This document shows, one piece after another, positions 1 through 64,000 of a stretch of 64,000 bases of DNA. The notes below the pieces were generated by a model. The model saw only the letters and a program-made list of their open reading frames with translations, searched no databases and had not been told where the DNA came from. Within the stretch, counting starts at the first letter, position 1; each line of letters opens with the position of its first letter. The DNA is from Clostridia bacterium (GTDB lineage: Bacteria > Bacillota > Clostridia > Christensenellales > Aristaeellaceae), in NCBI GenBank assembly GCA_017404985.1, contig JAFRBK010000033.1, positions 24,233 to 88,232 on the forward strand. Reading direction: 5' to 3'. The position numbers were made by a program, and so were the translations under genes.

Positions 1-1224
1 GATCCCGCGCTGCGGGACATCCGGTTCAACCGGCTGGCGGACAACATCGAGGTGATCGGCTCCGTCCCTTGGAATCATCCGGACCGCTTCTGGCGGGACG
101 CGGACGATGCGCAGCTGATCTCCTACATCGACGCCAATTACGGCACGTTCTCCGCCAGAAACTATGACGTTGCCGTCACGAAGGTGGTGGACGACAGAGC
201 CTTCCATCCGATTCTGGACTATCTCGGCAGCCTCCCTCCCTGGGACGGCGAGTGCCGCGTGGACACACTCCTGATCGACTACCTCGGCGCTCCTGACACA
301 CCCTACACCCGGGCCGTGACCCGGAAAACGCTGTGCGCGGCGGTGAGCCGGGTCCGGAATCCCGGGGTGAAGTTCGATACGATGCTGGTCCTGAACGGCC
401 CCCAGGGCATCGGGAAAAGCACATTGATCGCAAAGCTGGCGGGCGAATGGTTCTCCGACAGTCTGAGCCTCGGAGACACCAAGGACAAGACGGCCGCGGA
501 AAAGCTGCAGGGCTACTGGATCATGGAGATCGGCGAACTGGCGGGTCTGAGGAAGGCGGAGGTTGAAACGCTGCGTTCCTTCCTGTCCCGGCAGAACGAT
601 ATCTACCGGGCTTCCTTCGGCCATCGCGTGACGCCGCATCCCCGGCAGTGCGTCTTCTTCGGAACGACCAACGCCGAAACAGGCTATCTGCGCGACACGA
701 CCGGCAACCGGCGGTTCTGGCCCGTGAGAACCACGGACAGCGCCCGTTTTCACTCCTGGGAGCTGGATCAGGAAACCGTCGACCAGATCTGGGCGGAGAC
801 GCTGCTGTACGTGGAGCGCGGTGAAAAGCTGTATCTGAACGCCGCCATGGAACTGCTGGCAAAGCAGGAACAGCTGAACGCTCTGGAGACGGACGAGCGC
901 GAGGGCGTCATCGAGGATTACCTGGAAACGCCGCTGCCCGATAAATGGAACGGCATGAGTCTGCGCGACCGTCAGGATTTCCTTCACGGCGAGGATTCCC
1001 TCGTCGGGGACAAGCTGACCGGCGAAACCAGGCGCGAAACCGTGTGCACCCTGGAAATCTGGTGCGAGTGTCTGTACCGCGACCGCGCCGGCCTCCGCCG
1101 GTCCGATTCCAATGAACTGACCGCGATTCTGGAAAGGCTGGGGTGGAAACGCCGGGAGAAGAAGGAACGCATCCCGCTGTACGGCATGCAGTACCTTTTC
1201 GAGCGCGGAGAAGCTTCCCGATGA
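1..1224 (+). CDS. VapE-like phage/plasmid replication ATPase (5' end outside window)
   Basis: The reading frame is open from base 1, so the gene starts upstream of the window and only its last ~407 codons are seen. Visible are a Walker A loop (GPQGIGKS, near bases 394-417), a hydrophobic Walker B-like strand (IMEIGEL) and the TTGNRRFWPV motif typical of the virulence-associated E / phage P4-type primase-helicase ATPases. Members are P-loop NTPases that act in phage or island DNA replication. It heads a run of phage-type genes in the same direction (nuclease, helicase, DUF1492 protein, metK), which supports a prophage replication module. The in-frame GTG at 52 is not a credible start because homologous sequence continues upstream of it. 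Confidence 0.85.
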   Translation, partial: DPALRDIRFNRLADNIEVIGSVPWNHPDRFWRDADDAQLISYIDANYGTFSARNYDVAVTKVVDDRAFHPILDYLGSLPPWDGECRVDTLLIDYLGAPDTPYTRAVTRKTLCAAVSRVRNPGVKFDTMLVLNGPQGIGKSTLIAKLAGEWFSDSLSLGDTKDKTAAEKLQGYWIMEIGELAGLRKAEVETLRSFLSRQNDIYRASFGHRVTPHPRQCVFFGTTNAETGYLRDTTGNRRFWPVRTTDSARFHSWELDQETVDQIWAETLLYVERGEKLYLNAAMELLAKQEQLNALETDEREGVIEDYLETPLPDKWNGMSLRDRQDFLHGEDSLVGDKLTGETRRETVCTLEIWCECLYRDRAGLRRSDSNELTAILERLGWKRREKKERIPLYGMQYLFERGEASR

Positions 1225-1241
1225 AAAGTCGGAATCAAGCC

Positions 1242-1486
1242 GGGATCAAAAACAGCCCTGTTGGGATCACCCGGGATCAGCTTCCCGATGATCCCAACGC
1301 GCGGGGATCATGTCAGGATCAGAGTTGGGATCAACCCGGAAATGCCGACAGCATAAGGCTTCTCCGGCACTCTGATCCTGAGATCCCAAAAAACTGTGTA
1401 ATCGTAAAACAGTCAGAAAAAGAAACCGCACACGCGTAAAAACGCCCGTTTGCACACATACGCGCGAGCGCAGGATCACAGGATCA
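1242..1486. repeat. Array of RGGATCA heptamers (iteron-like)
   Basis: The 285-bp gap between the VapE-like and VRR-NUC genes holds about ten copies of GGGATCA or AGGATCA in both orientations: 1242, 1263, 1273, 1289 (reverse), 1304, 1315, 1327, 1373 (reverse), 1472 and 1480, plus a partial GATCCC at 1382. No credible gene lies here. Such clustering beside a replication ATPase suggests a replication origin or a regulator-binding array, but the function is inference. Confidence 0.6.
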
Positions 1487-1509
1487 AACATCCTGGAAAG
1501 GACACACGG

Positions 1510-1791
1510 ATGAGAGAAAAGCAGATCGAACAGACACTGGTCAGAGCCGTCAAACGGCGCGGCGGCCTCTGCCCCAAATGGGTCAGCCCCGGCCTCGACG
1601 GAGTACCCGACCGCATCATCCTTCTTCCCGATGGAAAGGCAGCCTTCGCCGAACTGAAAGCCCCCGGCGAAAAACCCCGTCCGCTGCAGGCCGCGCGGAT
1701 TCACAGACTCCGGGCTCTGGGCTTCCGGGTGTACGTGATTGACAATACCGACATGATCGGAGGTGTTCTGGATGAAATATCAGCCTCATGA
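1510..1791 (+). CDS. VRR-NUC domain nuclease
   Basis: A 93-residue protein starting at ATG 1510 after an AAAGGA ribosome site; an upstream in-frame ATG at 1450 lacks one. It begins with MREKQIEQTL and carries the VRR-NUC core: G-D-P-D-like GVPDRIIL, then the FAELKAPG strand with the E-x-K pair of PD-(D/E)XK nucleases. VRR-NUC proteins are small phage-type nucleases (Holliday-junction or flap-type in characterised relatives). The 3' end overlaps the helicase start by 20 bp, so the two are translationally coupled. The pair is a common companion of SNF2 helicases in Firmicute phages. Confidence 0.85.
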   Translation: MREKQIEQTLVRAVKRRGGLCPKWVSPGLDGVPDRIILLPDGKAAFAELKAPGEKPRPLQAARIHRLRALGFRVYVIDNTDMIGGVLDEISAS

Positions 1792-3130
1792 GTATCAGAG
1801 CTACGCCACCCGGTTCATCCTTGAGCACCCCGTCGCCGCCGTATTCCTTCAGATGGGTTTGGGCAAGAGCGTGATCACGCTGACCGCGATTCACGATCTG
1901 ATCTTTGACCGCTTTGAGGTACGCCGTGTTCTGGTGATCGCGCCCCTGCGCGTCGCCCGCGACACATGGCCCGCGGAGATTGAGAAGTGGGATCACCTGA
2001 AAGGGCTGACCTACAGCGTTGCGGTCGGAGACGAACACGCGAGGAACGCCGCCCTGATGCGGGAAGCCCAGGTGTACATCATCAACCGCGAAAACGTCTC
2101 CTGGCTCGTTGAGGACAGCGCGATTCCCTTCGACTATGACATGATCGTCATCGACGAGCTCTCCAGCTTCAAAAGCTGGCAGGCTAAGAGGTTCAAGAGT
2201 CTCCTGAAGGTGCGCCCCCGCGTCAGCCGGATCGTGGGACTCACCGGAACGCCCTCCTCCAACGGCCTCATGGATCTCTTTGCGGAGTTCCGGGTTCTGG
2301 ATATGGGACAGCGGCTGGGCCGGTTCATCACCCGGTACCGGGAATCCTTCTTCCGTCCCGACCGAACGAACGGCATGCAGGTGTACTCCTGGAAGCCGCT
2401 GCCCGGCGCGGAGGAGGAGATCTACCGACGCATCGGGGACATCACCATCAGCATGAAAAGCGTCGACTTTCTGAAGATGCCGGAGTGCCTTATGAACCGC
2501 GTCCCCGTGTGCATGGACTTCCTGGAAAAAGATCTGTACGACGAGATGAAGCAGGATCTGGTGATCCAGATGAAGGACACGCAGATCGACGCCAAGAATG
2601 CCGCCGCGCTGTCCGGAAAGCTGTGTCAGATGGCCAACGGCGCGGTGTACACCGATGACGGGAACGCTGTCCGCATTCACGAGCGGAAGCTGGACGCCCT
2701 GGAGGATCTGATTGAGGCAGCCAACGGCCAGCCCCTCCTGATCGCCTACTGGTTCAAGCATGATCTGCAGCGGATCCGGGAGCGTTTCCCCCAGGCTCGG
2801 GAACTGAAGTCCTCCAAAGACATCACGGACTGGAACGCCGGAAGGATCCCGGTCGCCCTGATTCACCCCGCGTCGGCCGGTCACGGACTGAACCTGCAGG
2901 ACGGCGGCAACACACTGGTGTGGTTCGGGCTGACCTGGTCGCTGGAACTGTATCAGCAGACAAACGCGCGGCTCTGGCGCCAGGGACAGCGCGCTGGCAC
3001 CGTCGTCATTCACCACATCGTGACCGCCGGCACCATCGACGAACAGATACTCAAAGCCCTGGAGAGCAAAGACAGAACACAGACCGCGCTGATCGACGCG
3101 GTGAAGGCGCAGCTGGAGGTGAAATCATGA
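1772..3130 (+). CDS. SNF2-family DEAD/DEAH-like helicase (phage type)
   Basis: A 452-residue superfamily 2 ATPase. Motif I is MGLGKS (residues 28-33), motif II is VIDELSSF (about 127-134, DELS instead of DEAH), motif III is LTGTPSSN (157-164), and motifs V and VI sit at the C-terminus (AGHGLNLQ; NARLWRQGQ near 398-406). The start at ATG 1772 follows GGAGGTG. It lies within a phage-type operon, overlaps the VRR-NUC gene and shares an ATGA overlap with the next ORF. The likely role is DNA translocation or remodelling during phage replication, together with the adjacent nuclease. Confidence 0.9.
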   Translation: MKYQPHEYQSYATRFILEHPVAAVFLQMGLGKSVITLTAIHDLIFDRFEVRRVLVIAPLRVARDTWPAEIEKWDHLKGLTYSVAVGDEHARNAALMREAQVYIINRENVSWLVEDSAIPFDYDMIVIDELSSFKSWQAKRFKSLLKVRPRVSRIVGLTGTPSSNGLMDLFAEFRVLDMGQRLGRFITRYRESFFRPDRTNGMQVYSWKPLPGAEEEIYRRIGDITISMKSVDFLKMPECLMNRVPVCMDFLEKDLYDEMKQDLVIQMKDTQIDAKNAAALSGKLCQMANGAVYTDDGNAVRIHERKLDALEDLIEAANGQPLLIAYWFKHDLQRIRERFPQARELKSSKDITDWNAGRIPVALIHPASAGHGLNLQDGGNTLVWFGLTWSLELYQQTNARLWRQGQRAGTVVIHHIVTAGTIDEQILKALESKDRTQTALIDAVKAQLEVKS

Positions 3131-3387
3131 ACGGGATGAAAAACGAAACCCGCGCGCCGGCCATTACCACGGAAGGCTGCCAGGCGCTCGCCAACGCCAT
3201 CGTGGCGCAGGCCGCGAAGGATTACCGGGCGGCTGTCCGGCAGCTGAAAAAGCACCCCGACAGTCAGAAGGCCACCACGATGAAGCGGGAGTGCGAGCGG
3301 TTCTTCCATTCCCGCTGGTACAGCCAGCTGACCGGCGTCGACCCCGACTATATTCTGGACCGTATTCGAGAGGAGGAAGCGGCATGA
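3127..3387 (+). CDS. Small phage protein of unknown function
   Basis: An 86-residue hydrophilic protein whose ATG overlaps the helicase stop (ATGA) and whose stop overlaps the next start in the same way, so translation is tightly coupled. The C-terminal part (FFHSRWYSQLTGVDPDYIL) looks like a conserved small phage protein seen in this position in Clostridia phages. No catalytic motif is visible and no function is assigned. Confidence 0.7.
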   Translation: MNGMKNETRAPAITTEGCQALANAIVAQAAKDYRAAVRQLKKHPDSQKATTMKRECERFFHSRWYSQLTGVDPDYILDRIREEEAA

Positions 3388-3854
3388 ACGCAAAAGACTA
3401 TCTCGGTCAGGCCTACCGGCTTGACCAGCGCATCAACAGTAAACTCCAGCAGATCTCCAGCCTCCGTTCGCTGACGCAGAGAGTGACCGCGTCCTTCGAC
3501 GGCGAGGTTGTCAGCCACACCCGGAACGTCACCTCCCTGGAGGACGCGATCATCCGGCTGATGGAAGCGGAAGAGGAATTGAACCGCCAGATCGACCGGC
3601 TGGTGGACATGAAGATCGACATCGCGAAACTGATCGATCAGGTACACAACGAGAACTACCGGCTGATTCTGGAAAAGCGGTATCTGTGTTTCCTTCCCTG
3701 GGATCAGATCGCGGAAGACATGCATTACAGCCGGCGTTGGGTGCTGAACCGGCACGAGAGGGCGCTGGACGTGGTGGACCGGCTGCTGACGGAAAGAGAG
3801 GAATTGCCGGAAAGCGGCGCGGAATCTCGGAAAACGGCAAAAGTGTGCACCTGA
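3384..3854 (+). CDS. DUF1492-like phage protein with sigma-70 region 4-type HTH
   Basis: 156 residues, ATG 3384 overlapping the previous stop. The N-terminal two thirds is predicted helical coiled coil. Residues about 105-135 (RYLCFLPWDQIAEDMHYS followed by RRWVLNRHERAL) form a helix-turn-helix like sigma-70 region 4, as in DUF1492 and ArpU-type phage late-gene activators. These usually sit just before the packaging genes. Here a truncated metK and IS debris follow instead, so its normal targets appear to be lost. Confidence 0.75.
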   Translation: MNAKDYLGQAYRLDQRINSKLQQISSLRSLTQRVTASFDGEVVSHTRNVTSLEDAIIRLMEAEEELNRQIDRLVDMKIDIAKLIDQVHNENYRLILEKRYLCFLPWDQIAEDMHYSRRWVLNRHERALDVVDRLLTEREELPESGAESRKTAKVCT

Positions 3855-3921
3855 GTTCACCTGAGTTCACTTGTGTACGCATTTGACATTTGATAGAATT
3901 ATGCTGTCGAAACAGACGATG

Positions 3922-3958
3922 AAAGCCTTCACGGACCGCGCGCCCGTGGGGGCTTTTC
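3922..3958 (+). terminator. Stem-loop before metK remnant
   Basis: An interrupted hairpin (AAAGCC / CACGG arms against CCGTG / GGCTTT, 3922-3956) followed by TCC. It lies between the DUF1492-like gene and the metK remnant, just after a short tandem repeat of CTGAGTTCAC (3852-3871) and a possible promoter (TTGTGT, 17 bp, TAGAAT). Termination or processing is likely but not certain. Confidence 0.45.
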
Positions 3959-3986
3959 CTATTTCAGAACAAAGGAGCGGATCCGG

Positions 3987-4775
3987 ATGCTGTTTACTTC
4001 GGAACAGGTGTCCCACGGACACCCGGACAAAATCTGCGATCAGATCTCGGACGCGGTCGTCACGGACTGCCTGCGGCACGACCGTAACAGCCGTGTGGCT
4101 GTGGAAGCCCTGATCAAGGACAACCACGTTACGGTCGCGGGCGAGATCACCGGCAAGCATGAGCCTGACGTCAAAGACCTGGTCGCGTCCGTCCTGTTCA
4201 CGGCGGAGCCCCAGATCTACCGGGACTTCGACTTGACCGTACAGATTACGAAGCAGTCCCCGGACATCGCGCTTGGCGTGGACAAAAAAGGTGCCGGCGA
4301 CCAGGGCATGATGTTCGGGTACGCGACGAACGAAACCGCGAAGATGCTGCCGCTGCCTTTCGTACTGGCGACCGAGGCAATCTCCCGGCTGAAGGACCGG
4401 GATCACACGGCTCTGCTGCCGGACGCGAAAGCCCAGGTCACCTATGACTACGGGAAAAAGCGCATCGACACCTTTCTGATCAGCACACAGCATAAGGAGG
4501 ACGTCGATCCCAAAGACGTGCGTTATCTGTGTCAGCGGATCATGCGTCAGGTCGCGGAAGCGTACAGCCTGAATAAAGATTTCCGTGTGCTGGTAAACCC
4601 AACCGGCAGATTTGTAACCGGTGGCAGCTTCGCCGACACCGGCGTCACCGGCAGAAAAATCATCTGCGACACCTACGGCAGCGTGTGCCGTCACGGCGGT
4701 GGGGCGTTCTCCGGGAAGGATCCGACGAAGGTCGACCGCTCCGGCGCGTACATGGCCCGGAAGGTCGCCAAGGAT
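3987..4775 (+). pseudogene. metK: Truncated S-adenosylmethionine synthetase, phage-type
   Basis: The first ~262 codons match methionine adenosyltransferase: SEQVSHGHPDKICDQISDA at the N-terminus (methionine/ATP site), GAGDQGMMFGYA, then GGAFSGKDPTKVDRSGAYMARKVAK. The similarity stops abruptly at about base 4775; the family normally continues for roughly another 100 residues. The open frame runs on through unrelated antisense IS sequence, so no functional C-terminus exists. MetK genes are carried by some Clostridia phages, often beside DNA methylases. An enzyme lacking this C-terminal part should be inactive. The boundary is estimated from loss of family motifs and could be off by about 15 bases. 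Confidence 0.85.
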
Positions 4776-4886
4776 ATGGAGTTTCGTGTTTTCCTGGCGA
4801 AGAGATTCCAAAACGGAAGTGATCGGGACGACATTGTGCGCAGTCTGCTGTTTACGGCCAGCATTTCGGCTTTCCTTCAATGTCAT
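4776..4886 (-). pseudogene. 5' stub of an IS-associated gene, cut at the metK junction
   Basis: On the minus strand an ATG at 4886 is preceded by a good ribosome site (GGAGGGAATCGGGC). It opens a hydrophilic N-terminus (MTLKESRNAGRKQQTAHNVV..., then a helix with LESLRQENTKL). After about 35 codons the frame enters sequence that is simply the antisense of metK, so the gene is truncated there. It starts 42 bp after the 133-residue ORF at 4929-5330 and probably belonged to the same element. The family is not identified. Confidence 0.5.
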
Positions 4887-4928
4887 GCCCGATTCCCTCC
4901 ATGTACAACGATGCAGAATGAATTCCTG

Positions 4929-5330
4929 TCAGCCTTGCTGCCGACTGTTCCGGAATGCGGTCCTTCTGCTGAGGATCTTCTCCAGCGCGTCTACGGTTGC
5001 CTTTTCTTCCCGTTCCATCGCACGAAGCATGGTTTCGAGTTCGGTAATCCTTTCGGCCTGCGCCTGCAGGCGCTGCTCGTAGGACTCCTTCATCTGCCGC
5101 ATTTCCTGCTGCAGTTTGCTCTCGTCCTGTGCCTGCGGGGAAGAATCCTCCCGCTGTTTCCTGGGTCTCCCGGGCTTTCCGTTGGTCGGGATCATGTTGC
5201 CGTTTTCATCCATTTTCCCGATCAGTTTCCGGCGCTCTCTCTTCTTCTTGGCCTCCTTGTCCCAGTAGCTTTCACTGGAATAAACGTACACGATTCCGGT
5301 CCGGGGATCCCTGCAATGAACCTCTCCCAT
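4929..5330 (-). CDS. Small coiled-coil protein resembling the N-terminus of IS4/IS1634-type transposases
   Basis: 133 residues with its own promoter (5363-5391) and a strong GAGGAGG ribosome site. The first ~60 residues (TGIVYVY, SYWDKEAKKKRERRKLIGK, GKPGRPRK) look like the short N-terminal domain of Clostridia IS4/IS1634-like transposases. The rest is a glutamate/glutamine-rich coiled coil (about 75-125). No DDE catalytic region is present. It may be an accessory protein of an unidentified IS or a free-standing fragment. The gene ends normally, with a stop 42 bp before the truncated ORF at 4886. Confidence 0.6.
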   Translation of the reverse strand: MGEVHCRDPRTGIVYVYSSESYWDKEAKKKRERRKLIGKMDENGNMIPTNGKPGRPRKQREDSSPQAQDESKLQQEMRQMKESYEQRLQAQAERITELETMLRAMEREEKATVDALEKILSRRTAFRNSRQQG

Positions 5331-5362
5331 CTCTGTCGCCTCCTCTTCATGGGATCGTATTC

Positions 5363-5391
5363 ATTGTATCATAAAATTAGTCCCCTGTCAA
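5363..5391 (-). promoter_or_regulatory. Promoter of the IS-associated ORF
   Basis: On the minus strand TTGACA (5386-5391), a 17-bp spacer and TACAAT (5363-5368) lie 33 bp upstream of the ATG at 5330. This is a near-consensus sigma-A promoter, and it separates this transcript from the IS66 tnpAB genes. Confidence 0.7.
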
Positions 5392-5435
5392 CGATAAACG
5401 ATTACATTTATGTTAAATTATTTCATCCCTCAAAG

Positions 5436-5466
5436 AACAGCAGTGTTCCTTGTAAACACTGCTGTT
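5436..5466. terminator. Perfect 12-bp hairpin downstream of IS66 tnpB
   Basis: AACAGCAGTGTT (5436-5447) pairs with AACACTGCTGTT (5455-5466) around a 7-nt loop. Leftward transcripts from tnpAB would reach it before the promoter at 5363-5391. It probably isolates the two IS transcription units. Confidence 0.6.
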
Positions 5467-5556
5467 TCGGCCCATGTGCTGTCGTTTTTTCTGCTTCTTC
5501 CCATCCGAGATGAAGGGACGACTGTATTGTCTGTTTATCCGGAAATACAATCCCAA

Positions 5557-5916
5557 TTACGCGGCCGCGTTCCCATGCGGCGAACGACTCGGAATCGTGC
5601 TGACCAGGGAGAAACCATCCATGAGGCGGTTAAATTCGTCCTGTGTCAGCGACTTGGCCTCAGAACTGTTCCTCGGCCACTGGAAATGCCCGTAACTGAG
5701 TTTTTTCGTGATCAGAACATACCCCGTACTATCCCATACCAATCCTTTTACTGTCTTCCGATCGTTCCCACAGAACAGAAAAAGAGTTTCTTCTTCCAGC
5801 GGATTCTTACCGAACTTCAGCCGAACCAGGGCCGCGAGTCCCTGGATTCCGTTCCGGAGGTCAGTCCTGCCTGTAACAAGGTAGATTTTCTTGAAATGGA
5901 GCTGATTCTTAAGCAT
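5557..5916 (-). CDS. tnpB: IS66 family accessory protein TnpB
   Basis: 119 residues of typical IS66 Orf2 length. Diagnostic segments are FKKIYLVTGRTDLRNGIQGLAALV at the start (quoted in shortened form: YLVTGRTDLRNGI), LFLFCGNDRKTVKGL and the GHFQWPR strand. It overlaps tnpA by 8 bp. IS66 elements need tnpA, tnpB and the DDE transposase tnpC; no tnpC follows here, so the copy should not transpose by itself. Confidence 0.9.
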   Translation of the reverse strand: MLKNQLHFKKIYLVTGRTDLRNGIQGLAALVRLKFGKNPLEEETLFLFCGNDRKTVKGLVWDSTGYVLITKKLSYGHFQWPRNSSEAKSLTQDEFNRLMDGFSLVSTIPSRSPHGNAAA

Positions 5917-6358
5917 ACTTCAGCACCTCCACAACCTTCTGGAGAAGTTGCACTGACGTATGCTCATATACGCCGATCACGAATTCCCTGCATCCAATGA
6001 TCGCATCCGGCTTGATCAGGTGAGGCTCCTCCTGGCTGTACCGGATTTGTTTGGCCTGACTTGTGTTCCGGACTCCCGATGCCTTTTTATTTGTACTCAC
6101 CGACTTTGATTCTTTTCCGGAGTCTTCTGCTGCTTCCGGTATTATTTCCACAAAGCAGCGTTCTTCTCTGGCAGCAGCGATTTCTTTTTCTGCTTCCTCC
6201 TCCCGCCAAATCTGATTGCGCCACCGGCTAAGACTTGCAGCGCACACGCTGTGCTCCTTGCACCAGTCCTGCTGCGCCTGTCCGCTGGCATCGCACTGCT
6301 GGATCAGATTTCTCCAATATTCCTTTCTCTCCAGATGTACCATTTCATTCTTATTCAT
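5909..6358 (-). CDS. tnpA: IS66 family accessory protein TnpA
   Basis: 149 residues from ATG 6358, which has an AGGAGG site 8 bp upstream; an earlier in-frame ATG at 6391 has none. The N-terminal helix-turn-helix (YWRNLIQQCDASGQAQQDWC, then SVCAASLSRWRNQI) is the usual IS66 Orf1 DNA-binding domain. The C-terminus (IGVYEHTSVQLLQKVVEVL) matches the family pattern. It lies next to the IS66 terminal sequence near 6442 and is transcribed with tnpB. Confidence 0.88.
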   Translation of the reverse strand: MNKNEMVHLERKEYWRNLIQQCDASGQAQQDWCKEHSVCAASLSRWRNQIWREEEAEKEIAAAREERCFVEIIPEAAEDSGKESKSVSTNKKASGVRNTSQAKQIRYSQEEPHLIKPDAIIGCREFVIGVYEHTSVQLLQKVVEVLKYA

Positions 6359-6581
6359 GAAAACCGCCTCCTGCTTCTTGGTTTGCTCCAATTGTAGCAG
6401 GAGGCTTCAACTGGCTCCATAGACGAAATTAACACCGCTTACCCAGATTCGACAGGTTTTGTCTGATTTTTCTTCGTTTTTTCCATCTTTTTCAGACTTT
6501 TTTTCAAAAACTGACTGTCAACTGACTGTCAAAAAAACTGCTATACCCGTTGAAATATGAAACGCTGAGCGGCGAAAAAAA

Positions 6582-6615
6582 AGTGGATTGACATCATTAG
6601 CGATGCCAATCCACC
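6582..6615 (-). terminator. Intrinsic terminator of the integrase gene
   Basis: Just after the integrase stop, the minus strand reads a long stem (GTGGATTGGCATC against GATGTCAATCCAC) with a 6-nt loop, followed by a run of eight T. This is a strong rho-independent terminator. Confidence 0.8.
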
Positions 6616-6618
6616 TTT

Positions 6619-7833
6619 TCAATCTAAGTCCAATGCCTCTACTGCCGACTCCTTCAGGGAATCAATGACGTGAACGTATATTCTGTACGTGATCTCAGTC
6701 GAACTGTGACCAAGCAGCTCGGAGATGATCTTGATGTCTACGCCCTTCTCAAACAGTCGAGTCGCATAAGTATGACGGAGCGCATGAACCCCGACTTTTC
6801 TGATACCTACCGCAGCGCACATGTTTTCCAGAGTCTGTTCCAGCGTTCTGGGCAGGACAGCTGTACCTTTATTCGTATGAATTATGAATCCATCAGGTTT
6901 GTAGCCAGGTGCAGTCTTCAAATCCTCTAGCGCAGCCAGTGCCGCCTTATTCAGGGGAATAATCCGTTTGCTTTTCTCTGTTTTAGGCTTCTCCTGCAAA
7001 ATCAGCTTATACTTTTTGCCTTTTCCACTCCGGTTCTTCACCCGGATAAGATTCTTTGAGACGCTAATAGTATTCTTTTTCCAGTTGACATCAGACCACT
7101 GGAGTGCCAAAGCTTCTCCTAATCGAAGGCCTGTATTCAGGATCAGCTCCATCGCCCCACCATTCGGGTATCTTCTGTTCTGCGGTGCGATTTTCCATCG
7201 CGAATACAGAATAGAACGCAGCTTTTCAGTTTCCTCCCGGCTAAGGGCTTTATCCTTTTCTCCGGTAATGCTCTCACCCGAATTACAACAATCCAGTTCG
7301 ATTGTACTGCTAGGCTTCGGTGCTTTCATCATAGCCATCGGATTGCTTGGTATTGCCTTCTTATGAACTGAATACTTCAGAAATTCATTCAGGGCATTAT
7401 AGGCTTTTTTCGCTGTTGATACTGACAATCCGTCTTTTTCCAGAATCTCTGAGATCAGATCCGACTGAATCATTGAATCCGCAAGCTCTGTTAAATAGTA
7501 CCACCCGATTCTTGGAATAATCTGGCATTTGATTATAGATTCGAGGCGATCATACGCTGAAGGCTTCAGATCAGGCTTTTTGCACGTCTCTGCCCATGCC
7601 ATAATACCGTCTTCCAGTCGCACTTTATGGGTTTCTGCATAGTTCTGCTCATGACGCAGCCGCCAATCAGTCATCTTCTGTATTACATCGCTCTTCTTCC
7701 CGTCTTTGCCTGAATAGAAGGTGACCCTGTTCGGAGACCCATCTGGTTTCATGCCATAACGGATACATCCGACATATTCATTTCGTTTGGCATTAAAATA
7801 AACTGTTCCTTCTCTATTTGTCCGTCTGGACAT
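6619..7833 (-). CDS. int: Tyrosine-family site-specific integrase
   Basis: 404 residues from ATG 7833, preceded by AAGGTGGGAAGG; an upstream in-frame ATG at 7875 lacks a site. The N-terminal AP2-like arm-binding region (about 10-60) is followed by a SAM-like core domain and the catalytic domain. Catalytic residues visible are Arg in TGLRLGEAL, His-x-x-Arg in HALRHTYATR (350/353), His in LLGHSS (376) and the nucleophile Tyr in RIYVHV (386). It points toward the prophage genes and stops at a strong terminator. It probably mobilised the prophage-like element on its left; the attachment site would lie to its right (7834-8130). Confidence 0.93.
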   Translation of the reverse strand: MSRRTNREGTVYFNAKRNEYVGCIRYGMKPDGSPNRVTFYSGKDGKKSDVIQKMTDWRLRHEQNYAETHKVRLEDGIMAWAETCKKPDLKPSAYDRLESIIKCQIIPRIGWYYLTELADSMIQSDLISEILEKDGLSVSTAKKAYNALNEFLKYSVHKKAIPSNPMAMMKAPKPSSTIELDCCNSGESITGEKDKALSREETEKLRSILYSRWKIAPQNRRYPNGGAMELILNTGLRLGEALALQWSDVNWKKNTISVSKNLIRVKNRSGKGKKYKLILQEKPKTEKSKRIIPLNKAALAALEDLKTAPGYKPDGFIIHTNKGTAVLPRTLEQTLENMCAAVGIRKVGVHALRHTYATRLFEKGVDIKIISELLGHSSTEITYRIYVHVIDSLKESAVEALDLD

Positions 7834-7864
7834 TACCTTCCCACCTTCTCTATAAAATAATAAA

Positions 7865-7892
7865 GCCTGACGCATTTGCTTTTACGTCAGGC
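7865..7892. other. Small hairpin upstream of the integrase (possible attachment-site region)
   Basis: GCCTGACG (7865-7872) and CGTCAGGC (7885-7892) form an 8-bp stem in the integrase 5' flank. It could be an att or excisionase-binding site or a terminator from the right. The other junction of the element is outside the window, so no direct repeat can be checked. Confidence 0.3.
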
Positions 7893-7923
7893 AAAGGATT
7901 ATATTCTGTTATTCTTTCTTTTC

Positions 7924-8064
7924 TTATTGCTTTCTCTTTCCAGTCAGGCTCTGCAACCATTCTGATATTTTGTCTTCTACTATGTCAAATGAAGACATCA
8001 GTATTCCGGAAGATCTTCCATCCTGCAGCAAAGAGATTTGCTCATACGAAACAGGGTAATTGAA
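7924..8064 (-). pseudogene. 3' fragment of an unidentified gene
   Basis: A minus-strand frame ending at TAA 7924 encodes a plausible C-terminus (NYPVSYEQISLLQDGRSSGI, then a helix EDKISEWLQSLTGK) but has no start with a ribosome site. The upstream part becomes non-coding-like near 8065. It may be a gene cut when the element inserted. The family is not recognised. Confidence 0.3.
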
Positions 8065-8135
8065 GCAGTCTTCTGATCTGGCGAATTGATAACAACATAG
8101 AAAAATGAAAGAGCGGGTAATGAAAAGCTCCTGAA

Positions 8136-8164
8136 TTGACGGGACAGACAGTGTATGATATGAT
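8136..8164 (+). promoter_or_regulatory. Strong sigma-A promoter of the ABC exporter operon
   Basis: TTGACG (8136-8141), exactly 17 bp, then TATGAT (8159-8164). Transcription would start near 8171, just before the leader ORF at 8197. Confidence 0.75.
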
Positions 8165-8196
8165 AAACAGACGATGAAGAAAGGGGGGCGGCTTCC

Positions 8197-8301
8197 ATGA
8201 AGCAGATGAGGTATCTTGTCCGCGTTGCGCGCTGTTTCGCGTATGATTTTGCTCTTGATGGGATAAGTCTGCCCTTTTTGGATTCCGTCAAGGCACTCTG
8301 A
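8197..8301 (+). CDS. Putative 34-residue leader peptide
   Basis: ATG 8197 follows an excellent ribosome site (AGGGGGGCGG, about 7 bp away) and encodes MKQMRYLVRVARCFAYDF... to a TGA at 8299. It lies between a strong promoter and an intrinsic terminator that precedes the ABC genes, the layout of a translation-coupled attenuator. It has no similarity that I recognise. Coding status is inferred from the ribosome site and position only. Confidence 0.5.
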   Translation: MKQMRYLVRVARCFAYDFALDGISLPFLDSVKAL

Positions 8302-8323
8302 TCTGATTTCATTGTGAATTTGC

Positions 8324-8351
8324 CGGCGGTCCGATAAGGGCCGCCGTTTTT
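8324..8351 (+). terminator. Intrinsic terminator in the ABC operon leader (attenuator candidate)
   Basis: CGGCGGTCC (8324-8332) pairs with GGGCCGCCG (8338-8346) over a GATAA loop, followed by TTTTTGTG. It lies 31 bp before the first permease start and 22 bp after the leader ORF stop, so operon expression needs read-through. Confidence 0.75.
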
Positions 8352-8382
8352 GTGTGCCTGAAAAAAGAAAGGATGATTCGTT

Positions 8383-9162
8383 ATGAAGCATTTCATGGCC
8401 TGGCGTGCGACTGCGCGCATGTGCCTGAAGGAAAAAAGTTATTTCGGTCTTGCCAACATCATCGCTCAGTATCTGCTGCGGGCTGCAGGGCTGGGCGCGC
8501 TGCTGATGATCTGGCGCTCGCTGTTCATGCAGGGTGCAGATATGCAGGGTCTGTCTCTCAATCAGGTTTATGTATATACGATTCTCTCTACAGTGCTCGC
8601 ACCGCTGCTGGACGTGCGGACGCCGGCCTCCGGCTGGTTGCATGACGGTTCGGTACTGAAGCTGTATCTGCGGCCCAGGAGCCTGTTTGCCCAACTGGCA
8701 GCCCACACCGTGGGCGGCTGGGTGCTGCCGCTTGCAATTCTGTCGTTTCCGGTCATGGGGATCGCGTTGCTCTGCGGCGTGGATCTTCGTCCGGCTAGCC
8801 TGTGGTTTCTCCCTTCTCTGGTGCTGACTGTTTCGCTGGGGTTCGCAGTGGATTATCTTTTCGCCTGCCTGCTGATCCGCCTGAATAACCTGGAATGGGT
8901 TGTGCACGATATGCGTCAGTCGCTGACAGCGCTGTTCACCGGTTCTGTCATTCCCTTTGCCGCGCTGCCATGGGGGCTCGGGCGTTTTCTGGCGCTCACA
9001 CCGCTGGGTTCCCTGGCCGGCGGGCCATTATCCATCTATGCCGGGCTTGCAGAACCGATGCCCGTTCTGGCGGCGCAGCTGTTCTGGAACGTGGTGCTCT
9101 GGCCGCTGGCGCTGTGGCGTTTTGCTTCGATGCGGGAAAGGATGGTGTCCTATGGCGGATAA
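8383..9162 (+). CDS. ABC-2 type exporter permease subunit (first)
   Basis: 259 residues with about six hydrophobic segments, starting at ATG 8383 after GAAAGGATG. The N-terminal MKHFMAWRATARMCLKEKSY, followed by a long hydrophobic domain, matches the ABC-2 permeases (PF06182-like) that come as two unequal permeases plus an ATPase. Its end overlaps the second permease by 11 bp. The substrate is unknown; relatives are often annotated as drug or polysaccharide/lipid exporters. It sits downstream of a leader ORF and terminator, suggesting conditional expression. Confidence 0.8.
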   Translation: MKHFMAWRATARMCLKEKSYFGLANIIAQYLLRAAGLGALLMIWRSLFMQGADMQGLSLNQVYVYTILSTVLAPLLDVRTPASGWLHDGSVLKLYLRPRSLFAQLAAHTVGGWVLPLAILSFPVMGIALLCGVDLRPASLWFLPSLVLTVSLGFAVDYLFACLLIRLNNLEWVVHDMRQSLTALFTGSVIPFAALPWGLGRFLALTPLGSLAGGPLSIYAGLAEPMPVLAAQLFWNVVLWPLALWRFASMRERMVSYGG

Positions 9163-9994
9163 GATTCAATCGGTCCTGCGGCTGCTCAGGCTGTATGCAC
9201 GCATGGATCTGAACTGGGTACTGCAGGACTTTAAGGCCGCCCTGATCGTGGTCTGTGCGGAGATCATTAATAATCTGACTGCCGTATCCGGCATACTGCT
9301 GCTGGCCGTGCGTTTCGGCGGCGCGGGCGGGCTGAACACGGATGAAATCCTGCTGATGCTCGGCTTTTTCGAGTTTGCGGACGGGCTGTGCTATATGCTG
9401 TTCGGCGGCTTCAACGTGCTTCATATCAGCCGCAGGATCGGCCGCGGCCAGGTGGACCATATGCTGATCCAACCCCGTCCGCTGATTGTGCAGCTGCTCA
9501 CCGAAGGGTTCATGCCGGTTTCCGGCAGCGGCGGTTTCCTGATCGGAATCCTGCTGACAATGCTGGCCTGGACCCGGCTGCATCTGGAAGTGACGCTCCT
9601 TCGTCTGTCTCTTCTCCTGCTGTATACGCTTTGTCATACGCTGTTAACACTGGGGCAGAGTTTCCTTTTCGGATCAGCTGCTTTCCGGACTCCAGTCGCC
9701 AGTGAGGAACTGTCCTCCCTGATTCTGGACCTGAACAGTCAGCTGGGCCGTTTTCCGCTGTTCGGCCTGCCCCGCTGGCTGATAGGCCTGTTGTGTACGG
9801 TGCTGCCTGTAGGCCTGCTGGCTTATCTGCCGTCACTGGCGCTGCTGGGCAGGCTGACCGGGATTGTGCTGGCACTTCCAGTGTGTATCGCCGCTGCGTT
9901 CGCACTGGCTTCGGCATGCTGCTTCCGCGCGGGTATGCGGCACTATCTGCAATACAGCTGCAATCGCTATAAAGGCATGGGCCATCGAAGCTAA
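9152..9994 (+). CDS. ABC-2 type exporter permease subunit (second)
   Basis: 280 residues, ATG 9152 inside the previous gene. About six membrane segments are visible, with the conserved cytoplasmic stretch HISRRIGRGQVDHMLIQPRPL after the second one (residues roughly 92-112). This stretch (start-GQ-D-LI-RPL) is typical of the partner permease in this ABC-2 group. It should form a heterodimeric membrane domain with the preceding protein. It ends 16 bp before the ATPase gene. Confidence 0.82.
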   Translation: MADKIQSVLRLLRLYARMDLNWVLQDFKAALIVVCAEIINNLTAVSGILLLAVRFGGAGGLNTDEILLMLGFFEFADGLCYMLFGGFNVLHISRRIGRGQVDHMLIQPRPLIVQLLTEGFMPVSGSGGFLIGILLTMLAWTRLHLEVTLLRLSLLLLYTLCHTLLTLGQSFLFGSAAFRTPVASEELSSLILDLNSQLGRFPLFGLPRWLIGLLCTVLPVGLLAYLPSLALLGRLTGIVLALPVCIAAAFALASACCFRAGMRHYLQYSCNRYKGMGHRS

Positions 9995-10010
9995 AAAGGG
10001 GGAAAAACGA

Positions 10011-11009
10011 ATGAAAGCAAATCATGAATGTATCGTCAGTCTGGCGCACGTAACCAAATACTTTGGCCAGAGCCGTCCTGTTTCCCTGTGGAAGCGGGAA
10101 CACAGCCGGATTTATGCTTTGAATGACGTAAGCTTTGTGCTGCGCCGCGGTGAGTTTGCCGCTTACGCCGGGCCCAACGGCGCCGGGAAATCCACAACCT
10201 TCAAGCTGCTCGCAGGCCTGCTCCGGGCACAGCAGGGACAGGTAAAAATCTTTGGCGCCGATCCCTGCGTAAAACGCATTGAGGTCATGCGCCGTACCGG
10301 CGTACTCTTTGGCAACCGGAACGAACTGTGGTGGGATCATCCCGTACGTGCTTCCTTTGAATGGAAAAAGGCTGTTTGGGATATTCCCGACGATGTCTAT
10401 CTGAGCAATGTAAGCAGGCTGAAGGAATTGCTCGACCTGGAACCGCTCTGGAACACCTTTTCCCGCGAACTGTCTCTCGGGCAGCGCATGCGGGCAGATC
10501 TCGCGCTGACCCTGCTGCACTCACCTGAACTGGTGCTGCTGGACGAGCCGACCCTGGGCCTTGATGTCCTGGCCAAGCGCAGAATGATCGATTTCCTGAA
10601 GCTGGCCAACCAGGAGCTTGGCGTCACGCTGATGGTCACTTCCCATGATATGGATGATCTGGCTGAAATGGCCAACCGGCTGCTTCTGATCAACCGGGGC
10701 CGCCTGGCTTTCGACGGCAGCTACGATGCTCTCCTGCGTATGACCGGGGATCACCGCCTGGTGAGGCTGACGACCTCCGCGGAATCACCCGTGCCGGAGG
10801 GCTTGACGCTGGTGGACCGAAGCGGCGACCGCTTTACCTACCGTTATGACGGTACAAAGATCCCTTCTCCGCATCTGTTTACCCTGCTTGCCGGTATTCC
10901 CGGCATTCGGGATATCCAGATGGAACCTGAAAACATCGAAACTGTAATTGCCGGCCTCTATCGGAAATGGTTTTCCGAAGGGGAAGCGGATTATTCCAGT
11001 AAAGGATAA
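10011..11009 (+). CDS. ABC transporter ATP-binding protein of the ABC-2 exporter
   Basis: 332 residues, ATG 10011 after AAAGGGGGA. Walker A is GPNGAGKST, the Q-loop region is FGNRNELWWD, the signature is ELSLGQRMRADLA, Walker B is LVLLDEPTLGLD and the switch is TSHDMDDL. The tail of about 80 residues after the core is usual for this exporter ATPase group, which also carries the N-terminal insertion between TKYF and YALNDVSF. It couples ATP hydrolysis to transport by the two upstream permeases. Confidence 0.92.
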   Translation: MKANHECIVSLAHVTKYFGQSRPVSLWKREHSRIYALNDVSFVLRRGEFAAYAGPNGAGKSTTFKLLAGLLRAQQGQVKIFGADPCVKRIEVMRRTGVLFGNRNELWWDHPVRASFEWKKAVWDIPDDVYLSNVSRLKELLDLEPLWNTFSRELSLGQRMRADLALTLLHSPELVLLDEPTLGLDVLAKRRMIDFLKLANQELGVTLMVTSHDMDDLAEMANRLLLINRGRLAFDGSYDALLRMTGDHRLVRLTTSAESPVPEGLTLVDRSGDRFTYRYDGTKIPSPHLFTLLAGIPGIRDIQMEPENIETVIAGLYRKWFSEGEADYSSKG

Positions 11010-11022
11010 GGAGGATGAAAAA

Positions 11023-11136
11023 ATGATTCAGGCGCTGCTGACAATTGATGATATATTATCGGCTTTTGCTGGACGATTTGCTGAATCACGGAGTACAGTT
11101 TGTAAAGCCGGATTTTATCTGATTCTGGTCTGCTAA
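11023..11136 (+). pseudogene. Probable decayed polysaccharide-deacetylase-like gene start
   Basis: 13 bp after the ATPase gene an AAGGAGGATG site precedes an ATG encoding MIQALLTIDDI, which looks like the start of polysaccharide-deacetylase-like proteins that follow such ABC operons. The frame then shifts: a second frame reads LLLDDLLNHGVQFVKPDF before its stop. The open frame is only 37 codons. I read it as the remnant of a fourth operon gene; no clear coding follows in 11137-11403. Confidence 0.4.
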
Positions 11137-11403
11137 CAATACGATTGTTCCGCAGCTAGCCGGAAAACCATGATCATATACGACTGGAAATAATTGGTGT
11201 GAACAGAATGCTCTACCGGCTGGGCCATTCCACCCTGTTCATTTCAGGAGATGGTTCCCTGTTAAAGTATCCGGCAGCCTTGTCCGGTTGCCGGAGATTT
11301 CCTGTGCCTGTCTTGTTGTTTTTTGACAGGAAGCGGTTCTATGAGCCCCGCCGGCATTTTGATCCGCAGGATGGTCAGGACAGGGTTTTGCTGTCCGGGC
11401 AGG

Positions 11404-12726
11404 TTATTTCCGGAAGGCCGCGGGAACCGGTTTGGCAGCCTCCCGCACTTCCTTTGTCCGGCGGGAAGCGACCTCATCCGACATTCTCCGGATATCCCCT
11501 GCCCTGGTCAGGGCCCACTTGGTCAGGCTCGGCCCCACCAGTTCATAGACCAGCACGGAGAAAAGGACGATATTCCGGACCAGCGTGCCATCGGCGCCGC
11601 CCAGCACCCGGCAGGCTGTGGCGCACATACCCAGGGCCACGCCGGCCTGGGGCAGCAGCGTGACGCCCAGGTACTTCCGGACCGGTTCCGGACTGTGGAC
11701 CATGGAGGAGGACAGGCCTGCGCCCAGGTATTTACCCAGCGACCGGGCGACAATGTATACCACGCCGGCTAGGAGTACGGCCGGATCGCCGAAGACCTCA
11801 AACTTCAGCGCCGCGCCGCTGAGCACAAAGAACAGGGTAACAGCCGGGCCGGACCAGCGGTCCGCCTGCAGCATCAGGTCCTCGCTGAGCGGGCAGAAAT
11901 TGCAGAACACCGTGCCCAGCATCATGCAGACCAGCAGAGAGGAAAACCCGAAGGTGAAAGAACCCGCCGGGATCTTCAGTTGGCTGACGGCAACCGTCAG
12001 GATGACGCTGCCGACAATGAGCGCGTTCCGGTTCCGGTGGGAATGGAAAAAGCGCTCCAGCCAGGTCAGCGCCAGGCCCACCAGTCCGCCGAGGGCGAGG
12101 GACAGAAGAACCTCCATGAGCGGCTCCAGGATCAGGGCGGCGATATCGGTATCTCCGTTTTTCAGGGACTGGGCGAAACCGAAGGAAACGGCAAAGATGA
12201 CCAGGCCAACCGCGTCGTCCAAGGCAACCACCGGCAGCAGCACATCCGTCACCGGTCCCCTGGCCTTGTACTGACGGACCACCATCAGGGTAGCGGCCGG
12301 GGCGGTGGCCGCCGCGATCGCGCCCAGGGTTACAGCCACGGGCATAGACAGCAGGTCAGGCATGATAAAGTGCAGGGCGATCAGCGCCGCGTCCACACAC
12401 AGGGTGGCAAAGCAGGCCTGGATGATCCCGATTACCGTTGCCTGTCTTCCCGTCTGCTTCAGGGCGGAAAGGCGAAACTCATGGCCGATGGCAAAGGCGA
12501 TGAAGCCCAGGGCCACATCCGAGATCATCGAAAGGGAATCCACCTGCTCAAAGGTATTGAAACCCAGGCACGGAATTCCCAGCCGTCCCAGGACGCAGGG
12601 GCCGATCAGCACGCCGGTCACCAGGTAGGCGGTAACGTCAGGCAGATGAAATTTGTCAAACAGACGGGTCATCAGCAATCCGGAGAAAAGGGCAAAGGCA
12701 ATCAGCAGAAGTGTTTGCATAGGCAT
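11404..12726 (-). CDS. CPA2-family cation/proton antiporter (Kef/NapA type)
   Basis: 440 residues, start ATG 12726 with AAAGGA 8 bp upstream. About 12-13 membrane segments follow. Family signs are the N-terminal LPDVTAYLVTGVLIGP segment, the unwound-helix region with ALGFIAFAIGHEF, and the conserved acidic motif LPVVALDDAVGLVIFA, whose two Asp residues fit an electrogenic Na+(K+)/H+ antiporter core. There is no C-terminal TrkA-N domain, so it resembles NapA more than KefB/C. The gene is alone and sits behind a structured leader with a terminator (12727-12877), so a small ligand or ion probably controls it. Confidence 0.87.
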   Translation of the reverse strand: MPMQTLLLIAFALFSGLLMTRLFDKFHLPDVTAYLVTGVLIGPCVLGRLGIPCLGFNTFEQVDSLSMISDVALGFIAFAIGHEFRLSALKQTGRQATVIGIIQACFATLCVDAALIALHFIMPDLLSMPVAVTLGAIAAATAPAATLMVVRQYKARGPVTDVLLPVVALDDAVGLVIFAVSFGFAQSLKNGDTDIAALILEPLMEVLLSLALGGLVGLALTWLERFFHSHRNRNALIVGSVILTVAVSQLKIPAGSFTFGFSSLLVCMMLGTVFCNFCPLSEDLMLQADRWSGPAVTLFFVLSGAALKFEVFGDPAVLLAGVVYIVARSLGKYLGAGLSSSMVHSPEPVRKYLGVTLLPQAGVALGMCATACRVLGGADGTLVRNIVLFSVLVYELVGPSLTKWALTRAGDIRRMSDEVASRRTKEVREAAKPVPAAFRK

Positions 12727-12877
12727 TGATCGCATCCTTTCATATGAAAAGGCCCACCATGTATCCATGATGAGCCGTGACGCCGTTCTGTCTGATCCAG
12801 CGATCTTTCGCCCATCCGATGGTGATGTCTCATCGAGCACAGGGACGGTGGTTTATTGGATCGCTGTTCCTTTGTTC
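12727..12877 (-). promoter_or_regulatory. Structured 5' leader with terminal terminator: riboswitch-like element
   Basis: From the transcription start near 12878 to the antiporter ATG there are about 150 untranslated nt. The leader contains a long-range stem (CAGCGATC with GATCGCTG), an internal hairpin (CGATG with CATCG), and a terminator at 12751-12776 (11-bp stem GGCTCATCATG/CATGGTGGGCC, GATA loop, then TTTT) ending just before the ribosome site. GATGAG in the internal hairpin is complementary to CTCATC in the terminator arm, a possible antiterminator. It does not match any riboswitch class I can recall with confidence. Confidence 0.65.
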
Positions 12878-12884
12878 GGCATAT

Positions 12885-12912
12885 ATTATAGTCCCGAAAA
12901 CAGGGCTGTCAA
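12885..12912 (-). promoter_or_regulatory. Promoter of the antiporter gene
   Basis: On the minus strand TTGACA (12907-12912), 16-bp spacer, TATAAT (12885-12890), both perfect consensus hexamers. Confidence 0.8.
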
Positions 12913-13114
12913 GAGAATATAATCGGATTTTCTTCCACGTCATTCAAATGCTGTTGGACATAACAGTTTGCTTTTGTGGATGTGAAGAAGTTGCTTTGAA
13001 TGTCTGCCTGGCACTTATAGATTATTCGATCCGGATATTTTTAAAATTGGGATCGGTTCCCAACTTTACAGTTAACGGGGCGATAACCCGTAATTGATGT
13101 TTTCATGACGGAAA

Positions 13115-13147
13115 GCCACTGGCATTCTGTTGATGAATGCCAGCGGC
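13115..13147. other. Imperfect hairpin between antiporter and metA
   Basis: GCCACTGGCATTC (13115-13127) and GAATGCCAGCGGC (13135-13147) pair with one mismatch. No clear T-run follows on either strand. It overlaps the start of the anchor-like frame at 13130. The flank 12913-13110 shows no gene. Confidence 0.35.
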
Positions 13148-13360
13148 GAAAATTTTCTGAAAAATTCACCAGGATACTCTAAGCCGGTGCCGAAGAACGG
13201 GGACGGCGCGAACCCGGCGCTGTGGGTTTTCCTGGCGCTGGTAGGCCTAACAGGACTGGTGATGCTGGTAGCAGCAAAACGCAAACGACGGGAACCCGCA
13301 AAGGAACGCGGTCCTTCACCGCCGGCAGATTGCTTTTTCCTCCATGCTGTGCTAAAGTAA
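13130..13360 (+). pseudogene. Remnant of a sortase-type cell-wall anchor (C-terminus only)
   Basis: A 76-codon frame contains PVPKNGDGANPALW, a hydrophobic helix (VFLALVGLTGLVMLVAA) and a basic tail (KRKRREPAKER). This order is that of Gram-positive sorting signals; here PKNGD stands where PKTGD-type motifs occur. There is no signal peptide or surface domain before it, and a non-anchor tail follows. It is probably what is left of a surface-protein gene. Confidence 0.4.
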
Positions 13361-13391
13361 TGAACGAATTTTCCCGAAGGGATGAGGATAG

Positions 13392-14312
13392 ATGCCGATT
13401 AAGATTTCCAACGAACTGCCGGCCTACAAAACGCTGACGGAGGAAAATATCTTCGTCATGACGGAAAGCCGCGCGCTGACACAGGATATCCGCCCGCTGC
13501 GGATTGCCATTGTGAACCTGATGCCGACCAAGATTGACACGGAGACCCAGCTGCTCCGCCTGATCGGAAATACTTCCCTGCAGGTGGAAACCGAACTGGT
13601 GATGATGGCGTCCCACGTCTCAAAGAATACATCCAAAGAACATCTTACCACGTTCTATAAAACTTTCCCCGAAATCCAGGACCAGAACTTCGACGGCATG
13701 ATCATCACCGGCGCACCGGTGGAGCATCTTCCCTTTGAAGAGGTGGAATACTGGGAGGAGCTCTGCGCCATCATGGAATGGAGCAAGAAACACGTTCATT
13801 CCACCTTCCACATCTGCTGGGGCGCCCAGGCGGGGCTGTATTATCATTACGGCATCCAGAAGGTCCCGTTGGAGAAGAAACTCTTCGGCGTGTTTCCCCA
13901 TAAGGCGGAGAGGAAGAACTATATCCTGCTCCGCGGCTTTGACGATGTTTTCATGGCCCCCCACAGCCGCCATACCACCGTTCTTCGGAAGGATATCGAA
14001 GCCTGCGACAAGCTGAAGATTCTGGCTTCCTCGGAGGAGGCAGGCGTCTATGCCGTGATTACCGAAAACGGCAAGCAGGTCTTCATCATGGGCCACAGCG
14101 AATACGACCCCCGCACGCTGGAGAAAGAATACCTGCGGGATAAAAACGCCGGCCTGCCTATCGAGGTGCCGAAGAATTATTATCCGGATAACGACGACAG
14201 CCGCGAGCCTCTGGTCACCTGGCGGAGCCACGCAAACCTTTTGTATGCCAACTGGCTGAACTACATGGTTTACCAGACCACACCGTACGATCTGAAAGAA
14301 ATCAACGGATGA
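13392..14312 (+). CDS. metA: Homoserine O-acyltransferase MetA (predicted acetyl-CoA specific)
   Basis: 306 residues, ATG 13392 after GGGATGAGG. It activates homoserine in methionine biosynthesis. The catalytic Cys142 is in HICWGAQ, and His235 and Glu237 are in GHSEYD. Residue 111 is Glu (TGAPVE, ends at 111); in characterised MetA proteins Glu at 111 goes with acetyl-CoA and Gly with succinyl-CoA use, so O-acetylhomoserine is the predicted product. Length is normal. No SAM riboswitch is visible upstream. The gene ends at a strong bidirectional terminator. Confidence 0.95.
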
Positions 14313-14324
14313 ACGTATTGAATA

Positions 14325-14349
14325 AAGCCCGGGCCGACGGCCCGGGCTT
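14325..14349. terminator. Bidirectional terminator between metA and the secreted-protein gene
   Basis: AAGCCCGGGCC (14325-14335) pairs perfectly with GGCCCGGGCTT (14339-14349) over a 3-nt loop, with T-rich flanks on both strands. It serves the two convergent genes. Confidence 0.85.
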
Positions 14350-14382
14350 CATTGTTTCTTCATTCAGGAGTTCATTGGTTGA

Positions 14383-14934
14383 TTATTTCGCGGGAACGAA
14401 TTCAACATCCGTCAGGAAAGCAATTACGGTATTGAAATCTTCTTCGGTAACCTTGGCATCTCCCTCATGGAAGAAGTCGAGTTCGATCTCATGGCCCATG
14501 TAAATCGTGTACACAGCGCCGAAATCGCCGTCCACAGCCTTCGCGATCAGCAGGGGCGTGCCCAAGCCGGTCTTTCCGTCTTCGAACTCAATCGTTCCTT
14601 CATCCATTTCGGTGAATTCATAGAAGCTGTCCTTGATGCCATTCATGGTTTTTTCATCCACGTCCGCCAGCGTCTTCACTTCGGAATAAGCATCGTTGAA
14701 ACCGATGCCCAGCCAGATGATGGGCTTGGCCGCATCAGTGGACGTAATGACCGAATGATACTGCATGTCCGTGTTTTGAATGGTGTTCATAGTATAGCCT
14801 TCAGGAAGCTTGTCGTAGTTGATCGAGAAAGCACCCATCATGGTAATGGATTCCTTGGCGGCGGTTTCAGCCACAGCGGAAACGCAGCCCAGAAGCATAA
14901 TCAGGCTGAGAGCCAGTGCGATGAATTTTTTCAT
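14383..14934 (-). CDS. Secreted protein of unknown function
   Basis: 183 residues from ATG 14934 with an AGGAGGACG site. A signal peptide (MKKFIALALSLIMLLGC...) is clear. Cleavage could be after AVA (SPase I) or before Cys17 as a lipoprotein, LLGC being a weak lipobox. The mature part is acidic, about 160 residues, with no motif that I recognise. It lies 36 bp after the SH3-protein gene in the same direction and is probably co-transcribed with it. Confidence 0.7.
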   Translation of the reverse strand: MKKFIALALSLIMLLGCVSAVAETAAKESITMMGAFSINYDKLPEGYTMNTIQNTDMQYHSVITSTDAAKPIIWLGIGFNDAYSEVKTLADVDEKTMNGIKDSFYEFTEMDEGTIEFEDGKTGLGTPLLIAKAVDGDFGAVYTIYMGHEIELDFFHEGDAKVTEEDFNTVIAFLTDVEFVPAK

Positions 14935-14970
14935 GGTGTCGTCCTCCTTCAATAATTCTTTCGGGCCCGA

Positions 14971-15537
14971 TTATTTCTCAACATAGGCAACATTCACATA
15001 ACCAACCAGCTGCGTGTCGGGATCCTGAACCTGATACCACTTGTCCAGTTCAGCAACCACCAGCATTTTCTGGCCGGCGGAATATGCCTTCTGCAGCAAA
15101 GCGGACTTCATGGGCTCCCAGCGGACATTCGCCTTGCCCTTGCTCTTGGCAGTCGCTTTCAGGGTGATCATGTAGGGGGTAACGCTTTTCGCAGTTTCAT
15201 AAATCTTGTTGAGGCTCGTCTTCTCTGACGGGTTTTTGGACGGATCATACTTGCCGGGATTGGAACGGCTGGTCAGGGAAGCCTGAACATAGCCGATATC
15301 GTTCAGCTGCAGCCATCCGGGATAGGTCTCGCCGACCACGTAGATCGGTTTACCGTAGGCAACTGTGTCAATTACAGCGTACTGTTTGCCGGGACCGCTG
15401 CGGACGTTCAGGGGATCGCCGTTCGGGCATTTGGAATACACCGCATAGTAACCGGCGGCTGATGCACCCGACACAAAGGCAAACATCGATGCAAGCAGTA
15501 CGACAACAGCAACGAGAGAAAGAATTCGCTTGTTCAT
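14971..15537 (-). CDS. Secreted SH3-domain protein
   Basis: 188 residues from ATG 15537 with AAAGGAGGG. A signal peptide ends near residue 27 (SGASAAG). A bacterial SH3 domain follows (about 30-80: LNVRSGPGKQYAVIDTVAYG, GWLQL, GYV), and a second SH3-like stretch is in the C-terminal half (KANVRWEPMKSALL, KWYQVQ, VGYVNVAYV). Such domains usually bind cell-wall peptides, so an envelope role is likely. There is no catalytic domain. Confidence 0.8.
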   Translation of the reverse strand: MNKRILSLVAVVVLLASMFAFVSGASAAGYYAVYSKCPNGDPLNVRSGPGKQYAVIDTVAYGKPIYVVGETYPGWLQLNDIGYVQASLTSRSNPGKYDPSKNPSEKTSLNKIYETAKSVTPYMITLKATAKSKGKANVRWEPMKSALLQKAYSAGQKMLVVAELDKWYQVQDPDTQLVGYVNVAYVEK

Positions 15538-15609
15538 GAAAATCCCTCCTTTATTTGGTAACATTATTTTAATATTTTTTCACAATTTGTCAAGGTGTTT
15601 ACAAAAAAA

Positions 15610-15636
15610 AACCTGTGCTTTCGCACAGGTTTTTGA
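15610..15636. terminator. Bidirectional terminator after groEL
   Basis: AACCTGTGC (15610-15618) pairs with GCACAGGTT (15623-15631) over a TTTC loop. Runs of A on one side and T on the other let it work in both directions; leftward groESL transcripts are the main customer. Confidence 0.8.
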
Positions 15637-15649
15637 TTCCGGATGGAGA

Positions 15650-17281
<1,632 letters not shown>

Positions 17282-17305
17282 TCAACTCCTCTGTTTCATT
17301 TGTGA

Positions 17306-17593
<288 letters not shown>

Positions 17594-17623
17594 TTATGTC
17601 CTCCGTTCACTCGATTCTTTGTT

Positions 17624-17650
17624 TTAGCACTCATTTGTTGTGAGTGCTAA
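17624..17650. promoter_or_regulatory. CIRCE operator (HrcA-binding)
   Basis: TTAGCACTC (17624-17632), 9-bp spacer, GAGTGCTAA (17642-17650): a perfect CIRCE inverted repeat just upstream of groES. It implies HrcA-mediated heat-shock repression; hrcA itself is not in the window. Confidence 0.97.
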
Positions 17651-17661
17651 CAACATCATGT

Positions 17662-17690
17662 AATATAATGCTTTTCTCTCTGTTGCGCAA
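17662..17690 (-). promoter_or_regulatory. groES promoter
   Basis: Minus strand TTGCGC (17685-17690), 17-bp spacer, TATATT (17662-17667), directly upstream of CIRCE, so bound HrcA would cover the transcription start. Confidence 0.7.
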
Positions 17691-17866
17691 GTTGCCTGTT
17701 GTTCGAAATTGCTTGATTTATTTCTTTATTCTCTGTATTTCTCTGTTTTTCTTCATTTTTCTTCGTTTTAATATCTTCCCGGCCCGGATTCCCTGTGTTA
17801 CAATGGTCTCCTAATAAATGCTCCCCTATTATATGGTTTCCTAGTTACAGAATGAGGTGAACGTTT

Positions 17867-18928
17867 ATGAACGATCTTTCCCGGGCGCTTCTGAGCTGGT
17901 ATGACCGGCATGCCCGGGTGCTTCCCTGGCGGAATATCCGGGATCCCTACCGGACCTGGGTCAGCGAAACCATGCTGCAGCAAACCCGGGTGGAAACGGT
18001 CATCCCCTACTACAGGCGGTTTCTGGAGCGCTTCCCGACCCTGGCCGCCCTCGCGGAAGCGGAGGAAGCGGACGTTCTGAAGGTCTGGCAGGGCCTGGGG
18101 TATTATTCCCGGGCCCGAAACCTCCTGAGGGGCGCCCGCCAGGTCATGGCCCAATACGGCGGAACCCTTCCTTCCGACCCGGCGGAACTGGTCCGCATCA
18201 GCGGCATCGGCGCCTATACCGCCGGAGCGATTGCCTCCATTGCGTTTGATCAGCCGGTTCCTGCCGTGGACGGAAACGTTATCCGAGTGCTTTCCCGGAT
18301 CGACGGCCTCCGAGAGGACGTTTCCCTGCCGGAAAACCGGAAGCGGATCGAATCCCTGGCGGCTTCCCTGGTGCCGCCGGAACGGCCGGGAGACCATAAC
18401 CAGGCGCTGATGGACCTTGGCGCCGGGCTCTGTGTACCGGGCACGCCGGATTGCCGCCGCTGTCCCCTTGCCGGTTTCTGCGATGCGTTTCGGGCAAGAG
18501 ACGCCGCCGACCTGCCGGTGCTGCCGAAAGCCAAACCGCCCCGCGTTCTCTATTGGCATCTGATCCTGGTGCTTTCCGGATCCCGGGTCCTGATGCGCTG
18601 CCGGACGGAGAAACTGCTGGAAGGGCTCTGGTGCTTCCCTATGGCTGAATGCGGCCCGGAGGAAAACGATCCCGCGGCGTGGATTCAGAAGAAACTTCGC
18701 CTGTCCCCGGAATCCATTTCACCGGCAGGGTTCGGCCGCCATGTGTTCACCCATCAGGTATGGCAAATGCGGATCTGGTCCTGCCGCGTGCCGACGGATG
18801 CTGCAGCCCCGGTTGGCTGGCAGTTCGTGGATTTGAATGAGCTGTCTGAACTGCCGCTGCCGGTCGCCATGGAGCCGGCACTGGACTGCCTGAAAAAACT
18901 GCTGAATCAGGAAGAGAGCCCCGTCTGA
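17867..18928 (+). CDS. mutY: A/G-specific adenine glycosylase MutY
   Basis: 353 residues, ATG 17867 with GAGGTG. It removes adenine mispaired with 8-oxoguanine. The catalytic Glu34 is in VSETMLQQT, the helix-hairpin-helix LVRISGIGAYTAGAIAS is at 108-124, and the catalytic Asp135 is in PAVDGNV. The 4Fe-4S cysteines follow as C189-x6-C196-x2-C199-x5-C205. The C-terminal NUDIX-like domain (about 225-345) recognises oxoG. Domains and length are complete. It is transcribed alone; a short GAGCC/GGCTC hairpin with a T-run follows the stop. Confidence 0.96.
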   Translation: MNDLSRALLSWYDRHARVLPWRNIRDPYRTWVSETMLQQTRVETVIPYYRRFLERFPTLAALAEAEEADVLKVWQGLGYYSRARNLLRGARQVMAQYGGTLPSDPAELVRISGIGAYTAGAIASIAFDQPVPAVDGNVIRVLSRIDGLREDVSLPENRKRIESLAASLVPPERPGDHNQALMDLGAGLCVPGTPDCRRCPLAGFCDAFRARDAADLPVLPKAKPPRVLYWHLILVLSGSRVLMRCRTEKLLEGLWCFPMAECGPEENDPAAWIQKKLRLSPESISPAGFGRHVFTHQVWQMRIWSCRVPTDAAAPVGWQFVDLNELSELPLPVAMEPALDCLKKLLNQEESPV

Positions 18929-18969
18929 GGCTCCCTTCCTTTTTATGGTTGTTTCGGTTTTTTCCCGGT

Positions 18970-20352
18970 TTACGCATTCTCCATGAACACCTGATACGCT
19001 TTGGCGGCTTCGTACAGGTCCGCCTTGGAGATGATTTCCATCGGAGCGTGCATATTCAGCACAGCCACGCCGCTATCGATTACTTCCATCCCGTACAGGG
19101 CGCAGATATATGCGATGGTGCCGCCGCCGCCCAGGTCCACGCGGCCCAGCTCGGCAGTCTGCCAGCAAACTTTGCCTTCGTCCATGATTTTCCGCAGCCT
19201 GCCCAGGTATTCCGCGTTGGCGTCGTTGGAACCGCCCTTGCCCCGGGATCCGGTATATTTATTGAAGCATACACCCCGTCCCAGGAAGGCAGCGTTTTTC
19301 TTCTCAAAGGCGGAAGCATACAGGGGATCGTATCCCGCACTTACATCGCAGCTCAGCATTCGGCTGTTCCTGAGGGCCCGGCGCAGCTTCAGCTCGCTGT
19401 ATTCCCCCATGAGGGCCAGGATTTCCGCCACGGCGTTTTCCAGGAAGTTCGCCCGCATGCCGGTGGCACCGACGCTGCCGATTTCTTCCTTGTCCACCAG
19501 CATCCCGCAGCAGGTGGATTCCGGAATTCCTTTCAGGTTCAGGATCGCTTTCAGCTCGGCAAAGGCGCATACGCGGTCATCATGCCCGTAGCCCATGATC
19601 ATGCTGCGGTCCAGTCCAAAGTCCCGGGCCTTTCCGGCGGGAACAACCTCAATTTCCGCCGAGAGCAGGTCCTCTTCCTCGATCCCGTACCGGTCTTTCA
19701 GAATTTTCAGCAGCTGTGCCTTGACAGGTTCCTTTTCTTCCCCTTCCAGCGGCTTCCCGCCCAGGATCAGGTCCAGCTTTTCCCCGTCAATCGCTTCCTT
19801 CAGGTTCTTTTTCATCTGCTCCTGGGAAAGGTGGATCAAAAGGTCGGTCACGCCCACCACCGGATCATCTTCCTTTTCCCCAATGACCAGGTCGACTACT
19901 GTGCCGTCTTTTTTCGCCGCCACGCCATGCAGCGCCATCTCCCGGGCCACCCACTGGTAATGCTTAATTCCGCCGTAATAGTGGGTATCAGCCATGGCGA
20001 AATCGGAATCCTCATACAGAGGATTCTGCTTCAGGTCCAGCCGAGGGGAATCGATATGGGCCCCGACAATATTCATGCCCTCTTCCAGGGGCTTTTTACC
20101 CAGCAGGAAGGTGAGCACGGCCTTGTTCATAATGCTGGCATAGACCTTATCCCCGGCTTTCAGCTTCTTTCCATCCGCGACAGCCTTCTCCAGGGGGATA
20201 TATCCCGCTTCTTCCAGCATCCGCACGGACTCACGGACGCATTCCCGCTCCGTCTTCCCGTGGTCAATAAACTGCTTGTAGGCTTCCCCAAGCTGTTCCA
20301 CTTTTTTCAGTTCGGTTTTTTTGTATGTTTTCCATGCGTTCGGTCTTTCCAT
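18970..20352 (-). CDS. M18 family zinc aminopeptidase
   Basis: 460 residues from ATG 20352, which has AGGAGGTG upstream. Metal and catalytic motifs of M18 are visible: GAHIDSPRLD (His99, Asp101), KEEIGSVGATG (catalytic/metal Glu pair), LSCDVSAGYDP and, near the end, NMHAPMEI. It is the cytoplasmic dodecameric aminopeptidase type (aminopeptidase I-like) that trims N-terminal residues from peptides. Convergent with mutY and divergent from the dnaK-like gene. Confidence 0.92.
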   Translation of the reverse strand: MERPNAWKTYKKTELKKVEQLGEAYKQFIDHGKTERECVRESVRMLEEAGYIPLEKAVADGKKLKAGDKVYASIMNKAVLTFLLGKKPLEEGMNIVGAHIDSPRLDLKQNPLYEDSDFAMADTHYYGGIKHYQWVAREMALHGVAAKKDGTVVDLVIGEKEDDPVVGVTDLLIHLSQEQMKKNLKEAIDGEKLDLILGGKPLEGEEKEPVKAQLLKILKDRYGIEEEDLLSAEIEVVPAGKARDFGLDRSMIMGYGHDDRVCAFAELKAILNLKGIPESTCCGMLVDKEEIGSVGATGMRANFLENAVAEILALMGEYSELKLRRALRNSRMLSCDVSAGYDPLYASAFEKKNAAFLGRGVCFNKYTGSRGKGGSNDANAEYLGRLRKIMDEGKVCWQTAELGRVDLGGGGTIAYICALYGMEVIDSGVAVLNMHAPMEIISKADLYEAAKAYQVFMENA

Positions 20353-20509
20353 CTGTTTACGCACCTCCTGCGCCCATCTTATCACTGCTTTCCTGCCTTG
20401 GCAATGATTTTTCACCGTCCCTTCACCAAACCTTCGGCCATTGTTGAAACAATCCTGATATGCTGACATTGGAACAGTTTATGATTTGCTGCGGGAGGAG
20501 ATTTGCCCC

Positions 20510-22117
20510 ATGTCCAAGATGATCGGTATCGACCTGGGAACCACGAATTCCTGTGTCGCTTTTATGGAAAACGGCCACGCCGTCATTATTCCGAACGCAG
20601 AAGGCAGCCGGACCACGCCTTCTGTGGTCGCGTTCACGAAGAGCGGCGAGCGCCTCATCGGCACGGCCGCCAAGCGCCAGGCAGTCACAAATGCCGCCAG
20701 GACTTTTTCCTCCGTCAAGCGGGAGATGGGGACTTCCCATAAATACCAGGTGGACGGGAAATCCTATACCCCGCAGGAGATATCCGCGATGATTCTGCAG
20801 AAGCTGAAGTCGGACGCGGAAAGCTATATCGGCGAACCGGTTTCGGATGCCGTTATCACCGTGCCGGCGTATTTTTCCGATGCCCAGCGCCAGGCCACCA
20901 AGGACGCCTGCCTGATCGCCGGCCTGAACGTGCTCCGGATTATCAACGAGCCCACCTCCGCAGCCCTAGCCTACGGCTTCAACAAAGGGGAGCCGAAAAA
21001 GATCATGGTGTATGACCTGGGCGGCGGCACCTTTGACGTTTCCATCCTGGAGATCAATTCCGACACGATCGAAGTCATGGCCACCGCCGGCAACAACCAT
21101 CTCGGCGGGGACGATTTTGACCAGTGCATCGTCGGTTTCCTGCTGGACCAATTCCGCAGGACGCATCAGAAAGACCTTTCCGGGGATCCCATGGCCATGC
21201 AGCGCCTGGCGGAAGCAGCGGAAAAAGCCAAGATTGAGCTGTCCTCCGCCCAGGAAACGACCATCAACCTGCCTTTCCTGTATCAGGATGCCTCCGGCCC
21301 CAAGCACCTCGAAACGGTGCTGACCCGGGCGCGCTTCAATGAGCTGACCGCCCATCTGGTGGAGGAAACCCGCGGGCCTGTCCAGCAGGCCATGGCGGAT
21401 GCTGGCATTACCGCTTCCCAGCTGGACCGGGTGCTGCTCGTCGGCGGTTCGACCCGGATCCCCGCGGTGCAGGAAGCAGTCCGCAGGCTGACCGGCAAGG
21501 AACCTTCCAGAGACATCAACCCGGATGAATGCGTCGCCATGGGCGCCTGCCTGCAGGGCGGCGTGCTGACCGGCGCGATCCATTCCCTGGTGCTGATCGA
21601 CGTTACCCCCCTTTCCCTGGGAATCGAAACCCTCGGCGATGTCTTTGCCCGGATTATCGACCGGAACACGCCGCTCCCCTGCCAGCATTCCCAGGTGTTC
21701 ACCACGGCGGCGAACTTCCAGACCAGCGTGGAAATCAACGTGCTGCAGGGCGAACGGGAAATTGCTTCCGCCAACAAATCCCTGGGCAAGTTCCGGCTGA
21801 ACGGAATCCGGAGGGCGCTGCGCGGCGTGCCGCAGATTGAGGTCACCTTTACGATCGATACCAACGGCATTGTCCATGTGACAGCCAAGGACCTCGGCAC
21901 CAACCATTCGCAGGACATCACGATCTCAGGTTCCGGCAACATGAGCCGGGAAGATATCGACCGGGCCATCCGGGACGCGGAGCGCTACGCCGCCGAGGAC
22001 CAGGAGCGCAAGCGGAAGCAGGAAGCCGCCAACGCCGCCGAAGCCCGCCGTGCCCGGCAGAACGCCACGCAGAAGGATGATGACAACCGGAATGAAGACG
22101 GGTCCTATGACGCGTAA
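20510..22117 (+). CDS. Hsp70 (DnaK) paralogue with shortened lid
   Basis: 535 residues from ATG 20510 (GGAGGAG site). The nucleotide-binding domain is complete: [58 protein letters not shown]. The beta substrate-binding domain follows ([11 protein letters not shown]; about 360-475). The helical lid is cut to about 50 charged residues ([10 protein letters not shown]-like helix then a D/N/Q-rich tail), whereas DnaK is normally 600-640 residues. No GrpE or HrcA is adjacent. It is followed by DUF5685 and a J-domain gene, so it looks like a specialised chaperone rather than the housekeeping DnaK. Confidence 0.9.
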
Positions 22118-22171
22118 CCGCCTCAAAAGACCAGATGAACCTGAGACGAAATATATAAGGAAGAATTTCGG

Positions 22172-23032
22172 ATGTTTGGATATATCACACCGGTGCTGAA
22201 TGCCCTTTCAGATGAAAGCAAAGCCCGGTACCGCTCCGTATACTGCGGCGTCTGCCATTCCCTGCTGGGCCGATACGGCCAGGCCGCCCGGCTGACGCTC
22301 AGCAACGATATGACCTTCCTGGCGGTGCTGCTGGACTCCCTGTATGAGCCGGAAAGCAGCATCCAGCCTGCCCGATGCGCAATCCATCCGCTCCACGCCC
22401 ATCCGTATGAGCAATCCACCATCGTGGATTTCGCCTCCGATATGAACCTGATTCTTTCATATTATAAGGCGGCGGACCAGGTGCTGGACGGGGAACCCGC
22501 GGGAAAGCTGGCGGAAAAGAAACTGCGGAACGCTTTCACCCTGGTTCGGGAGCGCCGGCCCCGCCAGTGCGATGAAGTCCATGCCGCGCTGGAAAAACTG
22601 TGGGCTCTGGAAAAGGAGCCATCGCCTGACCCGGACGCGCTGTGCAACCTTTCGGGCCAGATGCTCGGGGCCGTCTTCGTTCCGGATCCGGATGACCTCT
22701 GGGCTTCCGCCCTGTACGGAGTCGGCGAAGGCCTCGGCCGTTTTGTATACTGGATGGACGCCTTCGATGATTTCGACGCGGACCGGAAGAAGCGGCGCTT
22801 CAATCCGCTGGAACCATTCCGCTCACGGCCGGACTACATTTCCTTCTGCGGCAACACGCTGGAAATGTTCATGGCGGAAGCCGCTGAACGGTTTGAAATC
22901 CTGCCGCTGGAAAAGGATCTGGACATCCTTCGCAATGTGATTTACAGCGGGGTCTGGCAGCGCTGGATTCAGCTGGAAAACAAACGAAACAAAAATGGAG
23001 GAAAGGAGGACAGCGCGCATGCAGAATCGTGA
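22172..23032 (+). CDS. DUF5685 family protein
   Basis: 286 residues, ATG 22172 after AAGGAAG. It starts with MFGYITPV and has an early Cys pair ([14 protein letters not shown]) and further conserved Cys/His. The remainder is mostly helical with acidic DAFDDFDAD near residue 190 that recalls metal- or diphosphate-binding patches. The family is uncharacterised. It lies between a DnaK paralogue and a J-domain gene, overlapping the latter by 14 bp, so it is probably co-expressed with that chaperone pair. It may be a client or partner; that is inference only. Confidence 0.75.
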
Positions 23033-23837
23033 TCCGTTTCAGGTACTGGGAGTTCCCTCCACCGCGTCCGAGGATGAAATCAAATCCGCTTACCGAAAGC
23101 TGGCCAAGAAGTATCATCCGGACCTGAACCCCGGCGATAAAGCCGCCGAGGAAAAAATGCGGGAAGTCAATGAAGCCTATACCCAGGCGCTCCAATACAA
23201 GAAAAACGGCGGCAATGCCTCCTGGGGTTCTCCCTTCTGCTCCTCCTCCGGCTCTCCGTACGGTTCCTCCAACGGTTCGTCCTACGGGCCTTACGGTTCT
23301 TCCGGCCGTTCCTATGGCTCCGGCGGCAACGGGCAGCAGTATAACCGAAATTCCTACGGTTCCCCCTTCGGGGACTTTGACGGGTTTGACCCCTTCTCCG
23401 CCTTTTTCGGCGGAGCACGGCAGCAACAGCAGCAAACCGGTTTCCGCCAGCGGAACTACGCGAATCCGGACCTGCAGACCGCCGGCCAGTATGTGCTGTC
23501 CCGCCGGTTCAACGATGCCATCAACCTGCTGAACCGGGTTCCGACCCACGACGCGGACTGGCACGCGCTGTATGCCCGGGCCCATATGGGGCTCGGAAAC
23601 AGGATCGCCGCCATGGACCATGCCCAGGCCGCAGCGAAAATGGCGCCCCAGGATGCGGAATACCAGAATCTCCTCTCCACCCTGGAATCCGGCCGGGAAA
23701 CCTACCGGCAAACCCGCAGCGGCGGATACGACTTCCGCTCCGCAATCTGCGCGAACCCGTGCCTCACCTGCTTCGCGCTGAACATTTTCCTGAACTGCTG
23801 CCTCGGCGGCGTGGGCCGGTTCGGCTACTGCTGCTGA
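23019..23837 (+). CDS. J-domain protein with Ser/Gly-rich linker and Cys-rich tail
   Basis: 272 residues from ATG 23019 (GGAGGAC site). The J domain occupies about 1-65 with the HPD motif in [10 protein letters not shown] Ser/Gly/Tyr/Asn-rich linker follows (about 70-140), then a TPR-like helical segment (about 150-220) and a hydrophobic C-terminus with seven Cys ([19 protein letters not shown]). No DnaJ zinc-finger or CTD is present, so it is a specialised co-chaperone, most simply for the DnaK paralogue two genes upstream. The Cys cluster may bind metal or contact the membrane. Confidence 0.85.
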
Positions 23838-23922
23838 TAAAAAACGTACGTGAAATAATGCCCAGGCCCATTTTCATCCGCCCGGGATAACGAAAAAAGC
23901 AATTGGAAAGAAGGTATGGAAA

Positions 23923-24336
23923 ATGACGTTTTTGCAGAAGATGAAAGAAGGATTCATACGGTTCATGCAGGGCCGCCACGGAAATGACAACCTGGGAATG
24001 GTCACGCTGTTTGCCGGGCTGATTCTATCGCTGGTCGGCGCCTTCGGCGGGGGCATCGTGTTCACCATTCTGGGCCTGGCGCTGTATATCATCACCATCT
24101 TCCGGATGTTCTCCCGGAATCATGAAGCGAGGCTGAAGGAAAACCAGAAGTATATCGAACTCACTTCCAATGTTTCCACCAAAACCCGCCAGTTTGTCAA
24201 ACGGATGAAGAACCGGAAGGATTATAAGTATTTCAAGTGCCCGAACTGCAAAGTGCTGCTCCGGCTCAAGCGCGGCTGCGGAGAGAAGGACATCACCTGC
24301 GTCCGCTGCGGCCATCAGTTCAAGGAGAAGGCGTAA
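23923..24336 (+). CDS. Membrane protein with C-terminal zinc ribbon
   Basis: 137 residues. Two adjacent hydrophobic segments lie at about 24-65 (VTLFAGLILSLVGAF; GGIVFTILGLALYIITIF), followed by a basic helical stretch and a zinc ribbon at about 103-132 (CPNCKVLLRLKRGCG ... CVRCGHQF). It follows the J-protein gene by 85 bp in the same direction and may belong to the same chaperone cluster. The function is unknown. Confidence 0.7.
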   Translation: MTFLQKMKEGFIRFMQGRHGNDNLGMVTLFAGLILSLVGAFGGGIVFTILGLALYIITIFRMFSRNHEARLKENQKYIELTSNVSTKTRQFVKRMKNRKDYKYFKCPNCKVLLRLKRGCGEKDITCVRCGHQFKEKA

Positions 24337-24343
24337 GCCCGAA

Positions 24344-24598
24344 TCAGGCGCCCTTTTTCATCGCCGGCAGCGCCGACAGGTTGACAGAGTAGCTGCGGTT
24401 GCGCTGGCCGCCCTTTTCCAGCAGCCCTTCCCGAACCATGCGGCGCAGATAGCCCGCGGTGGTGGACAGGGAGGCGTGCCCCGCTGCCATGCTGATTTCC
24501 CGCACGCTGGGCTGGCGCCCCTTTTCCCGGGAAAAGGACAGCATATAATGGACAATTACATCCCTGGTTTCAATATTTCTCGGTGTGCACTGATACAT
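24344..24598 (-). CDS. Small LexA-type winged-helix DNA-binding protein
   Basis: 84 residues from ATG 24598 (GGAGGGG site). It carries only a LexA N-terminal-like winged helix: TRDVIVHYMLSFSREKGRQP, SVREISMAAGHAS, STTAGYLRRMVREGLL. There is no peptidase domain. It follows the HTH-S24 repressor gene by 17 bp and is most likely co-transcribed, so the pair may act in one regulatory circuit. Confidence 0.75.
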   Translation of the reverse strand: MYQCTPRNIETRDVIVHYMLSFSREKGRQPSVREISMAAGHASLSTTAGYLRRMVREGLLEKGGQRNRSYSVNLSALPAMKKGA

Positions 24599-24615
24599 GG
24601 TTTCCCCTCCCTGTT

Positions 24616-25401
24616 TCATTTGTTCAGAAAAAGCTCGATGTCCGCTTCATCCGCAATCTGGCTGCCGTCCAAGACGCCGATCACCTTGCCGATGCAGCGG
24701 ACTTCTTCATCCCCGCTGAACCGCATCAGAGGATAGGCCGGATTATGGCTCACGAGGCCTTCCTTGCTGTACTCCTTGATGTACCCCATATCCCCGACGA
24801 CAAAGATCCCGATTTCCCCTTCCCGGAGGGAGCCCGTATGCCGGACAAACACCTGCTGCCCGTCCCGGTAGGTCGGCTCCATGCTGTCCCCGCTGACGCG
24901 GATGATTTCGTCCGCTTTTCCGGGCAGGGTATCGGCATACAGCCAGACTTCCTCCCCGGCAGCCTCCCCGATCCCGAGACCGGGGCCCGCGCAGGCGCTC
25001 AGCTCGTTCCGGTAAACCTTCACCAGCGGGCGCGGCGCGGTGCGCTTTTCCTGCAGAGCCAGCAGCAAATCCATTTCCCGCAGGACCACGCGCCGGTGAT
25101 CCGCCGTCAGCTGCTCAAAGCGGCTTATGAATGCTTCACTTTCATTTTTTGATTCCGGCGCCGCCTGCGTGCCGAAAAACTCATTCAGGGTCAGGCCAAG
25201 CGCCTCACAGATCCGGGGAACGCTCCCCAGATCCGGCCGGCTGCGCCCGGCTTCCCACGCGCCAACGGCGTTCTTATGCACGCGGGCCAGGGCGCCAAGC
25301 TCCTCCTGATTCATCCCGGCCTGCTTCCTGTACTTCCGGATCAGGTCGCCATAGGCAACCCCAGCGGCATTGTTCATCCCCGAAGCATCCGCTTTCGCCA
25401 T
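24616..25401 (-). CDS. XRE-type repressor with S24/LexA-like autopeptidase domain
   Basis: 261 residues. An HTH_3 domain occupies about 17-72 (LIRKYRKQAGMNQEELGAL, HKNAVGAWEAGRSRPD). The S24 domain lies in the C-terminal half: a probable cleavage site Ala-Gly in SACAGPG, the nucleophile Ser in VSGDSMEPTYRDG and the general-base Lys in MGYIKEY. Such proteins self-cleave when RecA is activated (CI/LexA type). Start taken at 25401 (GGTGAGG); a start at the MNNAAG methionine (25377) is possible. Two matching operators overlap its promoter, which implies autoregulation. Confidence 0.9.
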   Translation of the reverse strand: MAKADASGMNNAAGVAYGDLIRKYRKQAGMNQEELGALARVHKNAVGAWEAGRSRPDLGSVPRICEALGLTLNEFFGTQAAPESKNESEAFISRFEQLTADHRRVVLREMDLLLALQEKRTAPRPLVKVYRNELSACAGPGLGIGEAAGEEVWLYADTLPGKADEIIRVSGDSMEPTYRDGQQVFVRHTGSLREGEIGIFVVGDMGYIKEYSKEGLVSHNPAYPLMRFSGDEEVRCIGKVIGVLDGSQIADEADIELFLNK

Positions 25402-25434
25402 CCCCTCACCCGCTTTCTTTTCTATGCCGAACAC

Positions 25435-25487
25435 AGTATAGCACAATTATTTTGTGCTTGTAAAGCCTCTGCACAATTTTTTTGTGT
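25435..25487 (-). promoter_or_regulatory. Repressor promoter with two tandem operators
   Basis: Minus-strand promoter TTTACA (25459-25464), 18-bp spacer, TATACT (25435-25440). Operator 1, GCACAATTATTTTGTGC (25441-25457), fills the spacer; operator 2, GCACAATTTTTTTGTGT (25471-25487), lies just upstream. Centres are 30 bp apart, about three helical turns, which suits cooperative binding. The divergent argF gene starts about 100 bp away. Confidence 0.8.
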
Positions 25488-25585
25488 TTTTCTCTGACAG
25501 CATGCAAGATATACCAAGGAAAAACTTCAGGTTTTCCCGGCGTTGTGATATAATAAATTACTTCTTTTCTGAAAGGATGACAAGC

Positions 25586-26572
25586 ATGTTTCACCTCAGG
25601 GAACCCAAATTTCTCAAGCTGCTGGACCTGACGCCGGAGGAAATCACCGGCCTGCTGGACCTGGCGGATGATCTGAAAGCAAAGAAAAAAGCCGGGACGC
25701 CCCATGCACTGTATACCGGCAAAAATATCGCCCTGATTTTTGAAAAAACCAGCACCCGGACCCGGTGTTCCTTTGAGGTGGCTGCCCACGACCTTGGCAT
25801 GAACTGCACCTATCTGGATCCTTCCGGAAGCCAGATCGGCAAAAAGGAAAGCATCGCGGACACGGCCCGGGTCCTGGGCCGGATGTTTGACGGCATTGAA
25901 TACCGGGGCTATGGGCAGGAGATCGTGGAGGACCTGTACCGCTATTCCGGCATTCCCGTCTGGAACGGGCTGACCAATGAATTCCACCCGACCCAGATCC
26001 TGGCCGATTTTCTGACCGCCCGGGAGCGCTTCGGGTCCCTGGCCGGGCTCAAGCTGGTCTATATGGGCGACGCCCGGTACAACATGGGCAATTCCCTGAT
26101 GGTCGGCTGCGCCAAAATGGGGATGCGCTTTGTCGCCTGCGCCCCGGAAAAATATATGCCGAATGCAGAGCTGGTCGAAACCTGCCGGTCCATCGCCGCC
26201 GAAACGGGCGCGGTGCTGGAGTTTGAGCCGGATCTGAACAAGGCGCTGCCCGGCGCCCACGTGGTGTATACCGATGTCTGGGTCTCCATGGGGGAAAGTG
26301 ATTCCGTATGGGAAGAGCGGATCCGGGACCTGTTTCCCTACCGGGTCACTGCCGAAGCCATGGCCCTGGCCGGCCCGCAGTGTGTTTTCATGCACTGCCT
26401 CCCCTCCTTCCATGACCTGAACACCACCATCGGCAAAACGATTCATGACAAATTCGGGCTCGACTGCATGGAGGTTACGGACGAGGTCTTTGAAGGCCCC
26501 CAGTCCGTCGTCTTCGACGAAGCTGAAAACCGGATGCACACGATCAAAGCTGTGATGGCCGCCACGCTGTAA
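25586..26572 (+). CDS. argF: Ornithine carbamoyltransferase
   Basis: 328 residues from ATG 25586 with GAAAGG 9 bp upstream. It makes citrulline from ornithine and carbamoyl phosphate. The carbamoyl-phosphate motif STRTR is at 56-60, followed by the HPTQ segment ([11 protein letters not shown]), the ornithine-site DVWVSMGE, and HCLPSFHD with the catalytic Cys. Length is usual. It is transcribed alone and ends at a strong terminator; a TATAAT box lies near 25549. Biosynthetic or catabolic (arginine deiminase) use cannot be decided; the lack of arcA/arcC neighbours slightly favours biosynthesis. Confidence 0.95.
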
Positions 26573-26620
26573 ACCATCCGTTGCAAACCTTTCGCTGCAC
26601 TTTCCCACCATATGCAAAAA

Positions 26621-26660
26621 CCCCGCTGTCCGTATCGCAGGACAGCGGGGCTGTTTTTTT
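26621..26660. terminator. Bidirectional terminator between argF and oadB
   Basis: CCCCGCTGTCC (26621-26631) pairs with GGACAGCGGGG (26640-26650); T7 follows on the plus strand and A5 precedes it, so it can serve both converging genes. Confidence 0.88.
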
Positions 26661-26664
26661 GTGC

Positions 26665-27891
26665 TTAGCCGAACATGCTAATCAGGAAGCCGGCCGCGAT
26701 GGCGGAGCCGATTACGCCCGCCACGTTGGGGCCCATGGCATGCATGAGCAGGAAGTTGGAGGGATTGGCTTTCTGGCCTTCCCGCTGGGAAACGCGGGCC
26801 GCCATCGGAACGGCGGACACGCCGGCGGAGCCGATCAGGGGATTGATCTTGCCGCCGCTCAGCTTATACATCAGCTTGCCCACCAGCAGGCCGCCGATGG
26901 TGCTGAAGGAGAAGGCGATCAGGCCCAGGACGACGATCTTGATCGTATCCAGGGTCAGGAAGCGGGAACCCACCATGGTCGCGCCGACGCTGATGCCCAG
27001 GAACAGCGTAACGATATTCATCAGGGCATTCTGGGCCACGTCGCTCAGCCGCTCAGTGACACCGGTTTCCTTCAGCAGGTTGCCAAACATCAGGCAGCCG
27101 ATCAGGGGCGCGGTGGAGGGCAGCAGCAGGACCACGAAGATGGTGACCACGATCGGGAACAGGATCTTTTCGGTTTTGCTGACTTCGCGCAACTGTTCCA
27201 TCTTGACGCTTCGTTCCTTTTCGGTGGTCAGCGCCCGCATGATCGGAGGCTGGATCATCGGAATCAGCGCCATGTAGCTGTAAGCGGCCACGGCGATCGG
27301 CCCCAGCAGTTCGGGCGCCAGCTTCGTGGTGGTCAGGATGGCCGTGGGGCCGTCCGCGCCGCCGATGATACCGATGGAGGCGGACTGCTGGGCATCAAAG
27401 CCGAGCAGGTTCGCGCCGAAGAAGGCGAAGAATACGCCGAACTGGGCAGCCGCGCCCAGCAGCAGGCTCTTCGGGTTCGAGATCAGCGGGCCGAAGTCGG
27501 TCATCGCGCCGATGCCGATGAAGATCAGGCAGGGATAAATACCGGCTTTGACGCCGATATACAGGATATCGATCAGCCCGCCGTGGGCCATGATGTGGCC
27601 GTAGCTGTGGTAATAGGGGCTTGCCTTGTCCAGGAAAGCATCCCACAGTTCCTGATGGTACAGCGCATCCGGCAGCTGGCCGTCGGTCGTCATGAACACC
27701 GAGCTGACATTCGCCAACAGGCATCCGACGGCGATGCCGACCATCAGCAGCGGCTCATACTGCTTCTTGATGCCAAGATACAGCAGCACGCAGGCAATCG
27801 CGATCATCACCAGGTTTCTCCATCCGTCCGGATTGCTGAAGAAGCCGGCAAATCCGGATTCGGTAACCAGTTTTCCAAGGGAATCTAACAT
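26665..27891 (-). CDS. oadB: Na+-pumping oxaloacetate (or methylmalonyl-CoA) decarboxylase, beta subunit
   Basis: 408 residues, ATG 27891 with GGGAGGATA. About ten membrane segments, with the family motif GIIGGADGPTAI, whose Asp is the Na+-linked catalytic residue in characterised OadB, and the GNLLKETGVTERL cytoplasmic loop. The subunit decarboxylates carboxybiotin and exports Na+. It is last in the oadA-oadG-biotin carrier-oadB operon, so oxaloacetate is the most likely substrate. Confidence 0.93.
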   Translation of the reverse strand: MLDSLGKLVTESGFAGFFSNPDGWRNLVMIAIACVLLYLGIKKQYEPLLMVGIAVGCLLANVSSVFMTTDGQLPDALYHQELWDAFLDKASPYYHSYGHIMAHGGLIDILYIGVKAGIYPCLIFIGIGAMTDFGPLISNPKSLLLGAAAQFGVFFAFFGANLLGFDAQQSASIGIIGGADGPTAILTTTKLAPELLGPIAVAAYSYMALIPMIQPPIMRALTTEKERSVKMEQLREVSKTEKILFPIVVTIFVVLLLPSTAPLIGCLMFGNLLKETGVTERLSDVAQNALMNIVTLFLGISVGATMVGSRFLTLDTIKIVVLGLIAFSFSTIGGLLVGKLMYKLSGGKINPLIGSAGVSAVPMAARVSQREGQKANPSNFLLMHAMGPNVAGVIGSAIAAGFLISMFG

Positions 27892-27907
27892 CGTTCAGTA
27901 TCCTCCC

Positions 27908-28309
27908 TTATCCCAGAACGATAATCGGCGTTCCGGTATCCACTTTGGTTCCTACATCCGTGAGCACCTGGGCCACGGTCGCGTCATGGGGCGCCATGAT
28001 TTCATTTTCCATCTTCATGGCTTCCAGCACTGCCAGCACTTCCCCGCTCTTGACGGACTGGCCGGCCTTCACGTTCACCTTGACGATGGTTCCGGGCATC
28101 GGGGAAAGGACCTGCTCTCCGGCCACGGCAGCAGGAGCAGCGGCAGGAGCGGGCGCGGCAGCAGGGGCCGCGGCAGGAGCAGCAGCGGGAGCAGCAGGCG
28201 CGGCGGCAGGAGCGGGCGCAAAGGCTTCGTATTCGTCCAGAATCATGGCCTCGCCCTGATTCACTTCCACTTCATAGGTTTTTCCCTTCAGGGTAACTTT
28301 ATACTTCAT
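27908..28309 (-). CDS. Biotin carboxyl carrier protein of the Na+ pump
   Basis: 133 residues. After a short N-terminal beta segment there is a long Ala/Pro linker (about 30-63), then a biotinyl domain with the biotinylation motif LEAMKMENE (Lys near residue 99) and GTIVKVNVKAGQSV. It shuttles CO2 from the carboxyltransferase OadA to OadB. In enterobacteria this domain is fused to OadA; here it is separate, as in methylmalonyl-CoA decarboxylases and several Firmicutes. It lies 2 bp from oadG. Confidence 0.93.
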   Translation of the reverse strand: MKYKVTLKGKTYEVEVNQGEAMILDEYEAFAPAPAAAPAAPAAAPAAAPAAAPAPAAAPAAVAGEQVLSPMPGTIVKVNVKAGQSVKSGEVLAVLEAMKMENEIMAPHDATVAQVLTDVGTKVDTGTPIIVLG

Positions 28310-28311
28310 GA

Positions 28312-28671
28312 TTATTTGACCTCCTTGATGGATACGAACCGAAGCTCGTTGAGGGGTTTCTGCAGCTTGTCGGCGACAATGGCCATGATCATCGCGGCAT
28401 CCCGCGGATCCGTGTCATAAATCTTCACCTCGCCGGCGCTGCCGGGAGCCAGCTTCTTCGGAGCGGCCGGCTGGGCCGGGGCGGCAGGGGCAGGGGCAGC
28501 CGGAGCGGCTTGCTTCGCGGCGGGAGCGGCCTTCTTTTTGGATGTCATGATTTTCCCGACGATGATGATCACTGTCATCAGCAGCGTCAGGCCGATAAAC
28601 ACGACAGCGTAGCCGAGCACCGCGTCCAGCAGGTTATCCCCAATACCAAGTACTAAACGGCCGTCTTTCAT
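28312..28671 (-). CDS. oadG: Oxaloacetate decarboxylase gamma-chain-like membrane subunit
   Basis: 119 residues. One N-terminal membrane helix (AVVFIGLTLLMTVIIIVG, about 21-38) is followed by a Lys/Ala/Pro-rich linker and a small C-terminal domain (VKIYDTDPRDAAMIMAIVAD). This is the OadG_gamma pattern: it anchors the carboxyltransferase to the beta subunit. The C-terminal domain is longer than in the classical gamma chain. Confidence 0.82.
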   Translation of the reverse strand: MKDGRLVLGIGDNLLDAVLGYAVVFIGLTLLMTVIIIVGKIMTSKKKAAPAAKQAAPAAPAPAAPAQPAAPKKLAPGSAGEVKIYDTDPRDAAMIMAIVADKLQKPLNELRFVSIKEVK

Positions 28672-28686
28672 TATACAGTTGCCTCC

Positions 28687-30087
28687 TTACGCCTCTTCGA
28701 TGGTGTACTTGACAACCTTTTCGCGGTTGGCCTTGCGGTCCTTCAGGAATTTCTCCGCCTGGGCCGGGAAGCAGATCCAGCTCATCAGGTCTTCTTCGGA
28801 TTCAGCCAGGCTGCCCAGGGCTTCCTTCGCCTTTTTGAAGTCTTCGCCGGTGCGCTTGCTATCCTCGATCCGGCAGTCCACGGGCTTGCCGCCCTCGCCA
28901 AGGATCTTGGCTTCCAGCTCCGGATTCACCGGCGCGGGAGATTTGCCATATTCGCCTTTGAAATAGTTCTTGACTTCGTTGCTGATGTTCTTGTAGCGCT
29001 CGCCCACCAGCACGTTGGTCACAGCCTGGTTGCCGACCATCTGGCTCAGCGGGGTGACCAGCGGCGGATAGCCCAGATCCTTGCGGACCGCGGGGATCTC
29101 CAGCAGCGCGGCATCGAACTTGTCCATGGCGTTCATGTCCTTCAGGTTGGCGATCATGTTGCTCAGCATGCCGCCGGGCACCTTGTACACCAGCGCCTGG
29201 CTGTCGGTCGCCATGCTCTTGGGGTTGATCAGGCCGCTGTCCACATATTTCTGCTTCACGGGTTTGAAGAAGTCATTCACCTGGTTAATGACCTTCTCGT
29301 TCAGCCCGGTTTCAATGCCATACTGCTGCAACGCGTAGAACATGGTCTCCGTCGCGGCCTGGCTGGTGCCGTTGGAGAAGCAGCTGGTGGCGGTATCGAT
29401 CACGTCCACGCCGCTCTCGATGGCTTTGGTCAGGGTCATGTACGCCATGCCGGTGGTGCAGTGGGTATGCAGGATTACGGGCACGTTGCCGACGGCATCC
29501 TTGATGCCCTTGATCAGGTGCTCCGCCTCAAAGGGGCTCATGGTGCCGGCCATATCCTTCAGGCACAGGGTGTCGAAGCCCATCTTCACCAGTTCCTTGC
29601 ACATCTCGACATATTTCTCGACGGTGTGCACCGGGCTCTGGGTATAGCTGATGCAGCCGGAAGCGACGGTATTCTTCTTCGCGTATTTCTTGGTGGCGGC
29701 CAGGGCGGTTTCCAGATTGCGGAAATCGTTCAGGGCGTCAAAAATGCGGATGATGTCAATGCCGTTCTTGATGCTCAGCTCAACGAACTTTTCCACCACG
29801 TCGTCATGGTAGTGCTTGTAGCCCAGCAGGTTCTGGCCGCGCAGCAGCATCTGCAGCCTGGTGTTGGGCATACCGGCCCGGATATTCCGCAGCCGTTCCC
29901 AGGGGTCTTCTCCCAGATAGCGCAGGCAGGAGTCAAAGGTGGCGCCGCCCCAGCATTCCACGGAGTAGTAGCCGGCCTTGTCCATCACCGGCAGGATGTC
30001 CTTGAAATCCGCGTAGGGCAGCCGGGTGGCCATCAGGCTCTGGTTCGCGTCCCGCATCACGGTTTCGGTAAACTGAACTTTTTTCAT
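28687..30087 (-). CDS. oadA: Carboxyltransferase (alpha) subunit of the Na+-pumping oxaloacetate decarboxylase
   Basis: 466 residues from ATG 30087 (GGGAGA site). It moves the carboxyl group of oxaloacetate to biotin, releasing pyruvate. Metal and catalytic residues are visible: TVMRDANQSL (Asp ligand), LCLKDMAG (carbamylated-type Lys) and VILHTHCTTGM (His-x-His ligands). The conserved C-terminal domain follows (GGMLSNMIANL and on). The biotinyl domain is absent and supplied by the separate carrier gene. It is first in the operon and sits 96 bp after pckA. Confidence 0.93.
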   Translation of the reverse strand: MKKVQFTETVMRDANQSLMATRLPYADFKDILPVMDKAGYYSVECWGGATFDSCLRYLGEDPWERLRNIRAGMPNTRLQMLLRGQNLLGYKHYHDDVVEKFVELSIKNGIDIIRIFDALNDFRNLETALAATKKYAKKNTVASGCISYTQSPVHTVEKYVEMCKELVKMGFDTLCLKDMAGTMSPFEAEHLIKGIKDAVGNVPVILHTHCTTGMAYMTLTKAIESGVDVIDTATSCFSNGTSQAATETMFYALQQYGIETGLNEKVINQVNDFFKPVKQKYVDSGLINPKSMATDSQALVYKVPGGMLSNMIANLKDMNAMDKFDAALLEIPAVRKDLGYPPLVTPLSQMVGNQAVTNVLVGERYKNISNEVKNYFKGEYGKSPAPVNPELEAKILGEGGKPVDCRIEDSKRTGEDFKKAKEALGSLAESEEDLMSWICFPAQAEKFLKDRKANREKVVKYTIEEA

Positions 30088-30119
30088 GAAGATAATCTCC
30101 CTATCCTTTTTGTACATAC

Positions 30120-30150
30120 GGGATGCCGTTCCCGATCGGAACGGCATCCC
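30120..30150. terminator. Perfect 13-bp hairpin between pckA and oadA
   Basis: GGGATGCCGTTCC (30120-30132) and GGAACGGCATCCC (30138-30150) pair around a 5-nt loop. The T-rich run lies on the plus-strand side, so for leftward transcripts it may be a weak terminator or a processing/stability element that sets pckA and oad expression apart. Confidence 0.5.
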
Positions 30151-30182
30151 ATTGTTTTCAGTTGTTCAGGCCCGCTGAAATC

Positions 30183-31796
30183 TTACAGCTGGGGGCCGGC
30201 GGCAACCAGCGCCTTGCCGGCTTCGTTGCTCTCGTACTTCACGAAGTTCTTGATGAAACGGCCAGCCAGGTCCTTCGCCTTGGTGTCCCATTCGGTGGGA
30301 TCCTTGTAGGTGTCGCGGGGATCCAGGATGCCGGAGTCCACGCCCTTCAGCTCAGTGGGCACTTCGAAGTTGAAGTAAGGAATCTTCTTGGTGGGGGCAT
30401 TCAGGATGTCGCCGTCCAGGATGGCATCGATGATGCCGCGGGTATCCTTGATAGAGATCCGCTTGCCGGTGCCGTTCCAGCCGGTGTTGACCAGGTAGGC
30501 CTTGGCGCCGCTCTTTTCCATCTTCTTGACCAGTTCCTCAGCATACTTGGTGGGATGCAGTTCGAGGAAGGCCTGGCCGAAGCAGGCGGAGAAGGTCGGG
30601 GTGGGCTCGGTGATGCCGCGCTCAGTGCCGGCCAGCTTGGCAGTGAAGCCGCTCAGGAAGTAGTACTTGGTCTGTTCAGGGGTCAGAATGCTCACGGGCG
30701 GCAGCACGCCGAAGGCGTCCGCGCTCAGGAAGATCACGTTCTTGGCATCGGGGCCGGCGGAAACGGGGCGGACCTTCTTGACGATCTTCTCGATGTGCTC
30801 GATCGGATAGCTGACGCGGGTGTTCTCGGTCACGCTCTTGTCGGCGAAATCGATCTTGCCGTCCTTATCCACGGTGACGTTCTCCAGCAGGGCATCCCGG
30901 CGGATCGCGTTGTAGATGTCGGGCTCGCTGTCCTTGTCCAGGTTGATGACCTTCGCATAGCAGCCGCCTTCGAAGTTGAACACGCCGTTGTCGTCCCAGC
31001 CGTGCTCGTCATCGCCGATCAGCAGGCGCTTGGGATCGGTGGACAGGGTGGTCTTGCCGGTGCCGCTCAGGCCGAAGAAGATAGCGGTGTTCTCGCCCTT
31101 CATATCGGTGTTGGCAGAGCAGTGCATGGAAGCAATGCCCTTCAGCGGCAGGTAATAGTTCATCATGGAGAACATGCCCTTCTTCATTTCGCCGCCGTAC
31201 CAGGTGTTCAGGATAACCTGCTCCCGGCTGGTGATGTTGAAGGCCACAGCGGTTTCGGAGTTCAGGCCCATGGCCTTGTAGTCCTCCACCTTGCCCTTGG
31301 AGGCGGTGTAGACCACAAAGTCCGGCTTGAAGTTTTCCAGTTCCTCTTCAGAGGGCTGAATGAACATGTTCTTCACGAAGTGGGCCTGCCAGGCAACTTC
31401 CATGATGAAGCGGATGGCCATCCGGGTGTCCTTGTTGGCGCCGCAGAAGGCATCCATGACGAACAGGCGCTTGCCGCTCAGTTCATCCTGCGCCAGCTTC
31501 TTCAGTTTGGCCCAGTTCTCCTCGCTCAGCGGATGGTTGTCGTTCTTATAGCCTTCCGTTGTCCACCACACGGTGTCCTTGGAATTTTCATCCATGACGA
31601 TATACTTGTCTTTGGGGCTGCGGCCGGTGTAGATCCCGGTCATTACGTTCATCGCGTCCAGCTCGGTCAGCTGGCCCTTGTCAAAGCCTTCCAGGCCGGG
31701 TTTGTTCTCTTCCGCGAAGAGCACTTCATAGGAAGGATTGTGGACGATCTCGGTTGTTCCGAGGATGCCGTATTGGGTAAGATCGACGGTTGCCAT
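30183..31796 (-). CDS. pckA: ATP-dependent phosphoenolpyruvate carboxykinase
   Basis: 537 residues from [13 protein letters not shown] (ATG 31796, AGGAGGTC site). It interconverts oxaloacetate + ATP with PEP + CO2 + ADP. Motifs: [13 protein letters not shown], the P-loop [11 protein letters not shown], the Asp-rich [14 protein letters not shown] and the adenine-site region [13 protein letters not shown]. In fermenting anaerobes the enzyme often runs in the carboxylating direction. With the adjacent Oad pump it places the PEP-oxaloacetate-pyruvate node in one locus, and a PEP to oxaloacetate to pyruvate route would gain ATP and a sodium gradient. Confidence 0.97.
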
Positions 31797-31953
31797 AGAA
31801 GAAAGACCTCCTGATAATGATTTCGGTAACGGGTGGCTGAAACATATTCTCAACCTGTCCCAATTTCTCTTATTCTTCGTCTTTCCCCTATTTCCTGCTT
31901 TGTAACAAAAATTTGATATTTATTTTTTTCACTTCCGCAAACCGACGACAAAA

Positions 31954-31996
31954 AGATCCGCCGGGAACCTCCCTGAAAGGAGATCCCGGCGGATCT
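31954..31996. terminator. Terminator after thrS
   Basis: AGATCCGCCGGGA (31954-31966) pairs with TCCCGGCGGATCT (31984-31996), with A/T runs on both sides. It ends the leftward thrS transcript. The rest of 31797-32027 shows no gene. Confidence 0.82.
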
Positions 31997-32027
31997 TTCA
32001 ATTGTTCCTTCCTGAAACGGTATGGTC

Positions 32028-33812
32028 TCAGGCCCGTTCCCTGATCTGTTTGTCCAGCATTTCGATGAATTCCTTCATGCCCATTACTGTGGTCTGGTCT
32101 GTCTCCCGGTCGCGGACGGACAGGTTTTCTTCATTGACTTCCTTTTCGCCGATAATCAGCATATAAGGAACCTTGTCCTCCTGGCGCGCATAGCGGATCT
32201 TGTACCCGATCTTTTCATTCCGCTCGTCCAGCTCCGCCCGGATGCCGGCGTCCAGCAGTTCCTCCGTCACTTTGGAAGCGTATTCCATGCTCTTGTCCGA
32301 AACCGGCAGCACCTTGACCTGCACAGGCGCAACCCACAGCGGGAAAGCGCCCTTGGTCTCCTCGATCAGGTAGGCCATGAACCGATCGATGGAGCCGAGG
32401 ATGGCCCGATGCAGCACCACGGGGGTCTTCTCCGAACCGTCTTTATCCACGTATTTCAGGTTGAACTTCGCCGGCAGGCAGAAGTCCAGCTGGCAGGTGC
32501 TCAGCGTATATTCCGCGCCGATAGCCGGCTTGACATTAACGTCCAGCTTCGGGCCGTAGAAGGCCGCTTCGCCGATTTCTTCCGTGAAATCGATATTCAA
32601 CTCCCGGAGTACCTCACGCAGTGCACTCTCCGCCTTGTTCCACATCTCGTCGTCCTGATGGTATTTCACCTTGTCTTCCGGATCCCGCAGGCTCAGGACA
32701 CAGCGGTAGTCCGTGATATGGAAGTCGCGGTACACGTCCCGGATCAGGCTGACCACGTTGGCTACCTCGTCTTTGATCTGCTCCGGCGTCACAAACAGGT
32801 GCGCGTCGTTCTGGCAGAAATGCCGGGCCCGTTCGATGCCCTTCAGCGTGCCGCTGGGCTCGAACCGGAAATCATGGGCAATCTCGCCGATGCGGATTGG
32901 CAGGTCCCGGTAGCTGTGCAGCCGATTGGCATAGATCATCATATGATGGGGACAGTTCATGGGGCGCAGCACGAAGCTTTCGCCTTCCACTTCCATCGCC
33001 GGGAACATGTTGTCCTTGTAATGCTCCCAATGACCGCTGGTGCGATACAGGTCCACCGTGCCGACGCAGGGCGTCATAACGTGCAGATAGCCCAGCCGCA
33101 GTTCCTTGTCCCGGATATAGTTTTCCAGTTCCCGCCACAGCGTGTAGCCCTTCGGCAGGAACATCGGCAGGCCCTTGCCGATCAGGTCGTCCGTCATGAA
33201 CAGCTGCATGTCCCGTCCGATACGGCGGTGGTCGCGGGCTTTGGCTTCTTCCACCTGCTTCTCGTATTCCTTCAGCTCGTCCTGATTGCGGAAGGCGACA
33301 CCGTTCAGCCGTGTCAGCATCTTGTTCTTCTGGTCATTCTTCCAGTAGGCGCCGGACAGGGCCGTCAGCTTGAAGGCCTTCAGCGCCTTCGTGTAGGTCA
33401 GGTGCGGGCCGACACACATGTCGATGTAGTCGCCCTGCTGATAGAACGTGATCGTGGCATCCTCCGCCAGGTCGGCAATGTGCTCCACCTTGTAGATTTC
33501 TCCCCGATCCTTCATCAGCTTCACGGCCTCATCCCGGGGCAGCGGATACACCTTGAAGGGCAGGTTTTCCTTCACGATCTTCTGCATTTCCTTCTCGATC
33601 GCGGGCAGGTCCTCGTCCGTCAGCTTCACGTCACCCAGGTCGATGTCGTAGTGGAAGCCCTTTTCAGTGGCGGGGCCATAGGCAAAATGGGCATCCGGGT
33701 ACAGGCGCTTGACCGCCTGGGCCATGATGTGGGCCGCGGAGTGCCGCAGCACCTCCAGCTCTTCCTCTTCGGGACATTCCGCAACACGGCCGTCGTTGTA
33801 GATGATTTTCAT
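32028..33812 (-). CDS. thrS: Threonyl-tRNA synthetase lacking the TGS domain
   Basis: 594 residues from ATG 33812 (GAGGGGAATCT site). The N-terminus has only ~20 residues before LRHSAAHIMAQAVKR, so the TGS domain normally found first is missing. The editing-domain segment FHYDIDLGD and the HQDD region follow, with class II motifs RPMNCPHHMMIYA (zinc Cys/His), RIGEIAHDFRFE, and the anticodon-binding domain at the C-terminus (PVQVKVLPVSD). Expression is under a Thr T-box. Confidence 0.96.
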   Translation of the reverse strand: MKIIYNDGRVAECPEEEELEVLRHSAAHIMAQAVKRLYPDAHFAYGPATEKGFHYDIDLGDVKLTDEDLPAIEKEMQKIVKENLPFKVYPLPRDEAVKLMKDRGEIYKVEHIADLAEDATITFYQQGDYIDMCVGPHLTYTKALKAFKLTALSGAYWKNDQKNKMLTRLNGVAFRNQDELKEYEKQVEEAKARDHRRIGRDMQLFMTDDLIGKGLPMFLPKGYTLWRELENYIRDKELRLGYLHVMTPCVGTVDLYRTSGHWEHYKDNMFPAMEVEGESFVLRPMNCPHHMMIYANRLHSYRDLPIRIGEIAHDFRFEPSGTLKGIERARHFCQNDAHLFVTPEQIKDEVANVVSLIRDVYRDFHITDYRCVLSLRDPEDKVKYHQDDEMWNKAESALREVLRELNIDFTEEIGEAAFYGPKLDVNVKPAIGAEYTLSTCQLDFCLPAKFNLKYVDKDGSEKTPVVLHRAILGSIDRFMAYLIEETKGAFPLWVAPVQVKVLPVSDKSMEYASKVTEELLDAGIRAELDERNEKIGYKIRYARQEDKVPYMLIIGEKEVNEENLSVRDRETDQTTVMGMKEFIEMLDKQIRERA

Positions 33813-33852
33813 AGATTCCCCTCCTCTTTCTTTGGGCGTCTGTACAATAAAA

Positions 33853-34069
33853 GCATCCGCCCTGCATTTTGTGCCGGGACGGATGCTGAAAAAGCATTCG
33901 CGGTTCCACCCTGCTTGTCGTAAAACCACTCATTCCGCCGCGCTAACGGGCGGCTCCCGTCCTCCGTCCGGGAATGGTATCCGCTTCAGCGCCGGCTGCG
34001 GGCTTTCACCTTTCCCCGCTCTCTGGGAACCGACGGCCTGAGGGCATGTTTCCCTTCATCCGAAAGATT
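33853..34069 (-). promoter_or_regulatory. T-box leader (threonine) of thrS
   Basis: The minus strand carries the T-box core GGGTGGAACCGCG (within 33897-33911), then a terminator hairpin GCATCC.../...GGATGC (33853-33886) followed by TTTTATTG. Upstream is the stem I AGAGAG-type element and a specifier loop with ACC (complement of 33976-33978), a Thr codon, which matches the gene it controls. Confidence 0.92.
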
Positions 34070-34075
34070 GCAATG

Positions 34076-34104
34076 AGTATAGCACCTTCCCCGCCGAAAA
34101 TCAA
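34076..34104 (-). promoter_or_regulatory. thrS promoter
   Basis: Minus strand TTGATT (34099-34104), 17 bp, TATACT (34076-34081), placing the start of the T-box transcript near 34069. Confidence 0.7.
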
Positions 34105-34248
34105 CCTGAATTTTCAAACGCCTTTTCTTGCAAATATTGCCAGTTTGTGGTAAAAGTATGGTAACATACAACGTGCTATTTTGATCGGACAGAATAAGGG
34201 ACGGCCCTGGGGCTCCGGGCGTGTTCCGCATTTGGGAGGAAGCGCACC

Positions 34249-35508
34249 ATGAAGAAAAGACTCATTAGCTTGATCCTTTCGGTCATTCTGCTGATTTCCG
34301 TCCTGTCAGCACAGGCGGAACCGGCCCTGAAGCCCGACCTGCCGCGCTCGGAAGCCGCCCTGACTTTAATGGGCTACCTGGAATCAGATCCGGAGCTGAT
34401 GATGCTGATGGAAAAAAGCCTCGCGGCTGCCGCAGAAAGAAACCCGGATCTGAATACCAATCCGGTGCGAAATGTCGATGATTTGTATGATTTTCTGGAT
34501 TGGGCTGTTACCTGTATGCCCTGGAATGTGCTGACAGATCTCCCCTATCCCGAACTCTATGACTGCATCGATCAGAGCATCGACTATATCTGGTACCTGT
34601 TTGATCAGCCTCTGCCTGAACTGGAAGGAAAGGGCTATTACTATCCCTCGATGCAGTATCACGAGCCGATTGCCTCCTGGTGGAAAACGTATAACGATGA
34701 ATGGGGTGCATTCCTCTCCACCGAAGAAAGCTGGAATGATATTTACTATCAGCGGGTTAAAAAGGATCCCAGTATGAACATGCAATATGGATGGTTTGCA
34801 GATACCAACGTATGGCATACATTTAATGAATGGTTCTCCCGTTACCTGATTGATCCGTCCGTTCGCCCGATTGCGGACAGCACCGTGGTTTCCCCCGCTG
34901 ATTCCAGGCCTCAGGGAATATGGCATATTGATAAAACCGGAAATCTGATCCAAAATGAAGGCGTTGTCATCAAGTCGGCCAATTTCACTTCCATTTCCCA
35001 GCTGCTCGGACCGGATTCCGCATACGCGGATGCATTCAAAGGCGGCACACTGACCCACACATTCCTGGACGTGAATGACTATCATCGATACCATTTCCCG
35101 GTCAGCGGAACGATTGTGGAGCTGCGAAAGATCCCTGCAATCGATGCAATCGGCGGAATCATCGAATGGGATCCCGAGTTGAAGCGCTATATCCTGCTCG
35201 ACGCGATTCCCGGCTGGCAAATGATCGAAACCCGTGACTGCGTGGTCATTGATACGGAGGACTACGGCCTGGTTGCCATACTGCCCATCGGCATGTCGCA
35301 GGTTTGTTCCTGCAACTGGGAGAAAGGGCTCACCGTCGGTTCAAAAGTCGAAAAAGGCGATCCGATGGGATACTTTCTTTTCGGCGGCAGCGATATCGTG
35401 ATGGTTTTCCAGTCCTGTGTGAATGTGGATTTCCTCTGTGAGGCGGAAGGAACCGGATATGCCCATATTGTGATGGGGCAGGCCTATGCAAATCTGACAA
35501 TCAGATAA
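34249..35508 (+). CDS. Secreted phosphatidylserine-decarboxylase-like protein
   Basis: 419 residues, ATG 34249 with GGGAGGAAG. A cleavable signal peptide is clear (MKKRLISLILSVILLISVLSAQA). An alpha-helical middle (about 30-200) precedes a C-terminal half that follows the phosphatidylserine decarboxylase pattern: FLDVNDYHRYHFPVSGTI, then VGSKVEKGDPMGYFLFGGSDIVMVF. In the enzyme the pyruvoyl group forms from the Ser of an (L/G)GST motif; here the motif is GGSD, with the Ser kept and the Thr replaced. A secreted protein would act outside the usual membrane-inner-face site. Activity and substrate are uncertain. Confidence 0.75.
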   Translation: MKKRLISLILSVILLISVLSAQAEPALKPDLPRSEAALTLMGYLESDPELMMLMEKSLAAAAERNPDLNTNPVRNVDDLYDFLDWAVTCMPWNVLTDLPYPELYDCIDQSIDYIWYLFDQPLPELEGKGYYYPSMQYHEPIASWWKTYNDEWGAFLSTEESWNDIYYQRVKKDPSMNMQYGWFADTNVWHTFNEWFSRYLIDPSVRPIADSTVVSPADSRPQGIWHIDKTGNLIQNEGVVIKSANFTSISQLLGPDSAYADAFKGGTLTHTFLDVNDYHRYHFPVSGTIVELRKIPAIDAIGGIIEWDPELKRYILLDAIPGWQMIETRDCVVIDTEDYGLVAILPIGMSQVCSCNWEKGLTVGSKVEKGDPMGYFLFGGSDIVMVFQSCVNVDFLCEAEGTGYAHIVMGQAYANLTIR

Positions 35509-35552
35509 GCCATTTCGTCTCTGCTGTTCCCTTGCCTCGTACTGAAAAACAT

Positions 35553-35588
35553 CCCCGGCAGCCGATTCCTCCGCTGCCGGGGTTTGTT
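35553..35588. terminator. Terminator between the PSD-like gene and aroE
   Basis: CCCCGGCAGC (35553-35562) pairs with GCTGCCGGGG (35573-35582), followed by TTTGTTTT. The two flanking genes converge on it. Confidence 0.82.
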
Positions 35589-36449
35589 TTATAATCCGAA
35601 TTCCTTAGCCAGTGCCTCTGTCATGACCTCAACAGGAGCATCTTTCCCGGTCCATAGTTTGAAATTCAATGCCGCCTGATTTACCAGCATGCCAAGCCCC
35701 GTTATGGTTTTCAGACCACGCCGGGCTGCCTCCTGCAGAAAAGGCGTATTCGGCCGGTTGAAAACCACATCAGCGGCCACCATTTCCGGCCGAAGCGTAT
35801 CATAATTTACATCCGGCTTTCCTGTTATGTCCGGAAACAGCCCGATATTCGTGCACTGCACCAGAATATCCGTTTCCTCCGGAATGCGCACCTGCGGGAT
35901 CCAGCGGATATAGGAAGCAGCCGCATTCGTCCTTTCCAAAACAGCGGCAGCCAGTTCCGCTCCCCTCTCTTCGCTGCGATTGATGATGTTAATCTTCCGG
36001 GCGCCGGCCAGTGCCAATTCTATGCTGATCGCCCGTGCAGCCCCGCCGGCCCCCAGAAGCGTTACCGTCTTCCCGGCCGGGTCGATCCCGTTGTCACGCA
36101 GGGATTTCAGAAAGCCTTTTCCGTCTGTGTTCTCTCCGATCAATTTGCCGTCCCGGCGGACGACCGTATTTACCGCCCCGATCAGCCGTGCCGCTTCCGT
36201 CAGTTCATCCAGCAGGGGAATCACGGCTACCTTATGCGGAATCGTCAGATTAAAGCCGCAGAAGCCCATCGCTCTGGCGCCCTTCACAGCATCCTCCAGG
36301 CCGTTTTTCTCCACCCTGATGGTCAGATAACGGTAATTCAGCCCCAGGGCATCATAACCGGCCTCCGCGATCACGCCAGACGGATTTTCATCCACCGGAT
36401 CCCCAAAACACGCTGTCAGTTCTGCTCTGTAAACCTTTTCCTGCTGCAT
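35589..36449 (-). CDS. aroE: Shikimate dehydrogenase
   Basis: 286 residues from ATG 36449 (GGGAGGCG site). It reduces 3-dehydroshikimate with NADPH. The catalytic Lys is in FNLTIPHKVAV and the Asp in ENTDGKGF; the nucleotide loop is LLGAGGAARA, followed by INRSEERG, whose Asn-Arg-Ser fits NADP preference. The C-terminal GLGMLVNQAALNFKLWTG is typical. No other aro genes adjoin. Confidence 0.93.
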   Translation of the reverse strand: MQQEKVYRAELTACFGDPVDENPSGVIAEAGYDALGLNYRYLTIRVEKNGLEDAVKGARAMGFCGFNLTIPHKVAVIPLLDELTEAARLIGAVNTVVRRDGKLIGENTDGKGFLKSLRDNGIDPAGKTVTLLGAGGAARAISIELALAGARKINIINRSEERGAELAAAVLERTNAAASYIRWIPQVRIPEETDILVQCTNIGLFPDITGKPDVNYDTLRPEMVAADVVFNRPNTPFLQEAARRGLKTITGLGMLVNQAALNFKLWTGKDAPVEVMTEALAKEFGL

Positions 36450-36522
36450 AGATTTCGCCTCCCTGTCAAAATATATTTTTTCTGTTCTGCCTTTCCTCAT
36501 CAGTTGATCAGGATAACATGGA

Positions 36523-37992
36523 TCATATTCCTGACGGTATTCCTGAAAATGCATTTCTGTTATGCTGATACTTCATCTGGCCCAAAAGATACAGGAATGC
36601 TGTGGAAGGAATTCTGTAGATCTCTGTTGTGTCTCTGCTTGACAGGCCATAATCTGAAATGCTTTTTGTAATCACATATCCCGGCTGATGATCCAGCGCT
36701 GCCGTTATGATCAGATCGTTGTCCCGAACAATACTCTGATTCCGTACCTTGGATTCAATCAACTGCCGGATTCCTGTTCTGTCACAGATCACAATATCAA
36801 TTTCCTTATCCCGACCAGCCTGAAGCATATATCCCACTCGCAGTGTCGGATCCACGCATCTGCAATAATCAATCGTATGTTTATATGCTGCCGACTCAAT
36901 CAAGTATCCTTTCTGAACAGGATCATCAGGCGAATGGAGTTCTGACATCACTGCCCCTCGAATTCCGCTGTCGGCAATGTGTACCTTTCGCCGTGTTTTA
37001 AGGATCTTTTTTCCTGAGCTGTTCACCTGTTCCGCACAGTAAATCAGGCCTGCGCTCTCCAGAATATCCATATACTTTATCACGGTGGCATTGGCAATTC
37101 CCTGCAATTCCCTGCAGATTTCTTCTACGTTAACGATGTTGGATGTTGTATTGCAGAAATAGGAAAAGACTCGCTTCAGCTGTGTTGGATTAACACGTTC
37201 TGTTGTTGTCAGGTCATTGAATATGACTTTATTAATGACATTCTCCTCAATCAAAGAAAGCGCATAAGGCTCATCCATTTGTGAAACGTCAATATACTCA
37301 GGAAATCCTCCGAGACGCAGATATCTGTTAAGCTCAGGTTCCACACCGGAAAGCTTCATCATGATGGAAGACTGGTCAGCTAAAGAAGCATCATGCAGCT
37401 TGAACAGATCATGAACTTCGATTCCCTGCATCCTGATTCCACGCAACTGACAATATTCATAGAAGGAAAGTGTGGGAATTCGTATCAGCCGCAGGCTTCC
37501 TTCCCAGGTTTCCCGGTATTTTCCATCAATTTTGAAGGAAGCGCTGCCCGTAGCCATAGCGTGAACTGCAGGAAAAGAATCATATATGAATTTCATCGCA
37601 CTTGTCCAGTCGTCATCCTTCTGAACTTCGTCCACGAACAGATAGAAGTCTTCTGACTGGCTGATCTGAGATTGGTAGATCATCAGAAGTTTCAGTATTC
37701 CCGCTTCCTCCATAGCGGAGGTATCCAGGCTTAGATACAGGATTTGAAATGGATTTATTCCAGATGCCAGCAAATCGCCGATCATCTGATGGACAATCGT
37801 GCTTTTTCCCACCCGACGAGGACCGCTCAGCACAGGAAACCTTCTGATTTTGTGCCAGAACACCTGTCCGCAAAGATAGTATTCACCCCTGCGGAACTGA
37901 AGGTCCTTTCTCTTATCCGTTTCCCCTGTCTGCCACCATGGATTTTGAACCCGCATCAGAGTAATCAGATCTGCTTCAGAGAAAATCGCCAT
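36523..37992 (-). CDS. AAA ATPase with DUF4143 domain
   Basis: 489 residues. The P-loop is GPRRVGKST (about residues 57-65), with a Walker B-like LFVDEVQKDDDW and a sensor-like ATGSASF. A winged helix follows (NVEEICRELQGIANATVIKYM), then a C-terminal DUF4143/PD-(D/E)XK-like domain (RDKEIDIVICDRTG, LIESKVRN; the E-x-K pair is nuclease-like). Such ATPases are common, often mobile, and of unknown role. The gene borders a 1.2-kb repeat field at its 5' side and its base composition is more AT-rich than its neighbours, consistent with recent transfer. Confidence 0.85.
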   Translation of the reverse strand: MAIFSEADLITLMRVQNPWWQTGETDKRKDLQFRRGEYYLCGQVFWHKIRRFPVLSGPRRVGKSTIVHQMIGDLLASGINPFQILYLSLDTSAMEEAGILKLLMIYQSQISQSEDFYLFVDEVQKDDDWTSAMKFIYDSFPAVHAMATGSASFKIDGKYRETWEGSLRLIRIPTLSFYEYCQLRGIRMQGIEVHDLFKLHDASLADQSSIMMKLSGVEPELNRYLRLGGFPEYIDVSQMDEPYALSLIEENVINKVIFNDLTTTERVNPTQLKRVFSYFCNTTSNIVNVEEICRELQGIANATVIKYMDILESAGLIYCAEQVNSSGKKILKTRRKVHIADSGIRGAVMSELHSPDDPVQKGYLIESAAYKHTIDYCRCVDPTLRVGYMLQAGRDKEIDIVICDRTGIRQLIESKVRNQSIVRDNDLIITAALDHQPGYVITKSISDYGLSSRDTTEIYRIPSTAFLYLLGQMKYQHNRNAFSGIPSGI

Positions 37993-38044
37993 GCGATCAT
38001 CGCCTCACAATAACGTTTTATGTAATTATATAATATTCTGTTTC

Positions 38045-38065
38045 GAATAAATTGTCAATTTATTC
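38045..38065. repeat. Perfect inverted repeat upstream of the DUF4143 ATPase gene
   Basis: GAATAAATTG (38045-38054) and CAATTTATTC (38056-38065) flank one base. It lies about 55 bp upstream of the ATPase start and could be an operator. A related segment (TTTATTATAAGTGCACTTCGAA) recurs at 38341. Confidence 0.5.
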
Positions 38066-38203
38066 TAATTGCACTTCGAATAATTGTACACATGAACGTA
38101 TATGAACAATACTTCTATGTCGGCTATGGGCTGACATCCCGTCTTCTCCAATTCCTGAAGGAGCGGTTACTGCTTTTCGTTTCACAGGGGTCTGTGTAAC
38201 GTC

Positions 38204-38300
38204 GGCGAATTGGCGAATAGGCGAATAGAGGTCTCCAGGCCTTGAAATATAAGGATTGTCTATTCGCCAGTTTGTGGCGAATAGGCGAATAGGCGAATAG
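38204..38300. repeat. Octamer/hairpin repeat element, copy A
   Basis: Three tandem octamers (GGCGAATT, GGCGAATA, GGCGAATA; 38204-38227), then a 9-bp arm GGCGAATAG (38220-38228), a 31-nt loop that itself holds GGTCT..AGGCC, the inverse arm CTATTCGCC (38260-38268), and three more octamers GGCGAATA (38276-38299). No gene is seen around it. Confidence 0.75.
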
Positions 38301-38373
38301 GGTTAAGATTATTCAGACTCCATTTTGAAAAATATGACAATTTATTATAAGTGCACTTCGAATTATTTGATAA

Positions 38374-38399
38374 TTCATTCAAAGAACACTTTGAATGAA
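38374..38399. repeat. Perfect inverted repeat between repeat copies A and B
   Basis: TTCATTCAAAG (38374-38384) and CTTTGAATGAA (38389-38399) with a 4-nt loop; AT-rich, no T-run, so an operator or element end is more likely than a terminator. Confidence 0.5.
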
Positions 38400-38504
38400 C
38401 ACGTCGACGATTCTTATGTGTTATTCACAGTCTGTTATCCCATTTTCTCAAATTTCTGAATTAGCGATTGCTGCTTTCCGTTTTACAGGGGTTTGTGTGA
38501 CGTC

Positions 38505-38595
38505 GGCGAATTGGCGAATTGGCGAATTGAGGCCTCCAGGCCTTGATATATAAGGATTGTCAATTCGCCAGCCCGCGGCGAATTGGCGAATTGGG
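38505..38595. repeat. Octamer/hairpin repeat element, copy B
   Basis: Lies 301 bp after copy A and is homologous to it with its flanks. Three GGCGAATT octamers (38505-38528), arm GGCGAATTG (38521-38529), a 31-nt loop with GGCCT..AGGCC, inverse arm CAATTCGCC (38561-38569), two more octamers (38577-38592). The last arm pair has changed from A-T to T-A relative to copy A, keeping the stem. Confidence 0.75.
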
Positions 38596-38660
38596 TTAAA
38601 TTTAGCTAACCGTCTGCCTGCTTCATCGGCAAAACGGCGAAACCACTCTGGAAAACGCCG

Positions 38661-39106
38661 GTGAAACTCAAAAAAAGTGAAACTCAAACGACCGGTGATC
38701 AGTAAAGGTTGCCGGTGATACTAAAGAAAAGTGTTACTAAAACGGTGATTTGATTCGTGAAAGGTATACCAGTGTTAACGGTTCTTTCTGTTATCCCACA
38801 TGCAACGCCTTGTTCAGTTTGTGACTCGAACTCTTTGTGGCTCGTTCTTTTTGGAACGTGATGAAACTCAAAAAAAGTGAAACTCAAACGGTGATCTGAT
38901 CCGTGTTGCCCGGCAATTCGAGTACAAGGAAAAGTATACACTCAAAATTCAGTACACTCAAAAACAGCAACGAAGATGTGAAAAATGGTCAAAAAGCTGA
39001 CCAGGGCTATTTCAGGAGGCGGTGACCTGGTTTTGTGTATCAGTTTTTTTGTGTATCAGTTCCGGGTTTTCAGTGATGAAACTCAAAAACAGTGAAACTC
39101 AAACAG
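38661..39106. repeat. Field of seven dimeric direct repeats with a constant 16-bp period
   Basis: Seven places hold a word of about 9-12 bp followed by a second copy exactly 16 bp later: 38661/38677 (GTGAAACTCA), 38715/38731 (GTGATACTA, GTGTTACTA), 38821/38837 (GTGACTCG, GTGGCTCG), 38861/38877 (ATGAAACTCA, GTGAAACTCA), 38937/38953 (TACACTCAAAA), 39035/39051 (GTGTATCAG), 39076/39092 (ATGAAACTC, GTGAAACTC). A homopolymer A or T tract usually separates the two copies. No gene with a ribosome site is seen from 37993 to 39222. Confidence 0.75.
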
Positions 39107-39180
39107 AATACGGAGAAACGACAGAAACGATCATCAATGATATTCAGGGATACTCCTTGACGGTTTCGACGCATATAAAA

Positions 39181-39207
39181 ACCCGCCCTCCATGAAGGAA
39201 GGCGGGT
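39181..39207 (-). terminator. Terminator of the cggR-pgk-tpiA operon
   Basis: ACCCGCC (39181-39187) pairs with GGCGGGT (39201-39207), extended by CCTCC/GGAAGG-like inner pairs; on the minus strand a TTTTTATAT run follows. It lies 16 bp after the tpiA stop. Confidence 0.8.
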
Positions 39208-39222
39208 AAGAAGACCGGGAGA

Positions 39223-39975
39223 TTATTTGTCGTAGTTCACAACCTGGCTGAAGTCGGGGGCCTTCAGGCTTGCGCCGCCGATCAGGCCGCCGTCGATTTC
39301 GGGCTGGGCCATGAGTCCCTTGACGTTCTTGGGATTCATGCTTCCGCCGTACTGGATGCGGATCTTGTTGCCCGTCGCCTTGCCGTACTTGCGGGCCACG
39401 GCCGCGCGGATCACGCCGATGGTCTCATTCGCCTGCTCATCGGTAGCGGTCAGGCCGGTACCGATCGCCCATACGGGCTCATAAGCAATCACGATCTTGG
39501 CAACCTGTTCCTTGGTCAGCCCGTTCAGGGCGATCAGGGTCTGGTATTCCACGAGCGCGTCGGTATATCCGGCTTCGCGCTCTTCCTTGTTTTCGCCCAC
39601 GCACAGGATGACCTTCAGGCCGGCTTCCACCGCGGCCAGCACCCGCTGGTTCACAGTCTTGTCGGTTTCACCGAAGTACTGGCGGCGTTCGCTGTGGCCG
39701 ATGATGACGTATTCCACGCCGCAGGCCTTCAGCATATCAGCGCTGAGCTCGCCGGTGAAGGCGCCGCTCTTGGCCCAATGCACATTTTCAGCGCCCAGGT
39801 GGATTTTGCTTCCCTTGGCCGCTTCCTTCACCGCGGAAAAGTTCGTAGCGGGCACGCAGACCACCACATCACAGGCCGCATCCTTCACCAGGGGCTTCAG
39901 TTCCGTCACCAGCGCGAAGGCTTCTTCGGGCGTCTTGTTCATTTTCCAGTTCCCGGCAATAATCGGTTTACGCAT
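39223..39975 (-). CDS. tpiA: Triosephosphate isomerase
   Basis: 250 residues, MRKPIIAGNWKMN start with Asn/Lys active-site residues, catalytic His in VIIGHSERRQYFGE, catalytic Glu in AYEPVWAIGTG, and the phosphate-binding GGSMNPKN/GGLIGGASL at the end. It interconverts dihydroxyacetone phosphate and glyceraldehyde 3-phosphate. Last gene of the cggR-pgk-tpiA operon, 21 bp after pgk. Confidence 0.98.
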   Translation of the reverse strand: MRKPIIAGNWKMNKTPEEAFALVTELKPLVKDAACDVVVCVPATNFSAVKEAAKGSKIHLGAENVHWAKSGAFTGELSADMLKACGVEYVIIGHSERRQYFGETDKTVNQRVLAAVEAGLKVILCVGENKEEREAGYTDALVEYQTLIALNGLTKEQVAKIVIAYEPVWAIGTGLTATDEQANETIGVIRAAVARKYGKATGNKIRIQYGGSMNPKNVKGLMAQPEIDGGLIGGASLKAPDFSQVVNYDK

Positions 39976-39996
39976 ACTCTTTTCTCCTTCTGTTTC

Positions 39997-41199
39997 TCAC
40001 TTCTCGTCCAGGCAGGCAACGCCGGGCAGGGTCTTTCCTTCGAGGAACTCCAGGCTGGCTCCGCCGCCGGTGGAGATGTGGGTCATCTTGTCGCCCAGGC
40101 CCATCTGTTCCACAGCCGCAGCACTGTCGCCGCCGCCGATGATGGTCACGGCATCGCTGTCCGCCATTGCCTGCGCCACAGCCAGGGTGCCCTGCGCCAG
40201 GGTCGGATTCTCAAACACGCCCATCGGTCCGTTCCAAACCACGGTCTTGGCGCCCTTGATGGCTTCAGCAAACAGGGCACGGCTCTTCGGGCCGATATCC
40301 AGGCCTTCCTTGTCCGCGGGGATCTTGTCGGAGTCGACCACGGTGGTGTCCACGGGCCCATCAATGGGATCCGGGAAGCCGGCCGCGCACACGGTGTCCA
40401 CAGGCAGCAGCAGGTTGACGCCCTTTTCAGCAGCCTTGGCCATCATGTCCTTGCAGTAATCGATCTTGGTTTCGTCCAGCAGGCTCTTGCCGACTTCATA
40501 GCCCTTCGCCTTCAGGAAGGTGAAGGCCATGCCACCGCCGATGATCAGGGTATCCACCTTCTCCAGCAGGTTGCTGATCACGTTCAGCTTGTCTTCAATC
40601 TTGGCGCCGCCCAGCACGGCCACGAAGGGACGGTCCGCATTCTCCAGGGCTTTGCCCATGATGCTCAGTTCCTTGCCGATCAGATAGCCGGCCACGTTGG
40701 GGCTGGTGTAGGCGGTTACGCCGGCCGTGGAGCAGTGCGCACGGTGGCAGGAGCCGAAGGCGTCATCCACATAGCAGTCCGCCAGGGAAGCCAGTTCCTT
40801 GCTGAAGTCTTCGATATTCTTGGTCTCTTCCTTGCGGAAGCGGGTGTTCTGCAGCAGCACCACATCGCCATCTTTCATGGCAGCGACAGCGGCCTTGGCA
40901 TTCTCGCCGACCACATTGTCATCGTTGGCGAAAACCACGGGCTGGCCCAGCAGTTCGGCCAGGCGGACAGCCACAGGCGCCAGGGAGAATTTCTCTTCCG
41001 GCCCGTTCTTCGGCTTGCCCAGATGGCTGCACAGAATCACTTTGCCGCCGTCGGCGATCAGCTTTTTGATGGTCGGCAGCGCGGCAACAATGCGCTTGTC
41101 ATTGGTGATCTTTCCGTCCTTCATCGGAACGTTGAAGTCACAGCGGACCAGAACCCGTTTGCCTTTTACCTGGATGTCGTCAATCGTCTTTTTTGCCAT
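39997..41199 (-). CDS. pgk: Phosphoglycerate kinase
   Basis: 400 residues, [26 protein letters not shown] start with the Arg/Asp/Asn substrate residues (shortened here to [11 protein letters not shown]), then CSHLGKP, the hinge [13 protein letters not shown], the nucleotide loop [12 protein letters not shown] and the C-terminal [22 protein letters not shown]. It makes ATP from 1,3-bisphosphoglycerate. It sits 80 bp after cggR with no gapA between them. Confidence 0.98.
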
Positions 41200-41279
41200 G
41201 GTGAACCCTCTCCTTTATCATAATAATGAATCATGGGAAACGAATTTATTGCGAAAACTTCCTTATCGGAAGTCGGCAA

Positions 41280-42308
41280 TCAGGATTGCAGGATCCGGAT
41301 CATCTGCTCCGCGGCCCCCTCGTCCGTCACCAGCAGGGTGTGGCGCGTATGCCGCAGCACGGAAATGATCGCCTCCGCCTTGGAAGCGCCCGCCGCCACC
41401 GCCACCATCCGGCAGGTAGGCTTCAGCCGCGCCAGGTCGACGCCGAGGCTCGCGGACTCATACAGGCAGTTCCCGTCAATATCGTAATAGGAGCCGAAGC
41501 TTTCCCCGGCCGCATGCTGCTCCACCAGCCGGTTCTGCACCGCCCGGCTCAGCCCCCGGACGCGCATGGAATCCGCCGCCTTTCCGATGCCGTGCAGAAT
41601 GATGTCCGCCCGCTCCAGCAGCTCCATCGCCTCGCTGACTTCCGGCAGCTTCAGCATCTCCTGCAGAGCGGTGGCGTCCAGCCTGTCCGGCAGGTGAATC
41701 AGCCGATAGTGCCCGCCGAGCTTTTCCGCGATTTCCTCCGCCAGCGTGTTAGCCTGCAGCTCCACGGACCTCCCCAGGCCGCCGCGGGCCGGAACCACCA
41801 TCACGTTCAGCGGGGCCGGGCTCTGCAGCGTGCGGGCCACGGCGGCGATACTCCGTCCGCCGGTCACCGCCAGGGTGTTCCCGTTCTGCAGCATGGCCCT
41901 CAGCCTCTGGGCACAGATGCGGCCCACGTCGGACAGCACATGCTCATCCTCATCGGAATTCCCGGGAGCGATCAGCACCCGGTCCGCCTGCAAAAGCTGC
42001 CCCAACCGGTTTTCCATCTCGGTCAGGCCGTTCATGGCTTTTGAAAAATCCCGCGCGGTTTCCAGCACTTCCTCCGCCTTGGCGCTCAGCGTCATGCCGG
42101 AGGCGTCCAGCTCGATATAGCCCAGGTCCTTCAGCAGGGCGGCGGTATTCCGGATTTCCCGCTCCGGCAGGTTCAGCCGGTTCGCCAGCTGGCGCCTTCC
42201 CACCGGCTGCAGCGCGGCGATGCGCTCCAGAATCAGCGCCCGCCGGGTCATTTCCTCCGTCAGGTCGGGAGCCAGCTTGCGGATCAGACCGATAAAACCC
42301 GATTCCAT
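41280..42308 (-). CDS. cggR: Central glycolytic genes regulator (SorC/DeoR family)
   Basis: 342 residues from ATG 42308 (AAAGGAGGG site). An N-terminal winged helix (about 30-70: RIAALQPVGRRQLANRLNLP, EREIRNTAALLKDLG) is followed by the SorC sugar-phosphate-binding domain (TLAVTGGRSIAAVA, NVMVVPARGGLG, ILHGIGKA). In Bacillus CggR represses the gapA operon and responds to fructose 1,6-bisphosphate. Position before pgk-tpiA and a matching operator support this name. Confidence 0.92.
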   Translation of the reverse strand: MESGFIGLIRKLAPDLTEEMTRRALILERIAALQPVGRRQLANRLNLPEREIRNTAALLKDLGYIELDASGMTLSAKAEEVLETARDFSKAMNGLTEMENRLGQLLQADRVLIAPGNSDEDEHVLSDVGRICAQRLRAMLQNGNTLAVTGGRSIAAVARTLQSPAPLNVMVVPARGGLGRSVELQANTLAEEIAEKLGGHYRLIHLPDRLDATALQEMLKLPEVSEAMELLERADIILHGIGKAADSMRVRGLSRAVQNRLVEQHAAGESFGSYYDIDGNCLYESASLGVDLARLKPTCRMVAVAAGASKAEAIISVLRHTRHTLLVTDEGAAEQMIRILQS

Positions 42309-42333
42309 CGGCTCCCTCCTTTCTGTCTCGCGG

Positions 42334-42368
42334 GACAGAAACCGACCCGCAGGTCCATTCACGTCCCG
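42334..42368 (-). promoter_or_regulatory. CggR-type operator
   Basis: The minus strand reads CGGGAC-N6-GGAC-N3-CGGGTC-N6-TGTC, very close to the Bacillus CggR operator (CGGGAC-N6-TGTC-N4 repeated twice). It lies between the promoter and cggR, so it fits autoregulation by a roadblock mechanism. Confidence 0.75.
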
Positions 42369-42374
42369 ACAGAG

Positions 42375-42403
42375 ATTCTAACACAAGGGATAACCGATCG
42401 CAA
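42375..42403 (-). promoter_or_regulatory. cggR operon promoter
   Basis: Minus strand TTGCGA (42398-42403), 17 bp, TAGAAT (42375-42380), immediately upstream of the operator. Confidence 0.7.
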
Positions 42404-42414
42404 GCCTTTTTTGC

Positions 42415-43560
42415 TTATACCCGGACCATTTCCGTTCCGTCCAGCGCCCGCTGGATCATCTCTTCGCTATCCAGCCGGGCCTCTCCTTCAAGGATCTTTT
42501 CCAGCTTCGGCTTCGTGGCCGGATGGCGGGGCGTAAACACGGTACAGCAGTCTTCATAGGGCAGGTTGGAGATTTCCAGTGTACCGATCTTCCGGGCCAC
42601 TTCGATAATCTCGCTCTTGTCGAAGCCGATCAGGGGCCGGAACACCGGCATCCCCGCCACCGCGTCGGTGGCGCCAAGCGCCTGCATGGTCTGGCTCGCC
42701 ACCTGGCCGATGCTCTCCCCGGTAATCAGCGCTTCACAGCCTTCCTGCCGGGCGATCCGCTCAGCGATGCGCATCATGTAGCGACGCATGATCAGCGTGG
42801 TATACTCCTCCGGGCATTTTTCGTGAATCGCCATCTGGATTTCGGTGAAGGGAACCACGAACACCTTGATGCCGCAGCAACTGAAGCTGAGCTTTCTGGC
42901 CAGGTCCAGCACCTTTTCCTTCGCCCGGTCCGAGGTATAGGGATAGCTGTGGAAATGCACCGCGTTGATCTGCACGCCCCGCTTGGCGATCATCCAGCCG
43001 GCCACCGGGCTGTCAATGCCGCCGGAGAGCAGCAGGGTTGCATTGCCGTTAGTGCCGACAGGCATGCCGCCCACCGCGGGAATCTCCTTTACATACAGGT
43101 AGGCCATATCCCGGATTTCGATGCTGACCGGCCAGTCCGGATTATGCACGTCCACCTTCAGGTTCGGGTTGGCCTGCAGGATCCGGTATCCGACCTCCTC
43201 GTTGATGGCCGGGGAATTCATGAAATAGCGCTTGTCGCTTCGCCGGGCCATCACCTTGAAGGTTCCCTTCAGGTCCTTTGTCATCGCGATCGCCTGGTCG
43301 CAGATAGCGTCGAAATCCTCTTTCGGCATTTCCAGCGCCGGGCTCACGCTGTAAACGCCGAAGACCTTGGTCACCCGTTCTATACAGGCATCCAGGTCAT
43401 CAAACCCGCGCACAAAGATGCGCCCGTCATGGACGTTCACCTCCGCGCCCATGCCGCGGACGGCATAGCGGATTTTCCGCACCAGCGCGCGGATAAAATA
43501 CGGCCGGTTCAGCCCCTTCAGGAAGATTTCCCCGTACCGTACCAGCAACAGATTCTGCAT
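42415..43560 (-). CDS. thiI: tRNA 4-thiouridine synthase ThiI
   Basis: 381 residues. Ferredoxin-like and THUMP domains (about 1-165; RYGEIFLKGLNRPYF at the start) precede the PP-loop ATPase LLLSGGIDSPVAGW and the GESIGQVASQT segment; the ligand-binding C-terminus has the NLPYEDCCTVF pattern. The C-terminal rhodanese domain of the E. coli protein is absent, as is normal in Firmicutes. It works with the cysteine desulfurase encoded 15 bp upstream, which donates the sulfur for s4U8 in tRNA. Last gene of the long leftward run. Confidence 0.95.
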   Translation of the reverse strand: MQNLLLVRYGEIFLKGLNRPYFIRALVRKIRYAVRGMGAEVNVHDGRIFVRGFDDLDACIERVTKVFGVYSVSPALEMPKEDFDAICDQAIAMTKDLKGTFKVMARRSDKRYFMNSPAINEEVGYRILQANPNLKVDVHNPDWPVSIEIRDMAYLYVKEIPAVGGMPVGTNGNATLLLSGGIDSPVAGWMIAKRGVQINAVHFHSYPYTSDRAKEKVLDLARKLSFSCCGIKVFVVPFTEIQMAIHEKCPEEYTTLIMRRYMMRIAERIARQEGCEALITGESIGQVASQTMQALGATDAVAGMPVFRPLIGFDKSEIIEVARKIGTLEISNLPYEDCCTVFTPRHPATKPKLEKILEGEARLDSEEMIQRALDGTEMVRV

Positions 43561-43575
43561 GGCATTCCCCTCCGA

Positions 43576-44727
43576 TTATCTTCTCGTATACTTCTTCAGC
43601 ATTTCCCAGTGGAACGCGACCCGCTCCGCCGTATACCGGATCTCTTCCTCCGTGGTATCCGGGCTCAGGCTGAAGCGCAGGGAGCAGTCGGCGGTTTCCT
43701 GCCGGATCCCCATGGCCTTCAGCACCGGGGAAATCTTCTGCTTCCGGCTGGCACAGGCGCTGCCCGCGGAGACGCAGATTCCGTCCCCTTCCAGTGCGAA
43801 GAGCATAGTCTGGCTGCGCACCGGCGGAAAGGCCGCATTCAGGATGTGCGGCGCGCAGGCGGCAGGAATACCGGTCGGGCTGTTCACCGCCGTGGCGGAA
43901 ACCCGCTCCTTCAGCAGCTTCTCCAGCAGCTCCCGCAGGGCCGCCATCCGCGCATTTGCGTCGGCGGGATAGGTTTTCACGGCTTCTCCCAGGGCCAGGA
44001 TGCCGAAGGTGTTCTCCGTGCCGGACCGGAGGTTTTCCTCCTGCCCTCCGCCGAACTGAAGCGGGCGGATCCGCCAGTTCTTTTTCAGAATCAGGGCGCC
44101 GGTTCCCTTCAGCCCCTGAATCTTATGGGCGGACAGGGCATAGCTCTGGGCACCGGTTTCCTTCATGGAAAAGGGCACCCGCAGAAACCCCTGGACGCCA
44201 TCCACGTGGATCCCGGCACCGGGGCATTTCCTGTCCCTCATTTCCGAGATTACCTTCAGCGGCTCAATGGCGCCGGTTTCATTATTAACCTGCATGACGG
44301 AAATCAGATGGACATCCTCATCCAGCATGTTTTCCAGCCGGTTCAGATCCACGGACCCTTCCGGGCCCGCCGGGATTTCCTCCACGGTATGGCCCAGTGC
44401 TTCCAGGGCTTCCCGGCAGGCTGACACAGCCGGATGCTCCACGGAGGAAATCAGCACACGGCCCGGCTGCCGAACCGTTTTCATATGGCCGATCAAAGCC
44501 AGGTTGTCCGCCTCTGTTCCGCCGGAGGTAAAAATGATACGCTCCCCAGCCGCGCCCGCGGCTTTCAGGCACAGGGCCCGGACTTCGTCCATTTCCTTCT
44601 GGACGTCCATGGCGGGCTTGTATAAAGCGGATGGATTATACCATCCGCTTTGCATATGGCGGCATACGGTTTCCCGCACCGGTTCCGAAGGCCTGGTCGT
44701 AGCGCTGTTGTCCAGATATACCGTCAT
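43576..44727 (-). CDS. Cysteine desulfurase (NifS/IscS-like), ThiI partner
   Basis: 383 residues, PLP-dependent class V fold. Visible are YLDNSATTRP at the N-terminus, TSGGTEADN, the PLP Lys in LSAHKIQGLKG, and the mobile catalytic Cys in SAGSACASRKQK. The location immediately before thiI matches the NifZ/ThiI sulfur-transfer pair of Bacillus. It follows DUF6106 by 3 bp, with GGAGTAAAGC as ribosome site. Confidence 0.94.
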   Translation of the reverse strand: MTVYLDNSATTRPSEPVRETVCRHMQSGWYNPSALYKPAMDVQKEMDEVRALCLKAAGAAGERIIFTSGGTEADNLALIGHMKTVRQPGRVLISSVEHPAVSACREALEALGHTVEEIPAGPEGSVDLNRLENMLDEDVHLISVMQVNNETGAIEPLKVISEMRDRKCPGAGIHVDGVQGFLRVPFSMKETGAQSYALSAHKIQGLKGTGALILKKNWRIRPLQFGGGQEENLRSGTENTFGILALGEAVKTYPADANARMAALRELLEKLLKERVSATAVNSPTGIPAACAPHILNAAFPPVRSQTMLFALEGDGICVSAGSACASRKQKISPVLKAMGIRQETADCSLRFSLSPDTTEEEIRYTAERVAFHWEMLKKYTRR

Positions 44728-44730
44728 GCT

Positions 44731-45270
44731 TTACTCCTGATACGCGCCGCGGGGCAGATACTGCTTGATATAGCCGACCATTTCCTCGCTGGGCTCCAGA
44801 ATGATCATCTTCTTGTCGTTTTCCTTAGTAAAATAGAAGTAGTAAAGCTCGGAGTCCCGGTTCAGGAACCAGTTCATCCGCTTGATGCCGGGCATGTTCA
44901 GGTAGCGCTGGAAGGACGGGGACGTCACCTTGCCGAAGGCTTCCACGTTCCGCACGTTCAGGCTGCCGAGGGACTTCCGCTTCTTGTTGTTGTACACTTC
45001 CGCGAAATCCAGCGCCCCGTTGGTAAAGGTGTATTCATATTCCGTCAGAATCCGGTCATGGAAGAAGTAAGTATATGCCGCGATCCCGCCGGTCAGCACG
45101 ATGAAGACAACCGTCATCCAGTTGAAATTGGTCGTCAGGGTGCCGAACATCATCGCCGCGAACAGCGCCCCGACAATGATGACCACCCAGCTGAAATAAT
45201 ACAGGATCCGGTTCAGGGTATTGTTCCGTTTTACGACAACCTCTTCCATAAAGTGATCCATGAAGGCCAT
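44731..45270 (-). CDS. DUF6106-type membrane protein
   Basis: 179 residues from ATG 45270 (GGGAGGA site). Two adjacent hydrophobic helices at about 24-67 (ILYYFSWVVIIVGALFAA; WMTVVFIVLTGGIAAYTYFF), then a soluble PH-like domain (YEYTFTNGALDFAEVYNNKKRK, about 80-175). The family is known only by its conserved position in Clostridia. Function unknown; it is in an operon with ispA and the desulfurase. Confidence 0.7.
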   Translation of the reverse strand: MAFMDHFMEEVVVKRNNTLNRILYYFSWVVIIVGALFAAMMFGTLTTNFNWMTVVFIVLTGGIAAYTYFFHDRILTEYEYTFTNGALDFAEVYNNKKRKSLGSLNVRNVEAFGKVTSPSFQRYLNMPGIKRMNWFLNRDSELYYFYFTKENDKKMIILEPSEEMVGYIKQYLPRGAYQE

Positions 45271-45287
45271 ATGCTTATCCTCCCGAT

Positions 45288-46163
45288 TCAATATTTTCTG
45301 TCCAGCAGGCTTCCGGCCAGTTCCCGGTGAATGCTCAGCTCCCAGGGCAGCCGGTCCAGCGCTTCGCAGGCGAGCCGGATTTCCCTTTCAGCATCCTCCC
45401 GGGTTTTTTCAACGCCTTTCAGGGCGACCCAGGTCATCTTATGCTGCTCCGCATCCATGCCCGTATTCTTGCCCATCAGCGCCGCGTCGCCGTCCACGTC
45501 CAGCAGGTCATCCGTCATCTGGAAAGCCAGCCCGTAATGGCAGGCAAACTGCCGTCCGGCTTCAACCAGCTCCGGTTCCGCCCCGGCCAGGATGAGCCCC
45601 GCTTCCACGGCCGCCTCCAGCAGATCCGCGGTTTTATGCAGGTGAATGTATGTCAGCAGTTCCTCGTCCGGCTCCTGGTTTTCCGAAGCCACATCCAGGC
45701 TCTGGCCGCCAATCATGCCCGAAACCCCGGCGTGCCGCATAATGCAGGCCATGGCCTTCGTTCCCCGCAGGTCGTTCATGCCCGACGCGGCCCGGGCCAT
45801 CACCTCCGCAGCGGTGTTCAGCAGCCCGTCCCCGGCCAGAATGGCCCCGGCTTCGCCGAAAACCATGTGGTTCGTTGGCTTTCCCCGGCGCAGTTCATCG
45901 TTATCCAGCGCCGGCAGATCGTCGTGAATCAGGCTGTAGGTATGGATCATCTCCAGGGCGCAGGCAAAGGCCATGGCTTCTTCCGGATCGCCTCCCGCCG
46001 CTTCACAGCTGGCCAGCAGCAACACTGGACGCAAGCGCTTTCCGCCCGCGGAGAGGCTGTATGCCATGGATTCCTCCAGCTTTTCCGGCATAGGGCCCGC
46101 GGAATGAAGCGCCGGCAGGAGGGCCTTGTTCACCGCGTCCTTGTATTCTTCAAAGCGTTTCAT
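45288..46163 (-). CDS. ispA: Farnesyl/geranyl diphosphate synthase
   Basis: 291 residues. The first Asp-rich motif is DDLPALDNDELRRG and the second is MTDDLLDVDGD, both complete, with GGKRLRPVLLLAS upstream. It condenses isopentenyl diphosphate with allylic diphosphates to C15/C20 prenyl chains. It overlaps xseB by 14 bp, the usual arrangement in Firmicutes. Confidence 0.95.
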   Translation of the reverse strand: MKRFEEYKDAVNKALLPALHSAGPMPEKLEESMAYSLSAGGKRLRPVLLLASCEAAGGDPEEAMAFACALEMIHTYSLIHDDLPALDNDELRRGKPTNHMVFGEAGAILAGDGLLNTAAEVMARAASGMNDLRGTKAMACIMRHAGVSGMIGGQSLDVASENQEPDEELLTYIHLHKTADLLEAAVEAGLILAGAEPELVEAGRQFACHYGLAFQMTDDLLDVDGDAALMGKNTGMDAEQHKMTWVALKGVEKTREDAEREIRLACEALDRLPWELSIHRELAGSLLDRKY

Positions 46164-46392
46164 TGCCTTCCTCCACGGCCAGTTCCTCCGGCTGTCCGTC
46201 CTTTCCGTTCATCAGAACGGTCAGGCGTCGGCTCATGCCATTCAGTTCCTCGTCCAGGGCATTCAGCTGCTTCATGCCTTCCTCGTACTGCCGGACGGAT
46301 TCCTCCAGGGGAATGGTGCCCGCCTCAATCCTGGCAATGATCTCCTGCACATCCTGAAGCTTTTCCTCAAAGCTCCGTTTGTCTTCGCTCAT
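46150..46392 (-). CDS. xseB: Exodeoxyribonuclease VII small subunit
   Basis: 80 residues. It has the family pattern SFEEKLQDVQEIIARIEAGTIPLEESVRQYEEGMKQL (quoted in pieces: SFEEKLQDVQEIIARIE, IPLEESVRQYEEG). It binds the XseA C-terminal helices to make the single-strand DNA exonuclease. The ATG overlaps the xseA stop (ATGA). Confidence 0.95.
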   Translation of the reverse strand: MSEDKRSFEEKLQDVQEIIARIEAGTIPLEESVRQYEEGMKQLNALDEELNGMSRRLTVLMNGKDGQPEELAVEEGNETL

Positions 46393-47663
46393 GCATCTTC
46401 TTCCTTTCCGGCTACCGGGACAATCCCATCCGCGAAGCGGATTCTCAATTTTCCCTCCGCCGCGGCTTCCGCCGCTGTTTTCAGCATACGGCCGTCCCGG
46501 GAATAAACCAGCGCATATCCCCGCCCCAGCACATCGAGCGGATTCAGGGCCTTCAGGCGTTCCCGGCAGAGCGCTGCCCTGGCCTTTTCCTTTTCAAGCC
46601 GCCTTTCCGCAGCGGTTTCCAGGCGGTTCCGGCTGTCCCTGAGCGCGTTTACACTGCTCTCCATCCTCCGGGCCGCGATGCTTTTCAGCTTTTCCCGGGC
46701 CAGGGCGGTTCGATGGAGCAGACCCGCGATCCGTTTGTCCGGGCTCAGGGCGCCCAGGCGTGCGCGGACTTCCGCAGCCTTCCTTTCCGCTTCCCGCAGC
46801 CGGCTTTCCCCGGCCCGGTGCAGACCCATCCGGACCAGGTGGATCCGCTGCGCCAGCTCCTTCCGGTCGGGAAAAACGATCTCCGCCGCGTTGCTGGGCG
46901 TAGCGGCACGCACATCCGCCGCCAGGTCGCAGATGGAAACGTCCACCTCATGCCCGACGCCGGACACCACCGGCACCCGGCTTTCCGCCACGGCCCTGGC
47001 AACGATCTCTTCATTGAAGCACCACAGGTCCTCCGCCGAGCCGCCGCCCCGCGCAACGATGATCACATCCGCATCGGTAAACAGCTGGGCTCTCCGGATT
47101 CCGGCCGCGATTTCCTCAGCGGCCCCGGCGCCCTGAACCGTTGCAGGAACCACGACAATCGGAATCGCCGGATTCCGGGCGCCCGACACGTTCAGAATAT
47201 CATGAATGGCAGCGCCGCTCCGCGAGGTGACCACCGCTACCTTCCGGGGAACGAGAGGCAACGGCCGTTTCCTCCGCTGGTCAAACAGCCCCTCCGCATT
47301 GAGCTTCCTTTTCAGTTCCTCAAAGCGCTGGTGCAGGTCGCCGGTCCCGGCACTCCGCATGCCCGTCACATACAACTGGCACGCACCGCTTCGGGCGTAG
47401 ACCTTCACATAGCCCGTCACCACCACAGAGTCCCCGTCCTTCGGTTTCAGCAGGCTCCTCAGGTTATTCTGGCGGAACATGACACAGTTGACCGCCGCCT
47501 CGGCGTCCTTCAGGGCAAAATACCAATGGCCGGAAGCCAGATGGTGCTTGAAGCCGCTGACCTCGCCCCTGACGGTTACATCCTGCAGCCGAGGATCCCG
47601 GCGGATCGCTTCGTCCACTGCCAGGTTCAGCTCGGATACCGTCATTTCAGCCGCGCGCAGCAA
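46389..47663 (-). CDS. xseA: Exodeoxyribonuclease VII large subunit
   Basis: 424 residues if started at TTG 47663, which has AGGAAG about 8 bp upstream; the first ATG (47645) has no ribosome site. An N-terminal OB-fold ([23 protein letters not shown], shortened to GEVSGFKHH...GHWYF) is followed by the catalytic domain with [19 protein letters not shown] and [13 protein letters not shown], then a long helical region that binds XseB. It overlaps the end of folD by 17 bp. Confidence 0.94.
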
Positions 47664-48510
47664 GCTCTCTCTTCCTTTCGGCTGCCTCCACGGTATTGTC
47701 CAGCAGCATGGTAATTGTCATTTTTCCTACGCCGCCCGGAACCGGGGTAATCCAGCCAGCCACTTCCTTCACGCCGTCGAAATCCACATCGCCGAGGACC
47801 TTTCCGTCCACCCGGTTGATCCCGACATCGATCACAATGGCCCCGGGCTTCACCATATCAGGCGTCACAAACCCGGCCTTCCCGACAGCGGCCACCAGGA
47901 TGTCCGCCCGGCGGGTATGCTCCGCCAGGTTTTTCGTCCGGCTGTGGCAGATGGTCACCGTGCAGTTTTCCCGCAGAAGCAGCATGGCCATCGGTTTTCC
48001 GACGATATTGCTGCGCCCGATGACCACCGCTTCCTTCCCGCTCAGGTCCAGTCCGGTGGTTTTGATCATATGCAGCGCGCCCTTAGGTGTGCAGGCGACA
48101 ACGCCTTTCACACCGGACATCATCCGCCCGGCGTTGATCATGTGGAATCCATCCACATCCTTCTCGGGCAGAATCCGGGCCAGGGCAGCTTCCTCATCCA
48201 GGTGGCCCGGCAACGGCAGCTGCACCAGGATCCCGTGGATCCTGTCATCCCGGTTCAGCCTGTCAATCTCCTTCTCCAGGGCTTCCTGGGTTGTTTCCGC
48301 CGGCAGCCGGACCGTTTCGCTCAGGATTCCGACTTCCTCACAGCCTTTTCCCTTGTTTCGGACATAAATTTCACTGGCCGGATCATCTCCGACCAGAATC
48401 ACGGCAAGGCCGGGCCGGATCCCGGCCTCCTTCAGTTTTTCCACCCGCCGGGCAATGCCGCTCCGCAGGTCCTCCGACATGGCTTTCCCGTCCAGTATGG
48501 CTGCTGCCAT
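47647..48510 (-). CDS. folD: Bifunctional methylene-THF dehydrogenase / methenyl-THF cyclohydrolase
   Basis: 287 residues. It carries the [11 protein letters not shown]-like [19 protein letters not shown] with the active-site Tyr/Lys, [12 protein letters not shown], the NADP site [17 protein letters not shown] and the C-terminal [12 protein letters not shown]. It supplies 10-formyl-THF. Downstream of the TsaD-like gene by 13 bp and upstream of xseAB, a standard Firmicute order. Confidence 0.97.
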
Positions 48511-48523
48511 GGTTGTATCCTCC

Positions 48524-49483
48524 TCAGTGTCCGCGTTTCCATTCCTGCCATCCGATCAGGGCAACGCCGACCGCGTTGTCCCCGCTCAGTTCCCTGTCCC
48601 CGAAAACCGGATCAGGCGTTTCACGCGATTTCGCGCATCGTTCTTTCAGCATCCTCCGGAACAGGTCTGACCCGGCCACGCCGCCGGTCACCAGCACATC
48701 CCTGAGCCCGGTTTTCCGGCTCCCTGCTCCGATCATCCGGCAGAGTGTGCGGGCCAGGACATCATAGATTTCCCGGGCACAGTCTGCCCGGGAAACGGTT
48801 CCTTCCATGATCCACCGCTGGGCCTGGCTCTCGGCACCGCTGAAGTGGCAGTTCAGGCCGCCCGCCTCCAGACTTGCGCCCAACCGTCCTTCACTTTTGC
48901 CGTTCAGGGCCAGCTGCTCCAGTTCCGGCCCTGCCGGAAAGGAAAAGCCCAGCGCCACGCCCACCCGGTCCACCAGCTGCCCCGCGTGCAGGTCCAGGCT
49001 GGTTCCGACCCGATCGATCCGGTCCGGCCTCACGGCCAGCAGGTCCGTTGTTCCCCCGGACAGGTGGACCGCCAGGTATTCGCTACGCCCTTCCAGGATG
49101 GTTCCCCGCGCGGCAGCTGCCAGATGCCCCCGCTGATGCGTCGTCCTGTAAAGCGGAACATCCAGAATCCCGGCCAGCAGCGATGCCGCGGTCAACCCCG
49201 CCTGGAATACCGGCATGTAGGAGTCTTCTCCGTCCCTGGGCCGGTCACTGGCAGCGACCGCAACAATCCGGATCCCAGCCCGCTTCAGCTGCCGCAGCTT
49301 TTCCTCCGCGAAAGGCATCGCCCGCAGATGGGCAAACACCGCGTCGCTCTGCCGCAGCCCTCGCTCTCCCTGCTTCACCGGCAGCAGTTCCCGCAGGTTC
49401 ATCAGGATTTCTCCCTCCGGGCCCACCGCTGCGATGGAAGTGCGGTAGTTGCTGGTATCCAGCCCGAGAACAGCCTCGGTCAT
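48524..49483 (-). CDS. TsaD/Kae1-family (peptidase M22-like) paralogue
   Basis: 319 residues. The N-terminal ASKHA start [14 protein letters not shown], metal-type HQRGH (His-x3-His), phosphate motif LSGGTTDLL, and [14 protein letters not shown] near the end match the TsaD family. Overall it is shorter and more divergent than the essential t6A synthase. This branch sits between nusB and folD in many Clostridia and is annotated as O-sialoglycoprotein endopeptidase by inheritance. Its real role is unknown. ATGA overlap with nusB. Confidence 0.8.
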
Positions 49484-49932
49484 TTTCCTGCCTCTTTTTT
49501 CCGGACGATCGTGCCGAGAATGCCGTTTACAAAGGATTTGTCATCCGGATCGGAATACTGTTCGATCAGCTCCAGCGCTTCGGAAACCGCCACGTTATCC
49601 GGAATCTCCTCAGCGTAATCAATTTCCCATACCGCAAGCCGGAGAATTGTCAGGTCCACCAGGCTCATCCGGTCCAGCGTCCAGCCGACGGCGGTTTCCG
49701 CTATTTTCGCGTCAATCTCCGCCTGATGGGCCACGACGCCGTCAAAAGCGCTGGAAATATACTGCCGGTCGTCGTCCTCCGGCTCGTTTTCGCCGACTTT
49801 CCCGGAACCGGGCATCGGCATTTCCCGCAGCTCGTCATACACCATGCGGAGGGTATCTTCCCCGCCCTGGCCGCCTGCGGTTTTCTCATAAATCAGCTGC
49901 ATGGCCGCAGCCCGTGCTGTCGTTCGCGACAT
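49480..49932 (-). CDS. nusB: Transcription antitermination factor NusB
   Basis: 150 residues, all helical. RTTARAAAMQLIYEK start, WTLDRMSLVDLTILRLAVWEI and the C-terminal NVAVSEALELIEQYSDPDDKSFVNGILG are the family signature (given in part: RMSLVDLTILRLA; DDKSFVNGIL). It contains a slightly long acidic insertion (ENEPEDDDRQ, about 48-58). It binds boxA with NusE in rRNA operons. Confidence 0.95.
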   Translation of the reverse strand: MSRTTARAAAMQLIYEKTAGGQGGEDTLRMVYDELREMPMPGSGKVGENEPEDDDRQYISSAFDGVVAHQAEIDAKIAETAVGWTLDRMSLVDLTILRLAVWEIDYAEEIPDNVAVSEALELIEQYSDPDDKSFVNGILGTIVRKKEAGK

Positions 49933-49935
49933 GGC

Positions 49936-50250
49936 TTATTCCTCGTTCTCCCTGCCGGCTGTGCTGGCTGTATTCACTTTATTGGCAGCACTGACATACT
50001 GTTCCTGGCTGCGGGCGATCTCCTGCTTAATGTCGATCGGCTTCTGCTCCTTGGCGGGAATAATCCGGTTCGCCGTATCCTTCAGAAACGCGCCCTTGTT
50101 ATCCACGGACCCGAGGAAGAACCCGATGGCGAAAAGAGCCGCCAGTATCAAGGTCTTCCAGAAACCAATGGTCATCACCAGCACGCCGAGCCCTGCCAGA
50201 ATGAGGCCCAGAATAATGCCAAAACCGGGGGTTCCTTTTTCAAGCTTCAT
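49936..50250 (-). CDS. DUF2273 small membrane protein
   Basis: 104 residues. Two hydrophobic helices (about 9-26 and 30-48) with the GFWKTLILAALFAIGFFLGSV segment (quoted short: WKTLILAALFAIGFF) typical of DUF2273, then a soluble tail. In Firmicutes this protein accompanies AmaP and Asp23 and is thought to belong to the same envelope-stress complex. The start overlaps the amaP stop by 11 bp. Confidence 0.85.
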   Translation of the reverse strand: MKLEKGTPGFGIILGLILAGLGVLVMTIGFWKTLILAALFAIGFFLGSVDNKGAFLKDTANRIIPAKEQKPIDIKQEIARSQEQYVSAANKVNTASTAGRENEE

Positions 50251-51304
50251 GTTCCTGCTCCTTTACAATCTCTTCCGCCTGCTCTGTTGCTTTTTCCTGA
50301 TTCGCCTCCTGGGTTTTCCCGGAATCTTCTCCGCTTTCCGCCGGGCTACCCTCGCCAGTCGCTTCCTCCGGAGGGTTTTCGACGGTTTTCTCCGTCTGCT
50401 TTTCTACAGTTTCCTCCGCCTGCTTTTCCGCCGTTTCCTCCGTGCTGTTTTCCATCTCCGGAGGAACGGGAACAATGCAGGGCTCCGACTTGTTGCTGAA
50501 AAGCCGCTGGTGGATCGGCCTGTCGTCGTCCTCCTCCGGATCGTCCACTACAATTCCGGAATCCTGCATGGAATGGATCGGGCTGACCACCGGTTCCTCC
50601 TGAACCGTGTCCGGTTCGGCATCCTCCGCCGGCCTGGACAGTTCCTCCGGAATGTCCGGTACTTCATCTGCCTGAGCCGGAACCTCGGAAGATTCTGTTT
50701 TCTCCGCCGTGTCTCCGTCCCGCAGAAGGGCGATGCCGGCCGGCGGCTCGATGGCAAAGGGGGCTCCCTTCAGCTCGTCTCCGGTAGCGTCGATCTGCAC
50801 GCGGATATTCCTGACCTCCAGACCGCTGCAAGCCGTCACATACTGCTTAATCTGCTTCTGCAGAGTATCGATGGTCAACGGTATGCTGACGCCTCCGGCC
50901 ACATTGCCGCTGATCCGGATTTCCAGCCCGTCCCGCTGGTTTTCCAGCGTCAGGTCGCGGGCATCCACTTCAGGATGCTGTTCCAGGCATTTCCGCACCA
51001 GGTTTTCCAGGGTTTCCAGCGAGATCTCCAGCTCACCGGTTTCAGTCTTTTGCAAAATATATTTGTCGTTCCTGCCGGGACGGCGGAACAGCATCAGCAC
51101 GCAGTAGCCGCCAAGCGCCAGCAGAATCAGGGCAGTCAGCACAAAAACGATTTTCGCCAGCGTGGACTGTTTGGACAGAATATCGCCGACCATGCCGGCC
51201 ACATCCTGCTGAAAAAGCACCTGCGCAACCAACGCCACGCATCCCGCAATCAACAGCAGGCCGGCAACAAAAACCATAACTCGGTCCAGAATACGGATTT
51301 TCAT
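50240..51304 (-). CDS. amaP: Alkaline-shock membrane anchor AmaP-like protein with long acidic tail
   Basis: 354 residues. Two N-terminal membrane helices (about 8-28 and 50-72) are followed by an AmaP-type alpha/beta domain (about 75-185; KTETGELEISLETLENLVRK, IRVQIDATG) related to Asp23. The last ~165 residues are a low-complexity Glu/Thr/Pro-rich tail with near-repeats of ETAEKQAEETVEKQTEKTVE-type heptads. The tail is longer than in Bacillus or Staphylococcus AmaP. It recruits Asp23 to the membrane. Confidence 0.85.
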   Translation of the reverse strand: MKIRILDRVMVFVAGLLLIAGCVALVAQVLFQQDVAGMVGDILSKQSTLAKIVFVLTALILLALGGYCVLMLFRRPGRNDKYILQKTETGELEISLETLENLVRKCLEQHPEVDARDLTLENQRDGLEIRISGNVAGGVSIPLTIDTLQKQIKQYVTACSGLEVRNIRVQIDATGDELKGAPFAIEPPAGIALLRDGDTAEKTESSEVPAQADEVPDIPEELSRPAEDAEPDTVQEEPVVSPIHSMQDSGIVVDDPEEDDDRPIHQRLFSNKSEPCIVPVPPEMENSTEETAEKQAEETVEKQTEKTVENPPEEATGEGSPAESGEDSGKTQEANQEKATEQAEEIVKEQEHEA

Positions 51305-51343
51305 ATTCTTCGGTCCTCCTGCAGCCGTTCGGTCCCTGAGTGC

Positions 51344-51865
51344 TTATTCCTTCGCCCTGACTTCATTTTCGGCGGGGACTGCTGCCTTGGGAGCATCCGT
51401 TTTTATGTCCTTCGGCGATTCTTCCGCCGGCTCGGTACCGGCTTCCAGCGCGCTCTGTGCACCAGCCTCAAGCGCTTTATTTTCCTTCTCAAAGCTCACA
51501 TTCTGCACATGCACATCCACCCGCACCACATGCAGGCCCGTCATGGACTCGATCGCTTTTCTCACGCTCTCCTGGGCGTCCATGGCGGCGCGCTGGATCG
51601 GCGTCCCGTATTCCACGATCACGTACAGGTCCACAGCCACCTCTTCCGTCCCGACTTCGACCTTGATCCCCCGGGTCACATTCGGCTTCTTGCCTATACC
51701 GGTCCCGGTAGCACTGGTCATGCCCGCAATTCCTTCCACCTCACTGGCCGCAAGCCCCGCGATAATCTGCACAACGTCGCTGGCGTAGGTGATGCTGGAA
51801 CTGGGGGTCATATCGTTGTCCTGTGTCTGGGGCAGCGTATTGATCTCTTTGTTCTGTTTTGCCAT
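51344..51865 (-). CDS. Asp23/Gls24 family envelope stress protein
   Basis: 173 residues from ATG 51865 (AGGAGGTTG site). The Asp23 domain spans about 22-125: ITYASDVVQIIAGLAASEVEGIAGM, GIKVEVGTEEVAVDLYVIVEYG, VQNVSFE (quoted in parts). A disordered Glu/Ala/Pro tail follows. It is the partner of AmaP and DUF2273 encoded downstream. Its own promoter lies inside a palindrome (51914-51954). Confidence 0.9.
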   Translation of the reverse strand: MAKQNKEINTLPQTQDNDMTPSSSITYASDVVQIIAGLAASEVEGIAGMTSATGTGIGKKPNVTRGIKVEVGTEEVAVDLYVIVEYGTPIQRAAMDAQESVRKAIESMTGLHVVRVDVHVQNVSFEKENKALEAGAQSALEAGTEPAEESPKDIKTDAPKAAVPAENEVRAKE

Positions 51866-51913
51866 CTTCTTCAACCTCCTGCTGAATTGGAAGTGTTGCT
51901 GAAACAATGCCTT

Positions 51914-51954
51914 CAGATCTGATTAATTATATCAGATCTGCGCTCACTTGACAA
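51914..51954 (-). promoter_or_regulatory. asp23 promoter inside a perfect palindrome
   Basis: Minus strand TTGTCA (51949-51954), 17 bp, TATAAT (51926-51931). CAGATCTGAT (51914-51923) and ATCAGATCTG (51931-51940) form a perfect 10-bp inverted repeat around the -10 box, which points to a dimeric repressor. It lies immediately downstream of aspS. Confidence 0.7.
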
Positions 51955-51962
51955 TGGATCCG

Positions 51963-53735
51963 TTATTCCTCCGGCTGAACCAGGGCGATATGCAGTTCTT
52001 CCAGCTGGCGGGGTTCCACTTCTCCGGGAGCGCCCATCATCACATCCTGGGCATTCTTGTTCATGGGGAACGGAATCACCTCGCGGATAGAATCCTCACC
52101 GGCCAGCAGCATCACCATCCGGTCCACCCCGGGAGCGATGCCTGCGTGCGGCGGCGCGCCGTAGCAGAACGCATTGTACATCGCCGGGAACTTGGCTTTC
52201 ACATCTTCTTCACCCAGCCGAACCATTTCAAACGCCTTGATCATGATTTCGGGATCGTGGTTCCGCACAGCGCCGGAGGACAGCTCCACGCCATTGCAAA
52301 CCAGATCGTACTGGTAGGCTGTCACGGACAGGGGGTCAATCTCCCCGGCCGCCGCCTTCTGCAGGATGTCCAACCCTCCGTTGGGCATGGAGAATGGATT
52401 GTGGCAGAATTCCAGTTCTCCGCTTTCCTCGCCGATCTCATACATCGGGAAATCGACAATCCAGCAGAATTCGTAGCGTTCCGCATCCATATGTTCCGGA
52501 CACATCTCGCCGAGCTTTTTCACCATCACGCCCGCGGTTTTCTGGGCCGCGCCGTTTTTACCGGCGCTCAGCGCCACAAAGGTTCCGGGAACCAGGTTCA
52601 GACCGCTGATGACGTCATCCTTTTTCTCCTGCAGGAACTTGGCGATGCCGCCGACAATCTCGCCGTTCTCATCCACGCGGAACCAGTAGGCCTTGTTGCC
52701 GCTGACCACTTCCGTATCGGCACAGAATTTGTCAATCTGTTTCCGGGTGGCAGTGAATCCGGTCACAGGGACCGCCTTGACCACCGCGTTTTCAAAGGGG
52801 CCGAAGCCACAGTCCCCGAGCAGCTCGGTCGCGTCCTTCACGGTCAGGTCAATCCGCAGGTCCGGCTTGTCCGTTCCGTAAGTTTCCATGGCTTCCAGAT
52901 ACGGAATCCGGCGGAAGGGCGCAGTGGATGCCGTGTGGTATTTGCCGTATTGGGCAAAGATCGGCGGCAGCACATCCTCCAGCACCGCGAACACATCCTC
53001 CTGGGTCGCAAAGGCCATCTCCATGTCCAGCTGGTAGAATTCGCCGGGGCTCCGGTCGCCGCGGGCGTCTTCGTCCCGGAAGCACGGGGCAATCTGGAAA
53101 TACCGGTCAAACCCGCTGGTCATCAGCAGCTGCTTGAACTGCTGGGGCGCCTGGGGCAGCGCGTAGAACTTGCCCGGATGCTTTCTGGCGGGCACCAGGT
53201 AGTCCCGGGCGCCTTCCGGGGAGGAGGCGGTCAGAATCGGGGTCGTGATCTCCAGGAAGCCATGCTCCGTCATCGCCCGGCGCAGAGCAGCCACCACGTT
53301 GCAGCGCATAATGATGTTCTTCTTCACCTCTGGATTCCGCAGATCCAGATAGCGGTATTTCAACCGGATGCTTTCGTCCGCTTCCCGGCTGCGGGCAATC
53401 TGGAAAGGCAGGGCATTATAACGGCACTTGCCGAGCACTTCCACGGTGTCCGGCACCACTTCAATGTCGCCGGTATCCATCTTCGGGTTTTTACTGGCCC
53501 GCTCCCGGACCGTGCCGGTCACAGAAACCACGCTCTCCTTGTTCAGGTTCAGCAGGGTTTTCAGCAGTTCTTCATCCTCAACCACCAGCTGAGTGGATCC
53601 GTAAAAATCACGCAGCACCACAAACGCCAGGCTGGCGCTGACTTCCCGGATATTCTCCATCCAGCCGCTCAGCCGGACTTCCCTGCCGGCATCCTCCAGC
53701 CGGAGTTCATTGCAGGTATGTGTTCTGTATTGCAT
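51963..53735 (-). CDS. aspS: Aspartyl-tRNA synthetase
   Basis: 590 residues, bacterial type: N-terminal OB-fold (VRLSGWMENIREVSASLAFVVLRD region), class II motif 2 QIAPCFRDEDARGDRSPGEFYQLDME (quoted in part: CFRDEDARGDRSP), a GAD insertion domain (about 290-420), and motif 3 PPHAGIAPGVDRMVMLLAGE (in part: GIAPGVDRMVML). It charges tRNA-Asp (or Asp/Asn in non-discriminating forms). Follows hisS by 65 bp. Confidence 0.97.
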   Translation of the reverse strand: MQYRTHTCNELRLEDAGREVRLSGWMENIREVSASLAFVVLRDFYGSTQLVVEDEELLKTLLNLNKESVVSVTGTVRERASKNPKMDTGDIEVVPDTVEVLGKCRYNALPFQIARSREADESIRLKYRYLDLRNPEVKKNIIMRCNVVAALRRAMTEHGFLEITTPILTASSPEGARDYLVPARKHPGKFYALPQAPQQFKQLLMTSGFDRYFQIAPCFRDEDARGDRSPGEFYQLDMEMAFATQEDVFAVLEDVLPPIFAQYGKYHTASTAPFRRIPYLEAMETYGTDKPDLRIDLTVKDATELLGDCGFGPFENAVVKAVPVTGFTATRKQIDKFCADTEVVSGNKAYWFRVDENGEIVGGIAKFLQEKKDDVISGLNLVPGTFVALSAGKNGAAQKTAGVMVKKLGEMCPEHMDAERYEFCWIVDFPMYEIGEESGELEFCHNPFSMPNGGLDILQKAAAGEIDPLSVTAYQYDLVCNGVELSSGAVRNHDPEIMIKAFEMVRLGEEDVKAKFPAMYNAFCYGAPPHAGIAPGVDRMVMLLAGEDSIREVIPFPMNKNAQDVMMGAPGEVEPRQLEELHIALVQPEE

Positions 53736-53800
53736 CGTCGTATCCTTCCTTCTTCTTATATTCCTGCTTTCGCCGCACGTTTACGCTACGCTGCAGGGAA

Positions 53801-55060
53801 TTACCCGATCATATTCCTGATTACGCCCGGAGCCTCCGCGGCGGGCACCGTCTTCTCTTCCCCGGTAGCCATGTTCTTAATCTTCAGGGCATTTTGGGCG
53901 GCTTCATCATCCCCGATGGTTCCGGACAAGGGGGCGCCGGTCTTGTTTGCATATTTGAACTGGGCCTTCAGGCTCCGCCCGCAGTGGTCCATGTCCGCTT
54001 TGATTCCCTGCGCCCGCAGATCCTGTACGGTTCGGAAGGCCGCTCCCCGGTTTTGCCCCATATAGGTAATGAAGATATCGTACTGGTTCGGCCGGGGAAG
54101 CACAATTCCTTCGCTGTCCAGCAGCATCAGAACCCGCTCCAGGCCCATGCCAAATCCCACTGCCGGCAGCGAGGGCCCGCCGATCTGCTCCACCAGGTTA
54201 TCATACCGGCCGCCGCCGCAGACGGTCAGGTTTCCGTCCTTCGTGGCAGTCACCAGCTCGAACACGGTCTTGGTATAGTAATCCAGCCCGCGGACGATCC
54301 GACTGTCCACCGAATAAGGAATGCCCGCCCCATCCAGGCAGGATTTCAGGGCTTCAAAATGATCCCGGCACTCGTCGCACAGGAGGTCCAGCATGCTCGG
54401 CGCGTCCTTGGTCAGCTCCTGGCATCTCTTTTCCTTGCAGTCCAACGCCCGCAGCGGGTTCCGCTCGAACCGCTCCTTGCAGCTGTCGCAAAGCTGGTCA
54501 ATCCGCCCCGCCAGATAATCCTTCAGGGTCTGGTGGTAGGCCGGCCGGCATTTCGGACAGCCGATGCTGTTGATCCGAACGCTCAGGTTTTTAATTCCCA
54601 GTTCCTCCAGCAGGTGGAAAGCCAGCAGGATCAGTTCCGCATCCGCAGTGGCTTCTTTTGCACCAAAGCACTCCAGGCCGAACTGGTGGTGCTCCCGGAG
54701 CCGGCCGCTCTGGGGATTTTCATAGCGAAAGATCGGCGCGTCCAGATAGTACATCTTGCAGGGCAACGCATCAGCATACAGGTTGCTTTCCAGGAAGCAT
54801 CGGGCCGCACCGGCCGTTCCCTCCGGTTTCAGCGTGATGGAACGGTCGCCCTTGTCTTTGAAAGTATACATCTCCTTCTGCACGATGTCCGTCGTATCCC
54901 CGACGCCGCGAAGGAACAGCTCCGTATGCTCAAAAACGGGGGTCCGGACTTCCCGGTAGCCCGCCAGGGCAGCGGCTTTGCGCATTTTATCCTCAAGGAA
55001 CTGCCACCGGTAGCTTTCCGCCGGCAGCACGTCCCTGGTTCCGCGGGGTGCCTGAATCAT
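53801..55060 (-). CDS. hisS: Histidyl-tRNA synthetase
   Basis: 419 residues, MIQAPRGTRDVLP start, motif 2 FRYENPQSGRLREHHQFGLE (in part: RLREHHQFGLE), the His-specific GLDYYTKTVFE and GGGRYDNL motifs, then the anticodon-binding domain (YDIFITYMG). A Cys-rich insertion (CPKCRPAYH, CDSCKERFE, CKEKRCQ, CDECRDHF; about 190-260) looks like a zinc-binding region as in many Firmicute HisS. First gene of the leftward hisS-aspS unit. Confidence 0.97.
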   Translation of the reverse strand: MIQAPRGTRDVLPAESYRWQFLEDKMRKAAALAGYREVRTPVFEHTELFLRGVGDTTDIVQKEMYTFKDKGDRSITLKPEGTAGAARCFLESNLYADALPCKMYYLDAPIFRYENPQSGRLREHHQFGLECFGAKEATADAELILLAFHLLEELGIKNLSVRINSIGCPKCRPAYHQTLKDYLAGRIDQLCDSCKERFERNPLRALDCKEKRCQELTKDAPSMLDLLCDECRDHFEALKSCLDGAGIPYSVDSRIVRGLDYYTKTVFELVTATKDGNLTVCGGGRYDNLVEQIGGPSLPAVGFGMGLERVLMLLDSEGIVLPRPNQYDIFITYMGQNRGAAFRTVQDLRAQGIKADMDHCGRSLKAQFKYANKTGAPLSGTIGDDEAAQNALKIKNMATGEEKTVPAAEAPGVIRNMIG

Positions 55061-55099
55061 TCTTCATCCTCCTGTCCGTAAAGGAATCAATAACAATGT

Positions 55100-55127
55100 A
55101 TTATATCATGGATCATCAGAATATCAA
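55100..55127 (-). promoter_or_regulatory. hisS promoter
   Basis: Minus strand TTGATA (55122-55127), 16 bp, TATAAT (55100-55105), 40 bp before the hisS start. No T-box is seen. Confidence 0.65.
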
Positions 55128-55218
55128 AGACATAATTCGCAGCAAAACGGCCGGGGTATTCCCCCGACCGTGTGAAATGTTTGCCTGGACTATGGTCTGT
55201 TTTTAAACTGCGGTTGTT

Positions 55219-56190
55219 TTACCAACTATAGTTCATCGCAGTTGCGACACAGTTCTGGTGCGCCGAATCCACCTGGGCCGACCCGTGGGTCTTGCTCTTG
55301 TAAAAGTGGATGCAAAAATGCCCGTCAAAATTGTTGTCCCCAATGGTGCCCGTGCCATGCGGCATGCCGTTCATGGAAGCCGCATACACATGGCCGTTGT
55401 ATTTGACCAGGATCGCCCTCCTTTTCCAGCTCCAGTGCCCGAAGATACTTAGCATCGTCTTGGTATCGGTGGAGGTTTTCGGTTCTGCGTCCAGGTGGTT
55501 GTAGCCGCTCCACCGCTTGCAGGTGAACACCTTGCCTGTCCGGATATCCTTCACCTTGAAGGTGGCTCCCTTCGGAATCACGTTGGAGCCGCCGTTGAAC
55601 CAGTCCAGCCGTTCCGTTCCGTTTCCGTTTCCGGAGGAATCGGAGGAGTCCGCCTTCTTGGCGTTTGAACTGTTCAGCTTCTTCAGGGTATCGGAATTAA
55701 CCTTGCCGGTCTCCTTCAGGCCGTTTCGTTTCTGAAAGTTCTTGACTGCCGTTTTTGTACCGTTCCCGTAATCCCCGTCGATGGATCCTGAGTAATATCC
55801 CAGTGATTTCAGCCGTTTCTGCACGGACTTGACCGCATCCCCTTTATCGCCGGGGGCACATGTTCCGTTGCTGCTTCCCGAGGATTTGGAATCGGAGGAT
55901 TTTGAGTCAGATGACTTTGATCCGGAGGAGGAACCGTTGACACTGATATATTTCTTGGCAACATATCCTTTCTTTCCGCTTGCGGAGATTTTGTACCAGC
56001 TTCCCTGGGTATCGTCGATGGTAACCTTGTCACCCTCCCGGAGGCGGCCCACCACATCTGATTCCGTGGATGCGGATTTTCGGATATTCAGCGAGCTGGC
56101 GGTCACGGTCCCTGTCTTGGCCAGCGCGCATGTCACGGGAAGGACAACCAGAAGAAAAACCAAGCCTGCCAGGAGTTTCCATCTTCTCAA
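55219..56190 (-). CDS. Secreted SH3 + peptidoglycan-binding protein with unknown C-terminal domain
   Basis: 323 residues. The start is TTG 56190: an upstream ATG (56201) is out of frame and ends after four codons. A signal peptide ends near residue 24 (TCALAK). Domains: SH3 (about 28-82, LNIRKSASTESDVVGRL, GYVAKKYI), a Ser/Lys linker with SSDSK repeats, PG_binding_1 (about 110-165, VKSVQKRLKSLGYYSGSID), and a C-terminal domain (about 195-323) with HWSWKRRAILVKYNGHVYAAS and GHFCIHFYKSKTHGSAQVD...HQ. The His/Cys/Ser pattern suggests an enzyme, but I cannot name the family. Confidence 0.8.
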   Translation of the reverse strand: MRRWKLLAGLVFLLVVLPVTCALAKTGTVTASSLNIRKSASTESDVVGRLREGDKVTIDDTQGSWYKISASGKKGYVAKKYISVNGSSSGSKSSDSKSSDSKSSGSSNGTCAPGDKGDAVKSVQKRLKSLGYYSGSIDGDYGNGTKTAVKNFQKRNGLKETGKVNSDTLKKLNSSNAKKADSSDSSGNGNGTERLDWFNGGSNVIPKGATFKVKDIRTGKVFTCKRWSGYNHLDAEPKTSTDTKTMLSIFGHWSWKRRAILVKYNGHVYAASMNGMPHGTGTIGDNNFDGHFCIHFYKSKTHGSAQVDSAHQNCVATAMNYSW

Positions 56191-56402
56191 AGGCTGTTCA
56201 TCTCCCCTCCCTTAACATATTCTTTCGATACAGGGTCATTTTATTACGCATTTATTACATTGTCAACTCTTTTTGAAATATTTATTTCATTTTTTAACAA
56301 TATTTTTTCATCTTTTCTTCTCTTTTCCTCCTGTTTGCGATCTGGTGCGACTTAAGAAACCCCTTCGGACATTTTTTTCGCACATCCATACAAAGATTTT
56401 CC

Positions 56403-56431
56403 TTGACATTTTCTTCCCGGGATGATACGAT
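56403..56431 (+). promoter_or_regulatory. rplJL promoter
   Basis: TTGACA (56403-56408), 17 bp, TACGAT (56426-56431). Nothing gene-like is seen between 56191 and this promoter. Confidence 0.75.
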
Positions 56432-56439
56432 TACCCGCG

Positions 56440-56575
56440 GTTTGAAGAAACCAGTGCCGTAGACAGCCGGTGTCGAAAGACGTAAAGGGGCCTGCCCCGC
56501 CTGCCGAGGTGTGAGTGAGAAGGATTGTTTTCCCTTGCGCCTGCACGCAAGGGTTTCTTATTTTGAACCAGGCAG
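56440..56575 (+). promoter_or_regulatory. Ribosomal protein L10 leader RNA with attenuator
   Basis: The leader carries CCGTAGACAGCCGGTG and, further on, CCTGCCGAGGTG, the conserved flanks of the L10(L12)-binding leader of Firmicutes. A terminator follows: CCCTTGCG (56532-56539) with CGCAAGGG (56546-56553) and a T-rich run. Excess L10 would promote termination. Confidence 0.92.
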
Positions 56576-56589
56576 GAGGTGCAATTGAA

Positions 56590-57093
56590 GTGAGTGCGAA
56601 TCTTGAAGCTAAAAAGGCAATCGTTGCCGATATCGTCGAGAAGCTGAAGAACGCGGAGTCCATGGTGATCTGCTCCTACAGCGGCCTGACCGTGGAACAG
56701 GTTACCCAGCTGCGGAAGAACTGCCGTGAGAACGACGTTCATTACTGCGTGCTGAAGAACCGCCTGGTCGCCCGTGCCCTGAAAGAGTTGAACATTGAAG
56801 GGCTGGACAATCTGCTGGAAGGCCCCAATGCCTTCGTTTTCGGCGAAAAGGATGTTACCGCTGCTCCCAAGATGATTTCCAGCTTTATTGAAAAGAATAA
56901 GCTGACATCTCTGGAGATCAAAGGCGGCCTGTTGGGAACCGAGGTCATGGACGTCGCTACCATCAAGGATCTGGCTGCCACCCCCAGCCGGGAAGAGCTC
57001 CTGGCCACCCTGGTGGGTTGCCTCGTGTCCCCTGTGTCTTCGCTGGTTTCCGTTCTCGAGCAGATCGCCGAGAAGAAGGAATCCGCCGCCTGA
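56590..57093 (+). CDS. rplJ: 50S ribosomal protein L10
   Basis: 167 residues from GTG 56590, with GGAGGTG 8 bp upstream. The family segments are LEAKKAIVADIVEKLKNAES, CSYSGLTVEQVTQLRK and YCVLKNRLVARALKE (each part of the rRNA-binding domain), and a C-terminal helix that carries L7/L12 dimers. rplK and rplA are not adjacent, nor is rpoB downstream. Confidence 0.96.
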   Translation: MSANLEAKKAIVADIVEKLKNAESMVICSYSGLTVEQVTQLRKNCRENDVHYCVLKNRLVARALKELNIEGLDNLLEGPNAFVFGEKDVTAAPKMISSFIEKNKLTSLEIKGGLLGTEVMDVATIKDLAATPSREELLATLVGCLVSPVSSLVSVLEQIAEKKESAA

Positions 57094-57152
57094 CACTTCC
57101 CTTTGCGGCATAGCCGCGTAATCATGAACGAATAAATATGGAGGATAATCAA

Positions 57153-57527
57153 ATGACGAATCAGGAAATTCTCGAAGCGATTGAGTCTATGACGCTGCTT
57201 CAGGTAAAAGAACTCGTTGACGAAATGAAAGAAAAGTTCGGTGTGACCGGCGCGATCGCCGTGGCCGGCGGCCCCGCTGCCGGTGGCGCTGCTGCCGCTG
57301 CTGAAGAAGAAAAGACCGAATTCGATGTCATCCTGAAGGAAACCGGATCCGAAAAGATCAAGGTCATCAAGGTTGTGCGCGAAGTCGTGGCCGGCCTGGG
57401 CCTGAAGGAAGCCAAGGACATCGTGGAATCCGCTCCCAAGACCATCAAGGAAGCAGTCTCCAAGGAAGAAGCCGAGAAGATCGCCGAGCAGTTCAAGGCT
57501 GTCGGCGCGACCGTGGAAATCAAATAA
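57153..57527 (+). CDS. rplL: 50S ribosomal protein L7/L12
   Basis: 124 residues from ATG 57153 (GGAGGATA site). N-terminal dimer helix ([20 protein letters not shown]), Ala/Gly hinge (about 38-50) and the conserved C-terminal domain [21 protein letters not shown] ... [20 protein letters not shown] (in parts). It recruits elongation factors. Co-transcribed with rplJ and followed by a terminator. Confidence 0.98.
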
Positions 57528-57546
57528 TTTTCCCGAATTCATTCAG

Positions 57547-57578
57547 GGACGGGCAGTTCATTGCCCGTCCTTGTTTCA
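57547..57578 (+). terminator. Terminator of rplJL
   Basis: GGACGGGCA (57547-57555) pairs with TGCCCGTCC (57562-57570), followed by TTGTTTCAT. Confidence 0.85.
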
Positions 57579-57639
57579 TATCCGGTTTTTTGCTATAATC
57601 CTTTCATGAACCATTACAGATTGGAAGGAGCGCTGATCC

Positions 57640-58551
57640 GTGGCAATCGACCGGCGGGCAGCCGGCTGGCTGGTTTTCCTGCTGGCTGTGCTTTTGCTCG
57701 TTTCCGCCTCAGCGGAGGAAGATGAAATCATTCCGCCGCAGTATCCTGTCCCCTCGTATGTCTCCGTCCTCCTCTCCGTGGCCCAGGAGGAAATCGGATA
57801 TACCGAAGGGGAGCACGGCCGAACCAAATACGGAGAATGGGCCGGCGACCCCTATGCCCAGTGGTGCGCCGAATTCCAGTGCTGGTGTGTGGACCAGGCG
57901 GAAAAGCGCACGGGGGATAAGCTCCTGAACGTCGTCTGGCCGCTGTATTCCGCTTCCAATACGGGAAGGGCCTGGTTCATTACCGCCGGAAGGTATGTGA
58001 TCCGGAAAGGGCCTGTGGATGGATGGGGGTACCAGTGGCTGAAGGGGGAGGATTCCTATATCCGTTCCGGAGACTATATTCCCCAGCCCGGCGACTGGGT
58101 GTTCTTCACCTGGACCGCCAATACGGACACGGACCATGTCGCCCTGGTGGAATACTGCACCCGGAATGCTTCCGGCGCGGTCACAATCCATGTCATCGAG
58201 GGCAACAAGCCTTCCTCCGTCAGCCGGGGCACCTACAGCATCCATGATGCTTCGATTCTCGGCTACGGCACGGTGCATGACGTGATGGACATCACCATGC
58301 ATTTCGGCAACACCGGGGAAAAGGTCCGCCAGCTGCAGCAAAAGCTTGCCTATCTGGAGTATCTGGAGGAATCACAGGTTTCCGGCCATTTCGGAAACGC
58401 AACCCTGGCCGCCGTCCGGGCTTTTCAGGAAAGCCACGGAGAAAAAGCCTCCGGCATGGCCAACATGGCCATGCAGCGGAAGCTGGATCAGGCCTATGAG
58501 GAAAAGATGAGCCATGATCCCGCCATCTGGACCGTCGTTGATGAAGACTGA
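57640..58551 (+). CDS. Secreted CHAP-type amidase/endopeptidase with peptidoglycan-binding domain
   Basis: 303 residues from GTG 57640 (GGAAGGAG site). Signal peptide to about residue 26. A CHAP/NlpC-type cysteine peptidase domain follows: Cys in PYAQWCAEFQCWC, His in DTDHVALVEY, and Glu/Asn in HVIEGNKPSS. A C-terminal PG_binding_1 domain spans about 225-290 (VRQLQQKLAYLEYL, GHFGNATLAAVRAFQE). It should cut wall peptide cross-links. Transcribed rightward after rplL but with a terminator between. Confidence 0.85.
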   Translation: MAIDRRAAGWLVFLLAVLLLVSASAEEDEIIPPQYPVPSYVSVLLSVAQEEIGYTEGEHGRTKYGEWAGDPYAQWCAEFQCWCVDQAEKRTGDKLLNVVWPLYSASNTGRAWFITAGRYVIRKGPVDGWGYQWLKGEDSYIRSGDYIPQPGDWVFFTWTANTDTDHVALVEYCTRNASGAVTIHVIEGNKPSSVSRGTYSIHDASILGYGTVHDVMDITMHFGNTGEKVRQLQQKLAYLEYLEESQVSGHFGNATLAAVRAFQESHGEKASGMANMAMQRKLDQAYEEKMSHDPAIWTVVDED

Positions 58552-58640
58552 CCCGCTTTTTACTATTTCACCCGGGGGCCGACAGGAAGGCCGCCCCGCG
58601 GAAAGAGCCTTTTGATTATTCAAAGATTGGAGATCATGCT

Positions 58641-60056
58641 ATGCGCCGTATCGTCTGCCTGTTCCTGATTCTCGTGCTGGCCGCCGGTGTGCTTCCCGCC
58701 GCGGCGGAGAAAGCCACCAGCATCGATTATTCCCTTGTCACGGGTTTCATCGACAGCCGGGAGATCAAAACCTATGCCTTTGATCTTCATTTCAACCTGA
58801 ACCCCCTCGCCTTCCCGATGGACCAGCATCTGAAAATGGCCGGCTACGCGGATTTCCTGAAGGATATGCGCCTGAAGGGAACCTATTCCTGGTCGGAGTC
58901 GGACGGCATGGTCGATATCCGAGCTACGATCCTGCCTTCCGAGGGTTCCTCCTCCGGAGTTGATTTCCGGATCTACGGCGTGCCCGCCATTTTCGTGTTC
59001 TCTTCCCCCCTGATGGGAGAGGAAACCATTTTCTTCAATGCGCCTGCCCTGCTGGCCTTCGGCAACAAATCCTGGTCCCATCTGTCCCTGCCGCTGCAGT
59101 ATGTTTCCCTGGTGAATCCCTTCATCTGGCAGTTGTCCTTCCGTTGCCTCGCCAATGATTTTGAGGAACTGGCCGGGTTCTCCGACGAGGAACGGACCAT
59201 TCCAGCCGAAACCATCGCACAGATTGCGGACCGCTGGAGCGATGATATCCAGTCCGACCTGTACCTGAACGAGTGGATGACCGCGGTCACCCTGAGCAAG
59301 CCGGAGGAAACCCAGCCCCTGATCAGCGATTTCGAAAACCTCTCCTCTTACCTGAAAAACCAGGTCACCCAGTCCGGCGCCCTTCGGGTCCTGAAGGAAG
59401 GCAACTCCGTCGTCTGGAAAAATTCCCTGAATGATGTGCTTTTCCGGAAAACATCAGAAAAAAACAGCACCGGCTGGACACTGGACCTGCCGGTGACACG
59501 CAGCGGCTTTAAGCCGTATGCATCCTGGGAAAAGACAGAAAACGGAAAAACCTACGATTTTGACCTCCGGGCCTATTACCTGGCCGCGGACAGCAAAGGC
59601 AAGGACATGCTCTCCCTTCGGGCTTACGGCCATGGGATTCCTTCTGTCCTTCCGGTGGATTCAGATTTTTACCTGGACCTGTTCCTGACCGGGGAAGTCT
59701 TCCCGAATTTCGCCCTGTCCGTCCGCGGAGGCACCCGTTCGGACGGCGCGGTTTCCATCGGAGTATACAAGCCTATCGTTGAAGGCAACGACCCGGTGGA
59801 AATCATCCGCCTGGAGGGCACAGTACAGACTGTGGATGCCCTGCATATGCCGCTGTATAAGCCGGGCTCCTGGATGTATAAGCGGAACATTTTCTCCCTG
59901 AACGACTCATCCATGTCCGAGTTCATCGAAAACGTGAAGGAACCGATCATCAAGGGCGCCCTCGGCTTCCTGATGGAAGTGCCCCTTTCCTTCTGCCAGA
60001 GCCTTATGGATGACCTCACCGACTCCGGCATTCTCAGCATGGTACTCGGCCATTGA
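58641..60056 (+). CDS. Large secreted protein of unknown function
   Basis: 471 residues, ATG 58641 with GGAGATC. A signal peptide ends at about residue 23 (VLPAAAEK). The mature protein is rich in beta-strand patterns and aromatic residues and has no Cys cluster or catalytic motif that I recognise. The C-terminal 40 residues form amphipathic helices (EFIENVKEPIIKGALGFLME). It lies 89 bp after the CHAP gene in the same direction, so an envelope role in the same transcript is possible. Confidence 0.7.
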   Translation: MRRIVCLFLILVLAAGVLPAAAEKATSIDYSLVTGFIDSREIKTYAFDLHFNLNPLAFPMDQHLKMAGYADFLKDMRLKGTYSWSESDGMVDIRATILPSEGSSSGVDFRIYGVPAIFVFSSPLMGEETIFFNAPALLAFGNKSWSHLSLPLQYVSLVNPFIWQLSFRCLANDFEELAGFSDEERTIPAETIAQIADRWSDDIQSDLYLNEWMTAVTLSKPEETQPLISDFENLSSYLKNQVTQSGALRVLKEGNSVVWKNSLNDVLFRKTSEKNSTGWTLDLPVTRSGFKPYASWEKTENGKTYDFDLRAYYLAADSKGKDMLSLRAYGHGIPSVLPVDSDFYLDLFLTGEVFPNFALSVRGGTRSDGAVSIGVYKPIVEGNDPVEIIRLEGTVQTVDALHMPLYKPGSWMYKRNIFSLNDSSMSEFIENVKEPIIKGALGFLMEVPLSFCQSLMDDLTDSGILSMVLGH

Positions 60057-60083
60057 GCCCGTTCCGGGCACAGCCGGGAATGC

Positions 60084-60914
60084 TTATTCCCACACCCCAT
60101 CAAAAACAAATTCTTCCGGGCCGGCCATGATTACATGGCCGGTTTTTTCATCCCATTCGATATCCAGATTTCCGCCGTTCAACACCAGGGTCGCTTTCCG
60201 GTCCGTCAGGCCGTTCAGCACGGCGGCCACCAACGTGGCGCAGGCACCGGTTCCGCAGGCCATGGTTTCCCCGGCTCCCCGCTCCCACACGCGCATCCGG
60301 ATCGTCTGCCTGTCCCGTACAGTGGCAAATTCCACATTGGCCCGCTCCGGAAAAAGTCCGCAGGTTTCAAATATCGGCCCGATCCGGTGGACATCAAAGG
60401 CATCCGCATCCTCCACGAAGGTCACGGCGTGCGGATTTCCCATGCTTACGCAGGTCAGGTTCAGCACTGTGCCGCCCTGTTCCGCCAGCACGTTCACCAC
60501 AGGGTCCCCCGGCAGGATCGTCGGGATTTCCGCCGCCTTCAGCCGCGGCGCGCCCATATCCACGGACACCGATTCCGTCACGCCATCCCGAACCTTCAGC
60601 TTCATCTCCCGAATGCCGGAGCCCGTCATCAGGCGGATCTCCGTCCGGTCCGTCAGTCCCCGGTCGTATACATATTTCGCCACGCAACGGGACGCGTTTC
60701 CGCACATTTCCGCCTCGCTCCCGTCCGAATTGAACATCCGCATCCGGAAGTCCGCTTCCGCACAGGGCAGGATCAGCACCAGGCCGTCGCTGCCCACGCC
60801 AAAATGGCGGTCACTGATCTTTTTCGCCAGGGCGGAGGGGTCTGAAACCGATTCCTCCAGGCAGTTCACGTAGATATAATCGTTTCCGAGCCCCTGCATT
60901 TTAGTAAAACGCAT
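60084..60914 (-). CDS. dapF: Diaminopimelate epimerase
   Basis: 276 residues. The two catalytic Cys are in GNASRCVAKY (about residue 73) and ACGTGACATLVA (about 218), with MQGLGNDYIYVN at the start. It converts LL- to meso-diaminopimelate for lysine and peptidoglycan. Convergent with the secreted-protein gene and co-directional with the small ORFs upstream. Confidence 0.96.
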   Translation of the reverse strand: MRFTKMQGLGNDYIYVNCLEESVSDPSALAKKISDRHFGVGSDGLVLILPCAEADFRMRMFNSDGSEAEMCGNASRCVAKYVYDRGLTDRTEIRLMTGSGIREMKLKVRDGVTESVSVDMGAPRLKAAEIPTILPGDPVVNVLAEQGGTVLNLTCVSMGNPHAVTFVEDADAFDVHRIGPIFETCGLFPERANVEFATVRDRQTIRMRVWERGAGETMACGTGACATLVAAVLNGLTDRKATLVLNGGNLDIEWDEKTGHVIMAGPEEFVFDGVWE

Positions 60915-60936
60915 GGTGTTCCCCTCCGTCCTTTTT

Positions 60937-61458
60937 TCAGTTCACGCTGCCTTCGGCTGCCAGAGCTTCTCCGGACGCTTCCGCAGGCTGCTCCTCTGCT
61001 TCTTCCTCATTGCGGATAAAGCGGTTCAGTTCCTTCAGCCTGTTAATCCGACCCTGCACCCGCATCCCGGTCAGGGCTTTGCTGCGGTATCTGTCAAACA
61101 TGGCCCGCACACCCATCGTCACGGGGATCGCAGCCCAGAACCCGGTCACGCCGGCAACTGCCGCGCCGACACCCATGGCGGCGCCGGTTTTGACCATCCT
61201 GTAAGCGCCGTCCTTGAGCCCGGTCATTCCGGGTTTTCTGCCGAGCAGCACCTTGCTGCCTTCGCTGGCAGAAATAATCACAAAGGGCAGCAGGCCGGAC
61301 ACGCTCTCAGTCAACTCCGACAGGAGACCGGTTTCCTCCAGCAGCCCGGTATCCACGGCAATCTCATCCATATAGGTCAGCCCCGTGGCCAGCGTATCGA
61401 CCACAGTATCCCGCTGCCGTTTTCTGTATTCCTTTACCATTTCCTCATAAGTCTTCAT
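60937..61458 (-). CDS. Conserved-looking protein of unknown function with hydrophobic core
   Basis: 173 residues, AAGGAGGAT site before ATG 61458. A hydrophobic Gly/Ala-rich stretch (GAAMGVGAAVAGVTGFWAA, about 92-112) may span the membrane, flanked by charged helices and an acidic Glu/Ala tail. It may be a small membrane or toxin-like protein, but no family is recognised. It lies 23 bp upstream of dapF and is probably in the same transcript. Confidence 0.6.
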   Translation of the reverse strand: MKTYEEMVKEYRKRQRDTVVDTLATGLTYMDEIAVDTGLLEETGLLSELTESVSGLLPFVIISASEGSKVLLGRKPGMTGLKDGAYRMVKTGAAMGVGAAVAGVTGFWAAIPVTMGVRAMFDRYRSKALTGMRVQGRINRLKELNRFIRNEEEAEEQPAEASGEALAAEGSVN

Positions 61459-61511
61459 AGCGTATCCTCCTTCCCATTCTGCCTGATTTCGTGCAAAACT
61501 GTTCTGCCTAA

Positions 61512-61961
61512 TTATTTGACAATGGCGTTGATGATCGTCACAATGACCCAGGCGCCGGCCGCAATCCCCACCAGCCAGGTCAGGTCGCGGATAAGATACC
61601 GTTTTTCTTTCTTTTCCGGCGTTTTCTCCACTTTTTCTGCCTTCTTTTCCAGGGCAGCCAGACGGTTTCTGGTCTCGGTCAGTTCCCGGTCCCGTTGCGC
61701 CCTTTCCTCATCAATGGTATTCTCCAGCATCTGAATCTGGCTTTCCAGGCGCTGAATTCGCCGATCCTCCTCGGTCAACCTCTGGTCAGTTTCCCGGCGC
61801 AGCTTGCTCTGGTCTTCGCACAATCCTTCCGCCACCAGCGTCATTTCCGCCGTAAACTGTTCAACCAACTGGGTGGTATTTTCCCCTTTCACCATTTTCA
61901 GGGCCCCATCCCAGATTTTCCTGGGTTTCTGGCTGGTTACCTGTGTAAGCTCGTCTGCCAT
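61512..61961 (-). CDS. Coiled-coil protein with C-terminal membrane anchor
   Basis: 149 residues, ATG 61961 with AAGGAGGTC. A long heptad coiled coil spans about 45-110 (DQRLTEEDRRIQRLESQIQM, RNRLAALEKKAEKVEK). A single hydrophobic helix ends the protein (WLVGIAAGAWVIVTIINAIV). This is a tail-anchored layout. It lies 53 bp upstream of the 60937-61458 gene and 26 bp after gntR. Function unknown. Confidence 0.65.
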   Translation of the reverse strand: MADELTQVTSQKPRKIWDGALKMVKGENTTQLVEQFTAEMTLVAEGLCEDQSKLRRETDQRLTEEDRRIQRLESQIQMLENTIDEERAQRDRELTETRNRLAALEKKAEKVEKTPEKKEKRYLIRDLTWLVGIAAGAWVIVTIINAIVK

Positions 61962-61987
61962 GTTTCCGACCTCCTTTTTCGCCGTGC

Positions 61988-62698
61988 TCAGATTCTGAGA
62001 ACGAAACGGTCCCCGCGAATCAGCTGAATGCCGTTATGCAGCACCCGCCCCCGTTGGTCATAAATCACTTCATGCAGCTTCATCAGCGGAGCACCCGGAT
62101 CGATATTCAGCAGTTTCGCCTGCTCCGCTGTCGCGAAGCAGATGGAAATCTCATGGGATCCCTCCGCCGGTTCGATGCCATATTCTTTCAGCAGCCGGTA
62201 CAGGCTACCGTTCAGGTCCGCATCCTCCAGATAAGCATAGGCCATGGAGAAATGGTTTTTCTCCAGCACCACGGGTTCCCCGTCGGCCAACCGGATCCGG
62301 AGCACTTCGATCACCCGGTCGCCTTCTCTCAGCCCCAGCTCACGGATATCCCGGTCGTCCGCGGGAAAAGACCGGACGTGGATGACCCGGGTTCCGGCGG
62401 TGATTCCGCTCTGCCTGCAGGAATCGTGAAAGCTGTTGATGCTTTTCAGGTTCCGGCTGATCCGCGGTACCGATACGAAGGTTCCCTTGCCCTGTTTTCT
62501 CTCCAGAAGGCCTTCCTGGGTCAGTTCTGCCAGCGCCCGTCGGACCGTTACCCGGCTGACCCTGTAGGCCGCCTCCAGCTCGTGTTCCGGCGGAATTCTG
62601 CTCCCCACGGGATAGTTGCCCTTTTCGATATCATCCGTGATCCGCTGCATCAGCTGGTGATACAGGGGGCTTGAACTCTCCGTCTGCAGTTTCTTCAT
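61988..62698 (-). CDS. GntR/HutC-family transcriptional regulator
   Basis: 236 residues, ATG 62698 with AGAGGAG. The N-terminal winged helix (about 10-75: PLYHQLMQRITDDIEKGNY, RIPPEHELEAAYRVSRVTVRRAL in part) is followed by a UTRA effector domain (about 95-235, LREGDRVIEVLRIRLADGEP). An operator-like palindrome sits between its promoter and its start. The divergent-side neighbour is a D-cysteine-desulfhydrase-like gene upstream on the same strand. Confidence 0.9.
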   Translation of the reverse strand: MKKLQTESSSPLYHQLMQRITDDIEKGNYPVGSRIPPEHELEAAYRVSRVTVRRALAELTQEGLLERKQGKGTFVSVPRISRNLKSINSFHDSCRQSGITAGTRVIHVRSFPADDRDIRELGLREGDRVIEVLRIRLADGEPVVLEKNHFSMAYAYLEDADLNGSLYRLLKEYGIEPAEGSHEISICFATAEQAKLLNIDPGAPLMKLHEVIYDQRGRVLHNGIQLIRGDRFVLRI

Positions 62699-62715
62699 GG
62701 TACTCCTCTTCTTGC

Positions 62716-62739
62716 TTGTATTATAATGTTACAATACAA
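62716..62739. promoter_or_regulatory. Probable GntR operator
   Basis: TTGTATT (62716-62722) and AATACAA (62733-62739) form an inverted repeat around 10 bp, containing GTAT/ATAC half-sites common for HutC-type regulators. It lies between the gntR promoter and its start. Confidence 0.65.
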
Positions 62740-62746
62740 CATAATG

Positions 62747-62775
62747 ATAATACCACATTTCAGGAAAAAAATCAA
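62747..62775 (-). promoter_or_regulatory. gntR promoter
   Basis: Minus strand TTGATT (62770-62775), 17 bp, TATTAT (62747-62752), just upstream of the operator-like palindrome. Confidence 0.6.
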
Positions 62776-62818
62776 TTGTTTCAGACTCAGGTTTGTCAGG
62801 ATATCAGTTCCGGGTTGG

Positions 62819-63763
62819 TCACAGCACGGCAAACAGTCCCCCGGTGCCGCCGGAATGGAGGAACAGCACCCGGTCCGTTTCCCTGAACCGGCCTTCCTCC
62901 GCCATTCTGATGAGCCCCGCAAATGCTTTCCCGGTATAGACGGGATCCAGGAAAATGCCTTCTTCCCGGGCCATCAGGGAAATGGCTTCATTTCCCTCTC
63001 CGGACGGAACAGCATAGCCCGGTCCGCATAGGTCCATCAGATGGAAATCATTCTCCGTAATTTCAGGATTGATTTCCAGCAGGGCCGCCGTTTCCCACAT
63101 GAGGGCAGGCGTGATAATGTCAAACGGGTCGCTGTCCACCATCATGCCATGGACCCTGGTTCCCGGCAGAAACAGCTTCGCTCCCAGCACCAGGCCCGCC
63201 ATGGTGCCGCCGCTCCCTTCCGCGCAGACCAGATGGTCAGCGTGAAAGCCCTGTTCGCTGATTTCCCGCGCACAGTCCACATACCCGAGCGAACCCAGCG
63301 CATTGGAACCGCCGCAGGGAATCCTGTAATACGGAACGCCGAGCCCCTTCCCGATCCTGTCCATTTCTTCATAGATATCGTTATAATCGTCTGTATCCAC
63401 AAAGATCACTTCCGTGCCCATCAGGAATTCCAGCAGTTGGTTTCCGCGCCGTTCGGTCACGCCCCGCTTCTTCAGGACCAGGATGGGTTTCATCCCCAGG
63501 CGTCCGGCCGCAGCCGCGGTGAGCATAGCATGGTTGGACTGGGCGCCGCCCGTCGTAAACACCACCTGGGCGCCCTGCAGCCTGGCATCCGCCAGCAGAT
63601 ACTCCAGCTTCCGGACCTTATTGCCCCCAAGCCCCAGGCCGGTCAGGTCATCCCGCTTGATATAAACGTTTGTATGGAGGATTTTGCTGATGTTTTCCAG
63701 TTTCTGAATCGGTGTCGGAAAAATGCCCAGCGATACTTTCGGAAAACTGCTCAATGGTTTCAT
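62819..63763 (-). CDS. D-cysteine desulfhydrase / ACC-deaminase-like PLP enzyme
   Basis: 314 residues from ATG 63763 (GAAAGGAC site). Fold type II PLP enzyme: the PLP Lys is in GLGGNKVRKLEYL, the substrate loop is FTTGGAQSNHAMLTAAAA, and the phosphate loop is EGSGGTMAGL. The start SLGIFPTPIQKLENISK is typical of the D-cysteine desulfhydrase/ACC deaminase group, which breaks D-cysteine (or other beta-substituted D-amino acids) to pyruvate and ammonia. It precedes gntR by about 120 bp on the same strand. The exact substrate is not decided by the sequence. Confidence 0.87.
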   Translation of the reverse strand: MKPLSSFPKVSLGIFPTPIQKLENISKILHTNVYIKRDDLTGLGLGGNKVRKLEYLLADARLQGAQVVFTTGGAQSNHAMLTAAAAGRLGMKPILVLKKRGVTERRGNQLLEFLMGTEVIFVDTDDYNDIYEEMDRIGKGLGVPYYRIPCGGSNALGSLGYVDCAREISEQGFHADHLVCAEGSGGTMAGLVLGAKLFLPGTRVHGMMVDSDPFDIITPALMWETAALLEINPEITENDFHLMDLCGPGYAVPSGEGNEAISLMAREEGIFLDPVYTGKAFAGLIRMAEEGRFRETDRVLFLHSGGTGGLFAVL

Positions 63764-64000
63764 GGATGCTGTCCTTTCGATTGTTTTGCGTTTCCACGTC
63801 ATTCGCACGAATGATTCCTGCCTGTATTATATCGGTGTCGGCTCATTTGGCAGGTTGATAGGCGCATCTGCAGCCTGGGTGGGTAACAGGTAGCGCGAAG
63901 TAATGTCTTATCTAGAAGAGTCATGGAAACTTCGATATACTGTGTGACATGTTCTTGGCGGAACAAATATGTCAGCAGAGGCGAAGAAACCATGACTCCG
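63764..64000. other. Region without a confident gene at the window end
   Basis: A TATAAT box on the minus strand (63825-63830 region) and an ATTCG-N2-CGAAT inverted repeat near 63802-63813 suggest the promoter of the desulfhydrase gene. Short open frames here lack ribosome sites. Nothing else is supported. Confidence 0.4.

Follow-up and report, generated by a model that had tools for sequence, protein, structure and literature searches.

The seven short direct repeats at positions 38661-39106 of the window, the 64,000-nucleotide stretch of Clostridia bacterium DNA analysed here, are real and non-random. Each is a dimer whose second copy follows the first at a step of 16 bp, and fixed spacing around a word whose two copies vary together is a mark of a two-site recognition element. 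Dimers of this kind are dispersed over the bacterium's own genome and adjoin genes of a prophage family, designated here as ORF2. With roughly even confidence, we read the dimers as dispersed, strand-polar recognition sites of prophage ORF2 proteins, serving as an autoregulatory operator at home (beside ORF2) and forming an ectopic cluster in the window. ORF2 as the candidate partner would provide a testable protein-site pair with approximately 16 natural word variants.

The seven dimers comprise five words (modules A to E) and are listed with the other features of the region in Table 1. The gap between the two flanking genes wholly contains one listed open reading frame of at least 80 aa (80 aa, 38699-38941, minus strand), which is taken as accidental. 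No curated RNA family reached threshold within the array. Promoter prediction for the array gave four promoter-like sites, all on the minus strand (2.5 in shuffles), and no plus-strand promoter.

Table 1 Features of the array region, in positions of the window.
Feature	Position	Strand	Remark
AAA_14/DUF4143 gene	36523-37992	-	One flank of the array region
H element copy 1 (GGCGAATA/T octamers and hairpin)	38204..38301	+	5' side of the array
H element copy 2	38505..38594	+	
Module A dimer (GTGAAACTC x2, step 16)	38661..38688	+	Word A also adjoins ORF2 at C3 and C45
Module B dimer (GTGATACTA/GTGTTACTA, step 16)	38715..38742	+	Word B also adjoins ORF2 at C44
Module C dimer (TTTGTGACTCG/TTTGTGGCTCG, step 16)	38818..38844	+	Word C also adjoins an ORF2 fragment at C12
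Module A dimer	38861..38888	+	
Module D dimer (TACACTCAAAA x2, step 16)	38937..38963	+	Word D also directly 3' of ORF2 at C40
Hairpin (TGGTCAAAAAGCTGACCA)	38986..39003	+	Terminator-like on the minus strand
Module E dimer (TTTTGTGTATCAGTT x2, step 16)	39031..39061	+	ORF2 partner not found
Module A dimer	39076..39104	+	
tpiA (named from its sequence)	39223-39975	-	Other flank of the array region

The original prediction stated that the same word recurs 16 bp later at seven places. All seven pairs were recovered when the array was aligned at lag 16, and five of them contain an exact 9-mer or longer (starts 38661, 38862, 38937, 39031, and 39077). Strict identity fails in the pairs at 38715 (GTGATACTA/GTGTTACTA, two differences within the 9-mer) and 38821 (GTGACTCG/GTGGCTCG, one difference). 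The region 37993-39222 holds seven exact 9-mer pairs at lag 16, and two of these (38276 and 38505) are 8-bp GGCGAATA/GGCGAATT tandems absent from the earlier list, so the seven exact pairs counted differ from the seven pairs claimed. In 1,000 dinucleotide shuffles, the mean number of exact lag-16 pairs was 0.006 and the maximum was 1, and in 200 shuffles across lags 5-40 the maximum never exceeded 1; shuffled sequence did not give as many pairs, the outcome named at the outset as refuting the observation, and the repeats are non-random. Across the 64-kb window, a search at 10 or more of 11 matches gave ten lag-16 places, consisting of the seven claimed pairs, the two octamer arrays, and 57662. 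The proposed autocorrelation analysis, conducted over 38640-39120, has its peak at lag 16 (0.372; runner-up lag, 0.312). Each of the seven pairs ends at two copies, and the suggested element copied in 16-bp steps thus has no support.

The suggestion of a small repeat family was borne out in the own genome (G000; 2.98 Mb, 85% complete, with its contigs given by C numbers). A word-A pattern with up to three mismatches had 35 matches there and its reversed control had none. Regular expressions for the five words detected 66 modules, the seven of the window among them, across the 16 array loci that were fetched (A 26, B 13, D 11, C 9, and E 7). This count covers variants within reach of the expressions and excludes the home copies (C3, C44, C45, C40, and the end of C12). 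Two or more modules are present in 14 of these loci, and in every one of the 14 they lie on a single strand and are never mixed; the minus strand is used in 4 of the 16 loci. Twenty 20-kb stretches of this genome, located away from the array sites then known, showed no lag-16 run of 11 or longer. The array loci are clearly related to one another, and half-matched intermediates of module C exist.

The GGCGAATT octamers and the hairpin are also present in the arrays. Among 17 distinct hairpin copies, which are paralogues picked out of 96 overlapping matches, 92.9% of the cells pair. Cells changed on both sides number 10 versus 3.6 in shuffles (0 of 500 as high), and hairpin pairs with a change on both sides number 3 versus 2.1 (131 of 500 as high), which is unremarkable. 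Arrays as the 3' tails of co-directional genes were considered and rejected, the gene 5' of the array being co-directional, as judged by eye, in approximately 7 of 12 loci, with no bias. As a separate observation, AAA-type ATPase genes adjoin 3 of the 16 array loci (window:36523-37992, L324:6371-7684, and L009:3166-4212); the one at the window is the AAA_14/DUF4143 gene, and those at L324 and L009 were judged from their sequences. Module A also stands between TerS-like and ORF2 genes as a tandem of four 53-54 bp units (L010:168-356 at C3 and L021 at C45), and a comparable 54-bp tandem of A lies inside the array at C37 (L019).

ORF2 is a prophage gene family encoding proteins of approximately 190-260 aa. 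At E 1e-10, 13 of the 45 genomes searched in the genus had matches (partial and transposase matches included); at E 1e-20, 11 of 308 family genomes had them, and these 11 all belong to the own genus. Nine IMG/VR loci encode ORF2 relatives, two of them being the same stretch. For the ORF2 proteins scanned, Pfam, PHROGs, and NCBIfam gave nothing below E 0.01, nor did Pfam for four further members; there was none among PDB sequences (best E 0.39), and one member compared with 50,697 phage records had no match. ORF2 has no named family in the libraries searched, and the dimers with their candidate partner are not assigned here to any known family. In its N-terminal part, ORF2 resembles the N-terminus of a 577-aa DDE_Tnp_1 transposase. 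A transposase as the partner of the dimers was rejected, since this likeness is confined to the N-terminal part and no transposase was seen recurring at the arrays (judged from short ORF starts). In an AlphaFold model (mean pLDDT 83.1, pTM 0.50), the N-terminal part is predicted as a beta sheet and the C-terminal part as helical, and structural comparison of the model gave no informative match. Among open-licence PMC papers, as represented by their titles and the starts of their abstracts, no description of these dimers or of ORF2 was recognised.

To quantify the association, we searched the 200-nt flanks of 36 ORF2-family genes, both upstream and downstream, for repeats at lags 6-40 with 10 or more of 11 matches. 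The 36 genes comprise 28 from the 49 rows of the genus search and 8 viral genes; the other 21 rows had absent or cut flanks or were fragments or transposases. A lag-16 repeat lies within 200 nt of 28 of the 36 genes, which include paralogues and near-identical copies and are not independent. Lag 8 is the second commonest (6 of 36), and a period of 8, 15, 16, or 17 is found beside 32 of 36. The same scan of 1,287 ORFs of at least 150 aa, on stretches of 12 genomes of the genus, gave lag 16 in 22; this control kept everything, including some stretches picked around dimer matches, and its highest rates were 6 of 53 in G112 and 6 of 49 in G154 (relatives are labelled by genome number, and many of their genomes are incomplete). 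Four genes were without a repeat in the scan. Among them, viral L344 has one once the scan takes in the stop codon, G158 C32 and G176 C18 have looser repeats only, and G186 C18 has none. Three cut or partial copies outside the 36 have no repeat: L320 (33 nt upstream only), L318 (upstream cut), and L313 (fragment). The longer b-type ORF2 genes have mostly 8-bp tandems, and the b-type gene at G174 C28, read after the scan, carries CACTCGAA x3 directly before the SD. Repeats are also present beside the ORF2 relatives on IMG/VR phage contigs. With respect to the binding of two sites by a protein, as originally proposed, the results establish an association with a specific gene family, and the binding itself is putative.

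The position and polarity of the home repeats are regular. Among the 32 genes, the repeat is upstream in 23, starting 28-173 nt ahead of the gene or domain hit, and downstream in 9. In several loci (e.g. G154, L341, L342, G174, and the G176 b-types) it lies right before the ribosome-binding site. In 32 of 32, the C-rich strand is the sense strand, as judged by eye from the words.

In G154, G186, and G000, the dimer sits between a TerS-like gene and a downstream ORF2. The TerS-like gene of G154 matches the PHROG terminase small subunit (3.1e-7), and its upstream neighbour matches the large subunit (1.1e-67). At G154 C52 and G172 C169, ORF2 directly follows TerL, and the dimer is located 3' of ORF2 with none at the TerL-ORF2 junction. 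Repeats are present beside TerS in many loci where TerS adjoins ORF2, and lie between the two in viral L344 and L345; at L331, where the two genes also adjoin, no repeat was scored. In the four loci where TerS does not adjoin ORF2 (L326, L330, L339, and L346), no repeat of period 8 or 16 lies within approximately 230 nt of TerS (0 of 4). A repeat adjoins ORF2 in three of the four (L326, L330, and L346) and none does in L339. L296 and L297, whose TerS is at the edge of the available sequence, agree with the pattern of the L326 type.

The two copies of each dimer change together. In 24 ORF2-adjacent dimers, with the register set by hand and relatedness among loci ignored by the statistics, the copies agree at 8.83 of 9 positions, as compared with a mean of 5.76 and a maximum of 7.0 in 10,000 trials with shuffled second copies. 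When identical pairs were collapsed (16 left, 12 of them exact), the agreement was 8.75 versus a mean of 5.19 and a maximum of 6.94. The 24 leave out the b-types, L340 and C45 (whose words are as at G158 C21 and C3), the imperfect second pair of G157, and two further dimers at G186 C31. This agreement is in line with the argument that ordinary decay could not alter a word identically in its two copies and leave the period intact. At one TerS-ORF2 junction found in seven genomes, the dimer is kept and the word differs: GTTTCACTC x2 in G154; GTTCCTCTC x2 in G186, G158, G179, and G172; GTTGCTCTC x2 and the second, imperfect pair in G157; and word A x4 (C3, C45) or word B x2 (C44) in G000.

Words of dispersed dimers match those beside ORF2 of the same genome in several cases. 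Four of the five array words adjoin an ORF2 of G000 (Table 1); no ORF2 partner was found for word E, and C6 of this genome is cut at the contig start. In G186, TTCGCACTC and TTGCACTC before the interrupted ORF2 at C31 resemble dispersed words of that genome. The two ORF2 copies at G000 C12 and G186 C31, which match array words, are a fragment or interrupted, a point against the ORF2-site reading. The sole ORF2 found in G132 is followed by GTTCCCCTC, and a solitary dimer of this word lies 1.1 Mb away at a place where no gene is evident and the longest stop-free frame is 105 codons. In G176, the intergenic locus L063 has a GTGCCTA pair at step 17, like a pair at step 16 before the ORF2 at C12, together with octamers like those before the b-type ORF2 genes at C14 and C33. 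Ten exact GTTCCTCTC dimers are present in the 45 genomes; among the seven that were read, six adjoin ORF2 and one follows a TerS-like relic, and the remaining three, in G186, are unread. ORF2 proteins of more than one subtype have GTTCCTCTC beside them (at G172 C147 and at G154 C52, where the protein is 45% identical to the ORF2 it was compared with), so the word is not simply set by the ORF2 sequence.

Comparison with relatives, as originally suggested, gave a divided answer: the words themselves are absent there, and the same kind of dimer is present at other places. The word-A pattern with at most one mismatch was found in 1 of 150 family genomes, which is the own genome, and the C/E pattern in 1 of the 45 genomes of the genus. 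A looser pattern, ACTMAAA-N9-ACTMAAA, was found in 9 of the 45, some matches being 8-bp tandems or accidental-looking. Its reversed control had 35 matches in the own genome and one or two in each of five others, and the looser pattern alone is therefore weak evidence. A contig scan with a looser pattern gave four scattered matches in other organisms, and in the two inspected the pattern used found no dimer of this kind. Congeners carry dimers whose words are unlike those of the window and are repeated in both copies. Genome-specific words precede ACTCAAA: AGTTTC or AGTGTC in G154, GTTCC in G172 and G181, GTTGC and TTTAC in G176, and TTCGC or TTTGC in G186. In 100-kb samples of G091 and G174, repeats were few, with almost none in G174.

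Empty sites were sought at two places. The gene neighbouring tpiA differs among congeners, so no usable empty-site comparison is available there. In G181 (L110), a GTTCCACTC dimer is located between an L7Ae-like gene and rpsL (identified by sequence), and the orthologous loci L111-L116 have degenerate look-alikes at the same place (e.g. TACACTCAAGAGGGTACACAAA), with no clean empty site. The ORF2 match is absent from G181, a genome that is 60% complete; this was counted against the dimers being ORF2 sites.

Tandem arrays with a 7-bp unit form a further class of repeat in the genus, with many in G132, G175, G150, and G066 (L180-L204, L220-L224). The unit length is constant per genome and the words vary (AATTCAT, AATTCAG, AGTGAAG, AATGAAC, GGTAGGA, and TTTTAAG); 14-bp alternations occur as well. 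ORF2 as a partner of these heptamer arrays is not supported, since neither b-type ORF2 nor ORF2 was found in G175, G150, or G066.

In the mechanism that we propose, ORF2 proteins would bind the dimers in an 8/16-nt register. At home, a repeat before the ribosome-binding site of ORF2 (or TerS) would act as an autoregulatory operator, more likely at the RNA than at the DNA level. The home repeat is often just before the ribosome-binding site of ORF2 or TerS, which makes an autoregulatory operator its likely job; this position and the strand polarity together would favour RNA, by analogy with gp32 of T4/RB69. The window array would be an ectopic site cluster able to bind the ORF2 proteins of several prophages. 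As no plus-strand promoter is predicted and approximately 7 of 12 genes on the 5' side are co-directional, an RNA role of the arrays themselves is unsupported. Array and home dimers have common words and little common flank: in a comparison over 25 nt, the flanks of array and home copies of one word are more alike than those of different words by 0-2.7 bases, and in three cases they are less alike. This was counted against the ORF2-site reading as regards the origin of the arrays.

Several other explanations compete with recognition by ORF2. The dimers could be partnerless interspersed repeats, kept alike by slippage or gene conversion and spread with prophage remnants by recombination, as the relatedness of the array loci, the intermediates of module C, and the 7-bp and 8-bp tandem arrays without a known partner in the genus would suggest. 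This reading is unlikely: the link to ORF2 (28 of 36 versus 22 of 1,287), seen also in separate viral contigs, would be unexpected, and common words with little common flank do not fit such a spread. The terminase-gene surroundings of the home dimers bring to mind pac-type packaging signals, with the arrays as chromosomal packaging starts or as signals of a multi-helper non-coding satellite. In SPP1 and SF6, pac has direct repeats, and boxA of SPP1 is replaced by a different pair in SF6 (PMC4737164). The dimers resemble the SPP1/SF6 pac region in having direct repeats in the terminase region with words replaced between relatives, and differ from it in tracking ORF2 rather than TerS and in the recurrence of their words in chromosomal arrays. 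The terminase neighbourhood and this precedent lend some weight to a packaging role. We consider it unlikely, as the repeat goes with ORF2, not TerS, in three of four loci where they are apart, many home repeats are at ribosome-binding sites, and several words stand in one array. It is likewise doubtful that the arrays are compiled recognition words of several resident or past prophages, acting as decoys or sponges that titrate ORF2 proteins from different phages, or as sites at which a non-coding satellite is packaged or mobilised by several phages. If so, an array would be a fixed-orientation record of the ORF2 phages encountered by the lineage, and its word could vary provided that both halves change. 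Arrays that collect words of several prophages would imply a new interference route among bacteria, prophages, and satellites.

The same protein-site pair could instead operate on double-stranded DNA, with the dimer as a transcriptional operator or as the site of a transposase-derived DNA-binding domain. The transposase match of the ORF2 N-terminal part and the lack of a predicted plus-strand promoter in the window array are consistent with this version, which we regard as quite unlikely given that the home repeats are between genes, near ribosome-binding sites, and of one polarity. Type III toxin-antitoxin loci (ToxIN and kin) have tandem direct repeats upstream of a small-protein gene. The dimers would be of this type if they encoded an RNA that neutralises ORF2, and the repeat does precede ORF2 in 23 of 32 loci, with word A present in four 53-54 bp units before ORF2 at C3 and C45. 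Such a system is very improbable here. Unlike a type III toxin, the scanned ORF2 proteins have no toxin family match; a search by sequence (Pfam and NCBIfam) found no ToxN/CptN/TenpN-type toxin among those beside the repeats. The usual form is one 16-nt pair, and the repeat is 3' of the gene in 9 of 32 loci.

With regard to recognition by ORF2, a close parallel to the proposed operator is gp32 of T4/RB69. This phage nucleic-acid-binding protein acts on repeated UUAAA/UAAA motifs near the start of its own mRNA's coding region, at the ribosome-binding site, and so represses that mRNA; the operators diverge between related phages (PMC535899). The likeness would lie in repeats close to the gene start, which 23 of the 32 ORF2-family genes have upstream and 9 have downstream instead, and repression by ORF2 is putative. 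The differences are that gp32 is a single-stranded-DNA-binding protein with a pseudoknot operator, ORF2 has no family match and an 8/16-nt register, and the ORF2 words, unlike those of gp32, are common to dispersed chromosomal arrays. TAACTGA heptamers and other long simple sequence repeats are short intergenic direct repeats, in one genome mostly close upstream of start codons, and a post-transcriptional binding site was proposed (PMC4679880). TAACTGA is, as described there, one constant heptamer with no known partner gene, whereas the dimers keep their period, vary in word, and have a candidate partner gene family. The seven window pairs, with two copies each, lack the contiguous variable-copy units of long simple sequence repeats; 8-bp GGCGAAT arrays in the same region do have contiguous units of that kind.

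Two minor features of the window were also observed. Three AT-rich, partly palindromic copies lie near the H elements (38041-38085, 38323-38367, and 38356-38400), the first of which overlaps a promoter-like site predicted for the AAA_14 gene. An Rfam L10 leader (RF00557) scored above the gathering threshold at 56439-56568 and is an ordinary ribosomal-protein leader.
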